A stretch of DNA of 64,000 nucleotides from Bartonella fuyuanensis (GTDB lineage Bacteria; Pseudomonadota; Alphaproteobacteria; Rhizobiales; Rhizobiaceae). Position numbers and translations under genes: made by a program. Numbering within the stretch: the stretch's first letter is position 1; each line of letters starts with the position of its first letter. This document shows, piece by piece, positions 1 through 64,000 of this stretch. Under the pieces are notes generated by a model. The model saw only the letters and a list, made by a program, of their open reading frames with translations. It was not told the DNA's origin and did not search any database. The stretch lies in contig NZ_JACIFE010000005.1 in NCBI RefSeq assembly GCF_014197255.1, forward strand, positions 1 through 64,000. Direction: 5' to 3'.

Positions 1-231
1 CAAATGAATCATACATAAAAGGATGGATTCTTAAGTGGATTCATATAAAATAATTCCATACAAGCTATTGACTTTGTTTCGTTTTTTGATATTATGCTGA
101 TTATAGGTTATAAAAGATATTATTGCTTATTAACACCAATAACTTTCTTAAAAATGAAAGATACGAGAATAAAAAAGATTAAAAATGCAGTAGGTCTTTT
201 GTTTATCGTTTCATTCAATTAAAATATGTTT

Positions 232-924
232 ATGCTTATCCTTGCTATAGATACTGCCTCGATTTATTGTGCTGTTGCGCTCATTCGCCATAAGTCTGTT
301 ATTGCTCGTATCAATGAGCGCATAAACAAAGGGCATGCTGAAAAACTTATTGGGCAGATTACACAAATAATGACACAAGCCAATATGGCACTTAATCAAA
401 TTGAGCGGATTGCCGTTAATGTGGGACCTGGATCATTTACTGGTGTACGTATTGGTGTTGCAACAGCGCGAGCTTTGGCATTAGCACTTGAAATACCAGC
501 TGTTGGAGTGAGTGCGCTTGAAGCGTTAGCAGCACAAGCAACAACAAGTAAAAATAGTGCGACTGCATCAACCATTGCTGTTGTCATTGAAGCAGGTAAA
601 GATATGTTCTACCATCAAAATTTCCATCAAGATCTCACACCTTTGGGAGCACCAGGATTAAAAACAATTGAAAATATCCTCGAAAATTTGCCAAAAAAAA
701 TCCGACTGACGGGCCCAGCGACTGATGGCATCGCACAGCATATTAAAAACCACAAAATAAACAAAAAAATTGTCCTAGAAAAAATCCCCTGCGAAGCAGC
801 CGATATTGTAAACTATGCTTATCTTGCTGCAAACAAACAACCTCAAAATTCTCCTCGCCCACTCTATCTACGCAATGCTGATGCAAAACAACAAACTGAT
901 TTTGCTTTACCACGAAAAAAATAA
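232..924 (+). CDS. tsaB: tRNA threonylcarbamoyladenosine biosynthesis protein TsaB
   Basis: TsaB is the dimerisation partner of TsaD in the complex that makes the t6A37 modification of ANN-decoding tRNAs. The protein opens with the ASKHA-type strand ILAIDTAS and carries the family signature GPGSFTGVR near residues 65-73. At about 230 aa it has the normal length. Two ATGs sit two codons apart (226 and 232); I chose the second because family members usually begin M-L-I-L-A-I-D. Neither has a strong ribosome binding site. The stop overlaps the rimI start by one base (taATG), so the two are translationally coupled. The tsaB-rimI pairing is common in bacteria. Confidence 0.93.
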   Translation: MLILAIDTASIYCAVALIRHKSVIARINERINKGHAEKLIGQITQIMTQANMALNQIERIAVNVGPGSFTGVRIGVATARALALALEIPAVGVSALEALAAQATTSKNSATASTIAVVIEAGKDMFYHQNFHQDLTPLGAPGLKTIENILENLPKKIRLTGPATDGIAQHIKNHKINKKIVLEKIPCEAADIVNYAYLAANKQPQNSPRPLYLRNADAKQQTDFALPRKK

Positions 925-1415
925 TGTCCGCATTCTCATTAACAAAAAAGAATTTTGGGATTGCTCCGCTACAAGTTAATGATAGTGCTCCTCTTCATCA
1001 AATTCATCAATATTGTTTTACCCCTGCTTGGGAAAAACGAGATTTTGACAATTTCTTAACAGATCATTCTATCTTTGGGTACAAAACTTTTCTCATTGAT
1101 CGCTCTGACCAAATTTTAGGCTTTTGCCTATGCCGGCTCATCCTTGATGAAGCAGAAATCATAACAGTTGCTGTCCATCCTCATTATCGTCAACAAGGAA
1201 TTGGTACTTTTCTTATTGATCAGACAGTTCGCTATCTTCACGACAAGCGCGCTATAAAATTATTCTTGGAAGTAGAAGCAACAAACCTTTCTGCTTTAAA
1301 TCTTTATCGACGATTTGACTTTCAAAAAATTTCTGAACGTCTTTCCTACTATCCATCAAAAAATGGTCGCGGTGATGCAATTATTATGCAAAAAACTTTT
1401 AAGCAAATAGATTGA
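924..1415 (+). CDS. rimI: Ribosomal protein S18-alanine N-acetyltransferase RimI
   Basis: This is a GNAT-fold acetyltransferase that would acetylate the N-terminal alanine of ribosomal protein S18. The acetyl-CoA pyrophosphate loop RQQGIG is at residues 89-94, preceded by the strand TVAVHP. The later GNAT segment with EVEATNLSALNLYRR is at about 116-130. Length (163 aa) is normal. The start codon overlaps the tsaB stop, and miaB follows 31 bases later on the same strand. The exact substrate is inferred from family and linkage to tsaB, since other GNAT proteins share the fold. Confidence 0.88.
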   Translation: MSAFSLTKKNFGIAPLQVNDSAPLHQIHQYCFTPAWEKRDFDNFLTDHSIFGYKTFLIDRSDQILGFCLCRLILDEAEIITVAVHPHYRQQGIGTFLIDQTVRYLHDKRAIKLFLEVEATNLSALNLYRRFDFQKISERLSYYPSKNGRGDAIIMQKTFKQID

Positions 1416-1446
1416 GATTTGTGTAAAAAACATCTAGATATGCGCT

Positions 1447-2829
1447 ATGAATAAAGTAACCTCTAAAAATACGCCTACTATTGCGCCTAAAAAAGTTTTT
1501 ATCAAAACCTACGGGTGTCAAATGAATGTTTATGATAGCCAACGGATGATTGATAGTCTCAGTTCACAAGGCTATGTAACAGCACAAACTCCCAATGATG
1601 CCGATCTTATTCTTGTTAATACCTGTCATATTCGTGAAAAAGCAGCAGAAAAACTTTATTCTGATCTCGGCCGTTTACGCGTTATGCGTCAAGAACGCAC
1701 ACCTGACAACCCCCTGATGGTTGGTGTAACGGGTTGCGTTGCACAAGCTGAAGGAAGTGAAATCTTGCGTCGTTCTCCAACAGTGGATCTTGTTATTGGT
1801 CCGCAAATGTATCATCGCTTACCAGAATTGTTAGAAAAAGCCAAACAAGGAAAAAAAATTATCGCAACAGACTATGCGGTTGAAGATAAATTTTCTTATT
1901 TGCCGCCTCATAATAAACGCGCAGTAAAAAAACGGGGCGTTAGCGCATTTTTAACAATACAGGAAGGATGTGATAAATTTTGCACTTTTTGTGTTGTACC
2001 TTATACACGGGGTGCTGAAATATCGCGGTCTGTCGAACAAATTACCGAGGAAGCCCGCCAACTCATTGAAGCTGGTGTTAAAGAAATTACGCTCCTTGGA
2101 CAAAATGTTAATGGTTGGCATGGACAAAGCACTGATGGTAAATCTTGGCGTCTTGGCGATCTCCTTTATCATCTTGCAAAACTCGATGGTTTAAAGCGTT
2201 TGCGCTACACAACCAGCCACCCGCGTGATATGGATGATAGCCTTATTGCCGCACATCGAGATCTCGATATGTTGATGCCTTACCTTCATTTGCCTGTTCA
2301 ATCAGGTTCAGATCGCATCTTAAAAGCCATGAATCGCCAACACAAAAGCTCTCATTATCTTCATCTTATCGAAAAAATTCGAGCTGCACGGCCAGATATT
2401 GCCTTTTCAGGCGATTTTATTGTAGGATTTCCAGGAGAAACAAATGAGGACTTTGAAGAAACCATTAAACTTATTCAACACGTACAGTATAGCTCTGCTT
2501 ATTCTTTTAAATATTCCCCCCGTCCTGGAACAGTGGGAGCTACAATGAAAAATCATGTTGATGAATCTATAAAAGATGCCCGGCTTCAACATTTACAAGT
2601 CCTTCTCCTTGAACAACAAAAGGCTTTTTTGCGTTCTAAAATTGGTCAAAAAACTAACGTTCTTATCGAAAAACCTGGACGTCACTCAGGACAGATGGTA
2701 GGACGTTCTCCTTGGCTTTTACCTGTTGTCATAGATACAGAAGCTTCTGTGGGTACTGTAATAGAAATTCATATTAAAAATATAAGCTCAAATAGTTTTG
2801 TGGGTGAAGCAACAAATAGGCAAATATGA
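1447..2829 (+). CDS. miaB: tRNA-2-methylthio-N6-dimethylallyladenosine synthase MiaB
   Basis: MiaB is a radical-SAM methylthiotransferase that converts i6A37 to ms2i6A37 in tRNAs. The N-terminal UPF0004 domain has the three cluster cysteines in the contexts TYGCQMN (C24), NTCHIRE and VTGCVAQ. The radical-SAM CxxxCxxC motif is GCDKFCTFC, near residues 175-183. A C-terminal TRAM segment follows. The 460-aa length is normal. It lies in the conserved order rimI-miaB-phoH-ybeY seen across Rhizobiales. Confidence 0.97.
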
Positions 2830-2956
2830 CTCTAAAATCTTGTTTGCAATAAATATTTTTGAAAATTCTTTTATTTTAAAAGAAAATGATTACATCTAAA
2901 GCGTGCACTTTTATGAAAAAGTTTGCCTTTAATATAGAGTTTACTCAAAAAGATGC

Positions 2957-4084
2957 ATGATATTTATGGAGAATAAGCTGAAAATTTTAACCGAAAAAAG
3001 AAAGCGCATTAAAGAAAAAGTAAATATTGCTTCTGAAAAGACTGATACCTTGAAACAAGCAAGCGTTTCAGATACGAGTCAGGTTGTTTTGATTTTTGAA
3101 AACAATAAATATGCAAAAGCAGTTTTTGGTAAATTTGACGAAAATCTTGCTTATATCGAGAAAAAACTTGAGCTTAGTATTCATCCGCGTGGTAATGAAG
3201 TCTTAATCCATGGAAATATTTCCGTTATAAAATGTGCCCAATATGTGTTGCAGCAACTTTATGAACGTGCAAAAACCCATCAAGAGCTCACTTTATCAGA
3301 TATAAAAGGAGCGATTGCTATGGTAGGCATCCCCAAAAAGCAGAAAAAAGACACAATAACACACAAATCTGCAACGAAAAGTACGCCAGCACGGTTGAGT
3401 ATTCATAAAAAAATAATTCATGCACGGACTCCAACACAAGATGCTTACATACGCGCTATGGAGCACACTGAACTTGTGTTTGGTGTAGGACCAGCAGGTA
3501 CAGGCAAAACGTATCTTGCTGTTGCTCATGCTGCAATGCTTCTAGAACGTGGTATCATTGAACGAATTATTCTCTCGCGGCCTGCTGTGGAAGCTGGAGA
3601 ACATCTTGGTTTTCTTCCCGGTGATCTCAAAGAAAAAGTCGACCCATATTTACGACCACTTTATGATGCACTGTATGATATGATGCCTGCTGAAAAAATA
3701 GAACGCATTTTAGCTTCTAATGTCATAGAAATTGCTCCTCTCGCTTTTATGCGCGGCCGAACACTTGCCCATGCCGCTATTATTCTTGATGAAGCACAAA
3801 ATACTACACCCATGCAAATGAAGATGTTCCTTACACGTTTGGGTGAAGGAACTCGTATGATTGTTACCGGGGATGTGAGCCAAATTGATTTACCTACAGG
3901 GCAAAAATCAGGTCTCATTGAAGCAATCCGTATTCTTTCAAATGTAGAAAATATTGCAATCGTGCGTTTTGATGAAAAAGATGTTGTACGCCACCCGCTT
4001 GTTACTGCTATCGTTCAAGCTTATGATCGTGATTCTGAAATGCACAATAAAAAAATCATTCGTGTGCGACACATTAAAAAATGA
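2957..4084 (+). CDS. phoH: PhoH-like ATPase
   Basis: PhoH family protein of 375 aa. The Walker A loop GPAGTGKT is at residues 178-185 and a Walker B stretch IILDEAQN is at about 273-280. The N-terminal third is basic and may bind RNA (family knowledge puts a KH-like region there). Genes of this family sit next to ybeY in most proteobacteria and are linked to ribosome or RNA quality control, but the biochemical role is not settled. ATG codons at 2957 and 2966 are both possible. The ybeY start lies 12 bases downstream, so the two are probably cotranscribed. Confidence 0.92.
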   Translation: MIFMENKLKILTEKRKRIKEKVNIASEKTDTLKQASVSDTSQVVLIFENNKYAKAVFGKFDENLAYIEKKLELSIHPRGNEVLIHGNISVIKCAQYVLQQLYERAKTHQELTLSDIKGAIAMVGIPKKQKKDTITHKSATKSTPARLSIHKKIIHARTPTQDAYIRAMEHTELVFGVGPAGTGKTYLAVAHAAMLLERGIIERIILSRPAVEAGEHLGFLPGDLKEKVDPYLRPLYDALYDMMPAEKIERILASNVIEIAPLAFMRGRTLAHAAIILDEAQNTTPMQMKMFLTRLGEGTRMIVTGDVSQIDLPTGQKSGLIEAIRILSNVENIAIVRFDEKDVVRHPLVTAIVQAYDRDSEMHNKKIIRVRHIKK

Positions 4085-4096
4085 ATTTGATTCGTC

Positions 4097-4588
4097 ATGA
4101 TTATTATTGATATAATGATTAAAAGCGCAGGGTGGAATGATGAGGAAATGCTTTATAATATCGCCGAAAAAGCGTTAACGACAACAATGCATCACGTTTC
4201 ATTGGAAAATGTTGTAAGCGAAATTAGCCTGCTTTTTACGGATGATGAGCATATGGCACAAATCAATGCACAATGGCGCAATAAAAACAAATCCACCAAT
4301 GTGTTATCCTTTCCTGCTTTTCTCCTTAAAGCTGGAAATCCTCCTGGTCCCATAATGGGTGATATTATTATTGCACGAGAAACTGTTGTTCTCGAAGCAA
4401 AAAAAGAAGGAAAAACATTTCAAGAACATTTAACGCATATGATTGTTCATGGTATATTGCATCTACTTGGTTATAACCATGAAACCGATGATGAAGCATA
4501 TCAAATGGAAAAACTCGAAAGGGAAATTCTTCAAAAGCTTTCCATAAGAGATCCGTACGCTGAATTGTCCATAAATGATAAAATTTAA
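4097..4588 (+). CDS. ybeY: Endoribonuclease YbeY (rRNA maturation factor)
   Basis: YbeY is a zinc-dependent RNase needed for 16S rRNA 3' end maturation and late 70S ribosome quality control. The metal site HGxLHLLGYxH is visible, giving ligands H118, H122 and H128. The upstream signature NVLSFP is at about 68-73. Length (163 aa) is normal. An internal ATG at 4115 is an alternative start that would remove six hydrophobic residues. It sits between phoH and corC in the usual order. Confidence 0.95.
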
Positions 4589-4674
4589 CTTTTAAAATTA
4601 ATATTACAAACATACCATTTAAAAAACTCTCATTCCTCTATTATAATAAAGAAAGTTTAGAAGATTTCAAAATC

Positions 4675-5700
4675 ATGGCAAACAAAACAAATGCACAAAA
4701 TAGTAATCAAACATCTTCTAATCATGAAAAGAATTCTTCTCAACAGACAAATCATACAGACAAATATTCCCTGTTGAATTATTTGTTTTCATTCTTACGT
4801 GGCCGTAATTGTGTATCTACGTCACTGCGCGATGATCTTACCGTTGCACTCACAACTGACAATGAAAAAAACACCGCCATTTTCTCACCTGAAGAACGTA
4901 CTATGCTGCATAATATTTTACACTTACGTGAAACACGCGTAGATGATGTTATGATACCCCGTTCTGAAATCAAAGCATTGGAAATAAACACCTCAATTGG
5001 AGAAGCACTTAAATATTTTGCAAAAATTGGTCATTCTCGCATACCAGTTTACGCCGAAACTTTAGATGACCCACGCGGTATGATCCATATCCGCGATATA
5101 CTTAACTATGTGACTTATTTCATTATCAACCCAACAAAAACTGGACAGAAATCTGACTTGCTTCAATTAAACCATACAGACTTATATACTCCAATCGGTG
5201 AATTGGATCTGATCCGAACAGTTCTCTTTGTTCCCAATTCTATGCTTGCAAGCAAATTATTAACACGGATGCAAACTACACGAACACAAATGGCTTTAGT
5301 TATTGATGAACATGGAGGAACAGATGGTCTTGTTTCAATGGAGGATATTGTTGAATTAGTCGTTGGTGATATCGAAGATGAACATGATAATGTCGACAAT
5401 GCTATCGTACGCGAACCCAATAATAAGTGGCTTGTTGATGCAAGAACTGAACTAGAAGATGTAGAAAAAGCTCTTGGGCCTGATTTTATTGTAGGAGAAT
5501 ATGGTGATGATATTGATACTATTGGTGGTTTGATTGTCTCCATTCTTGATCGCATTCCTGCAAAAGGTGAAATTGTCGAAGCTGTACCTGGTTATAGATT
5601 TCATATTTTAGAAGCTGACAAACGCCGAATTAAGCGCTTGCGCATTTTTCGCACTCCAGAAAATAAGAATTTTGAAAACAATGCCATTCTTGAAGAATAA
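4675..5700 (+). CDS. tlyC: CorC/TlyC-type CBS-domain protein (haemolysin family)
   Basis: A 341-aa soluble protein with two CBS domains (roughly residues 85-145 and 175-230, starting at RVDDVMIPRSEI) and a C-terminal CorC_HlyC transporter-associated domain (about 250-330). It lacks the membrane DUF21 domain of larger paralogues, so it is the short cytosolic type. Proteins of this class are annotated as Mg/Co efflux accessory factors or haemolysins. The haemolysin label rests on old assays and I would not lean on it. The 5' part is Asn/Ser/Gln-rich and low complexity. The lnt start lies inside its last codons. Confidence 0.88.
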   Translation: MANKTNAQNSNQTSSNHEKNSSQQTNHTDKYSLLNYLFSFLRGRNCVSTSLRDDLTVALTTDNEKNTAIFSPEERTMLHNILHLRETRVDDVMIPRSEIKALEINTSIGEALKYFAKIGHSRIPVYAETLDDPRGMIHIRDILNYVTYFIINPTKTGQKSDLLQLNHTDLYTPIGELDLIRTVLFVPNSMLASKLLTRMQTTRTQMALVIDEHGGTDGLVSMEDIVELVVGDIEDEHDNVDNAIVREPNNKWLVDARTELEDVEKALGPDFIVGEYGDDIDTIGGLIVSILDRIPAKGEIVEAVPGYRFHILEADKRRIKRLRIFRTPENKNFENNAILEE

Positions 5701-7288
5701 CCAACCGCTTTTAAACAATTTTATTATTTTTTTGTTCTCTGTTACTGGATGGCAGCGGCAAACATTGATATTTCTATGTGGTGCTCTTACTTCCTTGGCA
5801 CTTCCACCCTTTTATTTGACACCTTTTTGCTTTTTAACTTTTCCCATCTTTATTGTTTTACTTGATTCAATACAAGCCACTCAAAACAATAAAAAAAAAT
5901 TTTTTACCTACGCTTTAAGTTGCGGAACCTTCGGTTTTAGTTATTTTATTTGTGGTCTTTGGTGGTTATGCAATGCTTTGTTGATAGATCTAGATTCTTT
6001 TGGTTGGGCGATACCACTAGCTATTTTAGTTCCTCCCCTCTACCTTTCTCTTTATTGGTTTTTCTCTGGTTACATTGTCGGTTTATTATGGACAAAAGGA
6101 ATCGCACGCTTTTTTGTTTTAGCCTTTGCATTAGGATTAGCAGAGTTGTTGCGTGCATTCTTATTCACAGGATTTCCATGGAATGCTCTTGGCTATACAG
6201 CTATGCCAACCCCAATGTTTATGCAATCTGATGCAATCGTAGGACTTTACGGAATGAATATTCTTGCTGTTTTAGTCTACAGTTTGCCAGCCGTTTTATT
6301 AACGGGTGAAAAAAAGAAAGGAGCACTTGCTCTTTGCTTATCGCTTATATTAATTCACGGTGGTTTTGGATTTTATCGCCTTCATACTATAAAAAAACCA
6401 GCTGAAGATCAGAAAAATACTTATTGGGTGCGAATTGTTCAACCTTCTATCCAACAAAATATAAAATTGCGCAATAATACGCGAGAAACCATGTTGAAAG
6501 TGCATATGGATCTGAGTGCAACACCAACAACTGGTAAAAATCCCGAGCCTGATTTTATCGTATGGCCTGAAGCATCTGTTCCTTATCTTCTCTATAATAA
6601 CTCATCTATCACAATGCACATTTCCTCTCTTTTAAAACCTAAACAATGGGCTATTATCGGAGCAATCCGTGCTAATGATGATCTACCTCATTCCCAAACA
6701 CAATATTTTAATACAATTGCAACTATTAACGCTCAAGGTAATATTTTAAATACTTCCGATAAACTTCATTTGGTCCCTTTTGGTGAATATCTTCCCTATC
6801 AGAATTTATTGAAAAAAATTGGATTGCATACCCTCGCTGATAATATTGGTGGATATAGTGCTGCGCATGTGCGCAAAACTGTCACAATGCCAAACGGATT
6901 TTCTTATCTTCCCTTGATTTGTTATGAAGCAATATTTCCCCATGAAATGATTTTTAAAGGTTCTCCACCTCAAGCAATCATTAATGTTACAAATGATGCA
7001 TGGTTTGGTGCAACACCGGGACCCTATCAGCATCTTCAGCAAGCACAACTTCGTGCCGTTGAACTGGGAATCCCCCTCATACGGGCAGCCAATAATGGAA
7101 TATCAGCTGTTATTGATTCTTATGGACGAATCGTTGTAGCTCTTCAACAAAACGTTGTGGGTATTATTGATTCACCAATTCCACCACCTGTTAACCCCAT
7201 AGGAAACGATGAATACAGAACTTTCTCTACTTTTATCTTATTCATCCTTATGTTATTATGCCGTGTTGGTTTTGGTTCTACAAAATAG
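5681..7288 (+). CDS. lnt: Apolipoprotein N-acyltransferase
   Basis: Lnt adds the third acyl chain to periplasmic lipoproteins at the inner membrane. The N-terminal half has about six to eight hydrophobic segments; the C-terminal half is a nitrilase-type domain. The catalytic triad contexts are present: Glu in WPEASVPY, Lys in DKLHLVPFGEYLP, and Cys in LICYEAIFP. I chose ATG 5681 rather than TTG 5672. Either start overlaps the end of tlyC, implying coupling. In Sinorhizobium this gene is actA, a low-pH tolerance gene, and is followed by the phrR/praR regulator, as here. Confidence 0.95.
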   Translation: MPFLKNNQPLLNNFIIFLFSVTGWQRQTLIFLCGALTSLALPPFYLTPFCFLTFPIFIVLLDSIQATQNNKKKFFTYALSCGTFGFSYFICGLWWLCNALLIDLDSFGWAIPLAILVPPLYLSLYWFFSGYIVGLLWTKGIARFFVLAFALGLAELLRAFLFTGFPWNALGYTAMPTPMFMQSDAIVGLYGMNILAVLVYSLPAVLLTGEKKKGALALCLSLILIHGGFGFYRLHTIKKPAEDQKNTYWVRIVQPSIQQNIKLRNNTRETMLKVHMDLSATPTTGKNPEPDFIVWPEASVPYLLYNNSSITMHISSLLKPKQWAIIGAIRANDDLPHSQTQYFNTIATINAQGNILNTSDKLHLVPFGEYLPYQNLLKKIGLHTLADNIGGYSAAHVRKTVTMPNGFSYLPLICYEAIFPHEMIFKGSPPQAIINVTNDAWFGATPGPYQHLQQAQLRAVELGIPLIRAANNGISAVIDSYGRIVVALQQNVVGIIDSPIPPPVNPIGNDEYRTFSTFILFILMLLCRVGFGSTK

Positions 7289-7314
7289 CTTAAATGATTC
7301 AAGTGCCCCTTGTA

Positions 7315-7336
7315 TGGTATTATATTGCATATACCA
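7315..7336. promoter_or_regulatory. Dyad TGGTAT-N10-ATACCA upstream of the XRE regulator
   Basis: A 6-bp dyad lies in the 158-bp gap between lnt and the XRE regulator gene. It is not followed by a T-run, so it does not look like a terminator. It could be an autoregulatory operator, but that is inference, and in AT-rich DNA a dyad of this size can arise by chance. Confidence 0.25.
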
Positions 7337-7446
7337 GTAATATTGGGAAAAAATATTACATATTATTTTAATTATATGATAAACCAGCTTCGCATAAATC
7401 TGATGTTGGTTTAGAAGAAGAGTGCTGGAAATTAAAGAGTTGTATT

Positions 7447-7860
7447 ATGATCGAAACTAGAAAAAAACCTGACCCTATAGATATCTATGTTGGAACTCGT
7501 ATCCGTTTACGTCGTAACATTTTAGGACTTACCCAAGAAAAATTAGGTGAAAAATTAGGGATTACTTTTCAGCAAATCCAAAAATATGAAAAAGGAACAA
7601 ACCGTATTGGAGCCAGTCGTCTTCAAGCGATTGCAGAAATTATGGATGTCCCGGTTTCTTACTTTTTTGATAAAGGTATTACCTCGCAACAGATAGAAGG
7701 TTTTGCTGAAAATGATCACAATTTTATGGATTTTTGTTCTAGTAGCGAAGGAATCCAGCTCATGCGCGCTTTTACAAATATATCTGATGCTAAAGTGCGG
7801 CGAAAAATCATTGACTTAGCAAAAGCACTTTCTGAGGAAGATTTGACAAATAAGCTATAA
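7447..7860 (+). CDS. XRE-family transcriptional regulator (PhrR/PraR-like)
   Basis: A 137-aa repressor-type protein. The helix-turn-helix domain is at residues 12-68, with the recognition region around LGITFQQIQKYEKG. A C-terminal helical part ends DLAKALSEEDLTNK. Gene order (lnt before, metK after) and protein form match the low-pH-inducible phrR of Sinorhizobium and praR of Rhizobium/Azorhizobium, which control biofilm, quorum sensing or symbiosis genes. The orthology is inferred from synteny and similarity by eye, so I leave the symbol empty. Targets in this organism are unknown. Confidence 0.88.
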   Translation: MIETRKKPDPIDIYVGTRIRLRRNILGLTQEKLGEKLGITFQQIQKYEKGTNRIGASRLQAIAEIMDVPVSYFFDKGITSQQIEGFAENDHNFMDFCSSSEGIQLMRAFTNISDAKVRRKIIDLAKALSEEDLTNKL

Positions 7861-7910
7861 AATTAAAATTATATTTTTTCTTTCTTATTCATATAAATTC
7901 GCATTGATGG

Positions 7911-7930
7911 TTTGCCATAGTGTTGGCAAA
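7911..7930 (+). promoter_or_regulatory. Hairpin in the metK leader
   Basis: A perfect 7-bp stem TTTGCCA / TGGCAAA with a 6-nt loop lies 60 bases upstream of the metK start. No T-run follows directly, so it is not a simple terminator. metK leaders in bacteria often carry SAM-sensing RNAs, but I could not match this sequence to a SAM-I, SAM-II or SAM/SAH consensus by eye. Confidence 0.35.
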
Positions 7931-7990
7931 TTGGGGTAATTTTAGTAGGCAATTAATTAATCGTTGGTTTTCTTTTTTGAAGGAGTTCCC

Positions 7991-9250
7991 ATGCCGCATC
8001 AAGATTATCTTTTTACGAGCGAATCGGTGTCGGAAGGGCATCCTGATAAAATTTGTGATCGTATTTCCGATGAAATCGTTGATATGATTTATAAAGAAGC
8101 TCAAAAAACTGGTACTGATCCGTGGTTAGTTCGTGTTGCTTGTGAAACTCTTGTCAGTGCAAACCATGTTGTTATCGCCGGTGAAGTACGTGTTCCTGAT
8201 ACACTATTAAAAAAAGATAAAAATAAAAAATTTATCTATGATGAGACTGGCGTTCCACTCATTAATCCTACGCGTTTTCGTACAACAGCACGTCGTGCTA
8301 TTCGTGCCATTGGTTATGAACAAGCAGGCTTCCATTGGAAAACTGTTAAAATTGATGTTCTACTGCGCCCTCAATCAACTGACATTGCAAGAGGTGTTGA
8401 TAATGCTACAGATCGGCATGGTGAAGAAGGAGCAGGCGATCAAGGTATCATGTTTGGATATGCCTGCCGTGAAACACCTGATCTCATGCCTGCGCCAATT
8501 TATTATGCGCATAAGATTCTCAAACTTCTTTCTGCAGCCCGTCATAAAGGAGAAGGAGAAACTGGGAAATTAGGACCAGATGCTAAAAGCCAAATAACCA
8601 TACGTTATAAAAATGGAAAACCTATAGAAGTAACATCCATCGTTCTTTCAACCCAACACCTCGATGAAAGTTGGGATTCCAATAAGGTACGGACAGTGGT
8701 TGAGCCTTACATTCGTCAAGCTTTACATGATATTCCCATTTCTGCTCAATGCAGTTGGTATATCAACCCAACAGGAAAATTCGTTCTTGGTGGTCCTCAA
8801 AGCGATGCAGGATTAACGGGACGCAAAATTATCGTGGACACTTACGGAGGTGCAGCACCTCACGGAGGCGGTGCTTTTTCAGGAAAAGATACAACAAAAG
8901 TTGATCGTTCCGCTGCATATGCAGCACGCTATCTAGCTAAGAACATTGTGGCTGCTCATTTAGCAGAGCGATGCACTATTCAACTCTCTTATGCAATTGG
9001 TATTGCACAACCTTTATCTATTTATCTTAATCTTCATGGAACAGGAAAAGTTGATGAAAAGGTTATTGAAGTAGCCATTCGCAAAATAATGGATCTTTCA
9101 CCTACTGGAATTCGAAAACATCTTGACCTTAATAAACCTATTTACACCAAAACATCTGCTTACGGTCATTTTGGGCGAAAACCAAGACACGATGGTTCAT
9201 TTTCATGGGAAAAAACCGATCTCGTGAAAACACTTCAAACAATGATTTGA
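7991..9250 (+). CDS. metK: S-adenosylmethionine synthetase
   Basis: MetK makes SAM from methionine and ATP. Hallmarks are the N-terminal [13 protein letters not shown], the central [12 protein letters not shown] and the P-loop-like segment [19 protein letters not shown]. Length is 419 aa. The frame is open nine codons further upstream, but the start at 7991 is set by the ribosome binding site GAAGGAG at 7979-7985 and the usual N-terminus. SAM made here supplies neighbouring methyltransferases such as trmB and miaB. Confidence 0.97.
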
Positions 9251-9254
9251 CTGC

Positions 9255-9956
9255 ATGATTAAACATAATACATGGAAAAATGAAGCTTTTTTTGGACGCA
9301 GACAAGGAAAACAGCTACGAAGCAGTCAGCTTGCGCGTATAAAAACGCTTCTTCCACATTTTAGTATTGATTTAAATGTCCCTCCCCCCTCAAACCTTAT
9401 ATCCTTATTTTCAAGTAATGTAAAAGAAATTCGACTTGAAATCGGCTTTGGTGGAGGTGAACATTTGCTCCATGAAATGGAACATTTTCCACAAACTGGT
9501 TTTATCGGTATTGAGCCTTTTATTAATGGCATGGCAAAAATATTATTATCCCTTGAACACCATAAACACCATCAAAATCATCTTCGCCTCTATAATGATG
9601 ATGCTACACACCTCCTTGATTGGCTCCCTGATAACTCGCTTGATGGAATAGATCTCTTTTATCCTGATCCTTGGCCGAAAAAAAAACACTGGAAACGACG
9701 TTTCATCAACATAAAAAATCTTAACCGTTTTGCTCGCGTTCTTAAAATAGGGAAAAATTTTCGCTTTGCGAGCGATATAGACAGTTATATAAACTGGACC
9801 TTATACCATTGTGCACAGCATGATCACTTTGAGTGGGAAGCAGAAAAACCTCAAGACTGGAAAAACCCTTACCCCCTATGGAAAGGAACTCGTTATGAAG
9901 CAAAAGCTTTACGCGAAGGACGAACACCTGCCTATCTTACTTTTATTAAGAAATAA
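9255..9956 (+). CDS. trmB: tRNA (guanine-N7-)-methyltransferase TrmB
   Basis: TrmB methylates G46 in the variable loop of tRNAs. The SAM-binding strand is [10 protein letters not shown] (about residues 63-72). The family signature [18 protein letters not shown] is near residues 135-152, followed by a conserved [13 protein letters not shown] near the C-terminus. Length (233 aa) is normal. The start lies 4 bases after the metK stop, so it is probably read from the metK transcript. Confidence 0.95.
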
Positions 9957-10040
9957 ATGAGCAAGTGTTTTTCTCATAAACAACTTGAAAAATTTTGAAT
10001 TTAAGAGTATCAATCACTAAATTCTTGATCTTATGATGAA

Positions 10041-10068
10041 GGGTGGGCCGTTTGACCCGCTCTTTTTT
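10041..10068 (+). terminator. Terminator-like hairpin in the rimP leader (candidate attenuator)
   Basis: GGGTGGG (10041-10047) pairs with CCCGCTC (10056-10062) around an 8-nt loop, with two G-U pairs, and six T residues follow directly (10063-10068). That is the form of an intrinsic terminator. It lies before the most likely rimP start, and the ORF extends back over it only if the weak start at 10033 is used. GC content of the stem stands out against the AT-rich surroundings. A role in attenuating the rimP-nusA-infB operon is inference; leaders of this operon are regulated in other bacteria. Confidence 0.6.
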
Positions 10069-10107
10069 AATATCATAAAACTGATGAGTACAACTTGGAT
10101 AAAAGGT

Positions 10108-10800
10108 ATGAACGAAGCTGCAAAAATAAGCAATCTTGATGAACCTCGCTTGTTTGAAGAAGATGGTATCGAAGCGCGGATTGCTGCCCTCATCATACCA
10201 CTGCTTCCCCCTTTAGGTTTTCGTTTAGTTCGTGTGAAACTTCTTGCGCAAAATGGTTTAACACTTCAAATTATGGTTGAACGCGCTGATGGTTCTATGA
10301 CTGTAGAAGATTGTGAAACTGTTAGTTGGACCATTTCCCCTCTCCTTGATGTGCAAAATGTTATTGAACGCAAATATCATTTAGAAATCTCCTCCCCTGG
10401 AATTGATCGTCCATTGGTAAGAAAATCTGATTTTTTTCATTGGCAAGGGCATCTTGCAAAAATTGAAACCAACATAGCAATTGATGGGCGCCGAAGATTT
10501 CGTGGAACACTTACAAATATCACGCAAGATGGATTTATTTTAAGCACAGATAAGGCTGTTTATGGAAAAGCCATGTATACCTCTATTTCTTTTTGTGATA
10601 TCGTAAATGCGCATTTAGTGCTTACTGATGAGCTTATTCGCGATACATTGAAAAAAAATAAAGATTTAAGTCAACAATTCATTCCCGAAGATAATTCTAA
10701 CAACCTAAGACAAACAGTCAATTTCAAAAATAATAATCCCACTGAGAAATATCCATTGTGTGGCACAAAGAAGGAGAAATTTGATGGCTACAAGCGCTAA
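10108..10800 (+). CDS. rimP: Ribosome maturation factor RimP
   Basis: RimP helps 30S subunit maturation. The conserved first-domain region reads LGFRLVRVKLL and is followed by TVEDCETVSWTISPLLDV and EISSPGIDRPL, all family signatures. The ORF can start at 10033, 10084 or 10108. I prefer 10108 because it gives the usual N-terminal length and keeps the leader hairpin outside the coding region; an AAGG lies just before it. The last codons overlap the nusA start by 17 bases, so the genes are coupled. Confidence 0.9.
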   Translation: MNEAAKISNLDEPRLFEEDGIEARIAALIIPLLPPLGFRLVRVKLLAQNGLTLQIMVERADGSMTVEDCETVSWTISPLLDVQNVIERKYHLEISSPGIDRPLVRKSDFFHWQGHLAKIETNIAIDGRRRFRGTLTNITQDGFILSTDKAVYGKAMYTSISFCDIVNAHLVLTDELIRDTLKKNKDLSQQFIPEDNSNNLRQTVNFKNNNPTEKYPLCGTKKEKFDGYKR

Positions 10801-12397
10801 CAGGCTTGAGATTCTGCAAATTGCAGATGCTGTTGCACGTGAAAAGTCAATCGACCGTGAAATTGTTATTTCTGCAATGGCTGATGCTATTCAGAAAGCG
10901 GCACGTTCTCGTTATGGTCAAGAAACCAATATCCGTGCTGAAATTAATTCCAAAACAGGTGAAATTAAATTACAACGCTTGCTTAAAATCGTTGATGTCG
11001 TTGAAGACTATACAACGGAAATTGCTTTGTCCGATGCACTCAAGCATCAAGCAGAAGCAAAAATTGGTGATTTTTTTCCTGATCTTTTACCTCCTATGGA
11101 TTTTGGACGTATCGCAGCGCAATCTGCTAAACAGGTTATTGTACAAAAAGTACGTGATGCAGAGCGGGATCAACAATATGAAGAATTTAAAAATAAAGTT
11201 GGTGAAATTATCTCTGGTACAGTAAAGCGTGTAGAATATGGTAATGTTATCGTTGATCTAGGGCGTGGTGAAGCTATTGTGCGCCGTGATGAATTAATTC
11301 CCCGTGAATCTTTCCGCTATGGGGATCGTATTCGTGCTTTTGTCAATGATGTGCATCGTGAAACACGCGGACCACAAATTTTTCTTTCACGCACACATCC
11401 CCAATTTATGGTAAAACTTTTTACGATGGAGGTGCCAGAAATCTATGATGGTATTATAGAAATCAAATCTGTTGCCCGTGATCCAGGTTCACGGGCTAAA
11501 ATCGCAGTTGTTTCACGTGATGGCTCCATTGATCCTGTTGGGGCATGTGTTGGAATGCGAGGAAGCCGTGTACAAGCTGTTGTTGCAGAATTACAAGGCG
11601 AGAAGATTGATATTATTCCCTGGTCTCCTGATGCTGCAACATTTGTCGTTAATGCACTGCAACCTGCTGAAGTTTCTAAAATTATTCTTGATGAAGATGC
11701 TGAACGTATTGAAGTTATTGTGCCAGATGATCAACTTAGCCTTGCTATTGGACGACGTGGACAAAATGTTCGTTTAGCTTCACAACTAACAGGATGGAAT
11801 ATCGATATTTTAACAGAAAAAGAGGAATCTGAAAATCGTCAAAAAGAATTTACTGAACGCAGTAAATTGTTTATGGAATCTTTAGAGGTTGACGAAATGA
11901 TCGGACAGGTTATGGCATCAGAGGGTTTTTCTTCTATTGAAGAAATCGCTTATATTGATCTTGAAGAAATCGCTTCTATTGACGGTTTTGACCAGGAAAC
12001 TGCTGCTGAAATTCAAAGTCGTGCCCGTGAATATCTTGATCATCAAGAAAAAGAACTCGATGAAAAACGCAAAAAGCTTGGAGTTTCTGACGAATTGCGA
12101 ACACTTCCCGGAATGACAAATGCTATGTTGGTTGCTGTTGGTGAAGATGGTGTAAAAACAATAGAAGATTTTGCTGGCTATTCCGTCGATGATTTGGCTG
12201 GCTGGAAAGAACGTAAAGAAGGTCACACACAGAATTTTTCTGGTATTCTGACCCCTTTTGATATTACACGCGCTGATGCAGAAGCTATGGTTTTAGCCGC
12301 ACGTGTTCAGGCAGGCTGGATAGACCAAGCTGATCTTGTTACAAAAAATCCTGTAAACGATGAAAAAGCAGATGATTTGAACGTGGATGCCCTTTAA
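10784..12397 (+). CDS. nusA: Transcription termination/antitermination factor NusA
   Basis: NusA binds RNA polymerase and modulates pausing, termination and antitermination. Residues 1-125 form the polymerase-binding N-terminal domain, an S1 domain follows (about 130-200, starting GEIISGTVKRVEYGNVIVDLG), then two KH domains (GMRGSRVQAVV and AIGRRGQNVRLASQ) and a C-terminal acidic and helix-hairpin-helix repeat part. The start at 10784 is chosen for its ribosome binding site AAGGAG at 10771-10776; an in-frame start at 10760 lacks one. The stop is immediately followed by the ylxR ATG. Confidence 0.97.
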   Translation: MATSANRLEILQIADAVAREKSIDREIVISAMADAIQKAARSRYGQETNIRAEINSKTGEIKLQRLLKIVDVVEDYTTEIALSDALKHQAEAKIGDFFPDLLPPMDFGRIAAQSAKQVIVQKVRDAERDQQYEEFKNKVGEIISGTVKRVEYGNVIVDLGRGEAIVRRDELIPRESFRYGDRIRAFVNDVHRETRGPQIFLSRTHPQFMVKLFTMEVPEIYDGIIEIKSVARDPGSRAKIAVVSRDGSIDPVGACVGMRGSRVQAVVAELQGEKIDIIPWSPDAATFVVNALQPAEVSKIILDEDAERIEVIVPDDQLSLAIGRRGQNVRLASQLTGWNIDILTEKEESENRQKEFTERSKLFMESLEVDEMIGQVMASEGFSSIEEIAYIDLEEIASIDGFDQETAAEIQSRAREYLDHQEKELDEKRKKLGVSDELRTLPGMTNAMLVAVGEDGVKTIEDFAGYSVDDLAGWKERKEGHTQNFSGILTPFDITRADAEAMVLAARVQAGWIDQADLVTKNPVNDEKADDLNVDAL

Positions 12398-13033
12398 ATG
12401 AATGAACGGACTTGCATTGTAACCAGAAAAAATGCTTCAGTACAAACGCTGATCCGTTTTGTCATTGGTCCCAATAACCAAATCGTTCCTGATCTTAAAG
12501 CTAATTTACCAGGGCGGGGCGTTTGGATTTCTGCCCATCACGCTGTTATTGAGAAAGCAGTCAAACAGAAAGCTTTTCATAAAAATTTTAAAACAGATGT
12601 AAAGGTTTCACCCAATCTTGTGCGTATTATCGATACGCTTTTACTAAAAGCCGCTCTTTCAAGCCTTGCCATGGCACGAAAGGCGGGAGCGATTGTTACA
12701 GGAGCAACAAGGATTGATGCCGCTATCCGCTCTGGTCAAGTTATACTTGTACTTCATGCCAAAGAAACAACAGAAGGTGGAAAACGAAAAATTGCACAGG
12801 CCATCCATACAATACAACAACAAACAAACCGCACTATAAAAACCATATCTTTATTTACAAGTGATGAAATGCGAGTGGCTTTTGGCTCTAATCCTGTAAT
12901 GCACGTAGCTTTATTAGATACAAAGGCTGCTGAAGGATTTCTCAAAACGATACATAAATTAATCACCTATCGTGATGACAAACATAGTAAGCCTGGTGAG
13001 ATGACGGCACAAGCCGTGAAGGAAGTACAATGA
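12398..13033 (+). CDS. ylxR: YlxR-family RNA-binding protein with L7Ae-like domain
   Basis: A 211-aa two-domain protein. The N-terminal YlxR (DUF448) domain includes the motif GRGVWISA at about residues 41-48. The C-terminal half resembles the L7Ae/L30e fold, with [21 protein letters not shown]. This fused form between nusA and infB is typical of alphaproteobacteria. Its exact role is unclear; related YlxR proteins bind RNA or act as regulators. It begins directly after the nusA stop and overlaps the infB start by 4 bases (ATGA). Confidence 0.92.
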
Positions 13034-15549
13034 GTGAAAATAACAACGACAAAACAACAGTCAAGAGGACACTAACCCTAAAGCGGTCTGTATTGGAGAC
13101 GAGCACGGTCAAACAAAATTTTAGCCATGGCCGTACGAAGGCTGTCGTTGTCGAAACCAAACGGCGTAAAATTACGCGACCTGATGAAAAAACTGAAACC
13201 CTACAGCCTGTTACAAAGCCGCATGTGGCTTCCCAGCGCTCTAAACCACGTTTTGAGGAAAAAAGACCTCAAGAATCTGTGGCCAAAAGTAATCTTTCAT
13301 CAGCTGAAATGGAAGCAAGACTTCGTGCATTAGAAGAAGCACATATCCAAGAAAGAATAATGCGAGAACAAGCTGAAAAAGAGGCAAGGCGTGCTAAAGA
13401 ACGTGAAGGAATTTTACAGCAAGAAATTAAAGAAAAAGAAGTACATCACCAACAAGAAGAAAAAAAACCACCGATCCAAACTCTATCTATTTCTCCTCTC
13501 ATCCAACAGACAGATATTCCTATTGCACCTAAAAACACAACTGTAATTGAAAAACGCAAAATAGATGAAAATCAAGAGGAGGAACGGCATAACCGGCGTA
13601 CTAATCCTGCTAAATCAGAAATACGTGCACCCAAAATTGTCAAAGGAGCTGATGAACGACGCCGTGGAAAACTGACTCTTAATAGTGCACTGGACGAAGA
13701 AGGAAGCGCACGTGGACGATCAATGGCTGCAATGCGGCGCAGACAAGAAAAGTTTAAGCGTGCACAAAATCAAGAACCACGAGAAAAAATTTCTCGCGAA
13801 GTTGTTCTTCCTGAAACGATTACCATTCAAGAGCTCGCACAACGTATGACTGAGCGTTCAGTTGATGTAATTAAATTTTTGATGAAACAGGGACAAATGG
13901 TAAAACCTGGTGATATTATTGATGCGGATGTTGCCGAACTCATCGCTGTAGAATTTGGCCATACTGTTAAACGTGTTTTAGAATCTGACGTAGAAGAAGG
14001 TATCTTTAATATAATAGATAATCCTCAAAACATGCAGCAGCGTCCCCCTGTTGTAACCATTATGGGTCATGTTGACCACGGAAAAACTTCTTTGCTGGAT
14101 GCTATTCGCAAAGCAAATGTTGTTTCTGGCGAAGCAGGAGGTATTACACAACATATTGGTGCCTATCAAGTAGAACAAAACGGTCAAAAAATTACCTTTA
14201 TTGATACACCGGGGCATGCTGCATTTACAGCTATGCGTGCTCGTGGCGCTCGTGTTACCGATATTGCTGTTCTCGTTGTAGCCGCTGATGATAGTGTTAT
14301 GCCTCAAACGATTGAATCAATCAATCATGCGAAAGCTGCTGGTGTACCTCTTATTGTTGCGATTAACAAAATTGATAAACCAACTGCGAATGCACAAAAA
14401 ATTCGTACAGAACTCTTACAACATGAAGTATTTGTCGAAACTATGGGCGGAGAAACTTTGGACGTTGAAGTTTCTGCTAAAACTGGTCAAAATCTCGATA
14501 AACTTCTCGAAGCTATTCTTCTTCAAGCTGAAATGCTTGATCTGAAAGCAGATCCTCAACGGACTGCAGAAGGTGTTGTCATTGAAGCAAAATTAGATCG
14601 TGGACGTGGATCTGTTGCAACAGTTCTTGTCCAAAAAGGTACATTACATCCTTCTGATATTATAGTTGCTGGAAATGAATGGGGTCGTGTGCGTGCTTTG
14701 ATTGACGACCATGGTCGCCATGTCAAAGAAGCTGTTCCCTCTACACCGATTGAAATTTTAGGCATGCAAAGAACACCACAAGCTGGAGACCGTTTTGCTG
14801 TTGTTACACACGAAGCAAAAGCACGCGAAATTTCTGAATATCGTCAACGATTAGCACGTGATAAAGCTGTTGCTCGACAAACTGGTTCGCGGGGTTCTCT
14901 TGAACAAATGATGACAAAATTGCAAACGACTGGTGTTAAGGAGTTTTCTCTTATTATAAAAGGGGATGTGCAGGGATCAATTGAAGCAATCGCTTCAGCA
15001 TTGGAGAAGCTAGGAAATGATGAGGTTCGTGCACGTATTGTACATTCAGGTGCTGGAGGAATTACCGAAAGTGATATTTCTCTTGCGGAAGCTTCTAACT
15101 CAGCTGTAATTGGTTTTAATGTTCGAGCCAATAAGCAGGCGCGTGATTTTGCTAAAACACAAGGCATTGAAATTCGTTATTATAACATCATTTATGATCT
15201 TGTTGACGATATCAAAGCTGCCATGTCTGGATTACTCTCACCAGAACAGCGTGAAACTTTTCTTGGTAACGCTGAAATTTTAGAAGTCTTTAACATTACA
15301 AAAATCGGAAAAGTTGCAGGATGTCGTGTTACAGAAGGAAAAATAGAGCGAGGAGCGGGTGTTCGTCTTATCCGCGATAATATCGTTATTCACGAAGGAA
15401 AGCTGAAAACACTCAAACGCTTTAAGGATGAAATCAATGAAGTGCAAAATGGTCAAGAATGTGGAATAGCTTTTGAAAATTATGAAGATATGCGCGCAGG
15501 AGATATCATTGAGACTTTCCGTATCGAACATATTAACCGTACATTATAA
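13030..15549 (+). CDS. infB: Translation initiation factor IF-2
   Basis: IF-2 is the GTPase that delivers initiator tRNA to the 30S subunit. The first 250 residues are charged and low complexity, with a Glu/Arg-rich coiled-coil-like part ([20 protein letters not shown] region, here given in part). An IF2_N domain follows. The G domain starts near residue 345 with G1 GHVDHGKT, G3 DTPGHAAF and G4 NKID. Domains II, III and IV complete the 839-aa protein. It is the core gene of the nusA operon. Confidence 0.97.
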
Positions 15550-15671
15550 AATAATCCAATAACTTTATTTTGTTGTGAAATGAAAAAAGTTTTTGGATTT
15601 TATAAACAATGGCCCTTTTTTCCTTATCTAAATGATCAAAAAAGAGAAATTGTAGCAAGGATAAAGCTTTT

Positions 15672-16079
15672 ATGAAAAACGCAGGGTCGTCACAACGACA
15701 ACTTAGAGTAGCAGAGCAAGTACGTCATGCAATAGCGTATATGCTACAGCGTGGTATTTTGCTGGACGATATCTTGAAGAATATTGTCATTTCTGTCTCT
15801 GAAGTACGCATGTCACCAGATTTAAAAATTGCTACTTGCTTTGTATCACCTCTCAACACCCTTAAAAATGCTTCCCGTACAGATGTCGTTGATATTCTCA
15901 ATAAACATAGTCGTTTTCTCCGTGGAGAAATCAGTCATACGTTGCGACAAATGAAATATATACCAGAACTGCGTTTTCGGCTTGATAATAGTTTTGATAA
16001 TTTTTCAAAAATTGATGCCCTACTTCGCTCGCCTGAAGTTGCGCGCGATTTGCACCATAGCGATAAAGATGAGGGTTAA
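15672..16079 (+). CDS. rbfA: Ribosome-binding factor A
   Basis: RbfA binds the 30S subunit during maturation and cold adaptation. The KH-type fold signature appears as [19 protein letters not shown] (about residues 42-60), with the N-terminal [19 protein letters not shown] typical of the family. Length is 135 aa. It follows infB by 122 bases and its stop is 4 bases before the preferred truB start. Confidence 0.95.
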
Positions 16080-16083
16080 AGAT

Positions 16084-17046
16084 ATGATACGGCAACGCAA
16101 AAAAAAGGGACGACCTGTTTCAGGCTGGGTCATATTTGATAAACCAAAAGGAATGAAATCAACAGAAGCTGTCTCACAAATCAAATGGCTCTTTCATGCA
16201 CAAAAAGCAGGACATGCAGGTACGCTTGATCCTCTTGCTTCTGGTCTCTTACCCATTGCATTGGGCGAAGCAACCAAAACTGTCCCTTACGTGATGCAAG
16301 GCAAAAAAACTTACCGTTTTCATATTGCTTGGGGACAAGAGCGCTCAACAGATGATCTAGAAGGAGAAATAACCAAAACATCTCTCAAACGTCCGACACA
16401 AGAAAAAATACTTGCTCTTCTTCCTCAATATACAGGTACTATTTTGCAAACACCTCCACAATTTTCAGCAATCAAAATTGCCGGAAATCGTGCCTATGAT
16501 CTAGCGCGTGAAGGGGAAATTGTTGAAATTCCGACCCGTGAAGTGGAAATAGAGACTTTCAAGTTAATAGAAACTCCTACCGAAGAGCGTTCTGTCTTTG
16601 AAATAACCTGCGGAAAAGGAACCTATGTGCGCTCTTTAGCACGCGATATGGGACGTGATCTAGGTTGCTATGGCCATATTGCTGACTTAAGACGTATTGC
16701 TGTAGCACCTTTTGATGAAGAAGACCTCATTACATTGGACAAACTCAAAGCGTCCAGCCCGATACATAAAAGCACTACAGATGAAAATAATAGTTCTTTT
16801 GAAAAAAACTTTACAACACTCGATGAGCTCTTAATTGAAACGAGCGTTGCATTGGATTGCCTCTCCCATTATACTCTTAATAAAACTCAAGCACTGAAAG
16901 TTATGAAGGGACATTCTATCTCCTTATATCAGCCCAAAGTACCTCTTGATGAAGATGAGATTTGTGTTCTCTATAAGGAACAACTTCTTGCTATCGGTAC
17001 CATCGACAAAGGTCTATTTAAACCAAAGCGAATTTTCACAATCTAA
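16084..17046 (+). CDS. truB: tRNA pseudouridine(55) synthase TruB
   Basis: TruB makes pseudouridine 55 in the T-loop of tRNAs. The protein begins [14 protein letters not shown], and the catalytic aspartate lies in [19 protein letters not shown] further conserved segment is [15 protein letters not shown]. The frame stays open far back into rbfA, but ATG 16084 gives the usual N-terminus and has GAGG about nine bases upstream. It closes the nusA operon. I saw no clear terminator after it. Confidence 0.95.
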
Positions 17047-17264
17047 TTGATTCTTTCACATAGTCACCTTTTGCAGAAAAATATTTTTCTCTATCAACTA
17101 AGAAAAATGTATTGTTTTTTCATTGTCTGCATTAACCTTATTCATATCAACACTTATCAAAACTTACAACTACCACCATCATACATTTTTCCTGCTCCTA
17201 ATGCCACAATAAACCTTGTATTTGAAAAAGTTCATAAGAAATATTTTAAAACTCTTTTTTAATC
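17047..17264. other. Intergenic stretch, no supported gene
   Basis: AT-rich sequence downstream of truB. It contains an open frame of 71 codons starting directly after the truB stop, but the frame has no ribosome binding site, unlikely composition and no recognisable similarity. I see no terminator or RNA gene. Confidence 0.5.
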
Positions 17265-17344
17265 GTTTTTACTCACACGTTAGCCCCCGTTTGTAACGGG
17301 TAAGAGAGTGATTTGAACTGATTCAATCAAAACAGATTTGAAAG
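17265..17344 (+). repeat. Diverged intergenic repeat, copy A
   Basis: Shares an ordered set of short blocks with copies near 31134 and 47443: GTTTTTACTCAC, then GTGATTTGAACTGATTCAA, then AGATTTGAAA. Spacing between blocks is similar in all three. Each copy sits in a long gap between genes. Origin unknown. Confidence 0.45.
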
Positions 17345-17516
17345 TAAAAAAGTTTAAGATTTTCAATCCTATTACTCAACATAAAAATGAAAAAATAATA
17401 TAAATCGATGTATTAAATATTAATATGCCAGAAATTTTTGTACTTGTACTTATGCGAACAAATTGATCAAAAACAATATTAACATATTCAATATTTTATA
17501 AAAAACTGTTTTGCTT

Positions 17517-19144
17517 CTAAGGAAACCAGTCAGAGGAAACTTTTAAAAGCATCTCATTAGATTTGGGTATTGTTTGCCGTGCAATTACGCGGTGCACTCT
17601 TATACCGTTAGAAGCGCAATTTAAATAACGCAGACGCTGATTGACTTCTGCATCCGCTTTTGTACGACGATGATTATGACGTAAATAATCTATCCATGTT
17701 GACATATGATAAACCTCTTCCAATATTCAGATTTTTCAAGATCTCGTAAAAGAACCCATTGATGTGCACCATCACGTAACCCAATATGGCGTCAATGCAC
17801 CATCACTTTGAGAAACTCTTCAAAATCATTGTCATGGATTTGGCAATCGATCATTATCATGATCGGTCCACTTCTTGCTTTTAGGTCGAATAATAATTCT
17901 GGCGCTCTAAAATGATCAAGAGGATCTAAATCTATCTGAGCAACTTCTTAAATTCTAAACTTTACCCCCGCAAGAGCACTAAAAATCAAGAATAAAGAAC
18001 AAACGTTCAAAGCAATTGTTGGAGAATAACCATCAGCCAAAGCTCCCCAGATCGCACTTCCAATCGCCATCCCTCCATACGATGCCGTTTGATAAAGTGC
18101 TAAAGAACGTGCAACAACCCAACGCGGTGTAGAAAGCTGTACAGATATATTAAACAACGATAACGCTAAAACCCAACACAAACCTGCAGGAAATAAAGCA
18201 ATATGGCTTACAATCAATGAACGGCTTATTCCCAATACAAAGCAAGAAAAGGCAAAACCAATAAATGCACTTACAATAACTGTTTCAAAATGAAAATGAT
18301 GCCGTACAAATGCATTAATAATACCTGCTGTCATGGCTCCTAACCCAAAACAACCAAGCAATGTCCCATAAAGAAGGGCACTGCCTCCAAGAACTTTATG
18401 CGTAACAATTGGCAAAAGTGCTAAAATCGAAATCGCACCTATACCAAAAAGGAACGCTCGAACCATAATACTCAAGAGATTAGGTGTCATCGCAACATAA
18501 CGCAAACCATCCGAGACAGCCCCTAACAGTCTTTCTCGTGGCAACGGATTACTTTCATCATTCGACTTCCAAAAAAATAATGCACCAATAAGAGGAATAT
18601 AGCTTATAGCATTAAACAAAAAAGCAGCAGATACCCCCAAAGTTGCAATAATAGCACCACCAATAGCAGGGCCAACACTCCGCATCAAATTAAAGCCAAC
18701 ACTACTCAAACTAACAGCAGCAGGAATATTTTCCCTGCTCACAATATCGCCTATCGTTGCTTGCCAAGAAGGATTATAAAAAGCTATACCACATCCAATC
18801 AAAAATGTAAAATATAATAAAAGCAAAGGTGTTAGAAATTCCATATAAGCCAAAATAGTTAAACTCATAGATATAGCCATCATCATAATTTGCGCACATA
18901 ACATAATTTGACGCCGATTAAAATTATCAGCTAATGCCCCTGCCATAAAAGAAAACATAACAAGTGGTAATGTTATCGCACTTTGAACAAGCCCAACCAT
19001 GGAATGCGAAGAACTAATCAACGCCATTAACCAGCCTGCTCCAACAGCCTGTATCATCCCTCCTAAATTAAAAATAAGAGTAGATGACCATAAATTTCGA
19101 AATACCGAATTGCGAAAAAGTTCTAATATTGAAATGCTTTGCAT
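17517..19144 (-). pseudogene. MFS exporter (MFS_3 / enterobactin-exporter-like), decayed
   Basis: The first 398 codons (19144 to 17948) are open and encode a 10-12 segment MFS permease of the MFS_3 type, with ribosome binding site GGAG before the ATG. The reading frame then meets TAA at 17948-17950. Beyond it the same frame goes on encoding the soluble C-terminal part of this family: DLDPLDHFRAPELLFD, RSGPIMIMID, then a TGA at 17792-17794 and IGLRDGAHQWVLLRDLEKSE. Near 17722-17735 the frame shifts, and the rest (HMSTWIDYLRHNHRRTKADA and on to 17517) continues the domain. Rejoined, the protein would be about 540 aa, the usual family length. The shortened 398-aa form might still be made, but loss of function is more likely. 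Confidence 0.82.
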
Positions 19145-19454
19145 CTTTTTTCTCCAGATCGGTATTTATCATTTTTTTACCATATATACTCAACAATTTT
19201 TGTATCAAAAGGATGCAATTCTTTAAAAACTTCTCATAAAACCCTATTTAAATCAATATCTCAAAACAAAGGCTCTTAATTTAAAGAAAGACTTCAAAAT
19301 GCTGTACAAGGACTAGTATTTTAACCTTCTTTCTTATATAAGAACAAGAATGGGTAAGAGTCTTCGACTCTTCTTGCTTCTCACAGACCCTTGCTGAACG
19401 ACATCTCGGCTATGGGTGGCTTTAGGTTTCTTTGTTTTTTGAAAGGATAATACG
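19145..19454. other. Divergent intergenic region between MFS pseudogene and rpsO
   Basis: Holds the start regions of both genes and the rpsO leader. Apart from the leader hairpin listed separately I see no gene. The 3' part just before rpsO is richer in GC than the rest, as expected for a structured ribosomal leader. Confidence 0.5.
19356..19372 (+). promoter_or_regulatory. Leader hairpin upstream of rpsO
   Basis: AAGAGT pairs with ACTCTT around CTTCG, a short stem closed by a C-G pair. GGGT just before it (19352-19355) can pair with ACCC at 19387-19390, extending the structure. rpsO leaders are translational repression sites for S15 in other bacteria; whether this is one here is inference. 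Confidence 0.4.
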
Positions 19455-19724
19455 ATGTCGATTACTGCTGAACGTAAACAAGCTCTTGTTGCAGAATACG
19501 CAAATAAAGTTGGTGATACAGGATCACCAGAAGTACAAATTGCTGTACTTTCTGAACGTATTTCTAATTTAACAAACCACTTTAAATCGCACAAAAAGGA
19601 TAATCATTCTCGTCGTGGTCTTTTGAAGATGGTATCTCAACGCCGGCGTCTTCTTGATTATCTTAAAGGAGTTGACCAAAATCGTTATCAGACACTTATT
19701 AAAAAGCTAGGTTTGCGTCGCTAA
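19455..19724 (+). CDS. rpsO: 30S ribosomal protein S15
   Basis: S15 is a primary 16S rRNA binder of the 30S platform. The 89-aa protein shows the family pattern [19 protein letters not shown] and [25 protein letters not shown] lies upstream of the ATG. It is followed by an intrinsic terminator and then pnp, the usual order rpsO-pnp. Confidence 0.97.
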
Positions 19725-19759
19725 AAAATGGGGGTGGTATAAAAAACACCCATTTTTTT
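19723..19759 (+). terminator. Intrinsic terminator after rpsO
   Basis: AAAAATGGG..GTG pairs with CACCCATTTTT across a short AT-rich loop, and the 3' arm runs into seven T residues. It begins in the last base of the rpsO stop region, so it should end most rpsO transcripts before pnp. Confidence 0.85.
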
Positions 19760-19967
19760 AACGTATTACTTTTCGTTAAAAAATTTAAAAACTAGTAAGT
19801 TATTACGGAATAGAATTGCTCACCATTTCGCATTTAATGTGATTTATTTTTTCTTCTCGTAACAAAGATAGAAGTGACGGGTTGTTCGCCCCAGAGCTTG
19901 AGAATATGTTATATACAACCAGAATATGAGCAATCAAAAATTAAACACTGGTCATTAAGGATAAAAA

Positions 19968-22163
19968 ATGTTCAAAACGCACAAGATAGAAATTGAATGG
20001 GCCGGACGTCCGCTCACTCTTGAAACAGGGAAAATAGCGCGTCAAGCTGATGGTGCAGTGGTTGCTACTTATGGAGAAACTGTTGTCTTAGCGACTGTTG
20101 TATCAGCCAAAAATCCAAAACCAGATCAGGACTTTTTTCCACTCACTGTTAATTATCAAGAAAAATCCTATGCTGTTGGTAGAATACCTGGGGGGTACTT
20201 AAAACGTGAAAGTAGGCCAAATGAAAATGAGATTTTAGTCTCACGTTTGATTGATCGTCCGATTCGTCCTCTTTTCGTTGAGGGTTATAAAAATGATACA
20301 CAAATCATTGTTTCCGTTATACAGCATGATCTCGAGAATAATCCTGATATCCTTGCGATGATTGCATCCTCTGCCGCGTTGACTCTATCAGGTGTTCCTT
20401 TCATGGGGCCTATAGCTGGTGCCCGCGTTGGCTATTGTAACGGACAATATGTTCTCAATCCTCATATTGATGAAATGCCTGAATCAAAACTTGATCTTGT
20501 TGTTGCCGGAACAGAAAGTGCTGTATTGATGGTTGAATCAGAAGCACAAGAATTACCGGAAAATATTATGTTAGGTGCCGTGATATTTGGGCACAAAAGC
20601 CTTCAACCTGTCCTTGATGCCATTATCAAGCTTGCTGAAGTTGCTGCAAAAGATCCCCGTGATTTTGTCCCTGAAGATCTTTCCGACCTTGAAAAATCAA
20701 TACAGGAAATGGCAGAACAGGATATACGAAAGGCTTATACAATTACTGATAAGCAAGAACGTTATACCGCAATCGATGCACTAAAAACAGAAATCATCAA
20801 TAAATTTACGCTCGAAACAGAAGAAGACTGTAAATTCAGTGCAGATCAAATTGCAACTGTATTTAAACAGTTGCAAGCAAAAATTGTTCGCGGGAACATT
20901 CTTGATACAGAAAAACGTATTGATGGACGCAGTCTTTCTACTGTGCGTCCTATCCAATCAGAAGTAAGTATTTTACCCCGTACACATGGATCAGCACTCT
21001 TTACCCGCGGAGAAACACAAGCTATTGTCGTTACAACATTAGGAACTGGCGAAGATGAACAATATATTGATTCCTTAACGGGCATGTATAAGGAAACATT
21101 TCTCCTCCATTACAATTTTCCACCATTTTCAGTAGGCGAGACAGGGCGCCTTAGTTCTCCTGGTCGTCGTGAAATTGGGCATGGGAAATTGGCATGGAGA
21201 GCAATTCGCCCCATGTTGCCAACTAAAGAGTCTTTTCCTTATACCATTCGTACCGTCTCAGAAATTACTGAATCCAATGGATCTTCTTCTATGGCAACAG
21301 TTTGTGGAACATCACTAGCTCTCATGGATGCTGGTGTTCCTCTAGTACGCCCCGTTGCAGGGATTGCTATGGGCTTGATTAAAGAAGGAGAACGCTTTGC
21401 CGTTCTATCTGATATCTTAGGGGACGAAGATCATCTTGGAGATATGGATTTTAAAGTCGCAGGAACAGAAAATGGGATTACTGCTTTGCAAATGGATATC
21501 AAAATTGATGGTATTACCGAAGAGATTATGAGAATCGCTCTTGAACAAGCCAGAGGTGGTCGAATCCATATCCTTAACGAAATGGCGAAATCTTTAACCA
21601 GAGCACGTGCTAAACTTAGTGAATTTTCTCCTCGAATTGAAATTATGAATATTTCTGTTGATAAAATTCGTGAGGTTATCGGCTCTGGTGGTAAAATTAT
21701 TCGGGAAATCGTAGAACAAACTGGTGCGAAAGTTAATATTGAAGATGATGGTACCATTAAAATTGCTTCTGCTGATGCTAAGGCTATTGAAGCAGCAAAA
21801 CGTTGGATTCATTCTATTGTCGATGAGCCTGAAGTTGGTGCTATCTACCAGGGAACAGTTGTAAAAACTGCAGAATTTGGTGCATTTATAAATTTCTTTG
21901 GTTCTCGTGATGGGCTTGTTCATATCTCTCAACTTGCATCAGAACGTATCACCAAAACGACCGATATTGTTAAAGAAGGTGATAGAGTTTGGGTTAAATT
22001 AATAGGGTTTGATGAACGTGGAAAAGTTCGCTTATCCATGAAAGTTGTTGATCAAAAAACCGGTGAGGAAATCACCGATGATAAATCAATAAAAGAAGAA
22101 AAATGCGTAGATGAAAAAAAACAATCTGAAAATAAGCGCCGACGTAAGAAAAAAGAAGTGTAG
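19968..22163 (+). CDS. pnp: Polyribonucleotide nucleotidyltransferase (PNPase)
   Basis: PNPase degrades RNA from the 3' end with phosphate and is part of the degradosome-like machinery. Two RNase PH domains are visible (first near residues 10-140 with [14 protein letters not shown], second near 310-540 with [10 protein letters not shown] and [10 protein letters not shown]), then a KH domain ([15 protein letters not shown]) and an S1 domain ([17 protein letters not shown]). The C-terminus is Lys-rich. Length (731 aa) is slightly above the usual 700-720. A terminator lies 25 bases past the stop. Confidence 0.97.
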
Positions 22164-22187
22164 TTTTTTCTTCTTATTGTAATCATG

Positions 22188-22219
22188 AAATGCCATCCCC
22201 AAATAGAGTGGCATTTTTT
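22188..22219 (+). terminator. Intrinsic terminator after pnp, overlapping the next ORF's 5' end
   Basis: AAATGCCA (22188-22195) pairs with TGGCATTT (22209-22216), and the T-run continues to 22219. It begins 25 bases after the pnp stop. The downstream methyltransferase ORF is open from an ATG at 22185, so the hairpin would lie inside its first codons if that start were used. Confidence 0.75.
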
Positions 22220-22232
22220 GAAAGAGCTGTAT

Positions 22233-23228
22233 GTGTTATCGTTTTTACCTTTTGAAAATCATGAACTCCCGTATCCAGATCCAAACCAATGTTGGCTAAG
22301 TTTTGGGTTGACAAAAATCCCCACTCCAGAATGGATACAAAATTTAAAAATTATTACACCTTGGCGACCGGATTTTTTAAAATTTTCCGATACTCAATTT
22401 CACTGTTCTCCTCAAATAGATAAAAATTTTATTTATGATGGTGCATTTCTACATTTAAGTAAATATCGTGGTTTTAACCAAAATTGTTTTCTTGATTTAT
22501 TAGAATGCGTTAAACCCTGTGGTTGGATTGTGATTAGTGGAAATAAAATGGTTGGTGCTGCCTCAATGATGAAATGGATCAAAACAATTGTTCCCATCAC
22601 CAATAAACTGTCTAAAAATCATGGTCTCGTATTTTGGCTGAAAGTTCCTCCACAAATCGGAAAACAGGATATTGCACAATTGCGCTCACCACCGCTCACT
22701 TTTGATAAATTTCAAACTACTTCTGGTATGTTCTCACATGGCCGTATTGATCCAGGATCTGCTGCACTTGCTTCTTATATACCCAAAGTTATTTCTGGAA
22801 AAACAGCTGATTTTGGTGCTGGATGGGGCTTTCTTTCTCACGTTGCACTTGAAAATAATGTAAAACTTACATCTCTTGACCTCTATGAAGCAGACTACAA
22901 TGCTTTGAGAGCAGCAAAACAGCACCTTCAGCATATAACTGCTCCTTTTCCAATCCATTTTTATTGGCATGACCTTGTCCATGAGCCTGTCACAAAGCTG
23001 TATGATACAATCATTTCAAATCCACCGTTTCACACACAACAGACGACAGATATTTCATTAGGAAAACATTTTATTATAAATGCTGCAAAATGCTTGAAAC
23101 CAAGGGGCAGTCTGCTCTTTGTTGCGAACAGCCACCTTCCTTATGAAACATTATTAAAAAATATTTTCCACACAGTGTTGATACATGAACAAACTCATGG
23201 TTTTAAAATTATCGAAGCCCGCAGATAA
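22233..23228 (+). CDS. rsmC: RsmC-like class I SAM-dependent methyltransferase
   Basis: A 331-aa protein built like RsmC (16S rRNA m2G1207 methyltransferase). The N-terminal half is a degenerate methyltransferase-like domain. The C-terminal half carries motif I ADFGAGWGFLS and the catalytic NPPFH motif (ISNPPFHTQQ). The ORF opens at ATG 22185, but the pnp terminator covers that region. A GTG at 22233 gives an N-terminus MLSFLPFE, which fits the usual start a few residues before the conserved PFE. Substrate is inferred from family only. Confidence 0.75.
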   Translation: MLSFLPFENHELPYPDPNQCWLSFGLTKIPTPEWIQNLKIITPWRPDFLKFSDTQFHCSPQIDKNFIYDGAFLHLSKYRGFNQNCFLDLLECVKPCGWIVISGNKMVGAASMMKWIKTIVPITNKLSKNHGLVFWLKVPPQIGKQDIAQLRSPPLTFDKFQTTSGMFSHGRIDPGSAALASYIPKVISGKTADFGAGWGFLSHVALENNVKLTSLDLYEADYNALRAAKQHLQHITAPFPIHFYWHDLVHEPVTKLYDTIISNPPFHTQQTTDISLGKHFIINAAKCLKPRGSLLFVANSHLPYETLLKNIFHTVLIHEQTHGFKIIEARR

Positions 23229-23246
23229 ATAAAACAAGCGATCTAT

Positions 23247-24557
23247 CTAAAGAATAAACCGTGAAAGATCGATATCAGCAGCAAGCTCGCCAATAGATTT
23301 TCTCACATAAGCAGCATCAATTTTAAACGATGTTCCAGCTTTATCTGGTGCTGTAAAAGAAATTTCATCTAAAACGCGCTCCATCACCGTTTGCAAACGA
23401 CGTGCCCCTATATTTTCAATCCTTGCATTTAAATCTACAGCAATATCTGCTAAAGCATCAATTGCATCGTCTGTAATTTCCAAATGAACCTCTTCCGTTG
23501 CCATAAGAGCAATATATTGTTTAATCAAACTAGCTTCTGGCTCTGTTAGAATGCGTCGAAGATCTTCCCTTGTTAAAGGGTTGAGCTCCACGCGGATGGG
23601 CAAACGGCCTTGAAGTTCTGGTAATAAATCAGATGGTTTGGAAACATGAAACGCTCCTGAGGCAATAAAAAGGATATGATCTGTTTTGATTTGCCCATAT
23701 TTTGTAGAAATTGTTGTTCCTTCAACCAAAGGCAAAAGATCACGTTGGACGCCCTCACGCGAAACAGCAGCACTTACGCCACCATCCCGGGTAGCAATTT
23801 TATCAATCTCGTCGATAAAAACAATACCGTCATTTTCAGCAACACGAAGCGCTTCTTGAATGATTTGTTCCTGATCAAGGAGTTTTTCAGATTCATCATC
23901 GATAAGCGGTTTAAAAGCATCTCTTACTGTCGTTTTACGGACTTTCGTACGACTTCCCATTTTGCCTAAAATATCTGATAAATTCATAATACCCATTTGT
24001 GCCCCAGGCATACCAGGAATATCAAAGGTTGAAGCACTATTGCTAGTATTATCGGCTACTTCAATTTCAATCTCTTTCTCATCCAATTCACTTTCACGCA
24101 ATTTTTTACGAAAACTATCGCGGGTAGCAGGACTTGCTGTTTTACCAACAAGGGCGTCTAAAACGCGCTCTTCAGCATTCAAGTGAGCTTTTTCTTTTAT
24201 TTCATCGCGTTTTTTCTCACGCACAAGAGAAATAGCAATTTCAACAAGGTCTCGAATAATTTGCTCAACATCACGGCCCACATAACCAACTTCAGTAAAT
24301 TTAGTCGCTTCTACTTTCACGAAAGGTGCTCCAGAAAGTTTTGCTAATCGACGTGCGATACCTGTTTTACCAACACCTGTAGGCCCTATCATTAAAATAT
24401 TTTTTGGCATAACTTCTTCACGCATCGGCTCATCAAGTTGTTGTCTACGCCACCGATTGCGTAATGCAATAGCTACAGAACGTTTGGCATCATTTTGGCC
24501 AATAATAAAACGATCAAGTTCAGAAACAGTCTCACGAGGGGAAAATACAACACACAT
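23247..24557 (-). CDS. hslU: ATP-dependent protease ATPase subunit HslU
   Basis: HslU unfolds substrates for the HslV peptidase. N-terminal [16 protein letters not shown] is diagnostic. Walker A is GPTGVGKT and Walker B is [11 protein letters not shown]. The intermediate domain is charged (about residues 110-240), and the C-terminal tail ends [10 protein letters not shown], which docks into HslV. Length is 436 aa. The start codon directly abuts the hslV stop (hslV-hslU operon). It converges with the RsmC-like gene, leaving an 18-base gap. Confidence 0.97.
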
Positions 24558-25139
24558 TTAAATAGCTTTCTCTAAAGAAAATAATTCTGCATCCAATGTT
24601 TCAATCGTAAAATGATCATTGGTGTAAACACAAATTTTAGCGGCAATAGCCATAGCTTTACGGGCAATAGTTTCTGCATCCAAATCCAGGTCCATGAGTG
24701 CTCGCGCTGCTGAAAGAGCAAAATTTCCTCCAGAGCCAATTGCCATAACCCCATCTTCTGGTTCCAAGACATCACCAAGCCCTGTTAAAGCCAAAGTTGC
24801 TTTTTTATCAGCTACAAGCATCATTGCATCAAGACGGCGCAAATAGCGATCTGTTCGCCAATCTTTTGCAAGTTCTACACATGCACGCATAAGCTGATCA
24901 GGATATTGCTCAAGCTTTGTTTCCAGCCTTTCTAGTAATGTGAAAGCATCTGCCGTAGCACCTGCAAAACCAGCAATAACTACTCCGCTTTTTCCAAGTC
25001 GACGGACTTTACGTGCATTGCCTTTCATAATCGTCTGTCCAAGAGAAACCTGACCATCCCCAGCCATCACGACTTTGCCACCTTTTCGTACCGTAATAAT
25101 CGTTGTACCATACATTATGTCTGGCTTATGTTCTATCAT
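24558..25139 (-). CDS. hslV: ATP-dependent protease peptidase subunit HslV
   Basis: HslV is a proteasome-like threonine peptidase. An 11-residue propeptide ends MYG, and the mature protein would begin [10 protein letters not shown], exposing the catalytic threonine. Motifs [10 protein letters not shown] and [16 protein letters not shown] are conserved. Length is 193 aa. AAGGAG lies just upstream of the ATG. The operon is often heat-shock controlled, but I did not recognise an alphaproteobacterial RpoH promoter in the 217-bp upstream region. Confidence 0.97.
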
Positions 25140-25356
25140 AAGGAGACTCCTTAATATTAACTTTTCTTTTTAACATTTTCTTTTCATATAATGTAAAACT
25201 CAATTACTACTGTCCTATTTAAGAACATATACAGCAAAACACAATGATTCAGCATAACTCAATTTGTTAAAATTGAAAAAATGATATCATTGTTGTCAAT
25301 ATAAATTACTGCTAAATAGCTTTATATAAACAGTTTGACCCTTTTAGAGGAAAATT

Positions 25357-26346
25357 ATGAAAAAAATCGCCATAGGAACCTTAGGTGGAACAATTGCAAT
25401 GACCGCTGATAATTTTGGTCATATGCATCCAACTTTAACCTCGGATAACCTTATAAAAAGTGTTCCTGATTTAAATAATATTGCTGATATACAGGCACAA
25501 ACATTATGGCAAATACCAAGTGGATCTTTATCTTTTAAAATTCTTTTTGAAGCAATCGTGTGGGCAAAAAAACAAATAAACGCTGGCGCAGAAGGCGTTG
25601 TTTTAACGCAAGGTACTGATACTCTGGAAGAAACAGCTTTTTTTCTTTCTCTTTACTGGAAGGAAACTGAACCACTCATTATAACCGGTGCTATGCGTCT
25701 ACCTTGTGAAGCGGGTGCCGATGGACCAGCTAATCTTTTAGCAGCAATTCGTGTCGCAACATCCCCACAAAGTCGTAACAGAGGCGTTCTCGTTGTCATC
25801 AATGATACGATTCATTCACCTTATTGGCTTTATAAAAGCCATACCGTCAAAGTCGAAACATTCCAATCAGGTCTTGTAGGTATTTTAGGAACTATTTTAG
25901 AAGGAAAAATCATTTATTTTAATGATCAAAAATTTTTCGCGACAACGTTTGATCTTCCCCAAAACCACGACCATCAAATTGCTCTCCTCTCTTCCTCGTT
26001 ATCATCTGATACACAACTAATGAAATTCTGCCTTGAAAGTGGGTATTATGCTGGGCTTGTTATAGCTGGTTTTGGTGCAGGACACTGTAATTTTCAAGAA
26101 GCAGATCTTGTAAAACAATATGCACAAAAAATACCAATCATTATTGCCAGTCGCTGTTGTAATGGCTCAACAACTCGTATAACTTATGGCTATAAAGGCT
26201 CAGAAACCGATATGATTGCTTCTGGTGCTATGATGTCTGGTTATTTATCAGCTGTAAAAGCGCGTCTGCTTTTATGGGCTTTTCTGGCACAAGGCTACTC
26301 ACTGAAACAAATCCGTGCACACTGGAACAACTGGACGATAAGCTAA
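25357..26346 (+). CDS. ansA: Asparaginase/glutaminase family protein
   Basis: Hydrolyses L-asparagine to aspartate and ammonia. The first catalytic threonine region is GTLGGTIAMT at the N-terminus. The second threonine-aspartate motif is VVLTQGTDTLEETA (about residues 82-95), followed by ITGAMR. No signal peptide, so it is probably cytoplasmic. Length is 329 aa. AGAGGAAAA lies before the ATG. Family members differ in preference for asparagine or glutamine; specificity cannot be read here. Confidence 0.87.
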   Translation: MKKIAIGTLGGTIAMTADNFGHMHPTLTSDNLIKSVPDLNNIADIQAQTLWQIPSGSLSFKILFEAIVWAKKQINAGAEGVVLTQGTDTLEETAFFLSLYWKETEPLIITGAMRLPCEAGADGPANLLAAIRVATSPQSRNRGVLVVINDTIHSPYWLYKSHTVKVETFQSGLVGILGTILEGKIIYFNDQKFFATTFDLPQNHDHQIALLSSSLSSDTQLMKFCLESGYYAGLVIAGFGAGHCNFQEADLVKQYAQKIPIIIASRCCNGSTTRITYGYKGSETDMIASGAMMSGYLSAVKARLLLWAFLAQGYSLKQIRAHWNNWTIS

Positions 26347-26468
26347 TAAAAAATGATCTATTATCTTAAAGAAAAGAGCATGCAAAACAAAATTTACTTG
26401 AACACAAAGCAGTTTACCTGTCCGTTTTTAATCAATTGCTGCAGCAAAAAAATTCTCGTCTAATACAC

Positions 26469-27467
26469 ATGATTGATACGACTATACAAAAAATTAATCA
26501 GGAAAAAAATCTGGTCAAATCCATTTCTGACCGATGTTCACCCTATCGTATCTTTACCGCACAACAGTGGTCACAATTTCGTGCAGACACACCTCTCACT
26601 TTAACTTTTGATGAAATTAAACGTTTACGCTCCATTGATGATCCTATCGATCTTGAAGAAGTTCAACGCATTTATCTTTCTTTATCGCGCCTGTTATCAT
26701 GCCATGTTGAAGCGGTACAAGAACTTTTTCAAAAACGTCAACAATTTCTCCATCAAGAAGAGACTACGAAAACACCCTTTATTATTGGAATTGCCGGCTC
26801 TGTAGCAGTAGGAAAATCAACTACCGCTCGCATTCTTCAAGAACTGTTGAAACGTTGGACCTCTAATCTTAAAGTTGATCTGATCACCACGGATGGTTTT
26901 CTCTATCCTAACGCGATCTTAAAGCAAAAAAATCGTATGAATCGTAAGGGATTCCCTGATTCCTATGACATTAAAAAATTGCTGTGCTTTCTTTCAGCTA
27001 TAAAAGCAGGTAGCAGGAATGTCCGTGCCCCACTTTACTCACATATGACCTATGATGTTTTAGAAAACCAGACAATTTCCATTGACCGTCCTGATATTTT
27101 AATTGTTGAGGGTATTAATGTATTACAGGTCAGTGATCTTCCTAAAGATGGGAAAGCTATTCCTTTTGTATCAGATTTTTTTGATTTTTCAATCTATGTC
27201 GATGCTGAAGTAGAAGTCATTCGTCACTGGTATTTAGAACGCTTTAAACGTTTGCGTAAAACAGCTTTTCAAAATCCTGAATCCTATTTTCATCGCTATG
27301 CTCTGCTCAATGAGAAAGAAGCCTCAAAAATTGCTGAGAATCTTTGGCAAACGATTAATTTAAAAAATTTACAAGAAAATATTTTGCCAACACGACCACG
27401 ATCCAATCTCATTCTACGAAAGGGAAAAAATCATTTGGTCGAGTATGTTGCACTTAGACGACTATAA
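26469..27467 (+). CDS. coaA: Pantothenate kinase type I
   Basis: CoaA phosphorylates pantothenate, the first step of coenzyme A synthesis. Walker A is [10 protein letters not shown]; the TTDGFLYPN segment and the RKGFPDSYD motif are typical of type I enzymes. I chose ATG 26469 (332 aa) over a TTG at 26436. The end overlaps the permitted upstream extension of the aminopeptidase ORF, whose real start lies 14 bases after this stop. Confidence 0.94.
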
Positions 27468-27480
27468 GGATCTTATAACT

Positions 27481-28848
27481 ATGCAGCGACACCACATTCA
27501 TTTTACCTCAACGCATATCGATAAAAGTTGTCCTATCATCTTGGTAAATCAAAAAAGTCTTTCTAACTTAGCCCTTGATGCGTCAACAACAGCATGGATA
27601 AAAGTTAATGATTTTACTGGCAAAGCAGGGCAAATTCTCTTTGTTCCTCACAAAACCGGACATTTAAAAAAAGTTTTATTTGGAATTGGCAATGGTAACG
27701 ATCCTTTTATCACAGGACTTCTTGCTCAAAAACTTCCTGCTGGTCAATGGCATTTAGAAGGTGAAGCCTCTGCTGAAATAAACACCTATCTTGGATTGGC
27801 ATTCGGCAGCTATCAGTTTAATCGCTATCGTCAAAATTCTTCCTTCAAATCATTATCTATCCATGTCAATGAAGCCGTTGATCTTAATGAGCTCCAGAGA
27901 ATTTACGAGGCTGTCTTTTTTGTCCGTGATCTCATTAATATTCCAGCCAATGATATGAACCCTGATACTTTTGAAGAAGAAGCACGACAACTAGGAGAAA
28001 TTTATGGTGCTAATGTCCAAAGTATTTGTGGAGATAAGCTTTTAGTCCAAAACTTTCCGATGATTCATGCCGTAGGACGAGCAGGCAGTACTGCACCACG
28101 GCTGATTGAATTACGCTGGGGACAAGAACATCATCCTAAAATAACGTTGGTAGGTAAAGGTGTAACTTTTGATACTGGAGGACTTGATCTTAAATCAGCC
28201 AATAACATGTTACTTATGAAAAAAGATATGGGCGGTGGAGCAAACGTTTTGGGATTAGCTAAACTTATCATGGATGCAAAATTGCCCTTCCATCTACGTG
28301 TTTTGATTCCTGCCGTAGAAAATGCAATTTCTGCGAATTCTTACCGACCAGGTGATATTCTCAAAAGTCGTAAAGGTTTAAATGTTGAAGTCGGCAATAC
28401 AGATGCTGAAGGGCGACTCGTCCTTGCTGATGCACTCGCCTATGGTGATGAAGAAAGTCCACAATTTATGCTTTGCATGGCCACTTTAACAGGGGCAGCA
28501 CGTATAGCATTAGGACCAGATCTTCCTGCATTTTATTGTAATGATTCAATATGGGCACAACAAATTTCTGAATCTGCTCACGCTGTTTTCGATCCTCTTT
28601 GGCAAATGCCTCTTTGGAAACCTTACCAAGAAATGCTATCATCACCAATTGCTGATCTTAACAATGTAACTGGAAATAACTTTGCTGGCTCTATAATCGC
28701 TGCTTTATTTCTTAATTCTTTTGTGGAAAAAGCTGAACATTTTGCACATTTCGATCTTTATGGATGGGTTCCAAAAGCAAAACCAGGACACCCGATTGGT
28801 GGATCCGCACAAACCATTCGTGCTCTTTATAATATTTTTAAAAAATGA
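27481..28848 (+). CDS. pepB: M17 leucyl aminopeptidase family protein
   Basis: A dizinc aminopeptidase that removes N-terminal residues from peptides. The metal and catalytic region is visible as VGKGVTFDTGGLDLKS, MKKDMGGGANVLG and the signature NTDAEGRLVLADAL. Length from ATG 27481 is 455 aa; AAGGA about ten bases upstream fixes the start rather than 27445, which lies inside coaA. It is shorter than PepA (about 500 aa) and fits the PepB-like group. The symbol is by group, not by proof. Confidence 0.85.
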   Translation: MQRHHIHFTSTHIDKSCPIILVNQKSLSNLALDASTTAWIKVNDFTGKAGQILFVPHKTGHLKKVLFGIGNGNDPFITGLLAQKLPAGQWHLEGEASAEINTYLGLAFGSYQFNRYRQNSSFKSLSIHVNEAVDLNELQRIYEAVFFVRDLINIPANDMNPDTFEEEARQLGEIYGANVQSICGDKLLVQNFPMIHAVGRAGSTAPRLIELRWGQEHHPKITLVGKGVTFDTGGLDLKSANNMLLMKKDMGGGANVLGLAKLIMDAKLPFHLRVLIPAVENAISANSYRPGDILKSRKGLNVEVGNTDAEGRLVLADALAYGDEESPQFMLCMATLTGAARIALGPDLPAFYCNDSIWAQQISESAHAVFDPLWQMPLWKPYQEMLSSPIADLNNVTGNNFAGSIIAALFLNSFVEKAEHFAHFDLYGWVPKAKPGHPIGGSAQTIRALYNIFKK

Positions 28849-28979
28849 ATTTTAACATAAAATATCCAAAAAGATGGACAATTTTGCAGTTTTAAGAATA
28901 ATTTCTATCGGTTTAAACTGTATTATTGCTTTTATTTGAAGATAAAATCTTCAATGCAATTTTCATGAGTCAATTTTAG

Positions 28980-29873
28980 ATGAGAAGCCGAAAAATGAAA
29001 AGTAAAAAGATGATCTCTAAAGACCCAAGACTTTATGCATTCAGAGATGATTTAGCAGATCAGCGCCTTGAAGCAGAAATTACAGCCCAGCGCTTTGTTC
29101 AAGGTGAAAAAAGACGTGTTAATACAGCGATCGCTGGACTATTTAAAGAAAATAGTAAAAAAAGTGAACGACAAACAGAATGTTTATTTGGTGAAGAATT
29201 TCTTATTTTTGAACAAGGAGAAACAATGTCCTGGGGGCAATCACTCAAGGATGGTTATGTCGGTTACATTGATACAAAAGTTCTTTGTACATCAACCATA
29301 AAACAAACGCATGTGGTTTCACTCCCACGCACATTTAAATATTCATACGCTGACTTACGTGGACCAATAGAGTTCCCTTTATCGATGGGAAGCAAAGTCA
29401 GTGTTGTTGATGAAATTGAAGTCCATGATACAATGTACTCTATTCTTGAAAATGGAAAAGCAATCATCACTAGCCATCTCAGCCCCATTGGACGCGTGTA
29501 TAAAGATTATGTTACGGTTGCAGAAACTTTTATCCGTACGCCTTATCTTTGGGGTGGTGTTAGTGGTTTTGGAATTGATTGTTCAGGACTCATTCAACTC
29601 TCGATGATGATGACCGATCAAATAGTTTTACGTGACACAGATATGCAGCAAAAAACTATAGGCAGGCTTCTTACAGACACTGATAAACTTCAACGAGGTG
29701 ATTTGATTTTTTGGAAAGGTCATGTTGCTATTATGGTTGATCATGAAAATATTATTCACGCAAATGGTTTTTCTATGGACGTTATGATCGAACCATTGGA
29801 AAAAGCAATTACGCGTATTGCTAGAAAAAATCAATATCCCATTGCAAAACGTCGCCCAATTCAGGTGACTTAA
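28980..29873 (+). CDS. NlpC/P60 family cysteine peptidase
   Basis: A 297-aa cell-wall hydrolase candidate. An SH3-like region covers about residues 75-165 (with GWxxxLKDGYVGY-type spacing). The C-terminal NlpC/P60 domain has the catalytic Cys in GIDCSGLIQLS and the His in GHVAIMVDH, with a second His in IIHANGFSMDV. No signal peptide is visible, so it might act in the cytoplasm on recycled muropeptides or be exported another way. Such enzymes cut gamma-D-Glu-diamino acid bonds. It stands alone, upstream of a long gene-poor stretch. The first codon could be 28980 or an ATG five codons later. Confidence 0.87.
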   Translation: MRSRKMKSKKMISKDPRLYAFRDDLADQRLEAEITAQRFVQGEKRRVNTAIAGLFKENSKKSERQTECLFGEEFLIFEQGETMSWGQSLKDGYVGYIDTKVLCTSTIKQTHVVSLPRTFKYSYADLRGPIEFPLSMGSKVSVVDEIEVHDTMYSILENGKAIITSHLSPIGRVYKDYVTVAETFIRTPYLWGGVSGFGIDCSGLIQLSMMMTDQIVLRDTDMQQKTIGRLLTDTDKLQRGDLIFWKGHVAIMVDHENIIHANGFSMDVMIEPLEKAITRIARKNQYPIAKRRPIQVT

Positions 29874-29954
29874 TACATACCTCCTATAAAAAAATTAATT
29901 GAATGTTTTTATATAGAATGCCAAGAACTACCGCAATAACATTAGGAATCGACT

Positions 29955-30140
29955 TATGCCCTCTATAAGCGTCAAGATAGTAATGCTCAATGGCTTGTTA
30001 TATCATTCAAATGCCAGCGCAAAATGAGCTTGGGAGCTTTAAGAAATGCTTCATAAAAATAAGCCCATGAATCTGCAGCGCAATGATGTTCTGTATTATG
30101 AACAGCGTAATCCTATTGATTTAAAAAACATCTTTCAATC
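29955..30140 (+). pseudogene. Tyrosine integrase fragment (DUF4102 arm-binding domain)
   Basis: In the frame running from 29964 the translation reads YKRQDSNAQWLVISFKCQ, then RKMSLGALRNAS followed by stops, then AHESAAQ. This matches the order of the phage-type integrase N-terminal domain (GLYLR..W.FRF..GKRR.MGLG.L..VSLAEAR..A..). Around 30080 the similarity moves to another frame as DVLYYEQRNPIDLKN, where the family has VLR.G.DPIE.R. At least four stops and one frameshift are present, and no catalytic domain remains. It is a relic of an integrated element. Confidence 0.6.
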
Positions 30141-31133
30141 TTTTCCAATATTCATTCAGAAGTCTTTATTAATACTGACTTATCTTAAAATAGTGTAAAA
30201 ACCCATCAACAAGTTTACTGAATAACATTTATTTAAATATCATATAATTAATTGTAATTACAAACCCATATTACGCAGCTTGAACTGGAGTTTTCCATAT
30301 TATCATACTGCCTTGTTTCAAAAACCTTTATGACAAACCAATAGAAAAATAAGCGTATTCTTTTCAAAAAAATGAAGATAGAAATTATTGCGTAGCTTCA
30401 TCATTTCTTTTCTATTCAGCTTCATGGTTTTTAAAAATATACAAAAGAAAGATCTTAAAAAAATGGAGATTACACAATTCCTTATATTTTACCTCTTCCA
30501 TTTTGGATGAAGTCTAAAAATTTCATAAAACACTTTCATTAAGTTGTATTTCTCATTTATATACTTAAACTTAGATAGTTTTTTCTCATTTTTCAGTACT
30601 ATAACACAATCCCCTAATAACTCTTCTCTGCATGTTCTTCTCTTAATATTTAATAATTCATCATCCGTATATTTTTATTTATTTTAAAATTGTTTTCCAC
30701 ATTACATACCACTCTTTTTACTCGTACGTTCTTGATTTTTTTGATTGAGAAACCATAAAGAATCAAAAAAAATAATTAAACGACAATTTATAATTATAAA
30801 TCATAGTTTATTATGAAAAATATATCACAACGATGAATAATCCATTAGTCATGTAAACAATCTCTATTAATAATGACAAAGTATTTTCTTCAAAAAGATA
30901 TTTTGGAATCCTCCCTCTCGTTGCGATCTCATGAAATAAATACCTCTGGTATCGCTCTGTGCACCCAAAATCCCCGCTCAACGATAATCGCGAAAAGTAT
31001 AAATCCATTGTTTACTACCATTTTTATACTTCTGAAGAACACAAAGGAACTACACTTCATCAATTCTTAATGTTGCATAATCCTTGACTATTGGAAAGCG
31101 TTCTTTCAGCACGCATTTTATTTTTTCTTAATA
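30141..31133. other. Gene desert after the integrase relic
   Basis: About 1 kb of AT-rich DNA with no recognised gene, tRNA or attachment site. Two overlapping frames of 65 codons on opposite strands (30811-31008 minus and 30873-31070 plus) have no recognisable product; the sequence there is less AT-rich than its flanks and may be a gene fragment. A 16-bp AT palindrome sits at 30786-30801. Confidence 0.45.
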
Positions 31134-31260
31134 GCTTTTTACCCACATGGCCTCCCCCATTTGAAACATGCACGAAAATACTTCTTTGATTAATTTAACA
31201 TAAATAGATTTGAAATAAGGAATTTTACGATACCCGACACTTCTATTCAATATTTTAAAT
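31134..31260 (+). repeat. Diverged intergenic repeat, copy B
   Basis: Shares blocks with copies A and C: CTTTTTACCCACAT, then TTTGATTAATTT, then AGATTTGAAATAAGGAA, and a downstream TTCTATTCAATATT that matches the region after copy C. It lies between the integrase relic and mutT. Confidence 0.45.
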
Positions 31261-31306
31261 TAATATATTGACTTATATTTAAGAAATATTTTCTTTTTAT
31301 AACACA

Positions 31307-31717
31307 TTAAAGAAAATGATTTTTCAATACATGAATCAATGGTTTATCAGCATCAGGCATGGAGTATTTATTAAGATCATTAATAAAAACCCATTCTAAA
31401 GCTTGGCCCTCTCGCCCTTGTGCAACGCCTTCATAATGGTTACAAAGATACAATGGCATTAAAAGATGAAATGTTTTATAGCTATGACTTGCAAATGTTA
31501 AAGGTAATAAATTATTTGGTTGAATATAAATACCAAGCTCTTCCTCTAGTTCACGAATCAACGATACTTCTGGAGTCTCGCCTAGCTCAACCTTTCCACC
31601 AGGAAACTCCCACAAACCAGCCAGTGATTTTCCTTCAGGGCGCTTGGTAAGTAAAACACGATTATTTTGATCTAATAACGCACATGCAACAACAAGAAGT
31701 ATGGAATTTTTTACCAT
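31307..31717 (-). CDS. mutT: NUDIX hydrolase, MutT type (8-oxo-dGTP diphosphatase)
   Basis: Sanitises oxidised guanine nucleotides. The Nudix box is complete: GGKVELGETPEVSLIRELEEELGI gives the G-x5-E-x7-REUxEExGU pattern (residues about 38-60). Length from ATG 31717 is 136 aa. The start is set by GGAG seven bases upstream; the frame is open 16 codons further but without a ribosome binding site. It sits just downstream of argJ on the same strand, an arrangement frequent in Rhizobiales. Confidence 0.9.
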   Translation of the reverse strand: MVKNSILLVVACALLDQNNRVLLTKRPEGKSLAGLWEFPGGKVELGETPEVSLIRELEEELGIYIQPNNLLPLTFASHSYKTFHLLMPLYLCNHYEGVAQGREGQALEWVFINDLNKYSMPDADKPLIHVLKNHFL

Positions 31718-31845
31718 ATCACTCTCCAATAGAGAATCATTAAGACAACTGTCTTTTCTATACATAGCCCCCTGCTCCTAAAAGAACTTATACACCTTAT
31801 TTTCACTGAAAAATAATAAGCTGTTAAATATAGAAGGCGCATCCA

Positions 31846-33078
31846 TTAACTTCTGTAATCACTATTGATCATAACGTATTCTTTTGTTAAATCGCAAGAC
31901 CAAACTGTCGCCATGCCATTACCCAAACCAATATCAACACGAATTGTGATGTGTTTACCTCGCATATAAGCACCTATTGCCTCTTCACAATACTCAGGAT
32001 CTCGTTCACCATTCACTGCCACACGATACTGCCCAAACCAAATCATCAACAAATCACGATCAACTTCAACACCAGCCTTTCCAATTGCCATAACGACTCT
32101 CCCCCAATTTGCATCTTCACCGGCAATAGCTGTTTTTACAAGTGGTGAATTCGCAATTGACAAAGCAATAGTTTTTGCTGCATCATTTGTCATAGCACCA
32201 ATTACCTTAACCTCAATTAAATGGCGAGCACCTTCACCATCACAGACAATTTGTAATGCGAGCTCGTGCAAAAGTGCACTCAAGTGTTTTGAGAATATTT
32301 TATAACGCGGATCTGCTTTGCATGTAAGGCAAGGAAATCTTTCTTTTCCTGTTGCAAACATCATGAGTGTATCTGATGTTGAGGTATCGCTATCAACAGT
32401 AATTGAATTGAAAGAACTCTGAACTGCCTCTGATAACATGGATTGCAATATAGTCGAAGAAATTCCCGCATCACTTACAACAAAAGAGAGCATTGTTGCC
32501 ATATCTGGTGCAATCATCCCAGAACCTTTTGCAATCCCATTAATGGTAATAATCTCTCCCCCACAATCAAAAGTGCACGTTGCAAGTTTTGGAAATGTAT
32601 CAGTTGTCATGATAGCTTTTGCAGCTTCTAACCAATTTCCTTCTTTTGCTATCTCCGCCATACTTGGCAAAAGATTTACAATACTCGATGCATCCATTGG
32701 TTCACCAATAACACCTGTAGAAGCTATAAAAATTTCATTTTTTCTGACCTTTAAAGTATTCGCAGCTGCACATATGATTTCATTTGTTGTGTACTTTCCT
32801 TTATTTCCTGTAAAAGCATTTGCATTTCCAGAATTCACCACAACACCCCTCGCAACCCCATGAGGAAGCGATGCACGGCAATGCTCTACAGGAGAAGATG
32901 GACATTTTGAACGTGTAAAAACACCTGCCACACTCACAGGCTTATCGAATATAATAAAAAGAAGATCTGTACGATCTTTATATTTTATCCCTGCTTCGGC
33001 TGTTGCTATCCGTACACCAGGTAATGGAGAAAGCTCCTGGACCTTTTGGGGCGATAAAGGAGATATTTTCAAAACCAC
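31846..33078 (-). CDS. argJ: Glutamate N-acetyltransferase / amino-acid acetyltransferase
   Basis: ArgJ recycles the acetyl group in arginine synthesis (ornithine acetyltransferase), and may also make N-acetylglutamate. The autocleavage site is present as [16 protein letters not shown], with the new N-terminal threonine in ATML. Other conserved parts are [10 protein letters not shown] and [12 protein letters not shown]. Length is 410 aa with a GTG start at 33078. No other arginine genes are in the window. Confidence 0.95.
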
Positions 33079-33210
33079 AATATGCTTTCTATAAAAATAA
33101 ATAAAATGATTGCAGATCCATAACCTCTCCTAAAAAACTGCTAAGCTTTTTGAACAAAACTAACCTAGAGAATTATCTATTAAAGAGGCTATCTACTTAT
33201 TTTTTTCTAG

Positions 33211-34164
33211 CTATTCTGTATCTTCTTCATCAGAAGTCTCATCAGGAAGAAGCATCCCATTTTGATGAAGAGATTCCATGATTTTTGTAACATTAGGATC
33301 AGGATATTTCACATCTAGCTTGCTACGCAAATCAACAATCAATTTTTGATAGCGCTTTTTTATCAGCTGCGTGCGCAACATCTCTTTAACATCATCAAAT
33401 GCAGGAGGTTGTTTCAAACGACGATCTTCTAATTTGATAATATGCCAACCGAAAGGACTTTCAACAGGTTGTTTAGTGTATTCGCCCACTTTCAAACCAA
33501 ATACAGCATCTTCAAAAGGCTTGACCATTTGACCATGGCTAAAATAACCAAGATCTCCCCCAACAGCAGCAGAACCATCTGTTGAACTTTTCTTTGCAAT
33601 CTCTTCAAAATTTTCTCCTTTATTCAAATGCTTAATGATAGTTTCTGCTTCTTTTCTTGTTTTAACCAAAATATGGCGTGCTTTAACTTCATCCTCTTTA
33701 GGTAAAGCCGCAACTTCTTGCTTATAAAGGGTTTCCAAATCAGTATCCGATATTTGGTCAACAATTGTCTGTTTAAAATAAATCTGTTGAAGGACATTGT
33801 CACGCATGACTGCCATACGTTTATCGTAAGCTTCTGTTTTATCAATGCCCTTGCTTCTGGCTTCTTTTGCAAGTGCTTGCATATCTAAATAAGCTTTTAA
33901 GACCATAATACGGCGTTGTTCATCAGGAAAACGTGTTAAATTAGGATTTATTTCAAGTGCTAAATCATCTAATTGGCCTGCTGTAATATCTTTCCCATCA
34001 ATAACTGCCATAACATGAGAAGGAGAAACTGCTTTTTCAGAAGCTTTCTCCAAGATCTTTAAATCATTCGACGATGAATTCAAACCCTCTTGAGCTTTCA
34101 CCCCTAAACTTGTACTTGCCAATAAAGTTGATGCTAAAAACAGCGTGATAAATTTGAATTTCAT
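33211..34164 (-). CDS. Periplasmic parvulin-type peptidyl-prolyl isomerase
   Basis: A 317-aa exported foldase. The signal peptide runs to about residue 25 (cleavage after VKA). A SurA_N/PrsA-like helical region follows and the parvulin PPIase domain lies near residues 160-255 (KARHILVKTRKEAE, GGDLGYFSHGQMVKPFEDAV, FGWHIIKLED). The C-terminus is acidic. It is divergent from secA, so secretion and folding functions are neighbours. Family members help outer-membrane protein folding. Confidence 0.9.
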   Translation of the reverse strand: MKFKFITLFLASTLLASTSLGVKAQEGLNSSSNDLKILEKASEKAVSPSHVMAVIDGKDITAGQLDDLALEINPNLTRFPDEQRRIMVLKAYLDMQALAKEARSKGIDKTEAYDKRMAVMRDNVLQQIYFKQTIVDQISDTDLETLYKQEVAALPKEDEVKARHILVKTRKEAETIIKHLNKGENFEEIAKKSSTDGSAAVGGDLGYFSHGQMVKPFEDAVFGLKVGEYTKQPVESPFGWHIIKLEDRRLKQPPAFDDVKEMLRTQLIKKRYQKLIVDLRSKLDVKYPDPNVTKIMESLHQNGMLLPDETSDEEDTE

Positions 34165-34576
34165 AAATATACTCCTCTAAAAATGAAGGCAGGTTCAAGA
34201 TTCCAATTTTCTTTACCATAACACTTTAAACATAGAGAAATAAATTAGTAATTTATTTTACATCCTTTTATCCCAATGTCTCTAACCCTATCTAATAGAA
34301 GAAAAACATGATAATAGAGAAAAATGGTATATTGTATCTTAAATTACTTTGTATTGTATCAATTAAACAGTATTACTAAAGTTGACATAGCACACGTAGC
34401 CTCTTATCTCTATTTTACAATTAAAGTGGGAAATTGCACACTAGCAGGTATAATGGTACTATCTGCATTTCATGATATCTATAATGATATCAAAAAACTT
34501 AATGAAAATGTGAAGCATGGGGAGAACATATGAATTACCCAACAAGAGTAACAACAATTAAAAGAAAGGACCAGAG
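34165..34576. other. Divergent intergenic region ppiC-secA
   Basis: 412 bp of AT-rich DNA between divergent genes. A 69-codon frame at 34324-34533 has no clear ribosome binding site or similarity and I do not support it as a gene. AAAGGA precedes the secA ATG. Confidence 0.5.
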
Positions 34577-37294
34577 ATGGTCGGGTTAAGTGTTTTTGCA
34601 CGTAGATTTTTTGGTTCAGCTCATGAGCGACGTCTCAAAGCACTCCGCCAAAAAGTTGCACAAATTAATGCTTTGGAAGAACAATTCGTAAAATTAAGTG
34701 ATGAGCAGCTTTGCAAAAAAACGGATAGCTTTCGTAAACGTCTTAGTGAAGGTGAAAGTGTTGATTTACTCTTACCAGAAGCTTTTGCAACTGTTCGTGA
34801 AGCAGCAAAACGTGTTTATGGCATGCGCCCTTTTGACGTACAACTTATTGGTGGAATGGTCCTTCACGACTGCGGCATAGCTGAAATGCGTACTGGTGAA
34901 GGTAAAACATTAATGGCAACTCTCCCGATTTATCTCAACGCATTGGAAGGTAAAGGTGTTCATGTTGTGACAGTAAACGATTATCTCGCCAGTCGTGATG
35001 CTGAAACGATGGGAAAAATGTTTAGTTTTCTGGGTCTTACAACGGGTGTCATCCTTCATGATCTTGATAACGATGCCCGCCGAGAGGCCTATGCATGTGA
35101 CATCACCTATGCCACAAATAATGAACTAGGTTTTGATTATTTGCGTGATAATATGGCCTTTGATCACAGTCAAATGGTCCAACGTGGACATCATTATGCA
35201 ATTGTTGATGAAGTGGATTCGATTCTCATTGATGAAGCTCGCACACCCCTTATTATTTCTGGTCCTATAGAAGATCGTACGGACTTCTATAACCTTATTG
35301 ACACATTTATTCCTGCCTTAACTCCAGAAGACTATGAAATAGACGAAAAGCAAAAAACAACGACCTTTACTGAAGTGGGTACTGAAAAAATTGAAAAAAT
35401 GCTCGAACAAGCTGGACATCTTAAAGGTGAAAGTCTTTATGACATAGAAAATATCGCTATCGTTCATCATGTTAATAATGCTTTAAAAGCCCATAAGCTG
35501 TTTGTTCGCGACAAGGATTACATTATTCGCAATAATGAAATCGTTATTATTGACGAATTCACGGGACGAATGATGCCTGGGCGACGTTATTCTGAAGGAC
35601 TCCATCAAGCATTAGAAGCCAAAGAGCATGTGACTATTCAGCCAGAAAATCAGACACTTTCTTCTATCACTTTCCAAAATTACTTCCGTATGTATAGAAA
35701 ATTATCTGGAATGACTGGAACTGCAACAACAGAAGCAGAAGAATTCAGAAATATTTATGGTCTTGACGTTATCGAAGTCCCTACAAATTTACCAATACAA
35801 CGTATTGACGAAGATGATGAAATTTATCGAACAGCAGAAGAGAAATATCGAGCAATTGTGCGTGATATCCGTCAAGCATACGAAAAAAAACAGCCTATTC
35901 TTGTTGGAACAACCTCTATTGAAAAGTCAGAACAATTGGCAGAGCGTTTGCGAAAAGAGGGCATTCGCGATTTTAGAATCTTAAATGCTCGCTATCACGA
36001 GCAAGAGGCTTACATCATTGCGCAAGCAGGAGTTCCTGGAGCTCTTACCATCGCAACCAACATGGCGGGACGCGGTACAGATATACAGCTTGGTGGTAAT
36101 GTTGAAATGCGTATCCGACAAGAATTACAAGATATCCCCGAAAGTCCAGAGCGGACAACTCGAATTGAAGAAATCAAAAAAGATGTCAAGCAGCTTAAAG
36201 AAAAAGCTCTAGCGGCTGGGGGACTCTACGTTATCGCTACTGAACGTCATGAAAGCCGTCGTATTGATAACCAACTTCGTGGACGTTCTGGCCGCCAAGG
36301 TGATCCAGGTCGCTCAAAATTCTTTCTCTCTCTGCAAGATGATCTTATGCGTATCTTCGGCTCTAACCGTATGGACGGTGTGCTGCAAAAACTTGGATTG
36401 AAAGAAAATGAAGCTATTATCCATCCATGGATTAATAAGGCCCTTGAAAAAGCACAAAAAAAGGTCGAAGCACGAAATTTTGAAATCCGTAAAAATTTGT
36501 TAAAATATGATGATGTCATGAACGATCAGCGCAAGGTTATTTTTGAACAGCGAATGGAGATCATGAATACAGATAATTTAACAGAAATGGTCCTTGAAAT
36601 ACGCAATGAAGTCGTGGAAGATCTCGTAGAAACTTACATCCCAGCTGGGACATATTCTGAAAAGTGGGATGTAAAAGCTCTCGAAGAAGAACTTCAACAA
36701 CTCTTTAATCTCGAGCTTCCAGTGGGAGAATGGGCAAAAGAAGATGGAATTGCCGAGGAGCAAATTTTAGAGCGTATATCAGAAGCTGTTACAAAACTTG
36801 AAAATGAGCGTACTGAGCGCTACTCACCAGAAGTAATGGCTTATTTTCATAAAGCAGTATTACTTGAAACTATTGACACGTTATGGCGTGAACATTTGGT
36901 AAGTTTAGACCATTTGCGCTCTGTTGTTGGTTTTCGTGGTTATGCACAGCGGGACCCACTTAATGAGTATAAGACAGAATCTTTTGAACTCTTTCAAAGT
37001 ATGTTGAAAAATTTGCGCAGAATTGTCACTTCTAAGCTTATGCGCTTTGAAATTATTCAACAAACTACAGAACCAACCATGCCTGAAAAAACTGGTGCTG
37101 ATTCTCCTGTCTTTAATGACCAAAATCAAAAAAATTCTCCCACCTTATGGTCACGACCTCAAGAAAATAGGTTTGTTAATCCTCAAAACCGTAACCCCAA
37201 CGATGTAGCCACATGGGGAAAAGTTGGACGGAATGAGCGTTGTCCTTGTGGTTCAGAGAAAAAATACAAACACTGTCATGGAGCCTTTGTTTGA
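34577..37294 (+). CDS. secA: Protein translocase subunit SecA
   Basis: SecA is the ATPase motor of the Sec pathway. Walker A is MRTGEGKT (near residue 105), [15 protein letters not shown] is the DEAD-box-like part, and [21 protein letters not shown] are further helicase motifs. The C-terminal zinc site [14 protein letters not shown] binds SecB and lipid. Length is 905 aa. It is followed 10 bases later by the fur-family gene. Confidence 0.97.
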
Positions 37295-37304
37295 AAAGCA
37301 AACA

Positions 37305-37724
37305 ATGAAGATGAAGAAAAAGCGAAACTATGAGCAAGAATTGCGCACAGCTGGTTTAAGGGTAACACGCCAACGACGTGTTATTCTTGATATCTTGACC
37401 GATACGAATGACCATCCCAATGCATTTGAAATTTTTCAGCGTGCAAACAAAATAGATTCGAGCATTTCACTCTCAACGGTTTATAGAACCATGAAAACAT
37501 TAGAAGGAAGTGGAACAATTCATCGACATACCTTTAGTGGTGGTCCATCTCGTTTTGAACAAGCAGATGGACAACATCATGATCATCTCATTGATATAGA
37601 AACAGGACAAGTTATTGAGTTTCATTCCGATGTTATTGAAAGACTGCAAAAGGAAATTGCAAAATCTCTTGGCTATGAAATTATTCATCATCGCCTTGAA
37701 CTTTATGGAAAAAAAAAATCTTAG
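37305..37724 (+). CDS. fur: Fur/Mur-family metalloregulator
   Basis: A 139-aa Fur-fold repressor. The winged-helix part shows [14 protein letters not shown] and [16 protein letters not shown]. The metal-binding segment [19 protein letters not shown] keeps the His cluster, but no CxxC pairs are present, as in rhizobial Fur/Mur proteins, which sense manganese or iron. It is neither an obvious Irr nor a Zur by eye. The frame is open well into secA; ATG 37305 right after the secA stop is the natural start. Which metal it senses cannot be decided here. Confidence 0.87.
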
Positions 37725-37732
37725 AGAAACAA

Positions 37733-37750
37733 TCATGTATCATTACATGA
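37733..37750. promoter_or_regulatory. 7-bp hairpin after fur
   Basis: TCATGTA and TACATGA form a perfect 7-bp stem with a 4-nt loop eight bases after the fur stop. There is no T-run, so it would be a poor intrinsic terminator; it may be a stabilising 3' structure or chance. Confidence 0.3.
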
Positions 37751-37947
37751 AATAGCTTATGCAAATCGGATTTTATAAAAATTTACCTTAAAAATACAAT
37801 AGTTTTCATTGGCAAAAAAGTTTTTCTGTTTTATTACCCCTTTTTGTATGATGTTATACGATAATCCATTGTCCGTGTTATAATAAAAAATCGTTGTAAC
37901 GAGATATTATAAAAAATTGTATTATGAAAAATTAGGCCGATATTATC

Positions 37948-39017
37948 ATGGTTCCTTTGCCACAAGATCGTATGAGACAGCTTGAAAAGCGCTTTGAAAT
38001 AATTGAAAGTCAAATGACAACCAATCCAAATGCTGAAACATACATCAAATTAGCTTCTGAATATGCAGAACTACAACCAGTTATCGCCTCTATACGAGCA
38101 TTAAATGCTCTTTACAAAGAAATTACAGAATTAGAAACGATTATCAACGATAAACAAACCGATATAGAGATGCGTAACCTTGCTCAAGAAGAGCTGCCAT
38201 CGTTATATAAAAAAGTAGAACAACTTGAAAATGAACTTCAAATTCTGCTTTTGCCTAAAGATGTTGCTGATGAAAAAAGCGCTATTGTTGAAATTCGAGC
38301 AGGAACAGGTGGGTCAGAAGCAGCGCTTTTTTCCGGTGATCTTTTTCGCATGTACGAACGTTATGCCCATGCTCATAATTGGAAAGTAGAAGTTATTTCA
38401 CTCAGTGAAGGAGAAGTTGGTGGATATAAAGAGATTATTGCTACTATTTCAGGAAAAGGTGTCTTTTCTAAATTGAAATATGAATCAGGTGTCCATCGTG
38501 TGCAACGTATCCCTGAAACAGAGACCTGTGGACGTATCCATACATCTGCTGCTACTGTTGCAGTACTTCCAGAAGCCCAAGAAATTGATATAGATATTCG
38601 CCCTGAAGATATTCGTATTGATACAATGCGCGCATCTGGAGCAGGAGGGCAGCATGTTAATACAACGGATTCAGCAGTCCGTATTACGCATATTCCAACA
38701 GGAATTATGGTCGTCCAAGCAGAAAAATCACAGCATCAAAATCGAGCGCGAGCACTTCAAATTTTACGGGCACGTTTGTTCGATATCGAACGACAAAAAG
38801 CGGAAAGTGAACGTTCAGCTTCCCGTAAAAATCAAGTTGGTTCTGGTGATCGTTCAGAACGTATTCGTACTTATAATTTTCCACAAGGACGTGTTACGGA
38901 TCACCGTATTAATCTCACCCTGTATAAGCTTGATCGCATTTTGGAAGGAGATCTTGAAGAGCTTATTCACGCACTTATATCAGATCGCCAAACAACACTC
39001 TTGATGGAAATGGATAA

Positions 39018-39021
<4 letters not shown>
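37948..39021 (+). CDS. prfA: Peptide chain release factor 1
   Basis: RF1 reads UAA and UAG. The GGQ motif ([15 protein letters not shown]) is near residue 230, and the codon-recognition region with [10 protein letters not shown] precedes it. Length is 357 aa. The prmC start overlaps its last codons, so the factor and its methylase are coupled. Confidence 0.97.
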
Positions 39022-42998
<3,977 letters not shown>

Positions 42999-43017
<19 letters not shown>

Positions 43018-43406
43018 AATCTTTCCAATCCCTTTTTTACACAAATAACATCTTCACTAGTTCCACGCAGCTCAAAACGATAAAGGCAAGGTATACAACA
43101 TTTTTCAGCAATAATTCTACTTGCTAAACTATAATAGCGACCAAAATTACGATTCCCACTGCCAATGACACCACAAATTAATTTGCGGTTCTCAGTTTCA
43201 TTAAGGAAATGGATAACGGCTTTCGGCACTGCCCCTCTTCCTTCACCATCTGCATATGTAGGAACGACCAATACATAAGGCTCACTAACCAATACAGAGG
43301 GATTTTTTTTATCAATTTTGAAGAGTCGTTGATCAAGCTGCGAAACAAAATATTCTGTATTACCCGTTGCACTTGAATAATAAACAAGAATCCCCATTAA
43401 GCACAA
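42999..43406 (-). CDS. nrdI: NrdI flavodoxin-like protein
   Basis: NrdI is a flavodoxin-like partner that generates the oxidant used to assemble the manganese cofactor of NrdF. The N-terminal [16 protein letters not shown] is the phosphate-binding loop, and [14 protein letters not shown] is the isoalloxazine loop. Length is 135 aa. It overlaps nrdH by 10 bases and nrdE by up to 46. Confidence 0.95.
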
Positions 43407-43630
43407 AGACCACTAATCATATCTGGTCTAAAACCAGACCAATGATTCTCACCACAAACAACGACAGGAACCTGACGATACCCAAGAGATTGAACAAAAC
43501 TGTATGCTTGCTCATCACAGGAAATATCAACAACACGATAATGAATACCTTTTGCATCAAAAGCGCGGCGGGTAGCATCACACTGAACACAAAATGGTTT
43601 GCTATAAATAGTGATCGACATTTTCTTCAA
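43397..43630 (-). CDS. nrdH: Glutaredoxin-like protein NrdH
   Basis: NrdH is the thioredoxin-reductase-dependent electron donor to NrdEF. The redox motif is CVQC (PFCVQCDATRRAF), and the C-terminal GFRPDMI is typical of the family. Length is 77 aa. It is the first gene of nrdHIEF, and its long 5' region holds two micro-ORFs and a distant NrdR-like palindrome. Confidence 0.95.
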   Translation of the reverse strand: MKKMSITIYSKPFCVQCDATRRAFDAKGIHYRVVDISCDEQAYSFVQSLGYRQVPVVVCGENHWSGFRPDMISGLCA

Positions 43631-43687
43631 CTTTCACAATTCCAGACGATCAACCCTAAAAGGTCAATCTAATAATTTTATAAGTAC

Positions 43688-43732
43688 TTAAGAATAACAA
43701 ACAACAGAAATTGTACGCAGCTTCCTAAACAT
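43688..43732 (-). CDS. Micro-ORF in the nrdH leader (14 codons)
   Basis: ATG, 14 codons and TAA, encoding MFRKLRTISVVCYS. GAGGA lies eight bases before the ATG, a good ribosome binding site. It ends 57 bases before the nrdH start on the same strand. It could be a leader peptide whose translation affects nrdHIEF expression; no similarity is known to me. Chance occurrence is possible for something so short. Confidence 0.35.
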   Translation of the reverse strand: MFRKLRTISVVCYS

Positions 43733-43793
43733 AACAGAATTCCTCACCAAATAACTTAGAGAGTATGATGAGAATAAGCGATTATTCTACAAC

Positions 43794-43841
43794 TTAAATG
43801 GCAAAGCCCCCCAATATTATAAAACAACCTTTTGCTTGCAT
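43794..43841 (-). CDS. Micro-ORF in the nrdH leader (15 codons)
   Basis: ATG, 15 codons and TAA, encoding MQAKGCFIILGGFAI, hydrophobic at the end. GGAGGG lies seven bases upstream, one of the strongest ribosome binding sites in the window, which is the main reason to list it. It precedes the 14-codon micro-ORF by 61 bases on the same strand. Confidence 0.35.
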   Translation of the reverse strand: MQAKGCFIILGGFAI

Positions 43842-44082
43842 TACAATTCCCTCCTGCTGTCACGTTCTAAATCACTGTTTTTCAAGAGCTCTGTTTTACT
43901 CTTTTATGGAAAAAATCAATTACAAAAACGAAAGGAAATTCTTCCCAAAAAGAACCTTTAGCAAGGATAATGCTATACCCTTGGCTAACAAACTCTTTAT
44001 GATAACATTGGAAATAACCTAGACCCAAACGAAACACACTAACACCCTCTCTTGTGCTTATTTAGAATCACCAATCATTTTA

Positions 44083-44098
44083 ATACTATATATAGTAT
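44083..44098. promoter_or_regulatory. NrdR-box-like perfect palindrome
   Basis: ATACTATATATAGTAT is a 16-bp perfect palindrome. Its core ACTATATATAGT fits the published NrdR box form (aCwAtATaTwGt). It lies 453 bp upstream of nrdH and 166 bp upstream of znuC. NrdR boxes usually come in pairs near the promoter; I found only this one, so assignment to nrdHIEF is likely but not certain. Confidence 0.5.
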
Positions 44099-44185
44099 AT
44101 ACTCTCTCTCTTTCGTCAAGGAAAATTCAACCATTATTTTGAATTTTCCACGATCTTCCCACTAAAATATTTAGTATTCAAAATA

Positions 44186-44232
44186 TATGTAATAATATAA
44201 CATTTTATTGACAAATGTTATATTATTACATA
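44186..44232 (+). promoter_or_regulatory. Twin Zur-type boxes as a 20-bp perfect inverted repeat before znuC
   Basis: TATGTAATAATATAACATTT (44186-44205) is the exact reverse complement of 44213-44232, with spacer TATTGAC. Each arm is itself a near-palindrome of the ATGTTATA-TATAACAT kind used by alphaproteobacterial Zur. A TTGACA -35-like hexamer spans the spacer and right arm (44208-44213). It lies 32 bp before znuC. This is the expected place for zinc-dependent repression of znuCBA. Confidence 0.7.
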
Positions 44233-44263
44233 GTTTTTAAGGTAATGAGCGGAAATAGTACAA

Positions 44264-45019
44264 ATGATAGATCTGCACTTCAATAAGATAACATTGGGCT
44301 ATAGGGATAAAATAGCAATCAGAAGTTTTTCAGCAAAGTTAAAAGCTGGTTCATTAGTCGCAATAACAGGTAATAATGGTGCTGGAAAATCAACGCTGTT
44401 AAAAGCCATCGCCGGCTTGGTTAAACCCCTTAAAGGAAAAATTATGAAACCAAAAAAAAGTCGCGTTGCTTACCTTGCTCAACAATGTGATCTAGATCAA
44501 ACATTTCCAATTGATGTGAAAACGCTTGTAAAAACAGGACTGTGGTCTTTTTGTGGATTGTGGAAAAACCAGCGTCCTTATGATTCTAAGATTTGGAGTG
44601 CACTTGAAATGGTTGGGCTTACAGAACTCGCCACCTGTTCGCTTGAAACATTATCAGGTGGGCAATTGCAACGCGCTCTTTTTGCACGTATCATTGTCCA
44701 AGATGCCAATATTATTTTGCTTGACGAACCTTTCAATGGTGTCGATTGTAAAACCCAAAAAGACCTTCTTGTAATAATCACACACTGGCAACAACAAGGG
44801 CGCACAATTCTCACAGCACTCCACGATCTTCTCATCGTGCGAAATTTTTTTCCCCACATGATTCAAATTAATCAACAAAACGCTTTGTACGGACAAACAA
44901 CTCTGTTTTTAGACAATACCACTCACCACATTATGCCACCTTTCACATCCAATCCTTTGTGTCCTAACGCACAAAAGAACCACCTTCCCATCAATGACTC
45001 TCTCTTTCCTAGGTTATAA
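44264..45019 (+). CDS. znuC: Zinc ABC transporter ATP-binding protein ZnuC
   Basis: The ATPase of the high-affinity zinc importer. Walker A is GNNGAGKSTLLK, the signature is LSGGQLQRALFARI, and Walker B is ANIILLDEPFNGVD. Length is 251 aa. It is the first gene of znuCBA and the znuB start follows 3 bases after its stop. The N-terminus IDLHFNKITLGY is typical. Confidence 0.93.
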   Translation: MIDLHFNKITLGYRDKIAIRSFSAKLKAGSLVAITGNNGAGKSTLLKAIAGLVKPLKGKIMKPKKSRVAYLAQQCDLDQTFPIDVKTLVKTGLWSFCGLWKNQRPYDSKIWSALEMVGLTELATCSLETLSGGQLQRALFARIIVQDANIILLDEPFNGVDCKTQKDLLVIITHWQQQGRTILTALHDLLIVRNFFPHMIQINQQNALYGQTTLFLDNTTHHIMPPFTSNPLCPNAQKNHLPINDSLFPRL

Positions 45020-45022
45020 GAC

Positions 45023-45892
45023 GTGTACACATTTTTTCTTGCCCCCTTTGTTGATTTTCACTTTATGCAAAACGCCCTTATCGGTTCTATGCTTCTATCT
45101 ATTAGCGCTTGTCCTGTTGGTGTATTTTTGATGCTACGTGGAATGAGTTTGACAGGAGATGCTATCTCTCATGCCATTCTTCCTGGTGTTGCAACTGCTT
45201 TTCTGATTTGCGGCTTCTCCCTTATATCTATGACACTTGGCGGCATTTTCGCTGGCATTATTGTTGCTTTAGCTACCATTTTAATTTCACGAAATAGTTT
45301 TCAGAAAGAAGATGCATCAATGACCGTCTTTTATCTTATTGCACTCGCAGCAGGTATCATGATTATTTCTCTGAAAAACTCAACAATTGAGCTGCTGCAT
45401 CTCTTATTCGGATCGGTTCTTGCACTTGACACACAAGCTCTTTGGTTGATCACAACCATAACGCTGATCACATCATGCTGCCTTTTTATTTTCTGGCGGG
45501 CGCTCGTTTTAGAAAGCTTTGACCCCCTCTTTTTTAAATCACTTTCTCCATTAAGTAAATATATTCATATTTCATTACTTGGACTTGTCGTATTGAATCT
45601 GGTTGGAGGTTTTCAATCACTAGGAACATTACTTTCTGTTGGCATTATGATGATTCCAGCTATTTCAGCCCGTTTTTGGTTTTCACGGCTAGGACCTATT
45701 TGTGTGCTTGCCACTATTTTTGGAATCGTTTCTAGCGTATGTGGTCTCCTACTTTCTTTTCATCTCTCACTGCCCTCCGGCCCTGCTATCATTATTGCTG
45801 CAGGATTTATTTATTTTATTTCCTGCTTGATAAGCCCACGTGGCTTTATTGTAGCATGGTTCCCCCGCCTCTTTTTCACGCCTTCACTTTAA
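45023..45892 (+). CDS. znuB: Zinc ABC transporter permease ZnuB
   Basis: A 289-aa ABC-3 family permease with about eight hydrophobic segments. Family landmarks include GMSLTGDAISHAILPGVA and the later GTLLSVGIMMIPAISARF. The start codon is GTG at 45023. It sits between znuC and znuA in an evident operon. Confidence 0.93.
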   Translation: MYTFFLAPFVDFHFMQNALIGSMLLSISACPVGVFLMLRGMSLTGDAISHAILPGVATAFLICGFSLISMTLGGIFAGIIVALATILISRNSFQKEDASMTVFYLIALAAGIMIISLKNSTIELLHLLFGSVLALDTQALWLITTITLITSCCLFIFWRALVLESFDPLFFKSLSPLSKYIHISLLGLVVLNLVGGFQSLGTLLSVGIMMIPAISARFWFSRLGPICVLATIFGIVSSVCGLLLSFHLSLPSGPAIIIAAGFIYFISCLISPRGFIVAWFPRLFFTPSL

Positions 45893-45901
45893 GGAAAAAA
45901 T

Positions 45902-46819
45902 ATGCCTAAGTTTACTCAAAAATCTTTTCTTTTTGGAGCTTTGTTGCTTGCCCTTTTTCCATTTTCTGCCTCTGCACATAATAAAATCAAAGTCGTTGTG
46001 AGTTTTTCCATTCTCGCAGATTTAGTAAAAAATGTAGGAGACGACCATATCTCTATGACAACCTTTGTAGGTCCTAATGCGAATACCCACACTTACGAAC
46101 CTACCCCTCATGATGTCCAAGCTCTTAAAAATGCTCAGATTATTTTCATCAACGGTCTTCATTTAGAGGGATTTATTGACCGTCTCATCACAGCAAGCAG
46201 TACAAAAGCACTTCTTGTTGAAGTTAGCAATAACATTCCTCCTCTTGAAATAAAAAAACAAGAACATGATGCCCATCACCACCACAACATTGTCGATCCA
46301 CACGCTTGGCAAACAATCCCCAATGTCGAAATCTACGTAAAGAATATCGCTGCTGCTTTTTGTAAAATTGATCCACAATCTTGTCCTGACTACAACAAAA
46401 ACACAGAAATCTATATCCAAAAGCTCAAAGCAGCACAAGATACTCTGAAGATAAAAATTGCCACTATCCCGAAAGATAAACGTGTCATCATCACATCTCA
46501 TGACGCCTTTGGCTACTTTGCTAAAGAATATGGTTTTACTATCCTTGCTCCTCAAAGTGCTTCAATAGAAGCTGAAGCAACCGCAGCTGATGTGGCTAAG
46601 CTTATCAAACAAATTAAAACCAATAAGGCTACTGCCTTGTTTGTTGAGAATATTTCTAATCCCTATCTCATAAAACAAATTTCAAACGAAACAGGTTTAA
46701 AAATTGGTGGAACACTTTATTCTGATGCATTGTCAAGTGAAAATGGTCCAGCAGCAACTTATCTTAATATGATGGAACATAACGTGAATACCATTATTGA
46801 TGCTATCTCGATGCATTAA
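45902..46819 (+). CDS. znuA: Zinc ABC transporter substrate-binding protein ZnuA
   Basis: Periplasmic zinc-binding protein, 305 aa. Signal peptide to about residue 25 (SASA). Metal ligands appear in the expected contexts: H63 in NTHTYEPTP, H134 in VDPHAW, a His in ITSHDAFGYF, and a distal Asp in YSDALS. A His-rich loop HDAHHHH (residues 122-128) between the first two ligands supports zinc rather than manganese. AAGGAAAAA precedes the ATG. Confidence 0.94.
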   Translation: MPKFTQKSFLFGALLLALFPFSASAHNKIKVVVSFSILADLVKNVGDDHISMTTFVGPNANTHTYEPTPHDVQALKNAQIIFINGLHLEGFIDRLITASSTKALLVEVSNNIPPLEIKKQEHDAHHHHNIVDPHAWQTIPNVEIYVKNIAAAFCKIDPQSCPDYNKNTEIYIQKLKAAQDTLKIKIATIPKDKRVIITSHDAFGYFAKEYGFTILAPQSASIEAEATAADVAKLIKQIKTNKATALFVENISNPYLIKQISNETGLKIGGTLYSDALSSENGPAATYLNMMEHNVNTIIDAISMH

Positions 46820-46983
46820 AAAAATCTGCTACGAAAGAGACGAGAAAGAGTTCATAAAATCATAGATCTAAATTATATTGTCAATGATATTCAAGCTTCA
46901 TGATTGGTGATATTGATATAAAATAAAATTGATTTTATAGAGACAATTTTTCCCTATCGATGCCTAAATGGAGGAAATCATAA
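46820..46983. other. Spacer between znuA and the 57-codon ORF
   Basis: AT-rich sequence with no supported gene. It ends with GGAGG at 46971-46975, the ribosome binding site of the next small ORF. Confidence 0.4.
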
Positions 46984-47157
46984 ATGGATTTACCTCACGG
47001 TGTCCAAACCATTAGCATTTTATTTTCCAACACTTCTTTTACGATAATTTTTAATACTTCAAATCAATCAATAGCTGTCATAGCTACTAGGAAAAGGCAA
47101 CAAAAAAGCATTGACTTTATGAATAAACAATGCCATAAAACCATTATAGCTTGGTAA
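46984..47157 (+). CDS. Small ORF of 57 codons, possible phage tail sheath relic
   Basis: ATG to TAA, with GGAGG eight bases upstream. The start MDLPHGVQTIS resembles the opening of P2-type tail sheath proteins (HGV.V.EI), and SIAVIATRK followed by DFMNKQ lies where those proteins have TAVIG.VATA and FPLNKP. The match is weak and by eye. Nothing else of a tail operon is nearby. It may be a relic or an unrelated small gene. Confidence 0.35.
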   Translation: MDLPHGVQTISILFSNTSFTIIFNTSNQSIAVIATRKRQQKSIDFMNKQCHKTIIAW

Positions 47158-47442
47158 TATATTGAAAAATTACACTAACTTTTTATAAAGTGCTTTGCAA
47201 AACAATGGAGTCATGCCCCTTATGTAAAATAGAGCACATTAAGTTGCACATTCATGTACTTTTTTAAAGAGATGTATCTCAGTGCTTTCAGGTTTATTTT
47301 ATGAGGAAATCTGTTGATCATCCTCATCTTTATGTTTATGAAAAAAGAAAAGGCACTATCATACTATTCACCATTCTCCAGTGTTACGATGCTTTTGCAT
47401 CAAGATGATTCGTAAAAATCATTTTTACTTCTTCCTTATACA
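47158..47442. other. Intergenic stretch, no supported gene
   Basis: AT-rich sequence with no open frame of note, no tRNA and no clear terminator. It separates the 57-codon ORF from repeat copy C. Confidence 0.4.
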
Positions 47443-47560
47443 GTTTTTACCTACGTACTCACGTCGCTTGTGATGTACAAAAAAGTGATTTTGATTGATT
47501 CAAGATAAGCAGATTCGAAATGAGGGAATATTATGTTATTCGGCGCTCTAATTCAATATG
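47443..47560 (+). repeat. Diverged intergenic repeat, copy C
   Basis: Shares GTTTTTACCTAC, AGTGATTTTGATTGATTCAA and AGATTCGAAATGAGGGAA with copies A and B, and CTAATTCAATAT with the end of copy B. It is the most complete copy and lies downstream of ugpC. Confidence 0.45.
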
Positions 47561-47611
47561 AACAATGATAAACTATCCATATAAATCAATATTTGTTACA
47601 TCAATTAATGT

Positions 47612-48658
47612 TTACTTATTACTTGTACGCTTTCCAGTGTTTTTGTTAAAAGTATGAAAATCCTGATAAGCAACAGTGAAACTTAATTTTTGGCCATAGT
47701 CTCTTGTAAGGCGTTCTTTTATTTCAATTGTAAAAATAAAACCATTCCAACGTACTAAAATATGGCAACCTGTTCCGATAGGTTTGATAAGCTCAATTTG
47801 TGTGTGAAAGACAGGTCCTTTAGCTGGGCATTCACCCAATAAGATTATTTCAGGTCTGAAGGCTAAAAGATCGGTTTCCTCACCATAAGAAAATGAATAC
47901 CCTAAATGTCGTTCTAGAATATGTCGATCAAGAAAATTCATAGGAGAAGAACCAATAAAATCAGCAACAAATGTTGTTGCTGGGGTGTCATAAATTTCCA
48001 TCGGTGTTCCAATTTGCTCGATAGCTCCTTTATTCAACACAACTATTCTATCAGCTAATGTCATAGCTTCTAATTGATCATGGGTAACATAGAGGCTGGT
48101 TGTTCCTAATGAACGCTGTAGTGTTTTTATTTCAATACACATTTGCGCCCGTAATTTCGCATCAAGATTTGAAAGAGGTTCATCAAAAAGAAAAACGCGT
48201 GGTTGACGTACAATCACACGCCCCATTGCAACACGCTGACGTTGTCCTCCTGATAATTGTCGTGGTTTACGATCAAGAAATGGTTCTATCTCCAAAAGTT
48301 TTGCAGCATGTGCAACGCGCTTTTTAATTTCCTCTTTAGGAGTTTTACGATTTTTAAGACCATACTCTAAGTTTCCACGAACTGTCATATGGGGATAAAG
48401 GGCATAATTTTGAAAAACCATAGCAATATCACGATCGGCTGGTTCCCGATCATTGATACATTCATTATCAATGCACAATTCACCTGAAGTGACTTGTTCA
48501 AGTCCTGCAATAATACGTAATAAAGTTGATTTTCCGCATCCTGAAGGACCAACAAGAACAAGAAGTTCCTTATCAGCAACAGTTAAGTTTAAATCATCAA
48601 TGACAAAAATACCATTGTCATACTGTTTTTTTATATTCGATAACTGAATTGTGGCCAC
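47612..48658 (-). CDS. ugpC: Glycerol-3-phosphate ABC transporter ATP-binding protein UgpC
   Basis: ATPase of the sn-glycerol-3-phosphate importer. Walker A is [12 protein letters not shown], signature [12 protein letters not shown], Walker [17 protein letters not shown]-loop VTHDQLEAM. The C-terminal TOBE-like part begins near residue 235. Length is 348 aa. It is the last gene of ugpBAEC and begins 2 bases after the ugpE stop. Confidence 0.92.
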
Positions 48659-48660
48659 AA

Positions 48661-49512
48661 TTACTTCTCCGTTTCAACAAAACCTTTGATAAAAAGCCGC
48701 TGCATAAAGATAACAACAAGAACAGGCGGTACCATGGCAACGACCGATACTGCCATGAGTATATTCCATTGAGGATCATGTTGGAGTGATTCGACAATCA
48801 GTTGTTTTAAAATAAGCAGGATCGTTTGATGATTTTGATCCGTGGTGATGATAAGAGGCCAAAGATATTGCATCCATCCATAAATGAACATAATGATAAA
48901 TAAAGCAGCAATATTAGTTGTACTAAGAGGAAGGAGAATATCCTTAAAAAACTTAAATGGACCTGCACCATCAACACGTGCTGCCTCTAAGAGTTCATCT
49001 GGCACAGTCAAAAAAAACTGGCGAAATAAAAATGTAGCGGTTGCGGATGCAATAAGCGGAATAATCATTCCACTATAGGTGTCAATCATCCCCAATTTCG
49101 CTACGACCACATAGGTTGGGAAAATACGAACTTCGATAGGAAGCATCAATGTAACAAAAATAAGAACAAAAGCAGTTTTTCGGAAGGGAAAACGCATGTA
49201 GACAATTGCATAAGCAGATAAAAGTGAAATAATAATTTTTCCAGCACTAATTCCAAGGGCCATAATGAATGAATTCATTAAGAGTGGCCAAAGGTGGGGA
49301 AAACCCAGTTGTGCAAGGCCATCGCCAAAAATTGTTTTATAATTTTCCAGAGTATGTTCCCCAGGTAAAAGAGGAAATGTGCCTGAGTTAAATGCTGTTG
49401 AACTATGAGTTGATGCAATGATAGCAACATAAACTGGAAAGCAAATAATGATAATGCCAACAATTAGAATAAGATGGGTTAGAAATTTCAAAGCAGGGCG
49501 ATTTTCAACCAT
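48661..49512 (-). CDS. ugpE: Glycerol-3-phosphate ABC transporter permease UgpE
   Basis: A 283-aa permease with six hydrophobic segments. The EAA loop reads [27 protein letters not shown]-terminal [17 protein letters not shown] is typical of UgpE. It lies between ugpA (11-base gap) and ugpC. Confidence 0.92.
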
Positions 49513-49522
49513 AACTTGTTAC

Positions 49523-50407
49523 CTAATATTGCACACGACGCTCAATCCAGCGGAACTGGATAAACGTTAAGACAATAACCACCAACATTAATATTGTTGA
49601 TTGTGCTGCTGATACACCGATTATTTGATTTCTAAAGCTATCGTCATACACTTTATAGACAAGGGTGCTTGTTGCACGCGCAGGACCTCCAGAAGTTATA
49701 TTATCAATAATACCAAAAGTGTCAAACATAACATAATTAACATTAACGATAAGAAGGAAAAAGGTCGTTGGTGAAATTTGCGGAAAAACCACAGTCCAAA
49801 ATCGTTTAAAAGGACCAGCCCCATCAATGGCTGCCGCTTCTATTTGAGAACGCGGAACAGACTGAAGACCTGTAAGAAAAAAGAGAAAATTGTAAGAAAT
49901 CTGTTTCCAGCTAGCCGCAATGACAATAAGAATCATCGCTTGAAAGCCATTAATACGATAATTCCATAGAATCCCTATTTTTGTGAGAAAAAAAGGAATA
50001 ATTCCAATGGTGGGATGAAAGATAAAAAACCATAATATACCTGCCAATACTGGAGCAACAGCATAAGGCCAGAGCAAAAGTATTGTATAAGCCTTTTTTG
50101 CACGAATAACACGATCAACACAAACAGCTAAAAGAAGTGATATTGTCATTGAAACGACAGTAACTGAGATGGAAAATACTGCGGTTATAAGAAATGATTG
50201 TAGATAAGCAGGATCAGAAAGAACCGTTAAATAATTTTCAAAACCAACAAAGGTTGTTGTAAAACCAAAAAGGTCTTCACGCTCAAAGGAAGATTTTATT
50301 GCTTGAGCCGTAGGCCAAAAGAAAAACAAAAAAGTTACAAGGATCTGTGGAAAAAGCAACCCATAAGAAAGTATATTATTTTTAAAATATGCATGTTTTT
50401 CGTGCAT
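49523..50407 (-). CDS. ugpA: Glycerol-3-phosphate ABC transporter permease UgpA
   Basis: A 294-aa permease with six hydrophobic segments and the EAA loop SQIEAAAIDGAGPFKRFWTVVFP. FFFWPTAQAIKSSF near the N-terminus is typical. It follows ugpB by 95 bases in the operon ugpBAEC. Confidence 0.92.
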   Translation of the reverse strand: MHEKHAYFKNNILSYGLLFPQILVTFLFFFWPTAQAIKSSFEREDLFGFTTTFVGFENYLTVLSDPAYLQSFLITAVFSISVTVVSMTISLLLAVCVDRVIRAKKAYTILLLWPYAVAPVLAGILWFFIFHPTIGIIPFFLTKIGILWNYRINGFQAMILIVIAASWKQISYNFLFFLTGLQSVPRSQIEAAAIDGAGPFKRFWTVVFPQISPTTFFLLIVNVNYVMFDTFGIIDNITSGGPARATSTLVYKVYDDSFRNQIIGVSAAQSTILMLVVIVLTFIQFRWIERRVQY

Positions 50408-50502
50408 TCGTAGGATTCTTTAAACGTAGAGACTTTAAAAAGATAAACAAAAAGGACCCAACTGTTTTTGTTGAGTCTTTAATATTTAACAATAAAATGG
50501 AA

Positions 50503-51837
50503 TTAATGATTGGATTTTTGAAATTCACGCAAAAGTTTATTTCCACGTTCAACAGCCTCATCTAAACCCTCTTTCGGTGTCTTTGAACCACTAAGAACAG
50601 CTTCCAACCCTTGATCAAGAATGGTACGTATCTGTGGTAAATTACCAAATCTTATACCTTTTGAGTTAACTGTGGGCGGATTAAGATTAATCTGTTTGAT
50701 AGCTATATCAGCACCTGGTGTTTTTTCATAGAAATGCTGTTTTTTGCTCAATTCATAAACCGCTTTTGTGGTTGGAAGATAACCTGTTTTCTGATGCCAT
50801 TTTGCTTGATTTTCTGTTTTTGAAAGAAACTTGAGAAAAGCAGCTGCTCCAGCATATTCCTTTAGAGTGTGACCCCTAAATGCCCATATAGAAGCGCCTC
50901 CAATAACTGAATTTTGTGGTGCTCCTTCCGCATCATTATAGTGCGGCAGCATACCAACTCCCACATTAAACTGAGCTTCAGAAACAATTCCAGCCTGTGA
51001 TCCTGAAGATTGCATAAAAATCGCACAATCTTGTGACATAAACATTGCTGTTGAATCTAATGCTCCCGCAGAACCACCATAGCGGAAAATACCTTGATCA
51101 AACCACTTTTTCAGGTCAGTCCACATACGCACTTGCAAAGGCCCATTAAATGTAAGTTCTGAATCAAGTCCCTTAAAGCCATTTTCCTTTGTTCCAAAAG
51201 GAACATTATGCAACGCTGAAAAATTTTCTATACCAATCCATTGAGCTGCATAAGCCATTGTGAAACCACAAGTTGCAGCTTTAGTTTCAAGAATTTTTTT
51301 AGAAAAATCTTCTATATCCTGCCATGTTCTAGGAGGTTGATCCGGATCAAGTCCCGCTTTTTTAAAGATGTCTTTGTTGTAATAAAGGATTGGTGTTGAA
51401 ATATTGAATGGCATAGAAACTATGCGCCCCTGTTCATCGGAATAATAATCACTAATAGCAGGAAAATAATCTGTAGGATCGAATTCTTGCTTTGTGTCAG
51501 CCATCAGTTGATAAAACGGATAGATTGCCTCCTTCGCGGCCATTATAGTTCCAGTACCAACATCATAAATTTGGGCGAGTACTGGTTGTTTTTTTCCACG
51601 AAATGCTGCAATGAGCGAAATTAAACTCTCCTCATACTCACCGTGAAATGAAGGAACAACTTTATATTCAGATTGGCTTGCATTAAAATCGTTAATGAGT
51701 TTTTTAGTTTGCTTTCCTAATTCACCACTCATAGAATGCCAAAAACTGATTTTTGTCTGTGCAAAACCTGCTGTCATTCCCGCTATTGTCATTATGACAG
51801 CAACTGTAACCGTTATGGAAAGATAAAAACGCTTCAT
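50503..51837 (-). CDS. ugpB: Glycerol-3-phosphate-binding periplasmic protein UgpB
   Basis: Solute-binding protein of 444 aa. Signal peptide ends near residue 26 (GFA). The mature part begins KISFWHSMSGELGKQ, the usual UgpB opening, and has SMPFNISTPILYYNKD and NSVIGGASIWAF. It delivers glycerol-3-phosphate and glycerophosphodiesters to UgpAE. First gene of the operon, with a promoter candidate upstream. Confidence 0.94.
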   Translation of the reverse strand: MKRFYLSITVTVAVIMTIAGMTAGFAQTKISFWHSMSGELGKQTKKLINDFNASQSEYKVVPSFHGEYEESLISLIAAFRGKKQPVLAQIYDVGTGTIMAAKEAIYPFYQLMADTKQEFDPTDYFPAISDYYSDEQGRIVSMPFNISTPILYYNKDIFKKAGLDPDQPPRTWQDIEDFSKKILETKAATCGFTMAYAAQWIGIENFSALHNVPFGTKENGFKGLDSELTFNGPLQVRMWTDLKKWFDQGIFRYGGSAGALDSTAMFMSQDCAIFMQSSGSQAGIVSEAQFNVGVGMLPHYNDAEGAPQNSVIGGASIWAFRGHTLKEYAGAAAFLKFLSKTENQAKWHQKTGYLPTTKAVYELSKKQHFYEKTPGADIAIKQINLNPPTVNSKGIRFGNLPQIRTILDQGLEAVLSGSKTPKEGLDEAVERGNKLLREFQKSNH

Positions 51838-51882
51838 AGTTCACCCTTTCTGAAGTGATGGAATACAGACTACCCCTAAATT

Positions 51883-51912
51883 ATAGTATTACATATGCAC
51901 ACGTTATGACAA
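51883..51912 (-). promoter_or_regulatory. Candidate promoter for ugpBAEC
   Basis: On the minus strand TTGTCA (51907-51912) and TACTAT (51883-51888) are separated by 18 bases, about 46 bp before the ugpB start. TATAAT overlaps the second element at a longer spacing. Pho-box repeats were not evident. Confidence 0.4.
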
Positions 51913-52708
51913 TTTTATTTCAGAAATATATCTTCATTTAAACAAGAACCACCAAAAGGTCAAATGAATTTGTTCAGATTTATTCATTTTCTTTACATAA
52001 ACTTTCTTCTTGGATTAATGAGATACCCACTTACAAATATCTGCATTTACTTTTTAAAAAAGGATTATTTATTCTTTTTAATTTTCGGTTTATTATTTTA
52101 ACATAATGTTAGTTTTGCATTTAATGAAGAGACAAATAGACTTTTCCTTAAAATTAAGAAAATTATTTTGAAAGGTTTATTATCCCCCTTCCCTTTAATG
52201 GGATGACATTCCTCATGCAAAATAAAATAACATTGTATTATCAATTTTCATGCTGTAAAAAATCTTTCAATGCATCCATATCTGTTGCATGACAGCTCCG
52301 ATGAAATATAATATTCAAGCCTCTCTGATAAAGTGTAGAAGACTTTTTGTACTCCATCATTTTTACACTTTATCAAAGTGCAAAACAGCCCTGTTATATG
52401 CGCTCCTAATGCTTCAACAAGCCTTGCATTTGAATGAATATTTTTATTCTTTTCTCAACGGCTTTTTATTAACTACACACCAACCTTATTTGATAATATG
52501 TAAGAAAATGATTTTTATTGATTTATCGTAAAAAAATTGAAATAAAAGAAATTCATGTATTAAGTTCTCTCACCGAACATGGAAAACTATTAAGTTATCT
52601 TTATTAATTAATACATTATTGTCACATATAAGAAAATAATTCTTGCTTTCTCCTATTAAGCTGGCTTTATGAAAGTACAGAAATTTCTTTATATAAGATA
52701 TATATTTT
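51913..52708. other. Intergenic region between ugpB and ugpQ
   Basis: About 800 bp without a supported gene. An 80-codon frame at 52289-52531 (plus) has no clear ribosome binding site and no similarity I recognise. It contains the long inverted repeat at 52326-52375, listed separately. The region splits ugpBAEC from its usual partner ugpQ. Confidence 0.45.
52326..52375. repeat. 12-bp perfect inverted repeat with 26-nt loop
   Basis: TGATAAAGTGTA (52326-52337) and TACACTTTATCA (52364-52375) are exact reverse complements. The stem can extend inward by a G-U and two A-T pairs. No T-run follows on either strand. It may be the stem of a small RNA or an operator pair; nothing else in this region explains it. 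Confidence 0.5.
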
Positions 52709-53431
52709 TTACCTGTGTGCACGCAATTGCAATGCAAGGTCAGGTTGATCTGTCGTAATATAATGTACAGGCATATCAAGCCAATGTGATAATCGAGCTT
52801 TTCCATTAATCGTCCAGACTCCTACAGTAAAATCAGCCGCAAGAGCTGATTCAATAAAGTTCTGTGAAACTATAGAGCCATCTAAACTTAGATCGGAATA
52901 ACCCAATTGTTTCCATTCAGAAAAATGATGGTACATATCACCTTCAAAATTATCAACACATGGACCAGATGGTATTCCTTCTTCAATAAAAGGGCGAAGG
53001 ACCAAAGGATCAAAACTAATTGCAGAAACCCGTTCTGATAAATTTCGGCTTTTTATTAGCGCAAGCGCTTTTTGGGATAATATTGTTTCACGCTCTACTT
53101 CACCACATGTTTTGATTTCAAGATGCAACGCAACATTAGTTGGTGCTAAAAGATCAAGCACTTCTTCTAATAAGGGAGGTGCTTCTCGGCTTCCCTTCAC
53201 CTGGAGTTGTTTGCGTGTTTCATTATCAATGTCGTGAATATAGCCCCTTTTACCAACCAATTGGTTTAGACAGAAATCGTGAAAAACAACCACTTCACCG
53301 CTCTTCAGCAAATGAATGTCGCATTCAATTTCATCAACATTTAACGCTATAGCGTTATTAAATGCTGAAAGGGTATTTTCAGGATAAAGATAAGCTCCAC
53401 CACGGTGTGCAACAATCTTTTTCTCAGACAT
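52709..53431 (-). CDS. ugpQ: Glycerophosphodiester phosphodiesterase UgpQ
   Basis: Cleaves glycerophosphodiesters to glycerol-3-phosphate and alcohol, using substrates brought in by the Ugp transporter. The GDPD signature is VAHRGGAYLYPENTLSAF, with metal ligands in ECDIH and catalytic HD in VVFHDFCLNQL. No signal peptide, so cytosolic. I chose ATG 53431 (240 aa) over TTG 53452. It is separated from ugpBAEC by 870 bp but lies on the same strand. Confidence 0.9.
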   Translation of the reverse strand: MSEKKIVAHRGGAYLYPENTLSAFNNAIALNVDEIECDIHLLKSGEVVVFHDFCLNQLVGKRGYIHDIDNETRKQLQVKGSREAPPLLEEVLDLLAPTNVALHLEIKTCGEVERETILSQKALALIKSRNLSERVSAISFDPLVLRPFIEEGIPSGPCVDNFEGDMYHHFSEWKQLGYSDLSLDGSIVSQNFIESALAADFTVGVWTINGKARLSHWLDMPVHYITTDQPDLALQLRAHR

Positions 53432-53597
53432 GTAAAATTTCACACTTCTCAAATTTAAATAATATTGACGAACAAACTCCAGATAAAGACTTATATCATG
53501 TGAAAATGCACTATCATTTTTTAATTTTTTCTACACTTTTCTGAATATTAAGCTCTCAATTATATTTTATTCTTAAAAAGTTTATCCTTCATTTCAA

Positions 53598-55154
53598 TTA
53601 TTCCCACTCAATGGTACCAGGAGGCTTTGAGGTTATATCATAGACAACACGATTAATTCCTCTAACTTCATTAATAATGCGTGCTGCTGTCTTACCTAAA
53701 AACGCCATATCATGAGGATAAAAATCAGCGGTCATTCCATCTACAGATATAACAGCGCGTAGAGCACAAACAAATTCATAAGTCCGACCATCTCCCATCA
53801 CACCAACAGTTTGAACGGGAAGAAGAACAGCAAAAGCTTGCCAAATTTCATCATAAAGACCAGACTTACAGATTTCCTCAAGATAAATAGCATCTGCTTC
53901 ACGTAAAATTTCTAATTTTTCACGTGTTACAGCACCTGGACATCGAATTGCAAGACCAGGACCAGGAAAAGGATGACGGCTAATAAACTGCTCCGGCAAC
54001 CCTAATTCCCGCCCCAGTGCGCGAACCTCATCCTTAAAGAGCTCACGCAACGGTTCTACAAGTTTCATATTCATCTGTTCTGGTAATCCTCCCACATTAT
54101 GATGACTTTTAATGGTTACTGATTTACCAATAGCAGACACACTCTCAATAACATCCGGATAAAGTGTTCCTTGTGCTAAAAACTCTGCACCTCCTATTTT
54201 TTTAGTTTCTTCTTCAAAAACATCAATAAAAAGCCGCCCAATTGTTTTACGTTTTTTTTCTGGATCTGTCTCACCTACCAAAGCATTAAGAAACACACTA
54301 GCAGCATTCACGTGAATAAGTTCTATATTATAGTGATCGTGGAATAATGTAAGAACTTCCTGAACTTCATTCTTCCGCATAAATCCATGATCTACCAAAA
54401 TACATGTCAGTTGATCTCCTATAGCTTCATGAAGGAGTACCGCTACAACAGATGAGTCTACTCCACCTGAAAGACCACAAATCACACGACTTTTCCCAAC
54501 TTGCTGTCGTATTGTAGCAATCGCCTGCTCACGATAAGAAGCCATTGACCAATTTCCTTTAATAGCAGAGATCTTATGAATAAAATTTTGCAAAAGTTTT
54601 GTACCATCTGGTGTATGGATCACTTCAGGATGGAATTGGACCGCATAAAAATGTCTTTTCTCATCAGCAATAGCTGCATAGGGAGCACCTTTTGAAGCTC
54701 CTATAACACGAAAACCTTCTGGTAAAGCTGCCACACGATCACCATGGCTCATCCATACTTGATAACAAGAACCCTTTTTCCACACTCCCTCAAAAAGTGC
54801 ACTCTCTTCTTGTACTTCCAAAAAAGCGCGCCCAAATTCACGCTCATGTCCAGCTTCAACCTTTCCGCCAAGCTGAACACACATGACTTGCTCACCATAG
54901 CAAATACCAAGAATCGGAATACCTGCCTCAAAAATTTCCATTGGAACACGCGGTGAATCTTTATCCATAACAGAATAAGGACTCCCTGACAAAACGACTG
55001 CTTTAGGGGTTACATCCTTAATAGCTTTTAAAGCCAATTGAAAAGGAACAATTTCACAGTATATCCCCATTGCTCGCACCCGTCGTGCAATAAGTTGTGT
55101 AACTTGTGAACCAAAGTCAATAATAAGAACAGTTTCTGAATGTGATATGCTCAT
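53598..55154 (-). CDS. guaA: GMP synthase (glutamine-hydrolysing)
   Basis: GuaA aminates XMP to GMP. The class I amidotransferase domain covers residues 1-195 with nucleophile Cys in GICYGEQVM and His in VQFHPEV. The ATP-pyrophosphatase P-loop is [12 protein letters not shown]. The dimerisation domain ends [11 protein letters not shown]. Length from ATG 55154 is 518 aa. The guaB gene lies downstream in coordinates (57282-58781) on the same strand, so both purine steps IMP to XMP to GMP are here. Confidence 0.96.
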
Positions 55155-55281
55155 AAAAAAACCAATCAACAATTATAAAAGAGGACTAATAAGATTTATG
55201 ATTCAATCTTTCTCTTTTCACAAGCCTGTTTTCGTAAGAAAAAGATTATTCTTGTAAAATTTATGACAAAAAATGCAAAAA

Positions 55282-56574
55282 TTATGTCTCAATGTTTTTT
55301 TGCAATACAGATAAAAAGAAACCATCCGTTTGTGTTGTTGCGGGTGATAAAGTAAGTCCATAATCTGAAAAGACTGGTTGCACAGGAGAAAAACTAAAAT
55401 GCTTCTGCCAAAGGGCCTGCATATCTATTGGATAAAAATGAGAATGTTGTTGAAGGAAATGGAAAATTTGTTCCTCATTTTCATCTGCAAAAAGAGAACA
55501 AGTAATATAGATTAAACGCCCTTTTGGCTTAAGATAAGCTATAGCTTCATTCAAAATAGCCCACTGTTCTGTTTGGCGTTGTTTTACCTGTTCTAATGTT
55601 AAACGCCATTTCGCATCTGGACGACGACGCCATGTTCCTGTGCCACTACATGGTACGTCCAGTAAAACTCTATCCATCTGACCTGTTAATGGCTTTAATT
55701 CTTCTCTTTGCGCCCGTATTTGTACATTACGAACACCCGCGCGTCGGAGACGATCAAAAATAGAAGCTAAGCGCGCTTTATCAGAATCATAAGCATAAAT
55801 TTGCCCACGATTGTTCATATCGGAAGCTAAAGCTAATGTCTTTCCACCAGCACCTGCACAATAATCCAATACCTGCATGCTTTCTTGCGCTTCTACAAGA
55901 TGAGCAACAATTTGAGATCCTAAATCCTGTATTTCAAAATATCCTTTTCGAAAAGCTGGTTCAACGTGAACATTAGGATGACGGTTAAACCTTTCAATCG
56001 GTGCAATTCTTAAAGCTTGTTGAAACCATGATAGAGCTTGAGATTTAGTTTTTGCTAATTCTCTCAGCACTTTCTTTGGTGTTGCCTTTAGAGTATTGAC
56101 TCGCAAATCTAAAGAAGGACGAGTTGCTAACGCAGCAGCTTCAGTGATCCAATTATCGCCAAATAAAGGCTGTAGATGTGCCTGACACCATCGGGGAATA
56201 TCACCACGAATATAATCTGGTGCATCCACTAATTGCCTCCTTTGCCACGATTGGCGTTGTTTATCCTCTAATAATTGCGGAGCAAACCGATCTCCTTCTA
56301 ACGCACTATCTATTTGCTCTAATGTCATTTTTCCAGTATCTAATAAGGTAGCAAAAACAATATTTTGAATATCATCACTCTGCATACGCCATTGCAAAGA
56401 ATATCGTCTTCTTAAAACATCATAAACAATTGTACTAATAGCTGCGCGATCATCTGCTCCTGCAAAGCGATGTGAAAGCCCCCAGTCCTTTAAAGTTTCT
56501 CTTACTGGACGATGTCTAACTTCTATCTCTTTGAGAACATCGATTGCTGCTTGTAAACGCCCACCTAATCGCAT
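55282..56574 (-). CDS. rsmB: RsmB/NOL1/NOP2/Sun-type RNA cytosine-5 methyltransferase
   Basis: A 430-aa RNA m5C methyltransferase. SAM motif I is VLDYCAGAGGKTLALA; the catalytic cysteines are in DVPCSGTGTWRRRPD and ITCSLFADENEEQ. The N-terminal helical part replaces a full NusB domain. It lies between guaA and guaB. The 16S rRNA C967 target is by family analogy. Confidence 0.88.
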   Translation of the reverse strand: MRLGGRLQAAIDVLKEIEVRHRPVRETLKDWGLSHRFAGADDRAAISTIVYDVLRRRYSLQWRMQSDDIQNIVFATLLDTGKMTLEQIDSALEGDRFAPQLLEDKQRQSWQRRQLVDAPDYIRGDIPRWCQAHLQPLFGDNWITEAAALATRPSLDLRVNTLKATPKKVLRELAKTKSQALSWFQQALRIAPIERFNRHPNVHVEPAFRKGYFEIQDLGSQIVAHLVEAQESMQVLDYCAGAGGKTLALASDMNNRGQIYAYDSDKARLASIFDRLRRAGVRNVQIRAQREELKPLTGQMDRVLLDVPCSGTGTWRRRPDAKWRLTLEQVKQRQTEQWAILNEAIAYLKPKGRLIYITCSLFADENEEQIFHFLQQHSHFYPIDMQALWQKHFSFSPVQPVFSDYGLTLSPATTQTDGFFLSVLQKNIET

Positions 56575-56973
56575 TCATTTCTCCCATTAAATGATATCAG
56601 CTTCTTATTACAAAATGAAATTTTCTCAAAACCATCAAAAATTTAAATTCAATATTTAAATGATCTGGCTATACTTTATTTATTAAGATCGAATTTAGAG
56701 TTATTAGATTTTTCCTTTCATCTTCTATCCATCTGCTTTTTATCCTGCTAAAATACATAAAATGCCCTCACACTAAAAGATACACTGCTGGCCATAAAGA
56801 ACTTCTTTTCACTATAAATTACGAAAAAAATAAAAAACTTCTAAATAAGATTAGATAAGTTCAATTTTATGCTCAGCAAAAAATTAACTTTTTAGAAAAT
56901 ACTTGGAACCACTATTTGGTATGACCGTTTTTACTATACTGGCAACTGCCAGATAATTTAAAAGGAGAAAATA

Positions 56974-57120
56974 ATGACTTATAACAATGCAAAAACAACT
57001 TCATCTAAAAGCCGTAACAATACAATGCCCTCAGACAATGGAAAGAAATCCATTCAAAGTGATCAGACAAATACTCGCCAACGTGCGTCCAAGACAGGAC
57101 GGAAGACAACAAAAAGTTAA
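56974..57120 (+). CDS. Small basic protein of 48 aa, unknown function
   Basis: ATG to TAA with AAAGGAG seven bases before the start. The product is rich in Lys, Arg, Ser, Thr, Asn and Gln and has almost no hydrophobic residues, so it is probably disordered and could bind nucleic acid. A strong terminator follows 23 bases later. It is transcribed against guaB and rsmB. The free-standing arrangement (ribosome binding site, ORF, terminator) supports a real gene. I do not recognise a family. Confidence 0.7.
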   Translation: MTYNNAKTTSSKSRNNTMPSDNGKKSIQSDQTNTRQRASKTGRKTTKS

Positions 57121-57143
57121 TTCTAATTTTATATAGTCTTCCA

Positions 57144-57180
57144 GAAAGAATTAGAGGTTAAAACTCTAATTCTTTCTTTT
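57144..57180 (+). terminator. Intrinsic terminator after the 48-aa gene
   Basis: A 13-bp perfect stem GAAAGAATTAGAG (57144-57156) / CTCTAATTCTTTC (57164-57176) with a 7-nt loop is followed by TTTTC. The most perfect hairpin of its kind in the window. Confidence 0.85.
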
Positions 57181-57204
57181 CTAGATTATTACTCCAAATC
57201 ACAC

Positions 57205-57244
57205 AAAAAAAGCTTAGAATCTCTCCTTTGTTTGCAGGAGATTT
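57205..57244 (-). terminator. Candidate terminator after guaB
   Basis: On the minus strand AATCTCCT pairs with AGGAGAGATT (two-base bulge) around an A-rich loop, followed after six bases by TTTTTTT. It lies 38-77 bases past the guaB stop. Confidence 0.6.
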
Positions 57245-57281
57245 TACTATCTATGCGATATGACGCTAGGCTCTTATTCCT

Positions 57282-58907
<1,626 letters not shown>

Positions 58908-58929
58908 TTAAAAAGTGGTTTATAAAAAT

Positions 58930-60501
58930 TTACAATTGTGATTCAATAGGTAGCCAACTTATTATTCTTGCAAATACCCGGCGCCAAAAATTGCTTTCTG
59001 GTTCACAATCAATGCTATACTGTTTTTTATTTTCGATAAAATCCCAATAAATACGATTATTATCACCAAGACGAAGATGATAACTCATTTCTCCTGTTGT
59101 TTCTTCGGAAAACAACAAATCTAACCTCGCTGTAATAGGAGCACATTCAAAAAGAATTCCCATTTCTGTGTTTAATGCTGCCGATCTAGGATCAAAGTTT
59201 AAAGATCCAATAAAAGCTGTTTTACGATCAACTAAAAAAGCTTTGGTGTGTAAACTGGCTTTACTCGATCGAAACAATCGTAACCCATGGATGTTGCCTT
59301 CCGCTTTTAATTCATAAAGCTTAACACCACTTTTCAACAGTGCCTTACGATATGCTACATAACCACCATGCACCAATGCCACATCAGTTGCTGCTAAGGA
59401 ATTCGTGAGAATTTTAACATCAACACCCTTTGAAACCAACTTACTAAAATTCTGTGTACCAACCTTGCCAGGAACAAAATAAGGTGACGTAATCTGAACT
59501 GTTTTTTGGGCATTTCCAATAACCGTTGAGAGTGCTTTCATAAGCCAATTGCTTGCTTTTTTACGCAATACTTTTTCTGGAGGATCAGAAAGAACAACAA
59601 CTTTTTCTGCTAAAAATAACCGCTTTCCTATTTGGATAAAACAATCAAAATTAATGTGCTCTTTTACATAATCTAAATAAACTTTTGCAGCCTTAGAATC
59701 TCGAAATTTTCTTAATTTATCTTTCCAATGGCTAAGGTCACTTGCGCTTTTAGGAACAACCAAAGTATGAATTGGCAAAACAACAGCGCTATTCCAAAAA
59801 TCATCAAAGATACTTTCCACTTTTTTAACTGAGGGACCGATTAGCATCAAATCTAAATCTCTAAAATGGGATTCTTCATCAGCATCAAAATAAGAATCTG
59901 CAAGATTACGCCCTCCTACAAAAGCAATCCTGCCATCAACAATAAAAGCTTTATTATGCATTCTACGTGTTACAGTAATTGCCCGTAACATAATTTCTAA
60001 ACCACGGCGTAACCCACCTTTACGAGATCGCCCTGGATTAAACATTCTCACCTCAATATGAGGGTGTTTATCTAGTGCAATATAAGCTGGATCACGTGCC
60101 TGAGCATTAATATCATCCAAAAGAAGCCGTACCCGTACACCCCGATCAGCTGCCTCAACTATTTCACTTAATAATAAGCGCCCCGTTAAATCATCGTCCC
60201 AAATATAATACATCAAATCAAGGCTACGCCCAGCCTCTGCAGCTCCGATTGCACGAACACAAAACGCATCCAAATTACTGATAATGAGGGAAAGAGCATC
60301 TTTATCAATCCCCAATCCATTTTCTTTCTCAGCTAATTGACTGACGAGACGATCAAGCTTGGTTTCATCTTTCTTAATAGGCAACGCATACGAACATTCC
60401 CCCTTAGCACTTTTCACAAAACGCCCATATGTGTAAATCGCTAACATAGATGCAACAAAAAAAAAGAGGATAAAACCAATAACAATCTGCAAAAGAGTCA
60501 A
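58930..60501 (-). CDS. Phospholipase D family protein (cardiolipin synthase-like)
   Basis: A 523-aa protein with one N-terminal membrane segment (residues 5-25) and two HKD motifs: HNKAFIVDGRIAFVGGRN (first half) and HTKAFLVDRKTAFIGSLN (second half). Such enzymes transfer phosphatidyl groups to make cardiolipin, or cleave phospholipids. The domain order and membrane anchor fit a bacterial cardiolipin synthase C-type enzyme. It could also be a secreted-type PLD, but no cleavable signal is evident. Confidence 0.85.
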   Translation of the reverse strand: MTLLQIVIGFILFFFVASMLAIYTYGRFVKSAKGECSYALPIKKDETKLDRLVSQLAEKENGLGIDKDALSLIISNLDAFCVRAIGAAEAGRSLDLMYYIWDDDLTGRLLLSEIVEAADRGVRVRLLLDDINAQARDPAYIALDKHPHIEVRMFNPGRSRKGGLRRGLEIMLRAITVTRRMHNKAFIVDGRIAFVGGRNLADSYFDADEESHFRDLDLMLIGPSVKKVESIFDDFWNSAVVLPIHTLVVPKSASDLSHWKDKLRKFRDSKAAKVYLDYVKEHINFDCFIQIGKRLFLAEKVVVLSDPPEKVLRKKASNWLMKALSTVIGNAQKTVQITSPYFVPGKVGTQNFSKLVSKGVDVKILTNSLAATDVALVHGGYVAYRKALLKSGVKLYELKAEGNIHGLRLFRSSKASLHTKAFLVDRKTAFIGSLNFDPRSAALNTEMGILFECAPITARLDLLFSEETTGEMSYHLRLGDNNRIYWDFIENKKQYSIDCEPESNFWRRVFARIISWLPIESQL

Positions 60502-60906
60502 AGAGGATAAACTTTCTATTTTTAAGCTATCGTATCACCAATAATACTAACGATAATACTAAAACTAATCATTTTATCTTAATCGTGCAGCAGATAATAA
60601 TGCTATTTTTTGCTTAAGAGAATATAAACTTAATATTTATGATGCAAAAATTTTAGCTGTAATACCTAAAAACTAAAAAATTCCTCTTAGATTTGATAAT
60701 GCAAACTTAACTAAAGTAGTATCAATTGAAACAAAAAGTCAAAATAATTAAATAAAATTTATATTTGATTAGCTATAAAATCATCCTCAATACATAAACT
60801 TTACAATAAATAATTGCTTGCTTAAGTATCTCTCCACGGTTTTTATCAAAAGCCACTCTATTTTCTGAAAATCATGCTTTTCATGAAAAGAAATCTGTTA
60901 TAAATT
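60502..60906. other. Intergenic region, no supported gene
   Basis: 405 bp of AT-rich sequence between the PLD gene and the regulator. Near 60540 there is a short direct repeat (AATACTAACGATAATACTA). I see no gene, tRNA or terminator. Confidence 0.45.
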
Positions 60907-62286
60907 CTATTTCCATTCTTGATTTCTTATTGCTCTCAATTCTTCCATTTTTCTATAAAGTGTAGAGCGACCGATATGAAGGCGGCGCGCAATCTCACTC
61001 ATATGTCCTTTATAATGTTTAACTGCTTTCTCGATAATATCATGTTCCATTTCTGCAAAAGTACGCACATGTCCATCAGTATTCAAAAATTGGATCGATT
61101 CTTGTTCATTATCTTCTTGCATATCACCCTCAATGATATTAGGAGCATTCATTAATGAACTTCCCATTAATTGGGGAAAATCTCGAACAGTTAATAATGG
61201 TCCTTCACTGAGTAAAATCGCACGAAATAAAAATTTTTCAAGTTCATTTCTATTGCCAGGCCAATCATACTGCATAAGTAAAGACAGAGCCGAACCTGCT
61301 AAACCATGGACATGTGATCGCCCTGTTTCCGCAATAATGTGATCAATCAAACATTGTGTAATCTCTGGAAAATCATCCCTTAATTCTCGTAAAGCAGGAA
61401 CGCTAACAGACAAATGAGAAAATTGTTCAAACAAACTATGCAAAAAAAAGTTCTCTTTAACTAAGTCCTTTAAATGCGATGTTGAAATAGCAATAATCCG
61501 AAAAGGAGAAATTTTCCCTTTTGTATCCCTTTCTTTAAGATAATGAGCAAACCGTTTTTGTTGGATGGGCTCAAGTCGATCAATATCACAAAGGCAAAGT
61601 GTGCCTTTTTCAAGCGAAGAAACTAATGGTAAAAATTCTTTAAACCATTGTTGTTTTTCCTCTTCTGGATCCACGATAGCTGAACATTGAAAGCGAATAA
61701 AAACACCCTCCGAGAATAAGCTCTCATGATGAATAATCCGAGCTAAGGTCTCACGTCCTGTTCCAACTTCACCTTCTATCAAAAGATTCTGTGAAGAAGC
61801 CGCTGCTTCTTTCGATTGTTCTAAAACTATCTGCATAACTTTACTTTTTATACAAAGGTCAGAAAACCGTAAATGATTCTCTTTCTTTCGTCGAATATCC
61901 CGAACCTCATGCTCCAAAGCTGAAATGAGAGCAAGAACATCCAAAGTAACTCTTACTCGTAATAATGTTACTGGTTGAATCCAATAATCAATAGCTCCGG
62001 CTGTTAAAGCTTTCTGGAGTAAATCCTGATTCTCATGTTGTGCTATAACAATAATAGGAACAGAAACACCAGCAACTCTAATCATTTTAATCAAATCGCT
62101 TACACTCAAATCGCTCATAACGATATCAAGGAGCGCAAGGACAATGTTTTTACGCCTGTGTAAAAGATCAATCGTACGGAGACCATTTTCTGCTTCAATG
62201 ACACGATAACCAAAACCTCGGAGCATAGTAGAAAGCTCTATACGCCTTCCATAATCTTCACTCGCAACAAGAATGGGACCAACCAT
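60907..62286 (-). CDS. NtrC-like response regulator with degenerate receiver and AAA+ domains
   Basis: A 459-aa protein with receiver (1-120), AAA+ (about 145-375) and C-terminal Fis-type helix-turn-helix (MSEIARRLHIGRSTLYRK). The receiver keeps a phosphoacceptor-like D54, but the usual conserved Lys is Gln (YWIQPV). In the AAA+ domain the Walker A Lys is Arg (GEVGTGRE, 172-179), the Walker B reads CLCDIDRL, and the GAFTGA loop that contacts sigma-54 is missing. So it probably does not activate sigma-54 promoters; it may bind DNA as a repressor or ordinary activator. No sensor kinase is next to it. Confidence 0.82.
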   Translation of the reverse strand: MVGPILVASEDYGRRIELSTMLRGFGYRVIEAENGLRTIDLLHRRKNIVLALLDIVMSDLSVSDLIKMIRVAGVSVPIIVIAQHENQDLLQKALTAGAIDYWIQPVTLLRVRVTLDVLALISALEHEVRDIRRKKENHLRFSDLCIKSKVMQIVLEQSKEAAASSQNLLIEGEVGTGRETLARIIHHESLFSEGVFIRFQCSAIVDPEEEKQQWFKEFLPLVSSLEKGTLCLCDIDRLEPIQQKRFAHYLKERDTKGKISPFRIIAISTSHLKDLVKENFFLHSLFEQFSHLSVSVPALRELRDDFPEITQCLIDHIIAETGRSHVHGLAGSALSLLMQYDWPGNRNELEKFLFRAILLSEGPLLTVRDFPQLMGSSLMNAPNIIEGDMQEDNEQESIQFLNTDGHVRTFAEMEHDIIEKAVKHYKGHMSEIARRLHIGRSTLYRKMEELRAIRNQEWK

Positions 62287-62469
62287 AATGTCAATAATCT
62301 CCTTTGAGACTACTCAGCGGCTTAATGTAAAAATTGTTGTAAATCATAAGAAATATTTCACCTCTTGTGTTTCACTTCTGAACTTTGCCAAGCTGTTAAT
62401 TAAATACAACATTAAGGCATTTTTTTCCATTTTTTTGCTTTTTCATTGATTTTTATCAAATTTTTCATA

Positions 62470-62499
62470 TTGACTCATGGTGTAATTTAATAATGTTAT
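62470..62499 (+). promoter_or_regulatory. Candidate promoter for the lipoprotein gene
   Basis: TTGACT (62470-62475) and TGTTAT (62494-62499) with an 18-base spacer lie about 40 bp before the small lipoprotein gene. Confidence 0.4.
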
Positions 62500-62539
62500 A
62501 GCAACTAAAGAGCAAAATAAGCTAAATAGAGTGAAACAA

Positions 62540-62899
62540 ATGAAACATACCTATCATATTTTATGTCTTACAATCACCTCTTGTCTATTAAGTGCCTGTA
62601 GCTTTTCGCAATATTATAGCCCAAATATGCCAACTGGAATTGATGGAAAATGGGTTGATGAAAATGGTATTATTTCCTCTTTCCACAACGGTGTTTTTGA
62701 AACGCATGCAGCGGATACAGAAGAAAAACTATCAGAAGGAGTATATAATTATCTCAATGCTCAAAATATAGAAATTGAAATACGCTCTATTCTCCGTGGG
62801 ACAATCTCTAAAGTTCATTGCACAATATCATATGACGCTACACAACTTCTCTGCGCGTCACAGACAGGAGCACAGTTTTTTCTTCAGCGAAAATCTTAA
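62540..62899 (+). CDS. Small lipoprotein of unknown function
   Basis: About 120 aa. The N-terminal signal ends in a lipobox LLSAC, so the mature protein would start with a lipidated Cys. The rest (GIDGKWVDENGIISSFHNGVFET) resembles small rhizobial outer-membrane lipoproteins with a beta-rich domain, but I cannot name a family. Starts at GTG 62531 and ATG 62540 are possible; I chose the ATG. It is divergent from the degenerate regulator. Its acylation would depend on lnt. Confidence 0.75.
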   Translation: MKHTYHILCLTITSCLLSACSFSQYYSPNMPTGIDGKWVDENGIISSFHNGVFETHAADTEEKLSEGVYNYLNAQNIEIEIRSILRGTISKVHCTISYDATQLLCASQTGAQFFLQRKS

Positions 62900-63175
62900 A
62901 CAAAATATTAATTAAAGCTTCTTTTAAAAGAAGAGAACATACAGACATGAACCAAGAGATGAGCATTTCTCCTCCTGATAGAAATTGCCTTTAAAATAAG
63001 CAAAGAAACTCATACAATCTCTATCTGTAGAATTTTCCAAGCAATTGTGTAATGCGTGAAATAATCATTTTCCTCTATAAAATATCAGCAAAGCCACTTC
63101 ACAATAAAATTACAACTTTGCCTCGTTCAATCTATTTCAATCTAAAAGAACATTTTACTTGATGAGAAATTTAAT

Positions 63176-64000
63176 TTAAGCAGCACCAATGCGTAAAAGA
63201 TCATGAAAATGAACAATTCCTATCGGTTTCTTATCTTCAACCACGAAAAATGCACCAATATGATGATCATTAATAAAAGCTGTTGCTGCACCAACAAGTG
63301 TATTTGGCTTTACAACTTTAGGAGCTTTTGTCATCACTTCATCAACATTAAATTTTGATAAATTAAAATGAATATTACGTGCAAGATCACCATCAGTCAC
63401 AATGCCGATTAGTTCACCTTTTTGATTCACAACACCAACACAACCAAAATGTTTTTTCACCAAAACATCCATAGCTTCAATCATAGCTGTTCCCTGCATA
63501 ACCAGAGGAATACTATCACCCTCATGCATAATATCACACACATATTTAAGGTTTGCACCAAGGGAACCACCAGGATGATATATTTTGAAATCCGTTGCAG
63601 TAAAACCACGCATTTCTAAAAGAGAAACTGCTAATGCATCGCCCATTGCCAATTGCATAATTGTTGAAGTTGTGGGAGCTAAACCATGGGGGCAAGCTTC
63701 TTCTATCTTTGGTAATAATAGAACAATATCAGCTTGTCGTCCTAATACAGAGTACTCACTTGATGTCACTGCAATAAGGGGAATACGAAAACGTGCGGCA
63801 TAACTCATAATGCCACTTAACTCTTGAGTTTCACCAGACCATGATAAAGCAAGAATAACATCATCAGATCCAATCATACCAAGATCACCATGATTGGCTT
63901 CTGCAGCATGAACAAAAAAGGCAGGCGTTCCAGTTGAAGCTAAAGTTGCTGCAATTTTTGTTCCTATATGACCACTTTTCCCAAGACCAGTAATGACTAC
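63176..64000 (-). CDS. kdsD: Arabinose-5-phosphate isomerase, KdsD/KpsF family (partial)
   Basis: Makes arabinose-5-phosphate for Kdo, a lipid A core sugar. The SIS domain is visible: VITGLGKSGHIGTKIAATLA near the window edge, HGDLGMI and SWSGETQEL. Two CBS domains follow (from about VCDIMHEGDSIPLV to the C-terminus). The open frame continues without a stop to 64000, so the 5' end lies outside the window; 274 codons are visible. Confidence 0.92.
   Translation of the reverse strand, partial: VVITGLGKSGHIGTKIAATLASTGTPAFFVHAAEANHGDLGMIGSDDVILALSWSGETQELSGIMSYAARFRIPLIAVTSSEYSVLGRQADIVLLLPKIEEACPHGLAPTTSTIMQLAMGDALAVSLLEMRGFTATDFKIYHPGGSLGANLKYVCDIMHEGDSIPLVMQGTAMIEAMDVLVKKHFGCVGVVNQKGELIGIVTDGDLARNIHFNLSKFNVDEVMTKAPKVVKPNTLVGAATAFINDHHIGAFFVVEDKKPIGIVHFHDLLRIGAA

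Follow-up and report, generated by a model that had tools for sequence, protein, structure and literature searches.

The locus

The window, i.e. the whole stretch of 64,000 nucleotides of Bartonella fuyuanensis DNA that was analysed, carries a single plus-strand gene of 48 codons between rsmB and guaB, and nothing else stands between these two neighbours. Both rsmB (55282-56574; named from its PF01189 match, the RsmB models scoring under their cut-offs in the Pfam/NCBIfam naming) and guaB (57282-58859; TIGR01302 above cut-off) lie on the minus strand, so that rsmB is divergent from the small gene and guaB convergent with it. The features considered here are the following:

56886..56899, plus strand: A/T-rich stretch AACTTTTTAGAAAA, ahead of the -35 box (column conservation)
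56905..56929, plus strand: putative EcfG-type promoter GGAAC-N16-CGTT, with -35 box 56905-56909 and -10 box 56926-56929 (motif match, conservation)
56939..56952, plus strand: small hairpin CTGGC-AACT-GCCAG near the expected mRNA start (folding energy)
56962..56967, plus strand: ribosome-binding site AAGGAG, 6 nt ahead of the ATG
56974..57120, plus strand: 48-aa gene, ATG to TAA, KGG-less orthologue of a KGG protein (conservation, codon change, held-out profile)
57064..57117, plus strand: residues 31-48, where the KGG motif has been lost (alignment with G063)
57143..57182, plus strand: predicted terminator with 14-bp stem, 7-nt loop and broken T-run (folding, conservation)

An earlier note on this DNA had pointed to a 48-aa open reading frame with a good ribosome-binding site, a very polar and basic product and a terminator of its own, together forming a complete transcription unit. 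The frame is present in the window sequence as described, and AGGAG or an equivalent is also found ahead of the ATG in relatives. Likewise, the product contains seven Lys, four Arg, two Asp and no Glu, with a pI of 11.2 and a GRAVY of -1.84, and by its own promoter match and terminator the unit appears self-contained. A second open reading frame (56987-57136) overlaps the gene.

Coding status and conservation

A DNA search found the gene in 55 of the 71 Bartonella genomes, and a profile search returned an equal number at E < 1e-19, plus weak matches. Since the frame is kept on the guaB side in these 55 genomes of the genus, it is real beyond chance. A frame of 46-50 codons opening at ATG was recovered in 82 loci, which comprise 54 of the 55 matching genomes (G065 was left out of the loci compared), 27 named records that overlap with them and a second locus of the own genome; the choice of start in these loci favours the ATG behind the ribosome site. 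The 27 named relatives recovered all belong to Bartonella. Furthermore, guaB adjoins the gene in 83/83 loci and rsmB in 72/83, the remaining 11 being nine short loci (~1 kb upstream covered) and two of G063, where other genes stand upstream instead.

Pooling of the 56 distinct regions gives a pN of 0.138 and a pS of 0.335, with third positions the most variable. Values of dN/dS were reported for nine pairs: it is 0.09-0.16 in the four closer ones and 0.24, 0.51 and 0.60 in three deeper ones, and the remaining pairs, two in number, are saturated. Change among close relatives is thus mostly synonymous, which supports coding, and the situation that the earlier note had named as favouring a non-coding RNA, a terminator conserved where the frame is not, does not apply: the frame is conserved. 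The sole copy with a frame-breaking indel is that of G028 (L079), whose C-terminus is frameshifted. Judged from these codon patterns, 56974-57120 is a real protein gene.

Descent from a one-motif KGG protein

A PF10685 search of the window protein gave no match at E<=10, and only one of the 71 Bartonella genomes, G063, passes the cut-off of this family. Its protein scores 36 bits (cut-off 20.4), with the match at residues 31-50, and the corresponding protein of G162, a genome of another genus within the same family, passes with 25.1 bits. Both copies adjoin guaB, and in G162 the gene order is again rsmB, 48-aa gene, guaB. The G162 genome (L149) is strongly reduced, to 1.16 Mb, and retains the KGG gene with an EcfG-type promoter, a terminator and its rsmB/guaB neighbours.

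Our initial profile (A1) included the G063 sequence, which biased its E-values for G063 and G162; a held-out profile was therefore built without either of them. This profile of 54 KGG-less Bartonella sequences matches the G063 and G162 proteins at 1.4e-10 and 4.7e-9, respectively, the best of 2000 shuffled decoys reaching an E of 0.098. Further KGG loci of the order were matched at 8e-6 (L184) and 9e-4 (L102), each value being summed over weak domains (two and three, respectively), and in a family-wide search with A1 just weak matches (E 0.009 or worse) appeared beyond Bartonella and G162.

In the alignment, residues 31-48 of the window protein read NTRQRASKTGRKTTKS and the G063 counterpart NDRQRASEAGRKGGKNS; the G063 protein ends in NFANDRQRASEAGRKGGKNS, where the window protein has NTRQRASKTGRKTTKS. 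G063 and G162 possess one KGG motif each, the window protein none, and there are no tandem repeats. Common descent with the KGG carriers is indicated by the held-out profile, the position on the guaB side and the shared promoter. From the held-out matches, the guaB adjacency and the PF10685 passes of its relatives, the window gene is read as orthologous to a KGG stress protein with one motif, an ancestry that is well supported by the sequence comparisons; PF10685 misses it because the KGG signature has been lost.

The net charge is +9 for the window protein, +7 for G063 and +8 for G162, and glycine accounts for 2/48, 6/50 and 5/48 residues, respectively. All seven members tested fall into the disordered field of a charge-hydropathy plot. 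AlphaFold2 (23 sequences) gave a pLDDT of 65.4 and a pTM of 0.13, and DSSP run on its result returned nothing.

Promoter and transcript signals

The sequence GGAAC-N16-CGTT corresponds to the R. etli EcfG1 motif given in PMC3892343, and AAC and CGTT are named as canonical EcfG elements in a review (PMC8103513). It occurs in 56/56 distinct regions, which share kinship and are not independent, ending 44-55 nt upstream of the ATG, and in G162 and G063 both boxes are kept while the spacers have diverged. In the own genome, the motif is found 15 times vs 33 for the reversed pattern, i.e. there is no genome-wide enrichment, and in the window twice vs 0.92 expected, which is chance level. Of these 15 sites, ten are internal to long open reading frames; four of the remaining five precede an open reading frame within 170 nt, including the 48-aa gene. 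Because genome-wide enrichment failed, the case for the promoter is based on its position, on its conservation and on the outgroups. Other Rhizobiales KGG genes also lend it weight, as the strict motif stands within 300 nt upstream of 9/35 analysed, G162 included (shuffle expectation 0.075; reversed motif 0/35), and is absent there from 26/35; 37 KGG loci had been given, of which L174 and L194 were dropped since no KGG frame was found. On these comparisons, the promoter assignment is well supported. Sigma-70-like sites near the gene were rejected as candidates (three found vs 3.5 in shuffles).

Upstream of the -35 box, 12 of the 14 columns of the A/T-rich stretch have one base in 93-98 % of the 56 regions, so that its conservation nearly equals that of the promoter across the main Bartonella clade; the stretch is not visibly retained in G063. 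It may be an UP-like element or a binding site of another kind.

The small hairpin begins 9 nt past the CGTT of the -10 box and folds at -7.9 kcal/mol (z -2.95). Its arms are constant and its loop varies from 3 to 8 nt, the arms in G063 being CTGGT/ACCAG. A stem of at least 4 bp occurs at this place in 55/56 regions, and we do not press the hairpin as covariation proof because this loose rule is also satisfied by 48 % of mononucleotide shuffles. It may stabilise the 5' end of the transcript.

At the other end, positions 57143-57156 pair with 57164-57177 in 14 perfect base pairs (-18.2 kcal/mol, z -4.2), with 0/200 shuffles as stable, and an uninterrupted stem of at least 7 bp is present in 50/56 regions. 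The earlier description of a strong and perfect 13-bp terminator was right about perfection, the stem being here 14 bp, but generous with “strong”: A+T prevail in the stem, the run of T is interrupted (TTTCT), and a consensus scanner did not list the terminator.

Regulator genes

A single cluster of the own genome encodes NepR, PhyR, an HWE kinase and an EcfG-like sigma factor. It contains no exact GGAAC-N16-CGTT and two GGAAC boxes without CGTT. At the divergent nepR/phyR promoters (L202:1900-2110), GGAACTTTTT boxes face apart, with no CGTT at the usual distance. NepR is found in 69/71 Bartonella genomes, including 14 of the 16 that lack the 48-aa gene, from which it follows that the general stress response does not need this gene. 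G002, a complete small genome, has neither the gene nor a NepR match, and its general stress response may be degraded. PMC3595295 and PMC5387305 link the general stress response of Bartonella to its switch between arthropod and mammal. Among the papers listed by a literature search, with most subscription papers outside its scope, none connected a KGG protein with Bartonella or EcfG.

Loss of the motif and of the gene

When a 600-base fragment of guaB was used for a tree, with G162 as its root, the 53 KGG-less tips formed one clade (support 0.79), and the 16 gene-less genomes formed two, of 13 (0.99) and three (0.99). The clade of three groups with the KGG-less tips (0.78), and that of 13 with G063 (0.82). 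Within 1.2 kb of guaB, none of the 16 gene-less genomes has the motif or a similar small open reading frame, the same inspection recovering 3/3 positive controls. With deep supports that are modest, one loss of the KGG motif and two losses of the gene would be the simplest history. Thus read, the KGG part probably decayed once in the main Bartonella line, with the remaining chain and the stress promoter preserved.

Interpretation

We favour, at a probability of roughly 0.7, the reading of this locus as an EcfG-driven monocistronic gene for a disordered, basic, hydrophilin-like stress protein of KGG descent. According to this model, EcfG (RpoE in Bartonella) would be freed once PhyR captures the anti-sigma factor NepR, and free EcfG would transcribe the 48-aa gene from GGAAC-N16-CGTT into a short mRNA starting near the small hairpin and ending at its own terminator. 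The product, small, basic, intrinsically disordered and hydrophilin-like, would descend from a one-motif KGG protein, build up under stress and, through its charge and hydration, give proteins or nucleic acids a non-specific protection. The EcfG induction and the transcript ends are what we infer from the sequence motifs; the role of a stress-induced protectant follows from analogy with KGG proteins elsewhere, and the protective action taken alone stands at about even odds. The earlier interpretation of a protein gene in its own transcription unit, with a stress-related disordered product, agrees with the EcfG-type promoter, the KGG ancestry and the disorder indicators, but it missed both the family relation and the stress promoter.

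From composition, the earlier note had also proposed nucleic-acid binding, which the protein may have. A specific binder, e.g. a small RNA chaperone or nucleoid accessory protein acting under stress after the KGG had gone, would account for the net charge of +9, the conserved K/R positions and acidic residues limited to two Asp. We consider this unlikely, however, as the positive charge is older than the KGG loss (it is already seen in G063 and G162) and the protein has neither a known binding domain nor a predicted fold. One might instead see a decaying remnant, a gene on its way out that has lost its functional motif and is retained by chance, given the lost KGG, the 16 of 71 genomes in two clades in which the gene is undetected, the shifted C-terminus in G028 and the dN/dS of 0.51-0.60 in two deeper pairs. 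Yet frame, ribosome site and promoter are intact in the main clade, the terminator stem persists in 50/56 regions, and the four closer pairs show a low dN/dS, which makes decay quite unlikely.

A gene acting as RNA only is rejected in view of the codon-level conservation and the Rfam search, which gave no match at E<=1 in 54000-60500. A small regulatory RNA in a wider sense, whose transcript acts mainly as RNA with a secondary or dual-function frame, would suit so short and isolated a unit, with its 5' hairpin and its conserved terminator, but it is very improbable: third codon positions vary most, indels keep the frame in all copies save one, and the ancestry of the encoded protein is recognisable.

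The favoured reading, a stress protein of KGG descent, places the gene close to several known systems. KGG stress proteins (PF10685; YciG, YmdF, STM14_1829/SEN1538) are, like the window protein, small, very hydrophilic and disordered, and those of Salmonella are described in PMC7161692 as disordered proteins under RpoS control that play a part in tolerance to heat, acid or peptides; a KGG protein also appears as a biofilm factor in PMC9262955. The link to a general-stress sigma factor is RpoS there and would be the EcfG promoter here, and ancestry in common runs via G063 and G162, with an N-x-R-x-R-A-S-x-x-G-R-K stretch retained. The window protein differs in that its KGG is gone, PF10685 finds no match and its glycine is lower; moreover, YciG-type proteins have tandem repeats, whereas the window lineage had at most one ancestral motif. 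YciG is classed as a hydrophilin in PMC5437024, where high glycine belongs to the definition. With hydrophilins the window protein shares extreme hydrophilicity (by GRAVY), disorder indicators and a putative stress expression, but not the high glycine. The EcfG regulon of Alphaproteobacteria is matched in the R. etli-type motif and the regulator genes of the own genome, membership of the window gene being predicted from its sequence. In this reading, the window protein belongs to a known class of stress proteins and has lost the class signature, with its stress promoter retained.

KGG proteins are widespread general-stress proteins whose mode of action is poorly understood. If our reading is true, Bartonella would provide a natural motif-deletion experiment, in which the KGG was lost once and 54 species-level genomes kept the gene, with its stress promoter and subject to purifying selection. 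A lineage without the signature but with gene, promoter and terminator reveals the residues that selection still holds. As a tentative and rather doubtful extension, the working part of the KGG class might be the basic disordered chain and not the KGG, and the Bartonella copy may have acquired a separate function during the host or arthropod stage. The gene would also offer a candidate target of EcfG in Bartonella that is short and has clear boundaries. Elsewhere in the own genome, intergenic GGAAC-N16-CGTT motifs (L093 and L095, contigs C2 and C3) stand 85 and 93 nt before open reading frames of 91 and 108 codons, which show no Pfam match above cut-off in their first 60 residues and are likewise candidate EcfG targets.
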